Below are positions 1 through 10,001 of a stretch of 10,001 bases of DNA, piece after piece; within the stretch, counting starts at the first letter, position 1, and each line of letters begins with the position of its first letter. Under the pieces are notes generated by a model that was given only the letters and a program-made list of their open reading frames with translations, ran no database searches and was not told the DNA's origin. Source of the stretch: Anaerolineae bacterium. Its GTDB lineage: Bacteria; Chloroflexota; Anaerolineae; Aggregatilineales; Phototrophicaceae. A program made the translations under genes and the position numbers. The DNA lies in contig JANQRM010000356.1 in the NCBI GenBank assembly GCA_028284565.1, positions 1 to 10,001 of the forward strand, in the 5' to 3' direction.

Positions 1-170
1 AACTGCAATTGCGAATGCCCGCGCATGGTCGGATGCACAAAATAGACATACTTCCCGACATACTGACGGCTGGTGATTTGCGTGACTTCTACATCAGGAT
101 GGCGATGCAAGAGACGTAACAATTCCCCGCCTGTATAACCACTTCCCCCGACGATCCCGACCCGTGTCAT
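1..170 (-). CDS. lysY: LysW-L-2-aminoadipate 6-phosphate reductase (LysY/ArgC family), 5' part only
   Basis: This is the N-terminal part of an NADPH-dependent N-acyl-amino-acid phosphate reductase; it runs off the left edge after about 56 residues. The protein begins [20 protein letters not shown], the Rossmann GxxGYTGxEL motif of the ArgC/LysY family. It continues with HRHPDVEV and [11 protein letters not shown], as expected for the strand after the first nucleotide-binding turn. In the LysW pathway the enzyme reduces the carrier-bound aminoadipyl phosphate to the semialdehyde. The start is the ATG at 170; its ATGA overlaps the lysX stop codon by 4 bp, implying translational coupling. The fragment alone could equally be ArgC. 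The choice of LysY rests on its position directly after lysW and lysX. Confidence 0.88.
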
Positions 171-1045
171 ACACGCACCTCAACTTGTTCTAGTACATAC
201 CGCACGACCTCAGCCGGAATATCCACACCCGTTGGCGCACTGCTATTGCGGAATTCCATCGTGTGATTAATCTCATTCACGAGCAATTGACCATCCGCAT
301 CTTCCAGCAAATCAATCGCCAAAATACCACCTCCAACTGCCTCAGCAGACCGCAGACACAAGTCATTCATTTCGGGTGTCACAGGACAATTACTCGCTTG
401 TCCTCCACGCCCTGTATTCGTAATCCAATGCTCCGATTTCCGATAAATCGCGCAAACCGTCCGATTACCCACCACAAATGACCGAATATCGCGGCCCGGT
501 TTCTCGACATATTCCTGCACGTAATAAATTTGATGCTGATAATTCCCCAAGGTCTGCCGATGCTCCAAAATCGCTTCAGCACTATCAGGATTATGCACCC
601 GCGCCAGCAAACGTCCCCATGAACCAGTCACAGGTTTCAACACCGCCGGATAGCCTATCTCTTCAATCGCATTCATTGTCCGCTCTGGGGTAAATGCCAG
701 ATGGGTTGTCGGTTGTGGGATGTTCTCTTGTGCCAACGCCAAGCTCGTCAGCAATTTATCGCCACATACCGAAGCCGTTTCATAGGTATTCAGCGTCCGC
801 ACACCCCAACGATTCAATATCGCCAAAGCATATAATCCGCGTGATGTACTCACACAACGTTCCAGCACCAAGTCATAATCCGACCATGCCACACCAGATG
901 GCGCAAGTTGTTCAGCTCCCCGTGTCACGTCAAAATGCAAATCACGGTCTAGCAGAATATCCGGCTCAACCCCGGCTTCACGAAAGGCATTCACCAGCAA
1001 TTTCTCTTCGACTCGCAGATGGGTAACGAGAAAGGCAATCCGCAT
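167..1045 (-). CDS. lysX: Alpha-aminoadipate--LysW ligase LysX (ATP-grasp)
   Basis: ATP-grasp ligase of 292 residues that joins the amino group of 2-aminoadipate to the C-terminal glutamate of LysW, the first committed carrier step of this lysine route. Visible features from the chosen start are an N-terminal Rossmann-like lobe, the GDKLLT segment (Lys97), the [17 protein letters not shown]-binding loop (about 135-148), the [10 protein letters not shown] segment (210-219) and the metal/ATP motif [12 protein letters not shown] (257-268). Length is normal for LysX/ArgX/RimK-like ligases. I chose the ATG at 1045 over an in-frame TTG at 1057. The ATG overlaps the lysW stop codon by one base (TAATG), and [11 protein letters not shown] is the usual family beginning. 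The 3' end overlaps lysY by 4 bp. A dual lysine/ornithine role (ArgX-like) is possible, but the lysine-codon leaders upstream favour lysine. Confidence 0.92.
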
Positions 1046-1221
1046 TATTCGCCCCAATCCTCTTCAACTTCTGGCGCAAGGTCGAGTTCAAGCGGATTCA
1101 ATGAGATGATTTCCAACTCTGCACCACAATCCGGGCAAGACACCAACTCGTTCTCCATCACATCTGACGGAATCGGCACCTCTGCATAGCATTCTGGGCA
1201 TAAAGGGGTATTGGTACTCAT
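1045..1221 (-). CDS. lysW: Amino-group carrier protein LysW
   Basis: Small acidic carrier protein of 58 residues, missed by length-limited gene finding. It starts [15 protein letters not shown] and has two CxxC pairs (CPEC at 8-11 and CPDC at 29-32), forming the zinc knuckle seen in LysW. It ends in EDWGE, the conserved C-terminal motif whose terminal glutamate is the attachment point for 2-aminoadipate. LysX, LysZ, LysY, LysJ and LysK act on the carrier-bound intermediate. The ATG at 1221 is preceded by a strong Shine-Dalgarno sequence (AGGAG, 6-7 bases upstream). The stop overlaps the lysX start by one base. It is the first structural gene after the long leader with the two lysine-rich peptides. 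Confidence 0.95.
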
Positions 1222-1250
1222 GTTGTTCTCCTAATTTGTTTGATATTCAA

Positions 1251-1264
1251 TTTACCGCGGTAAA
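1251..1264. promoter_or_regulatory. Perfect 14-bp palindrome before lysW (candidate operator)
   Basis: TTTACCGCGGTAAA is an exact inverted repeat centred about 36 bp before the lysW start codon. It could be an operator for a dimeric regulator, or in RNA a 5-bp hairpin with a CGCG loop. No -10/-35 pair close to it is convincing, so its role is unknown. The call rests only on the symmetry and the position. Confidence 0.35.
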
Positions 1265-1294
1265 AGAGTAGCTATTCACTTTGAGTAACTGACT

Positions 1295-1315
1295 CCTCCC
1301 TGAGAATCGGGGAGG
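1295..1315. repeat. G+C-rich stem-loop in the lysW leader
   Basis: CCTCCC (1295-1300) pairs with GGGAGG (1310-1315) around a 9-base loop. On the plus strand it is followed by GGGCTGGGGATTTTTT. On the minus strand, the lysW transcript, no T-run follows, so it is not a terminator for the lys operon. It resembles short dispersed intergenic hairpin repeats seen in many genomes, but only one copy was noticed here. An RNA-processing or stabilising element is another possibility. Confidence 0.4.
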
Positions 1316-1345
1316 GCTGGGGATTTTTTAAGTTCCACTCCCAAC

Positions 1346-1381
1346 AAAAAACCGCCACCCAGAGCGTTCCAGATGGCGGTT
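1346..1381 (-). terminator. Intrinsic terminator of the second lysine attenuator
   Basis: On the minus strand AACCGCCA (1381-1374) pairs perfectly with TGGCGGTT (1357-1350) around a 16-base loop, and the 3' arm runs into a six-T tract (1351-1346). It lies 28 bases after the stop codon of the second lysine-rich leader peptide and about 125 bases before lysW. It therefore sits inside the leader of the lys operon and would abort transcription before the structural genes. Its loop contains GAACGC (1369-1364), complementary to GCGTTC inside the leader peptide gene (1421-1416). This is a candidate antiterminator contact. Confidence 0.8.
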
Positions 1382-1408
1382 GTGATGAGCATCAATTTGC
1401 CAGCACAC

Positions 1409-1477
1409 TTATCCAGAACGCGAGTTCGGCTTCATCTTCTTACAGCTTTTCTTTGTGATACTGTTGGTCATAGTCAT
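1409..1477 (-). CDS. Second lysine-rich leader peptide (22 aa)
   Basis: Short reading frame starting at the ATG at 1477, with a Shine-Dalgarno GGAG seven bases upstream. An in-frame ATG at 1471 is an alternative start. After MTM the product reads TNSITKKSCKKMKPNSRSG. Five of 22 codons encode lysine (AAG AAA, AAG AAG, AAG), clustered at codons 9-16. It is followed by the terminator at 1346-1381 and then by lysW. Right after the last lysine codon, CCGAAC (1429-1424) can pair with GTTCTGG (1419-1413), a protector-type 1:2 hairpin. A ribosome waiting on lysine codons would cover its 5' arm. The peptide itself probably has no function beyond sensing charged lysyl-tRNA. This is inferred from codon content, position and structure. 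Confidence 0.78.
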   Translation of the reverse strand: MTMTNSITKKSCKKMKPNSRSG

Positions 1478-1490
1478 CCCGTTACTCCTA

Positions 1491-1518
1491 AAAACGAAAA
1501 ACCACCTCGGTGGGCGGT
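1491..1518 (-). terminator. Intrinsic terminator of the first lysine attenuator
   Basis: On the minus strand ACCGCC (1518-1513) pairs with GGTGGT (1506-1501), including one G-U pair, around a six-base loop. It is followed by TTTT, CG and TTTT (1500-1491). It lies 51 bases after the stop codon of the first leader peptide and just before the Shine-Dalgarno of the second. Its 5' arm overlaps CGCCCAC (1516-1510), exactly complementary to GTGGGCG (1566-1560) next to the first leader's stop codon. Terminator and antiterminator are therefore mutually exclusive. Both leader terminators start their 5' arm with ACCGCC. Confidence 0.75.
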
Positions 1519-1579
1519 CTCGTTTGTAATGATTGTCTGCTCATCCGAGCAAGCCAAAACGCCCACACCTTAAGGTTGG
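1510..1579 (-). promoter_or_regulatory. Alternative RNA pairings of the first attenuator (1:2 and 2:3)
   Basis: Segment 1, CCAACC (1579-1574), pairs with segment 2, GGTGTGG (1569-1563), around a TTAA loop holding most of the leader stop codon. Segment 2 also supplies GTGGGCG (1566-1560), which pairs over seven bases with CGCCCAC (1516-1510) in the 5' arm of the terminator. A ribosome stalled on the lysine codons would mask segment 1 and free segment 2 for antitermination. A ribosome reaching the stop codon would mask segment 2 and let the terminator form. A further 5-bp hairpin, TGCTC-GGAT-GAGCA (1551-1538), sits between them. Found by eye, not folded computationally. Confidence 0.65.
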
Positions 1580-1620
1580 TTCGTCTTCTTGGCTTTTTTG
1601 GTGAACATGACAGAGGACAT
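1570..1620 (-). CDS. First lysine-rich leader peptide (16 aa)
   Basis: Reading frame MSSVMFTKKAKKTNQP, start ATG at 1620, stop TAA at 1572-1570. Codons 8-9 and 11-12 are lysine (AAA AAA, AAG AAG). A GAGAGAG stretch about five bases upstream can act as ribosome binding site. The peptide lies about 30 bases downstream of a candidate promoter. It is followed by mutually exclusive RNA pairings and a terminator, the layout of amino-acid-operon leader peptides. Its TKKAKK core resembles TKKSCKK of the second leader, suggesting the attenuator module was duplicated. Leader-peptide attenuation of lysine genes is, as far as I recall, known from Thermus thermophilus, which uses the same LysW pathway. 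Confidence 0.76.
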   Translation of the reverse strand: MSSVMFTKKAKKTNQP

Positions 1621-1654
1621 AAATCTCTCTCAAGAAGTTTTTTAAGACCGCGAC

Positions 1655-1684
1655 ATCATATCAAGAATGCCACAAAAGCCTCAA
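1655..1684 (-). promoter_or_regulatory. Candidate sigma70-like promoter of the lys operon leader
   Basis: On the minus strand TTGAGG (-35, 1684-1679) is followed after 18 bases by TATGAT (-10, 1660-1655). This gives an expected start near 1648 and a 5' leader of about 28 bases before the first lysine-rich peptide. The match is 4/6 and 5/6 to consensus. Position relative to the leader peptide is what makes it credible. Confidence 0.5.
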
Positions 1685-1691
1685 TGGGCAA

Positions 1692-1728
1692 TTTTTACAA
1701 AATTAACTATCACATTTGTACAAAACTA
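1692..1728. repeat. Pair of 14-bp direct repeats upstream of the lys promoter
   Basis: TTTTTACAAAATTA (1692-1705) and TTTGTACAAAACTA (1715-1728) agree at 12 of 14 positions and start 23 bp apart, about two helical turns. The second contains the perfect palindrome TTTGTACAAA. Relative to the inferred start near 1648 they are centred at about -50 and -73, where an activator or repressor could bind. The region is A+T-rich, so chance similarity is possible. Confidence 0.3.
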
Positions 1729-1754
1729 TAAAATTCAATGGACCTTAGTTGCAA
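1725..1754 (-). promoter_or_regulatory. Alternative upstream promoter candidate
   Basis: On the minus strand TTGCAA (1754-1749), an 18-base spacer and TATAGT (1730-1725) form a second possible sigma70-like promoter for the lys leader, matching consensus at 4/6 and 5/6. It would add about 70 bases to the transcript and overlaps one of the direct repeats. It is less favoured than the pair at 1655-1684 only because it is farther from the leader peptide. Apart from these promoter elements, the repeats and the terminator at 1805-1837, I see nothing else in 1621-1865. Confidence 0.25.
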
Positions 1755-1804
1755 AGCACCTCTCGGTGGTTCAAATTTTTTCTTTACAACTTATCACCTG
1801 AATC

Positions 1805-1837
1805 AAAAACGGACAAATCTCACCGACTCATCCGTTT
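1805..1837 (-). terminator. Intrinsic terminator after the aldehyde dehydrogenase gene
   Basis: On the minus strand AAACGGA (1837-1831) pairs with TCCGTTT (1813-1807) around a 17-base loop, and the 3' arm continues into a T-tract (TTTTT, 1809-1805). It lies 28 bases after the aldehyde dehydrogenase stop codon. It separates the sugar/aldehyde gene block from the lys operon leader. Confidence 0.7.
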
Positions 1838-1865
1838 CTCAAATCACAAAATTTTGTTGATTGAA

Positions 1866-3284
1866 CTAATTCAAATTCAACACCATCAATCGCAATTCGG
1901 TCATTTCTTCCATCGTATACTTCACACCCTCACGACCAAATCCCGACTCCTTAATCCCACCATAGGGCATATGATCCACACGGAATGTCGAAACACTGTT
2001 GACCTGCAACCCACCAACCTCAATCCGATTCCACGCATCCATAATCCTCTTCATATCATTCGTAAACACACCCGCTTGCAAGCCATATGGCGTATCATTA
2101 ATCATCGCCACCGCATCATCCCATGTCTGATAAGGTGTCAATGTCACCACTGGCGCAAAAATCTCTTCACAACGCACCTTCATATCATCGGTTGTTTCCG
2201 TCATCACCGTTGGATAAAACATTGCCCCTTCACGTTGATTACCATACAACACATTCGCACCCGCACTCACCGCATCAGCCACCCATGATTCTGCTCGTTC
2301 TGCATCCTCCAGCGTAATCATTGGACCCACATCGACATCCGCATCTCTCGGATCACCAACAACGAGTTGTTTTGTGCCTTCGATGAAACGGTCAGCAAAT
2401 TCCTCAAACACATCATGCTGAATCAACATCCCTTGTACCGAAATGCAATTCTGCCCCGCATTAGTATAGCCACCTGCAACCGACTGAGCCACTGCAATTT
2501 CCAAATCCGCATCCTTATGTACGATCACACCCGCATTACCGCCAAGTTCCAACGCCACCCGTTTATTTCCAGCCAGCTTCTTCAACATCCAGCCAACTCT
2601 TGCACTGCCTGTAAAGCTCAACATGGCAATTCTTGGGTCTTCTACCATTTTACCAGTCTGCTGTCCCCAAGCATTCAACATGCTATAGGCTTCGGGTGGA
2701 TAACCCGCTTCCAACACCAACTCCGACAAAATCACAGAGGATAAGGGTGTCTTTTCCGCAGGCTTCAGAATAATTGCATTCCCACTCGCAATCGCGGGAC
2801 CTATCTTATGACACGCTAGATTCAGTGGATAATTAAACGGTGTAATGCCTAGCACAATCCCAATTGGCAACCGCTTAGTAAAACCTTGCCGATTCACCCC
2901 AGCCGATGTCCAATCAATATCAAACACCTCGCCTTCCATTCGACGCGCCTCTTCCGCAGAGACCTTAATCGTCTGCAATGCCCGTGTTGTCTCGCCCACT
3001 GCCACCTTGCGATTTTTGCCCCCTTCCATAATCATCGCATTAGCAAGATCATCAAAGCGTTCCTTCATCAACCGATGAAGGTTCTCAAGAATTTCTGTTC
3101 GCTTATAACTTGGCAATTGACGTGTGATTTCAAAGCCCTTCTGTGCCTTGACAATCGCATCTTCCATATCCTGCTCACTTGCCATATAAACTGACCCAGA
3201 AACTGAGCCGTCATATGGGAAAATCACATCCAATGTTTCATTCGTTTCACGCCATTCACCACCAACCAAAATCTTTTCTGGCAT
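1866..3284 (-). CDS. NAD(P)-dependent aldehyde dehydrogenase (GapN/lactaldehyde dehydrogenase-like)
   Basis: Aldehyde dehydrogenase superfamily enzyme of 472 residues, full length for the family. It oxidises an aldehyde to its acid through a cysteine thiohemiacetal. Visible motifs are GITPFNYPLNL with the oxyanion Asn151, the cofactor Lys174 in ILKPAEKTP, FTGS (224-227), the general base Glu246 in ALELGGN, and the nucleophile Cys280 in GQNC. The C-terminal PYGGIKESGFGREG segment is also typical. The PFNYPLNL context and size resemble the branch holding non-phosphorylating glyceraldehyde-3-phosphate, lactaldehyde and similar dehydrogenases; the substrate cannot be read from sequence. The start has GGAG eight bases upstream. 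It is the last gene before the terminator. With glycerol kinase in the same cluster, a C3-aldehyde substrate is plausible but unproven. Confidence 0.88.
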   Translation of the reverse strand: MPEKILVGGEWRETNETLDVIFPYDGSVSGSVYMASEQDMEDAIVKAQKGFEITRQLPSYKRTEILENLHRLMKERFDDLANAMIMEGGKNRKVAVGETTRALQTIKVSAEEARRMEGEVFDIDWTSAGVNRQGFTKRLPIGIVLGITPFNYPLNLACHKIGPAIASGNAIILKPAEKTPLSSVILSELVLEAGYPPEAYSMLNAWGQQTGKMVEDPRIAMLSFTGSARVGWMLKKLAGNKRVALELGGNAGVIVHKDADLEIAVAQSVAGGYTNAGQNCISVQGMLIQHDVFEEFADRFIEGTKQLVVGDPRDADVDVGPMITLEDAERAESWVADAVSAGANVLYGNQREGAMFYPTVMTETTDDMKVRCEEIFAPVVTLTPYQTWDDAVAMINDTPYGLQAGVFTNDMKRIMDAWNRIEVGGLQVNSVSTFRVDHMPYGGIKESGFGREGVKYTMEEMTELRLMVLNLN

Positions 3285-3357
3285 CGTAAAAACTCCTCAA
3301 ATAAACCAATTCAATCGACCTCAAGATGATAACACACGAGCCTGAATCTATCCCGCG

Positions 3358-3456
3358 TCAATCACGAAAATCTGCAAAAGTTTTAATGTCTCGACCTCGT
3401 GCCAAAATCATATCAATCAATTGTTCCCATGCTGATAACATCTCCCGATTACCCCC
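3358..3456 (-). pseudogene. Out-of-frame C-terminal tail of the deacetylase gene
   Basis: Adding one G to the run of five at 3452-3456 (minus strand) lets the deacetylase frame continue for about 30 codons to a stop at 3360-3358. The tail reads NREMLS, then AWEQLIDMILARGRDIKTF, then ADFRD. It looks like genuine protein: amphipathic, non-repetitive and ending like other deacetylase-family proteins. The repaired protein would have about 262 residues and the gap to the aldehyde dehydrogenase gene would be 73 bp. The cause may be a real mutation or a sequencing/assembly error in the homopolymer. Confidence 0.75.
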
Positions 3457-4145
3457 GACCAATCATAGAAAAACGTCCAATAATGATTAGTCAAAACAAG
3501 TAGAGGCTCATCATCCAGCCGTTTTAAAGATGTCTCCAATATCGTTTCTGGATTCTCCCGATGCGTCCACAAATATTCATCACAAGTGAAGATGTTTTGT
3601 TGCCCAATCTGATATTGTCGATAACTTGTCACATCCTCAATCAAATGCTTCACACTCTCCGACTTCGTACTCAAATCATAGCCAGCATTCAGCACTTTCC
3701 CAACAGCAATCTCAGATAGTTGGTCATAGGGTGCAATAAACGTGGTGATATTTGCCTGTGGAAATGTCGCTTCCAACAGCTGTTGCCCATCAGACAATTT
3801 CTGTGTAATCTTTGCTTCATCCTCAGAATGAAACTCAAAGAAACCATGACAATATCCATGCAAACAAATCTCAACCAATCCCTGACGCACTAAGTCATTA
3901 AGAAACACACAGAGTTCTTGATTTTCGGTGATTGAAAAGTTTGTGTCTTGTCCACGATAGGCAATGGCAATGCTGGGGTCAATCGGCTGCCCTTCACGAT
4001 ACGCTACTCGCGCATTCCCGTTCTGTGCCGGAATCACCGCCAAGCAAACCGGATGATTCGCTTCCCACAATCTGCCATAAATTTGCTCTAATTGCTTCGG
4101 GTGAGTAAAGAAACTAATATCATCATCACGGATAATCACTGTCAT
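3417..4145 (-). CDS. Polysaccharide-deacetylase-like (DUF2334-type) protein, probably frameshifted
   Basis: Reading frame of 242 residues as it stands. The beginning MTVIIRDDDISFF carries the RDDD motif (6-9) of NodB-like carbohydrate esterases, whose aspartates act as base and metal ligand. HGYCHG (His96, His100) supplies the metal-binding histidines, and FIAPYDQLS (137-144) corresponds to the conserved strand lining the groove. NHYWTFFYDW (220-229) is near the end of the domain. Family members remove acetyl groups from amino sugars or act on related amides. The ATG at 4145 lies 5 bp after the neighbouring deaminase-like gene, so the two are probably co-translated; no clear Shine-Dalgarno is seen. 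The last about 11 residues (from 232) look non-native because of a frameshift at 3452-3456. Substrate unknown; a link to amino-sugar use is inferred from the neighbour. Confidence 0.75.
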   Translation of the reverse strand: MTVIIRDDDISFFTHPKQLEQIYGRLWEANHPVCLAVIPAQNGNARVAYREGQPIDPSIAIAYRGQDTNFSITENQELCVFLNDLVRQGLVEICLHGYCHGFFEFHSEDEAKITQKLSDGQQLLEATFPQANITTFIAPYDQLSEIAVGKVLNAGYDLSTKSESVKHLIEDVTSYRQYQIGQQNIFTCDEYLWTHRENPETILETSLKRLDDEPLLVLTNHYWTFFYDWSGVIGRCYQHGNN

Positions 4146-4150
4146 GAGTT

Positions 4151-4996
4151 TTAGAGAATGTATTTTGGTGAATTCAGCGTGTCGCCATCGGTCACAATCG
4201 TATAATCCAAATCACGAATATGCGTCACTGGATAATCATCCCCAGGTTGACCCAGCAATGCCAAACGCAACACCGTATTCGCCCAATCAAAATCCGTCCC
4301 ATTCCGACAATACAACCGTATTTTTCGGGATGACAATATCTCCTTCATACCCAAGGTATAGGCATAGCGTGGAAAGCCTTCCAAATTTCCTCCAACTTGC
4401 GCCCGAATTGCATTAATCGTCACCGTGAAATCATTCAACCGTACTTTCCGAACAGTCGAAAATTTCACCCCAGCTTCCGGCTCATTAAATGCCACATGCC
4501 CATGTATGCCTATGCCACCGTAGCAAGTGTCAATCCCACCGACATCAGCGATCGTCTGTGCTAAAGTATCAACATTTTCCTCATTCGGAAAAAAGACTTG
4601 CGCTCGGTTCAAACCCACTTCATTCGATAGCTTCCCCAAAAACAAATCCTCAGCTATCCACCGAAAACTCAAGGGATGACTCGCATCAAATACTTTGCCA
4701 AACTCAGTACAATACTCATCCATGAAGAAGATCCAGCAATCTGCTAGCGAAATATGATCTCGATGAATCCGCTCCACGAGATACTCATACTGTCCCGTCG
4801 GACCCACAGGCAAAATCAGTCGTGTCGGTTGATCAGCTCGATTATTTGCCTGTATCTCATCAGCAATATCATCCGCCATCCGTCGATGGAGGGAATCCAA
4901 ATCCGCGCATACAACCAGACGCTCGCCTGCCAATTCTCGTACCTCATCTGGAGACATCCGCAAAAGCTGACAAATCTCCTCTGCCCGACTAACCAT
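4151..4996 (-). CDS. Glucosamine-6-phosphate deaminase/isomerase-like protein (NagB family)
   Basis: Protein of 281 residues of the NagB/RpiA/SugI-like fold. NagB converts glucosamine-6-phosphate to fructose-6-phosphate and ammonia in the cytosol. Conserved parts are ILPVGPTGQYEYLVERI (61-77) at the phosphate loop, FFMDEYC with Asp93 (equivalent to the E. coli ring-opening base Asp72), and GIHGHVAFNEP with His167 and Glu172. The residue aligned with catalytic Asp141 of E. coli NagB is His165 here, and the phosphate loop differs from the usual GSTP form. It therefore belongs to a divergent branch and may act on another amino sugar phosphate. The ATG at 4996 follows the macro-domain gene after 2 bp, with AGGG a few bases upstream. 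The next gene, a deacetylase-like protein, fits amino-sugar breakdown. Confidence 0.8.
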   Translation of the reverse strand: MVSRAEEICQLLRMSPDEVRELAGERLVVCADLDSLHRRMADDIADEIQANNRADQPTRLILPVGPTGQYEYLVERIHRDHISLADCWIFFMDEYCTEFGKVFDASHPLSFRWIAEDLFLGKLSNEVGLNRAQVFFPNEENVDTLAQTIADVGGIDTCYGGIGIHGHVAFNEPEAGVKFSTVRKVRLNDFTVTINAIRAQVGGNLEGFPRYAYTLGMKEILSSRKIRLYCRNGTDFDWANTVLRLALLGQPGDDYPVTHIRDLDYTIVTDGDTLNSPKYIL

Positions 4997-4998
4997 AT

Positions 4999-5838
4999 CT
5001 AACCCTGTTGCAGACGTGAAATCTCTTCGCTGATATTGATAAGCTCATTCTTGATACGGTCAATCTCTTCAGCTTGAGTCATTTTGTCAGGATTGTCATT
5101 CGATGTTCTAGCGTAGGCTTCCTCCCACGTATCCAGACGTTCATACAGTTGTTGCTGTTTGGTTTTCAGGTCATTTAACCGACGAATCGTCTTCGCATCA
5201 ATTTTGGTCGCTGTCACTTCCTCAACACTGGGATCATCCGAATGCTCAGGCACAATCCGCGTCCGATTCGGATCATTATCCACTTTGATACTGGCATCAT
5301 AAATACGGGTCAGTTCTTCGTTGGGTAACTTGCCTTTGCGAATCACAACATCCACGCGACGCAGGTTCGTATTGCGATTATCCCGAATATACAATGCTAT
5401 CTGGTTCACCATACTTGTCATGCAAGTTTCAAAATTCAAGCCACCAGTTCCGGCTCCAAAAGCAGGCATCCCAATCGTTCGCGCATTCAGCAAATCTGCT
5501 AATTCCAAGCAATTATTCACCAAATCCCGAATAATGCCCTCATCAGGATAGATAATACCCTCGTCGCCACCCTGAAAAGCCATCGTGATGCCATGAAAAA
5601 TATACTTTGCGGTCAAATCACCTGACGAAGTAATCCCCACGCCACTAATCGGCAAGGGTGTCAATTTACGCGCTTCGTTACGGATAAATTCTTCACCTGC
5701 CGCAATCGCAATCGCCTTCGATACACCACGACGCATATTTAGCACATTGTCATCTGAACTGACCAGCACCTCCGCTGGAAACATCGCCAAATCGCCAATG
5801 ACAATCCGCACCCGTGTATTATTGATTTTCCCATTCAC
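4999..5838 (-). CDS. Macro-domain protein with C-terminal coiled coil
   Basis: Protein of 279 residues. Residues about 8-170 form a macro domain, which binds ADP-ribose or related ligands. Landmarks are GDLAMFPAEVLVSSDDN (15-31), MRRGVSKAI (35-43), ITSSGDLTAKYIFHG (69-83) and IGMPAFGAGTGG (122-133), matching the VNAAN, GGGV, A..T..G.L....IH and P..GtG.gG positions of the family. The usual asparagine-rich VNAAN is VSSDDN and the GGG turn is MRRG, so binding or hydrolysis cannot be assumed. After a polar linker, residues about 215-277 are charged and heptad-like, predicting a coiled coil for oligomerisation or partner binding. The start is GTG at 5838 with GGAG ten bases upstream. It lies 21 bp after glpK and 2 bp before the deaminase-like gene. 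Role in the operon unknown; ADP-ribose sensing or removal is an inference. Confidence 0.78.
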   Translation of the reverse strand: MNGKINNTRVRIVIGDLAMFPAEVLVSSDDNVLNMRRGVSKAIAIAAGEEFIRNEARKLTPLPISGVGITSSGDLTAKYIFHGITMAFQGGDEGIIYPDEGIIRDLVNNCLELADLLNARTIGMPAFGAGTGGLNFETCMTSMVNQIALYIRDNRNTNLRRVDVVIRKGKLPNEELTRIYDASIKVDNDPNRTRIVPEHSDDPSVEEVTATKIDAKTIRRLNDLKTKQQQLYERLDTWEEAYARTSNDNPDKMTQAEEIDRIKNELINISEEISRLQQG

Positions 5839-5859
5839 GAACTATTCGCTCCTTTATCC

Positions 5860-7344
5860 TTACTCTTTCGCCCATGATTTAGCACGTTCAACCGCCCGTT
5901 GCCAACCTGCATACAACGCCTCACGCTCATTCATGGACATCTTCGGTTCAAAGGTATGTTCCACTGCCCACTGACGCGCAATCTCCTCTTGTGATGACCA
6001 GAAATCCACCGCCAAGCCTGCTAGATATGCTGACCCCAATGCCGTCGTCTCAGTCACTGCTGGACGTTGCACTGGAACACCTAAAATGTCCGCTTGGAAT
6101 TGCATCAGGAAGTCATTCGCCACTGCACCACCATCCACTTTGAGAGCCTCCAACTCCAAACCTGAATCAGCGCGCATCGCATCCACCACATCTCTTGACT
6201 GATAGGCAATCGACTCTAAGGTTGCACGGACAATATGCGCCCGACCACTGCCTCGTGTCAAGCCAACAATCGTTCCACGCGCATACTGATCCCAATACGG
6301 CGCGCCCAATCCCGCAAATGCTGGAACCAAATACACGCCATCTGAACTCTCGACACTTCTCGCAATGGCTTCCGTTTCACTCGCATCACTGACCAGTTTC
6401 AACTCATCCCGCAACCACTGCACCGCCGCACCTGCAATGAAGATACTACCCTCCAGTGCATACTGCATCGCTTCATCGCCCACTTGCCATGCAATCGTCG
6501 TCAGCAGATTATTCTTCGATGTCGCCGCTTCTGTGCCTGTGTTCATGAGCATGAAACAACCCGTGCCATAGGTATTCTTCGCCAAGCCGGGTTCATAACA
6601 GGCTTGCCCAAAAGATGCCGCTTGTTGGTCACCTGCGATGCCTGCAATCGGAATCGGCTTCCCAAACCACTCCGCATCCGTCTCACCATACACTTGACTA
6701 CTCGGCACAACCGTTGGCAACAAGGATTTGGGGATATTCAATCGCGCCAGAATCTCATCTGCCCATTGCCGTTGATGAATATCAAAGAGCAAGGTCCGTG
6801 CCGCATTGCTGACATCTGTGATATGCAAGCGTCCACCTGTCAATTTCCAAATGAGGAAACAATCCACCGTCCCAAATGCTAATTGTCCAGCTTCCGCTTT
6901 TTCTCGCGCACCCTCGACATTATCGAGTAACCATGCCAACTTCGTTCCAGAAAAATAAGCATCCGTTACCAAGCCAGTCTTTTCCAGAATCGTCTTATCA
7001 AAGCCCTCAGCTTTTAAGGTGTCACAAAAGTTCGAAGTCCGTCGATCTTGCCACACAATCGCATTATGAATCGGTTCGCCGGTTTCTCTGTCCCAGATAA
7101 TCGTCGTCTCACGTTGATTCGTAATCCCAATCGCCGCGATGCTATCCACATTATCCACCACATCCTGCGCGACCTTAATTTGCGTCTGCCAGATTTCATT
7201 AGGATTATGTTCCACCCAGCCGGGCTTTGGATAAATCTGTGGGAATTCTTGCTGAGAAGTTTTGACAACCCGTCCATCATGATTAAACAGAATCGCCCGC
7301 GACGAAGTCGTGCCTTGATCCAACGCCAAAATCAGTTCCGACAT
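5860..7344 (-). CDS. glpK: Glycerol kinase
   Basis: FGGY-family kinase of 494 residues, full length (family about 500), phosphorylating glycerol to sn-glycerol 3-phosphate with ATP in the cytosol. The protein begins [20 protein letters not shown] with the phosphate-1 loop. TNQRET (Arg78, Glu79) and WQDRRT (98-103) contribute to the glycerol site. The catalytic Asp239 is in [10 protein letters not shown], and [12 protein letters not shown] (259-270) and [17 protein letters not shown] match the C-terminal ATPase lobe. These motifs specify glycerol rather than xylulose or gluconate. The start has AGGA nine bases upstream. A candidate promoter and a palindrome lie in the 78-bp gap before it. No glycerol facilitator or GlpD is in the window. 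Confidence 0.96.
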
Positions 7345-7366
7345 ACAAAAATATCCTTGTGTAAAA

Positions 7367-7378
7367 ATGACTAGTCAT
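7367..7378. promoter_or_regulatory. Perfect 12-bp palindrome before glpK (candidate operator)
   Basis: ATGACTAGTCAT is an exact inverted repeat ending 23 bp before the glpK start codon. It would lie a few bases downstream of the start site of the weak promoter at 7389-7417, a usual place for a repressor site. In RNA it could also form a short hairpin before TTTTT, but four A+T-rich pairs make a terminator unlikely. The regulator is unknown. Confidence 0.4.
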
Positions 7379-7388
7379 GAATAACTTG

Positions 7389-7417
7389 AGTTTAATCGCT
7401 TTAGGGATGGGATGCAA
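7389..7417 (-). promoter_or_regulatory. Weak promoter candidate for glpK
   Basis: On the minus strand TTGCAT (7417-7412), a 17-base spacer and TAAACT (7394-7389) give a 4/6 and 4/6 match to sigma70 consensus in the 78-bp gap between the VOC gene and glpK. The support is mainly its position together with the palindrome just downstream. Confidence 0.3.
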
Positions 7418-7422
7418 AAGCC

Positions 7423-8193
7423 TTAAGCCAAATTAATTCGCAAACCATGTGTATAGGATTCATCTAGCAAACCCGCTTTTGATTGGTCACTTTTATGCAG
7501 AGTGATTTCATAGGGCGCATTTGGACGGAGGTGCAAATGCCGTTCCATCTCCGCATCCATCGGCACACGAATCCGCACGCGAGTCTCACCCAACAAGAAA
7601 CATTCTGTGCCTTCTTCATCCACCTGTGGCTCAACATTCAGCAATGTCTGATAGCGCGCAATACCTGTATGCAACTCATCCACAAGAAACAACACCTCCG
7701 CAATGCCCGTCACACCATTCGGATGAGTCACCTTGCCATCTGTCATTGGCACACGCAATTCACGCGGAGTTTCGTCTTCAATCAACAAGGGCAAATGATT
7801 GTCAACAAATGCCAACTTCCAACGCAATAATTCCCCATCAGGACGCGCCCGACTCCCCGCTTGCACATCACTCACCGACACACCTCGTTCTCGCAAGGAC
7901 GCAGCATCCGTATCTAAATCACCTGATAGCAAGGCATACCCAATCGGACCTTCTTCCTCCACAAACAAAGTGGCAAAATCCAGCGCATCATTGGATGGTG
8001 ACTCGCCCGTCAATGCCATCAACTCCAGATAACTGCCATCGGCAAAGTTCATCAGCGTGTTATGTGTCGTCCCCGCCGCATGTCGTCCCCCATAATAGAC
8101 CGTGAAGCCCAATTCACGGAAATGTGCTGTCGCCAATTCCAAATCATCGACTGTCAAGATGAGATGGTCGAATCGAAAGCTATCACCAGACAT
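7423..8193 (-). CDS. Glyoxalase-like VOC-family protein
   Basis: Protein of 256 residues with a vicinal-oxygen-chelate fold. The N-terminal half starts RFDHLILTVDDLELATAHF, with His10 as likely metal ligand. It is followed by LGFTVYYGGRHAAGTTHNTL (28-47) and FADGSYLELMAL (50-61), where Glu57 is a second likely ligand. The GGRH-GT-N and YLEL pattern is that of Glyoxalase_3-type proteins (PF13468). The second half (about 155-245) looks like a diverged repeat. Members bind a divalent metal, but their substrates are mostly unknown; isomerases, dioxygenases and lyases share the fold. The ATG at 8193 is 2 bp after the ribokinase stop, without an obvious Shine-Dalgarno, so coupling to the ribokinase gene is likely. 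Family sure, function unknown. Confidence 0.8.
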   Translation of the reverse strand: MSGDSFRFDHLILTVDDLELATAHFRELGFTVYYGGRHAAGTTHNTLMNFADGSYLELMALTGESPSNDALDFATLFVEEEGPIGYALLSGDLDTDAASLRERGVSVSDVQAGSRARPDGELLRWKLAFVDNHLPLLIEDETPRELRVPMTDGKVTHPNGVTGIAEVLFLVDELHTGIARYQTLLNVEPQVDEEGTECFLLGETRVRIRVPMDAEMERHLHLRPNAPYEITLHKSDQSKAGLLDESYTHGLRINLA

Positions 8194-8195
8194 AT

Positions 8196-9128
8196 TTAGA
8201 AGATTTCATCTTGATGCTGTTGGATAAACGTCTCCACCTCTTGACGAGCGGGCATACTCTCCGACGCACCCTTACGTGTTACCGCCAGCGCACCTGTCGC
8301 ATTAGCAAACACCATCGCATCGTGCAACGACTTCCCTTCTGCAAGACCAACTGCCAAGCCCGCGTTAAAGGCATCACCACCACCGACAGCATCCACCGCC
8401 TTCACCATAAACGCCGACACACTCCCTTCGCTTTCATCCTTCTTCACCCACAGCGACCCAAATGCCCCCAAGGTCACAATCGCCGTCTGTGTTTTATTGA
8501 TTAACAAATGCTGGGCGATATTCTTCGCTGTTTCGCCGTGGTGTCCTGTCAGTTTCTCGGCTTCTGTTTCATTCGGTGTGATATAGTCCACGACATTCAT
8601 CAGCTGTTCGGGTAACTTGCCAGTTGCAGGCGCAGGATTCAAAATCGTTTTCACCCCATTGTCATGAGCTAGCTTCAGCGCATAGTAGACTGTCTCTTGA
8701 GGTACTTCCAATTGCGTTAGCAAAACATCCGCTTGAGCAATGACATCTTTTGCTTTGTCGATATGCTCTGGCTTAAGATGAGCATTCGCACCCGATGCCA
8801 CCGCAATCATGTCTTCGCCCGAATCTTCCACAAATATGGAAGCAACACCTGTTCCATGATTGGGGTCTTTCACAACAAAATCCGTGTTGATGTTATCCCG
8901 TTCCCACACACGATGCGCCATCTGAGCAAATTGGTCATTCCCAATGCTACAGATAAACGTCGTCTCTGCACCCAGCCGCGCGACTCCAACGGCTTGATTT
9001 GAGCCTTTCCCACCCGGACCTGTGACAAAGCGATGCCCCACCACCGTTTCCCCCATCTGTGGTAATTCCGGCATATACATGACCAAGTCCGTATTAAAAC
9101 TCCCCACAACAACAATTTTGGGTGGCAT
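8196..9128 (-). CDS. rbsK: Ribokinase
   Basis: PfkB-family sugar kinase of 310 residues, phosphorylating D-ribose to ribose 5-phosphate. From the chosen start the protein reads MPPKIVVVGSFNTDLVMYMP. It carries GPGGKGSNQAV (37-47, first PfkB signature), NPAPA, ITPNETEAEKL, and VDAVGGGDAFNAGLAVG with catalytic base Asp252 (second signature; GGGD instead of the commoner GAGD anion hole). I chose the ATG at 9128 over an upstream in-frame start at 9185. AGAGGAA lies about six bases before it, the extra 19 residues have no family counterpart, and a good promoter (9165-9193) overlaps that extension. The stop is 2 bp from the VOC gene. Other PfkB substrates (for example deoxyribose) are possible. No ribose transporter is present here. 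Confidence 0.9.
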   Translation of the reverse strand: MPPKIVVVGSFNTDLVMYMPELPQMGETVVGHRFVTGPGGKGSNQAVGVARLGAETTFICSIGNDQFAQMAHRVWERDNINTDFVVKDPNHGTGVASIFVEDSGEDMIAVASGANAHLKPEHIDKAKDVIAQADVLLTQLEVPQETVYYALKLAHDNGVKTILNPAPATGKLPEQLMNVVDYITPNETEAEKLTGHHGETAKNIAQHLLINKTQTAIVTLGAFGSLWVKKDESEGSVSAFMVKAVDAVGGGDAFNAGLAVGLAEGKSLHDAMVFANATGALAVTRKGASESMPARQEVETFIQQHQDEIF

Positions 9129-9164
9129 GTTGATTCCTCTCCATAACCCGCGAACCGTGCCACC

Positions 9165-9193
9165 AGTATAGAAAGTTTCTGACACTCTAGCAA
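9165..9193 (-). promoter_or_regulatory. Sigma70-like promoter for the ribokinase operon
   Basis: On the minus strand TTGCTA (9193-9188), a 17-base spacer and TATACT (9170-9165) match consensus at 4/6 and 5/6 with ideal spacing. The expected transcript start is near 9158, about 30 bases before the ribokinase ATG at 9128. It lies in the 75-bp gap after the EamA gene, and it argues against the longer ribokinase start at 9185. Confidence 0.55.
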
Positions 9194-9203
9194 AGGAAGA
9201 TGA

Positions 9204-10001
9204 CTACAAGAACAACAATCCTGTCCCAGCAAACGCCAATATAGTCCCTAAGATCGCGCGTTTGGTTATCGTCTCTCTAAAGACGAAGTAACCTACCGGA
9301 AGCAAGAATATTGGCGTGAGACTCATCAAGGTCGATGCCACCCCCACCGGCGCACGTTGCACCGCCACCAATGATAACCACACCCCCAACACTGGACCTG
9401 TCACTGTGCCAATAGACATAAATTTCAATGCGCGTGGATTGGCTTTGAGTTTGACATATCCCACCATCACCTGACCCTGCATCGCTGTCCATATCCATAT
9501 CGTCGTCGTCGCAAAGATGATCCGAATCAAATTCGCAGAAAAAGCAGAGAAATCCCCGTCTAACCCAAACTTAGACAACACCAAGCCCCCCGCTTGTCCC
9601 GATGCACCCCCAAACGCAAAAATTAAACCCAGCATATAGGGCGTTACCCACTTGGGGAGAGGAAATCGTTTCCGCTTCGGCTGGGTATCCAACAGAGTCT
9701 TATCATCCGACGCATTCCCACGCTCAGACACAACCCACATGATGCCGCCAATTGTCAATGCCATCCCCGCGAGTTCAAGCTCCGTTAAGGTCTCGTCCAA
9801 AAAGAGAAACGCCAGCACAGCCCCCAACACGGGAGCCAATGCCATAATTAACATCGACAACCGTGGACCAATCATTACGAAGGCTTGGAACAGAAAGGCA
9901 TCCCCCAATGCCAAACCCACCACACCAGAAATCCCCAACCAGAACCAACGTGAGAGGTCGGCATCCAATGGCAACACCTGCCCAAAACTCAGCGTATGAA
10001 T
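9204..10001 (-). CDS. EamA/DMT-superfamily permease, 5' end cut by the window edge
   Basis: C-terminal 265 residues of an inner-membrane drug/metabolite transporter with two EamA repeats. The frame stays open to the window edge (upstream codons read IHTLSFGQ), so the GTG at 9977 is not the start. Visible hydrophobic segments include WFWLGISGVVGLALGDAFLF, LIMALAPVLGAVLAFLFL followed by DETLTELELAG (end of repeat one), and MALTIGGIMWVV. A charged linker (QPKRKRFPLPKW) leads to the second repeat, with LGLIFAFGGASGQAGGLVL, IRIIFATTTIWIW, VLGVWLSLVAVQRAPVGVAS, LTPIFLLPVGYFVF and AILGTILAFAGTGLLFL. The APVLGAVLAFLFLDE and PVGVASTLMSLTPIF blocks are EamA signatures. Substrate unknown; amino acids, sugars or nucleotide derivatives are all possible. 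No terminator is seen before the ribokinase promoter. Confidence 0.88.
   Translation of the reverse strand: MHTLSFGQVLPLDADLSRWFWLGISGVVGLALGDAFLFQAFVMIGPRLSMLIMALAPVLGAVLAFLFLDETLTELELAGMALTIGGIMWVVSERGNASDDKTLLDTQPKRKRFPLPKWVTPYMLGLIFAFGGASGQAGGLVLSKFGLDGDFSAFSANLIRIIFATTTIWIWTAMQGQVMVGYVKLKANPRALKFMSIGTVTGPVLGVWLSLVAVQRAPVGVASTLMSLTPIFLLPVGYFVFRETITKRAILGTILAFAGTGLLFL

Follow-up and report, generated by a model that had tools for sequence, protein, structure and literature searches.

Introduction

The locus described here raises the question of whether one lysine biosynthesis operon is governed by two lysine attenuators placed one behind the other. In trp/his-type leader-peptide attenuation, a short frame with codons for the end product is combined with an antiterminator that competes with an intrinsic terminator, and the attenuation model outlined in PMC1183508 treats one leader and one terminator. 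In contrast, two full cassettes for one amino acid stand here in series before one operon.

The window, which is the whole stretch of 10,001 nt analysed, comes from an Anaerolineae bacterium. The original prediction read two Lys-codon frames, each followed by a terminator, as a double lysine attenuator upstream of lysW. All of these elements are present on the minus strand (Table 1), and the reading is supported, since relatives retain both peptides, their Lys codons and the stems, with compensatory changes. The alignment of relatives that had been set as a test thus bears the prediction out, and in three relatives the pair also precedes homocitrate synthase. It is very likely that two complete ribosome-mediated lysine attenuators stand in series before the lysWX operon.

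Organization of the lysWX Leader

Both cassettes are complete. On the minus strand they follow a promoter-like site and precede lysW-lysX, and each has a Lys-codon frame and then an intrinsic terminator. Each combines a frame with end-product codons, whose translation is predicted, with an intrinsic terminator before the first gene and an antiterminator that excludes this terminator and forms from the segment covered by a ribosome at the stop codon. The claimed similarities hold: TKK..KK is found in the two cores and ACCGCC in the two terminators. A Shine-Dalgarno-like sequence had been predicted at each frame; that of leader 2 holds (5/6 matches), whereas that of leader 1 is poor (3/6).

Table 1. 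Features of the lysWX locus and its leader, numbered as in the window.
Feature	Coordinates	Strand	Evidence
Aldehyde dehydrogenase gene, upstream of the leaders, co-directional	1866-3284	minus	window
Terminator-like hairpin behind the aldehyde dehydrogenase gene	1836-1808	minus	looser caller; absent from the main terminator scan list
Promoter-like TTGAGG-18 nt-TATGAT, with a TG preceding the -10; leader transcription putatively starts here	1655..1684	minus	9/12 matches
Leader peptide 1, MSSVMFTKKAKKTNQP then stop; regulatory Lys codons AAA AAA GCC AAG AAG	1570..1620	minus	like leader in 67/68 group members
Protector hairpin, cassette 1, joining AAGCCAA of the Lys codons (1595-1589) to UUGGCUU (1557-1551)	1551..1595	minus	part of the minimum-energy leader fold
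Region 2 of cassette 1, GUGGGCG just past the stop codon; antiterminator 5' strand	1560..1566	minus	pairs with 1516-1510 (7 pairs), duplex -14.7 kcal/mol; covariation
Region 3 of cassette 1, CGCCCAC; common to antiterminator and terminator 5' arm	1510..1516	minus	pairing, covariation
Intrinsic terminator 1	1498..1521	minus	terminator scan; terminator after leader 1 in 67/68 group members
Shine-Dalgarno AGGAG of leader 2, right behind the T tract of terminator 1	1485..1489	minus	SD 5/6
Leader peptide 2, MTMTNSITKKSCKKMKPNSRSG then stop, 22 aa; Lys codons AAG AAA .. AAG AAG AUG AAG	1409..1477	minus	relatives often KKxQSKKP..RSG-stop
5' strand of the cassette 2 antiterminator (region 2), GCGUUCUGGAU, spanning the R-S-G codons plus the initial stop-codon base	1411..1421	minus	pairs with 1374-1364 (11 pairs, including G-U), duplex -19.4 kcal/mol
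Region 3 of cassette 2, AUCUGGAACGC; common to antiterminator and terminator 5' arm and loop	1364..1374	minus	pairing, covariation
Intrinsic terminator 2, 14 pairs	1350..1381	minus	terminator scan; stem covaries
lysW, amino-group carrier protein of lysine synthesis	1045..1221	minus	TIGR01206 60.1 bits, cut-off 53.2
lysX, lysine biosynthesis protein LysX	170..1045	minus	TIGR02144 327.3 bits, cut-off 275.6

Signal scans of the window are of limited weight on their own. The promoter scan lists the site at 1684-1655 and one other, at 1754-1725, where 1.8 are expected by chance; the former is at chance level by the scan alone and weak by consensus. Among the 28 relatives with paired cassettes, the best promoter score upstream of leader 1 averages 8.79 versus 8.30 in shuffles, a slight excess. 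Within 900-2000, the terminator scan finds only 1521-1498 and 1381-1350, two versus 1.2 expected from shuffles, which is weak on count alone. Terminator 1 of the window has many G-U pairs and is weak (-9.1 kcal/mol for its 20-nt core), and terminator 2 is strong. The cassette 1 leader, protector hairpin included, folds better than all of its shuffles (z -4.02, 0/200), and cassette 2 folds moderately better than its own (z -1.94, 7/200). No Rfam family, the lysine riboswitch included, matches the window at its gathering score.

A perfect 14-bp palindrome, TTTACCGCGGTAAA (1251-1264), lies downstream of terminator 2 and ahead of the lysW ribosome site and looks operator-like. It is the sole match in the window at up to three mismatches, 49/200 shuffles have one, and it is absent from all 187 loci compared. 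A G+C-rich imperfect inverted stretch at 1291-1330 resembles an inserted small element. It brings the distance from terminator 2 to lysW up to 128 nt, where most paired relatives have about 30-90 nt and loci L046, L048 and L053 have 170-249 nt. A 13-mer of the stretch occurs in 0/187 loci. Given their absence from the 187 loci, the palindrome and the insert were dropped as parts of the mechanism. Further upstream, 3417-9977 encodes, all on the minus strand, a DUF2334 protein, a 281-aa protein with no Pfam match at the threshold used, a Macro-domain protein, an FGGY carbohydrate kinase, a Glyoxalase_3 protein, a PfkB kinase and an EamA transporter.

Competing Pairings and Leader Geometry

Pairing was assessed in two alignments. 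Alignment A1 holds 26 of the 28 cassette-2 sequences (L003 and L064 were omitted as poorly alignable), and alignment A2 holds 36 of the 67 cassette-1 sequences, leaving out L050 and 30 single-cassette rows of the window’s neighbour group. The antiterminator helix is paired in 94.2% of 208 cells in cassette 2, with 16 cells changed on both sides, and in 86.0% of 286 cells in cassette 1, with 24 double-changed cells; 0/500 shuffles reach these values in either cassette. Slid versions of the cassette 2 helix are at most 48.1% paired, and its covariation covers the eight alignable pairs. When antiterminator partners are swapped between loci, 0/2000 permutations match the loci’s own total in either cassette. 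Two coarser measures, the number of pairs with a double change and the number of further pair types, are not clearly above shuffles: they are reached by 71/500 and 194/500 shuffles, respectively, in cassette 2 and by 50/500 and 36/500 in cassette 1.

The terminator 2 stem also covaries (22 cells, 0/500 shuffles). Terminator 1 has no covariation in the window’s register of alignment A2; slid by one column it fits the other rows, with 84.5% of cells paired and 11 changed on both sides. The protector helix (1:2) of cassette 1 pairs better with its own partner than with swapped ones (0/2000), and its covariation is not significant, as 95/500 shuffles reach the double-change count. The same helix in cassette 2 has no own-partner advantage (992/2000 permutations) and was dropped for lack of support. 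In leader 2, the codons R-S-G and the stop are themselves the antiterminator strand, which can explain their conservation.

The spacing between codons and helices is regular. The last core Lys lies 12 nt from the stop codon in 46/67 cassette 1 sequences and 18 nt in 20/28 of cassette 2. A stall with the A site at the first core Lys codon leaves the antiterminator available, at a mean of -13.5 kcal/mol in cassette 1 and -17.6 kcal/mol in cassette 2; with a ribosome on the stop codon the means are -4.9 and -4.5 kcal/mol. Masking at the stop codon costs at least 5 kcal/mol in 60/67 (cassette 1) and 28/28 (cassette 2) sequences relative to a stall on the first core Lys, and in 60/67 and 26/28 relative to a stall on the last. 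For the window, such masking takes the antiterminator from -14.7 to -6.8 kcal/mol in cassette 1 and from -18.3 to -3.7 kcal/mol in cassette 2. A shuffled region 2 still pairs, at a mean of -8.8 (cassette 1) and -11.9 kcal/mol (cassette 2), so that part of the energy is due to composition and the energies alone overstate the case.

Conservation of the Cassettes in Relatives

Relatives were collected by LysX as the best 80 of 295 matches, which is not an even sample. In 80/80 loci, lysW starts 159-346 nt before lysX. The midpoint-rooted LysX tree separates a group of 68 (67 loci and the window) from 13 outgroup rows. Cassette 1, a Lys leader followed by a terminator, is found in 67/68 group members, with a degenerate copy in L050; the cores of relatives read KKAKK, or KKVKK, KKSKK, KKDKK and similar. 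Cassette 2 is present in 28/68, often with the core KKxQSKKP..RSG-stop. By label, the 68 comprise 28 pairs, 38 members with only cassette 1, and L043 and L050 with degenerate remains; two cassettes are therefore not necessary. The paired label changes nine times on the LysX tree and is spread widely, and the single label changes eight times. The window adjoins a 31-row group in which only L003 has retained the pair. The cassette 2 copies of L003, L051 and L054 were added by hand, and four false terminators were removed by hand.

In the 13-locus outgroup, L068, L070 and L076 are paired but carry another leader type, the second leader of L070 being recognized by eye. L073 and L080 have one cassette-2-like leader (by eye), L072 and L075 have one other leader, and no leader was found in 6/13 loci. 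The records of L053, L058 and L073 bear the labels Bacteroidetes, Pleurocapsa and Halieaceae. All three have lysWX with Lys leaders, and on the tree they fall among Chloroflexota rows; these assemblies are probably mis-binned or mislabelled.

Lys-rich leaders before lysine genes had been called hard to explain by chance. The window alone is suggestive rather than compelling in this respect, since two short frames with at least four Lys in eight residues occur in 50/5000 Markov shuffles of the 420 nt upstream of lysW, or about 1%. A chance origin is removed by conservation and not by the single sequence: across the 67 members with a module, regions of up to 500 nt upstream of lysW hold a mean of 1.28 Lys-rich frames in sense versus 0.03 in antisense and 0.023 in shuffles.

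The core Lys codons of the curated set are mostly AAG (236 AAG to 31 AAA in cassette 1 and 107 to 18 in cassette 2), unlike those of lysX in the 80 loci (240 AAG to 230 AAA). The Lys codons of the window lie at 1599-1585 in leader 1, where two of four are AAA, and at 1453-1430 in leader 2. Base-pairing requirements, or a selectively charged tRNA-Lys species, could lie behind the AAG bias of the leaders. In L016, a short, mobile-looking repeat with the core GTAGGGGCGTATGGCAATACG follows each of the two terminators, in equivalent places.

A Second Lysine Gene and Spread Within Anaerolineae

Covariance models R1 (built from cassette 2) and R2 (from cassette 1) were run over 14 relatives’ genomes. 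In G002 and G012, both cassettes stand before homocitrate synthase (TIGR02146, above cut-off); G015 has the pair there with its first leader cut by the contig end. G031 has one cassette before homocitrate synthase, and its lysW (L061) likewise has one. The arrangement thus recurs at two genes of the pathway. Homocitrate synthase was found in 34/37 genomes, and 30 upstream loci were examined, 26 of which have no cassette. An open run of at least 100 aa lies upstream in 23 of these 26, so homocitrate synthase is probably inside an operon there.

Across the class, R1 matches 106/298 genomes at E <=1e-4, some of the matches covering the terminator part only. In some inspected loci, lysW or homocitrate synthase is preceded by a lone leader of the KKxxSKKPDxxSG type. 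Further pairs stand before lysW in G150 and G207, and less complete ones before homocitrate synthase in G093, G120 and G039. L173 and L174 have a pair before homocitrate synthase in which the second hairpin is not followed by an evident T tract. In L175, where the caller found no module, both leaders are poor in Lys; these three are paired leaders by eye and not proven pairs. L097 and L116, which matched R1/R2, were rejected as not leaders.

A class-wide survey drew 140 genomes evenly, 91 of them with lysW over the cut-off, and took 86 upstream regions (83 of at least 300 nt); G002, G004, G020, G021 and G035 were omitted as already in the set (L002, L016, L057, L058 and L068). Two modules were found in seven of the 86, one in 16 and none in 63. 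Controls gave modules in 0/86 antisense and 0/258 shuffled sequences. On the curated loci the caller finds two modules in 22/28 pairs and one in 36/39 singles, and it misses one G150 cassette, so 7/86 is a lower bound. Perhaps some of the 63 module-less upstreams belong to a lysW inside an operon. The original prediction had called two attenuators in series unusual, a description weakened by this recurrence of the paired state within Anaerolineae.

Origin of the Paired Cassettes

The shared core and terminator motifs had been taken to suggest duplication of a module. The cassettes are alike beyond shuffles (mean score 4.2 versus -17.7). However, own cassette pairs are hardly closer than cross-locus pairs (245/2000 permutations do as well as the true pairing), which leaves either an old common origin or convergence as the source of the likeness. 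The window’s own pair ranks 3/28 for likeness, and no direct repeat was found in 1222-1700. Recent duplication of one cassette into the other within the group is thus unsupported. R1 matches cassette 1 and R2 matches cassette 2 (61/81 sources searched), which fits a common origin; these cross-matches do not prove it, because terminator hairpins in antisense score too (down to E 1e-4 with R1).

Genome G207 offers a different case. At 492-1072 of L177, lysW is preceded by one Lys leader in two nearly identical versions, KKGNEKPDPGSG and KKASKKPDPGSG, a clear and more recent cassette duplication. At least four leader types can be told apart by eye among the pairs of the group, the outgroup, the survey and G207. 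To judge from these leader types, pairing seems to have arisen more than once.

Proposed Mechanism and Alternative Explanations

In the proposed mechanism, transcription would begin at the upstream promoter, both leaders would be translated, and RNA polymerase would have to pass both terminators to reach lysWX. When charged tRNA-Lys is scarce, a ribosome would stall on the Lys codons and leave the segment at and behind the stop codon free. The free segment would pair with the 5' arm of the terminator as an antiterminator, and transcription would continue. Because leader 2 RNA exists only once terminator 1 has been passed, the two read-through probabilities are expected to multiply. With plentiful lysine, leakage would then be the product of two small numbers, and under full starvation read-through would still be high. 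The series arrangement may thereby give lower leakage and a wider or steeper response. The trp attenuator leaks 10-15%, according to the account in PMC1183508; if a single stage here leaked about as much, two stages would leak 1-2%.

The conserved Q, P, R, S and G residues of leader 2 (KKxQSKKP..RSG) would matter in their own right if cassette 1 sensed lysine and cassette 2 another signal, and Salmonella mgtCBR, as described in PMC3641672, is a precedent for such unlike signals. Against this, RNA structure can explain these residues, given that R-S-G-stop is the antiterminator strand and that the Q-S codons can pair behind the stop. Lys is the clustered residue in both leaders, and related KKxQSKKPDxxSG leaders stand alone before lysW or homocitrate synthase, so a second signal appears unlikely. 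It is also rather improbable that only one cassette functions and the other is a relic nearing loss, as in the sister group. This reading would account for the 38 group members with cassette 1 only, for the branching of the window next to the single-cassette group, and for L003, which within that group has a decay-like cassette 2 (R1 score 44.4 versus 60.5-123.3 for the 26 model rows, L003 excluded). In the window, however, both antiterminators are intact, cassette 2 keeps its 11 pairs through changes on both strands and scores 77.3 bits with R1 (it is one of the model’s source rows), and its terminator is strong. Paired cassettes also persist in well separated branches.

Separate promoters could yield two transcripts with one attenuator each instead of a series. 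Such an arrangement would sit well with the weak promoter calls and with the 8/28 pairs whose gap of at least 39 nt between terminator 1 and leader 2 leaves room for an intervening promoter, with best scores of up to 8.5. Across relatives this gap is 10-76 nt; in 20/28 pairs it is below 38 nt, too short for a promoter and a Shine-Dalgarno sequence, which would place both cassettes on one transcript, in series. It measures 28 nt to the inner ATG of leader 2 in the window (20 nt to the outer ATG), with no promoter-like site listed there, and separate transcripts are accordingly quite improbable. The co-directional aldehyde dehydrogenase gene could likewise make the two hairpins its ordinary terminators, preceded by chance Lys-rich frames. 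That gene has a terminator-like hairpin of its own by the looser caller, and the Lys frames, the spacing and the antiterminators are kept before lysW in relatives and before homocitrate synthase, which leaves this explanation with practically no probability. Two lysine attenuators in series remain the preferred reading.

Relation to Known Systems and Significance

The LysW-pathway cluster of Thermus thermophilus has a lysine leader attenuator. By description, it resembles the present cassettes in its Lys codons, its leader peptide and its pathway, and differs in that only one leader is known for it. A search of open-licence papers found none on the Thermus attenuator. Over the same scope, which makes for weak evidence, no report of a LysW-pathway leader in Chloroflexota and none of same-amino-acid leader-peptide attenuators in series was found. 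A word search of the text of PMC1262725, on Actinobacteria, gave neither ‘tandem’ nor ‘two attenuators’.

Other leaders contain two elements of some kind. Salmonella mgtCBR has tandem leader frames for ATP and proline and is termed a singular example in the pertinent section of PMC3641672, which contrasts it with metE and its two presumed terminator sites. Like the present locus, mgtCBR has a leader containing a pair of short frames that affect transcription. It responds to unlike signals, whereas here the same codon recurs in both leaders and two intrinsic terminators are present; with both leaders Lys-rich, the sequence points away from an mgtCBR-like two-signal response. Tandem riboswitches, such as that of B. 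clausii metE cited in PMC3641672, and the double T-boxes that PMC9413887 mentions before amino-acid genes also place two sensor units in series before one gene. In those systems the RNA binds the ligand or tRNA directly, whereas the proposed sensor here is a translating ribosome. A second terminator is also noted for some rimP leaders in PMC2965389.

The arrangement is real and conserved, and it is very probably a tandem lysine attenuator that doubles a textbook mechanism, with lysine as the expected signal. On balance, we lean slightly towards a broader interpretation, in which the doubling of same-signal attenuators in Anaerolineae is recurrent and selected. Different leader types would have given rise to it, or served to rebuild it, on several occasions, both at lysW and at homocitrate synthase. 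The resulting two-stage lysine gate, with less leakage and a steeper response, would take the place of a trp-type repressor plus attenuator. Same-signal units in series would offer a natural way to test if attenuators are multiplied in cells to cut leakage or to sharpen a response, and single and paired versions are available side by side in related genomes. The cassettes additionally supply a marker of the lysine regulon for uncultured Chloroflexota.
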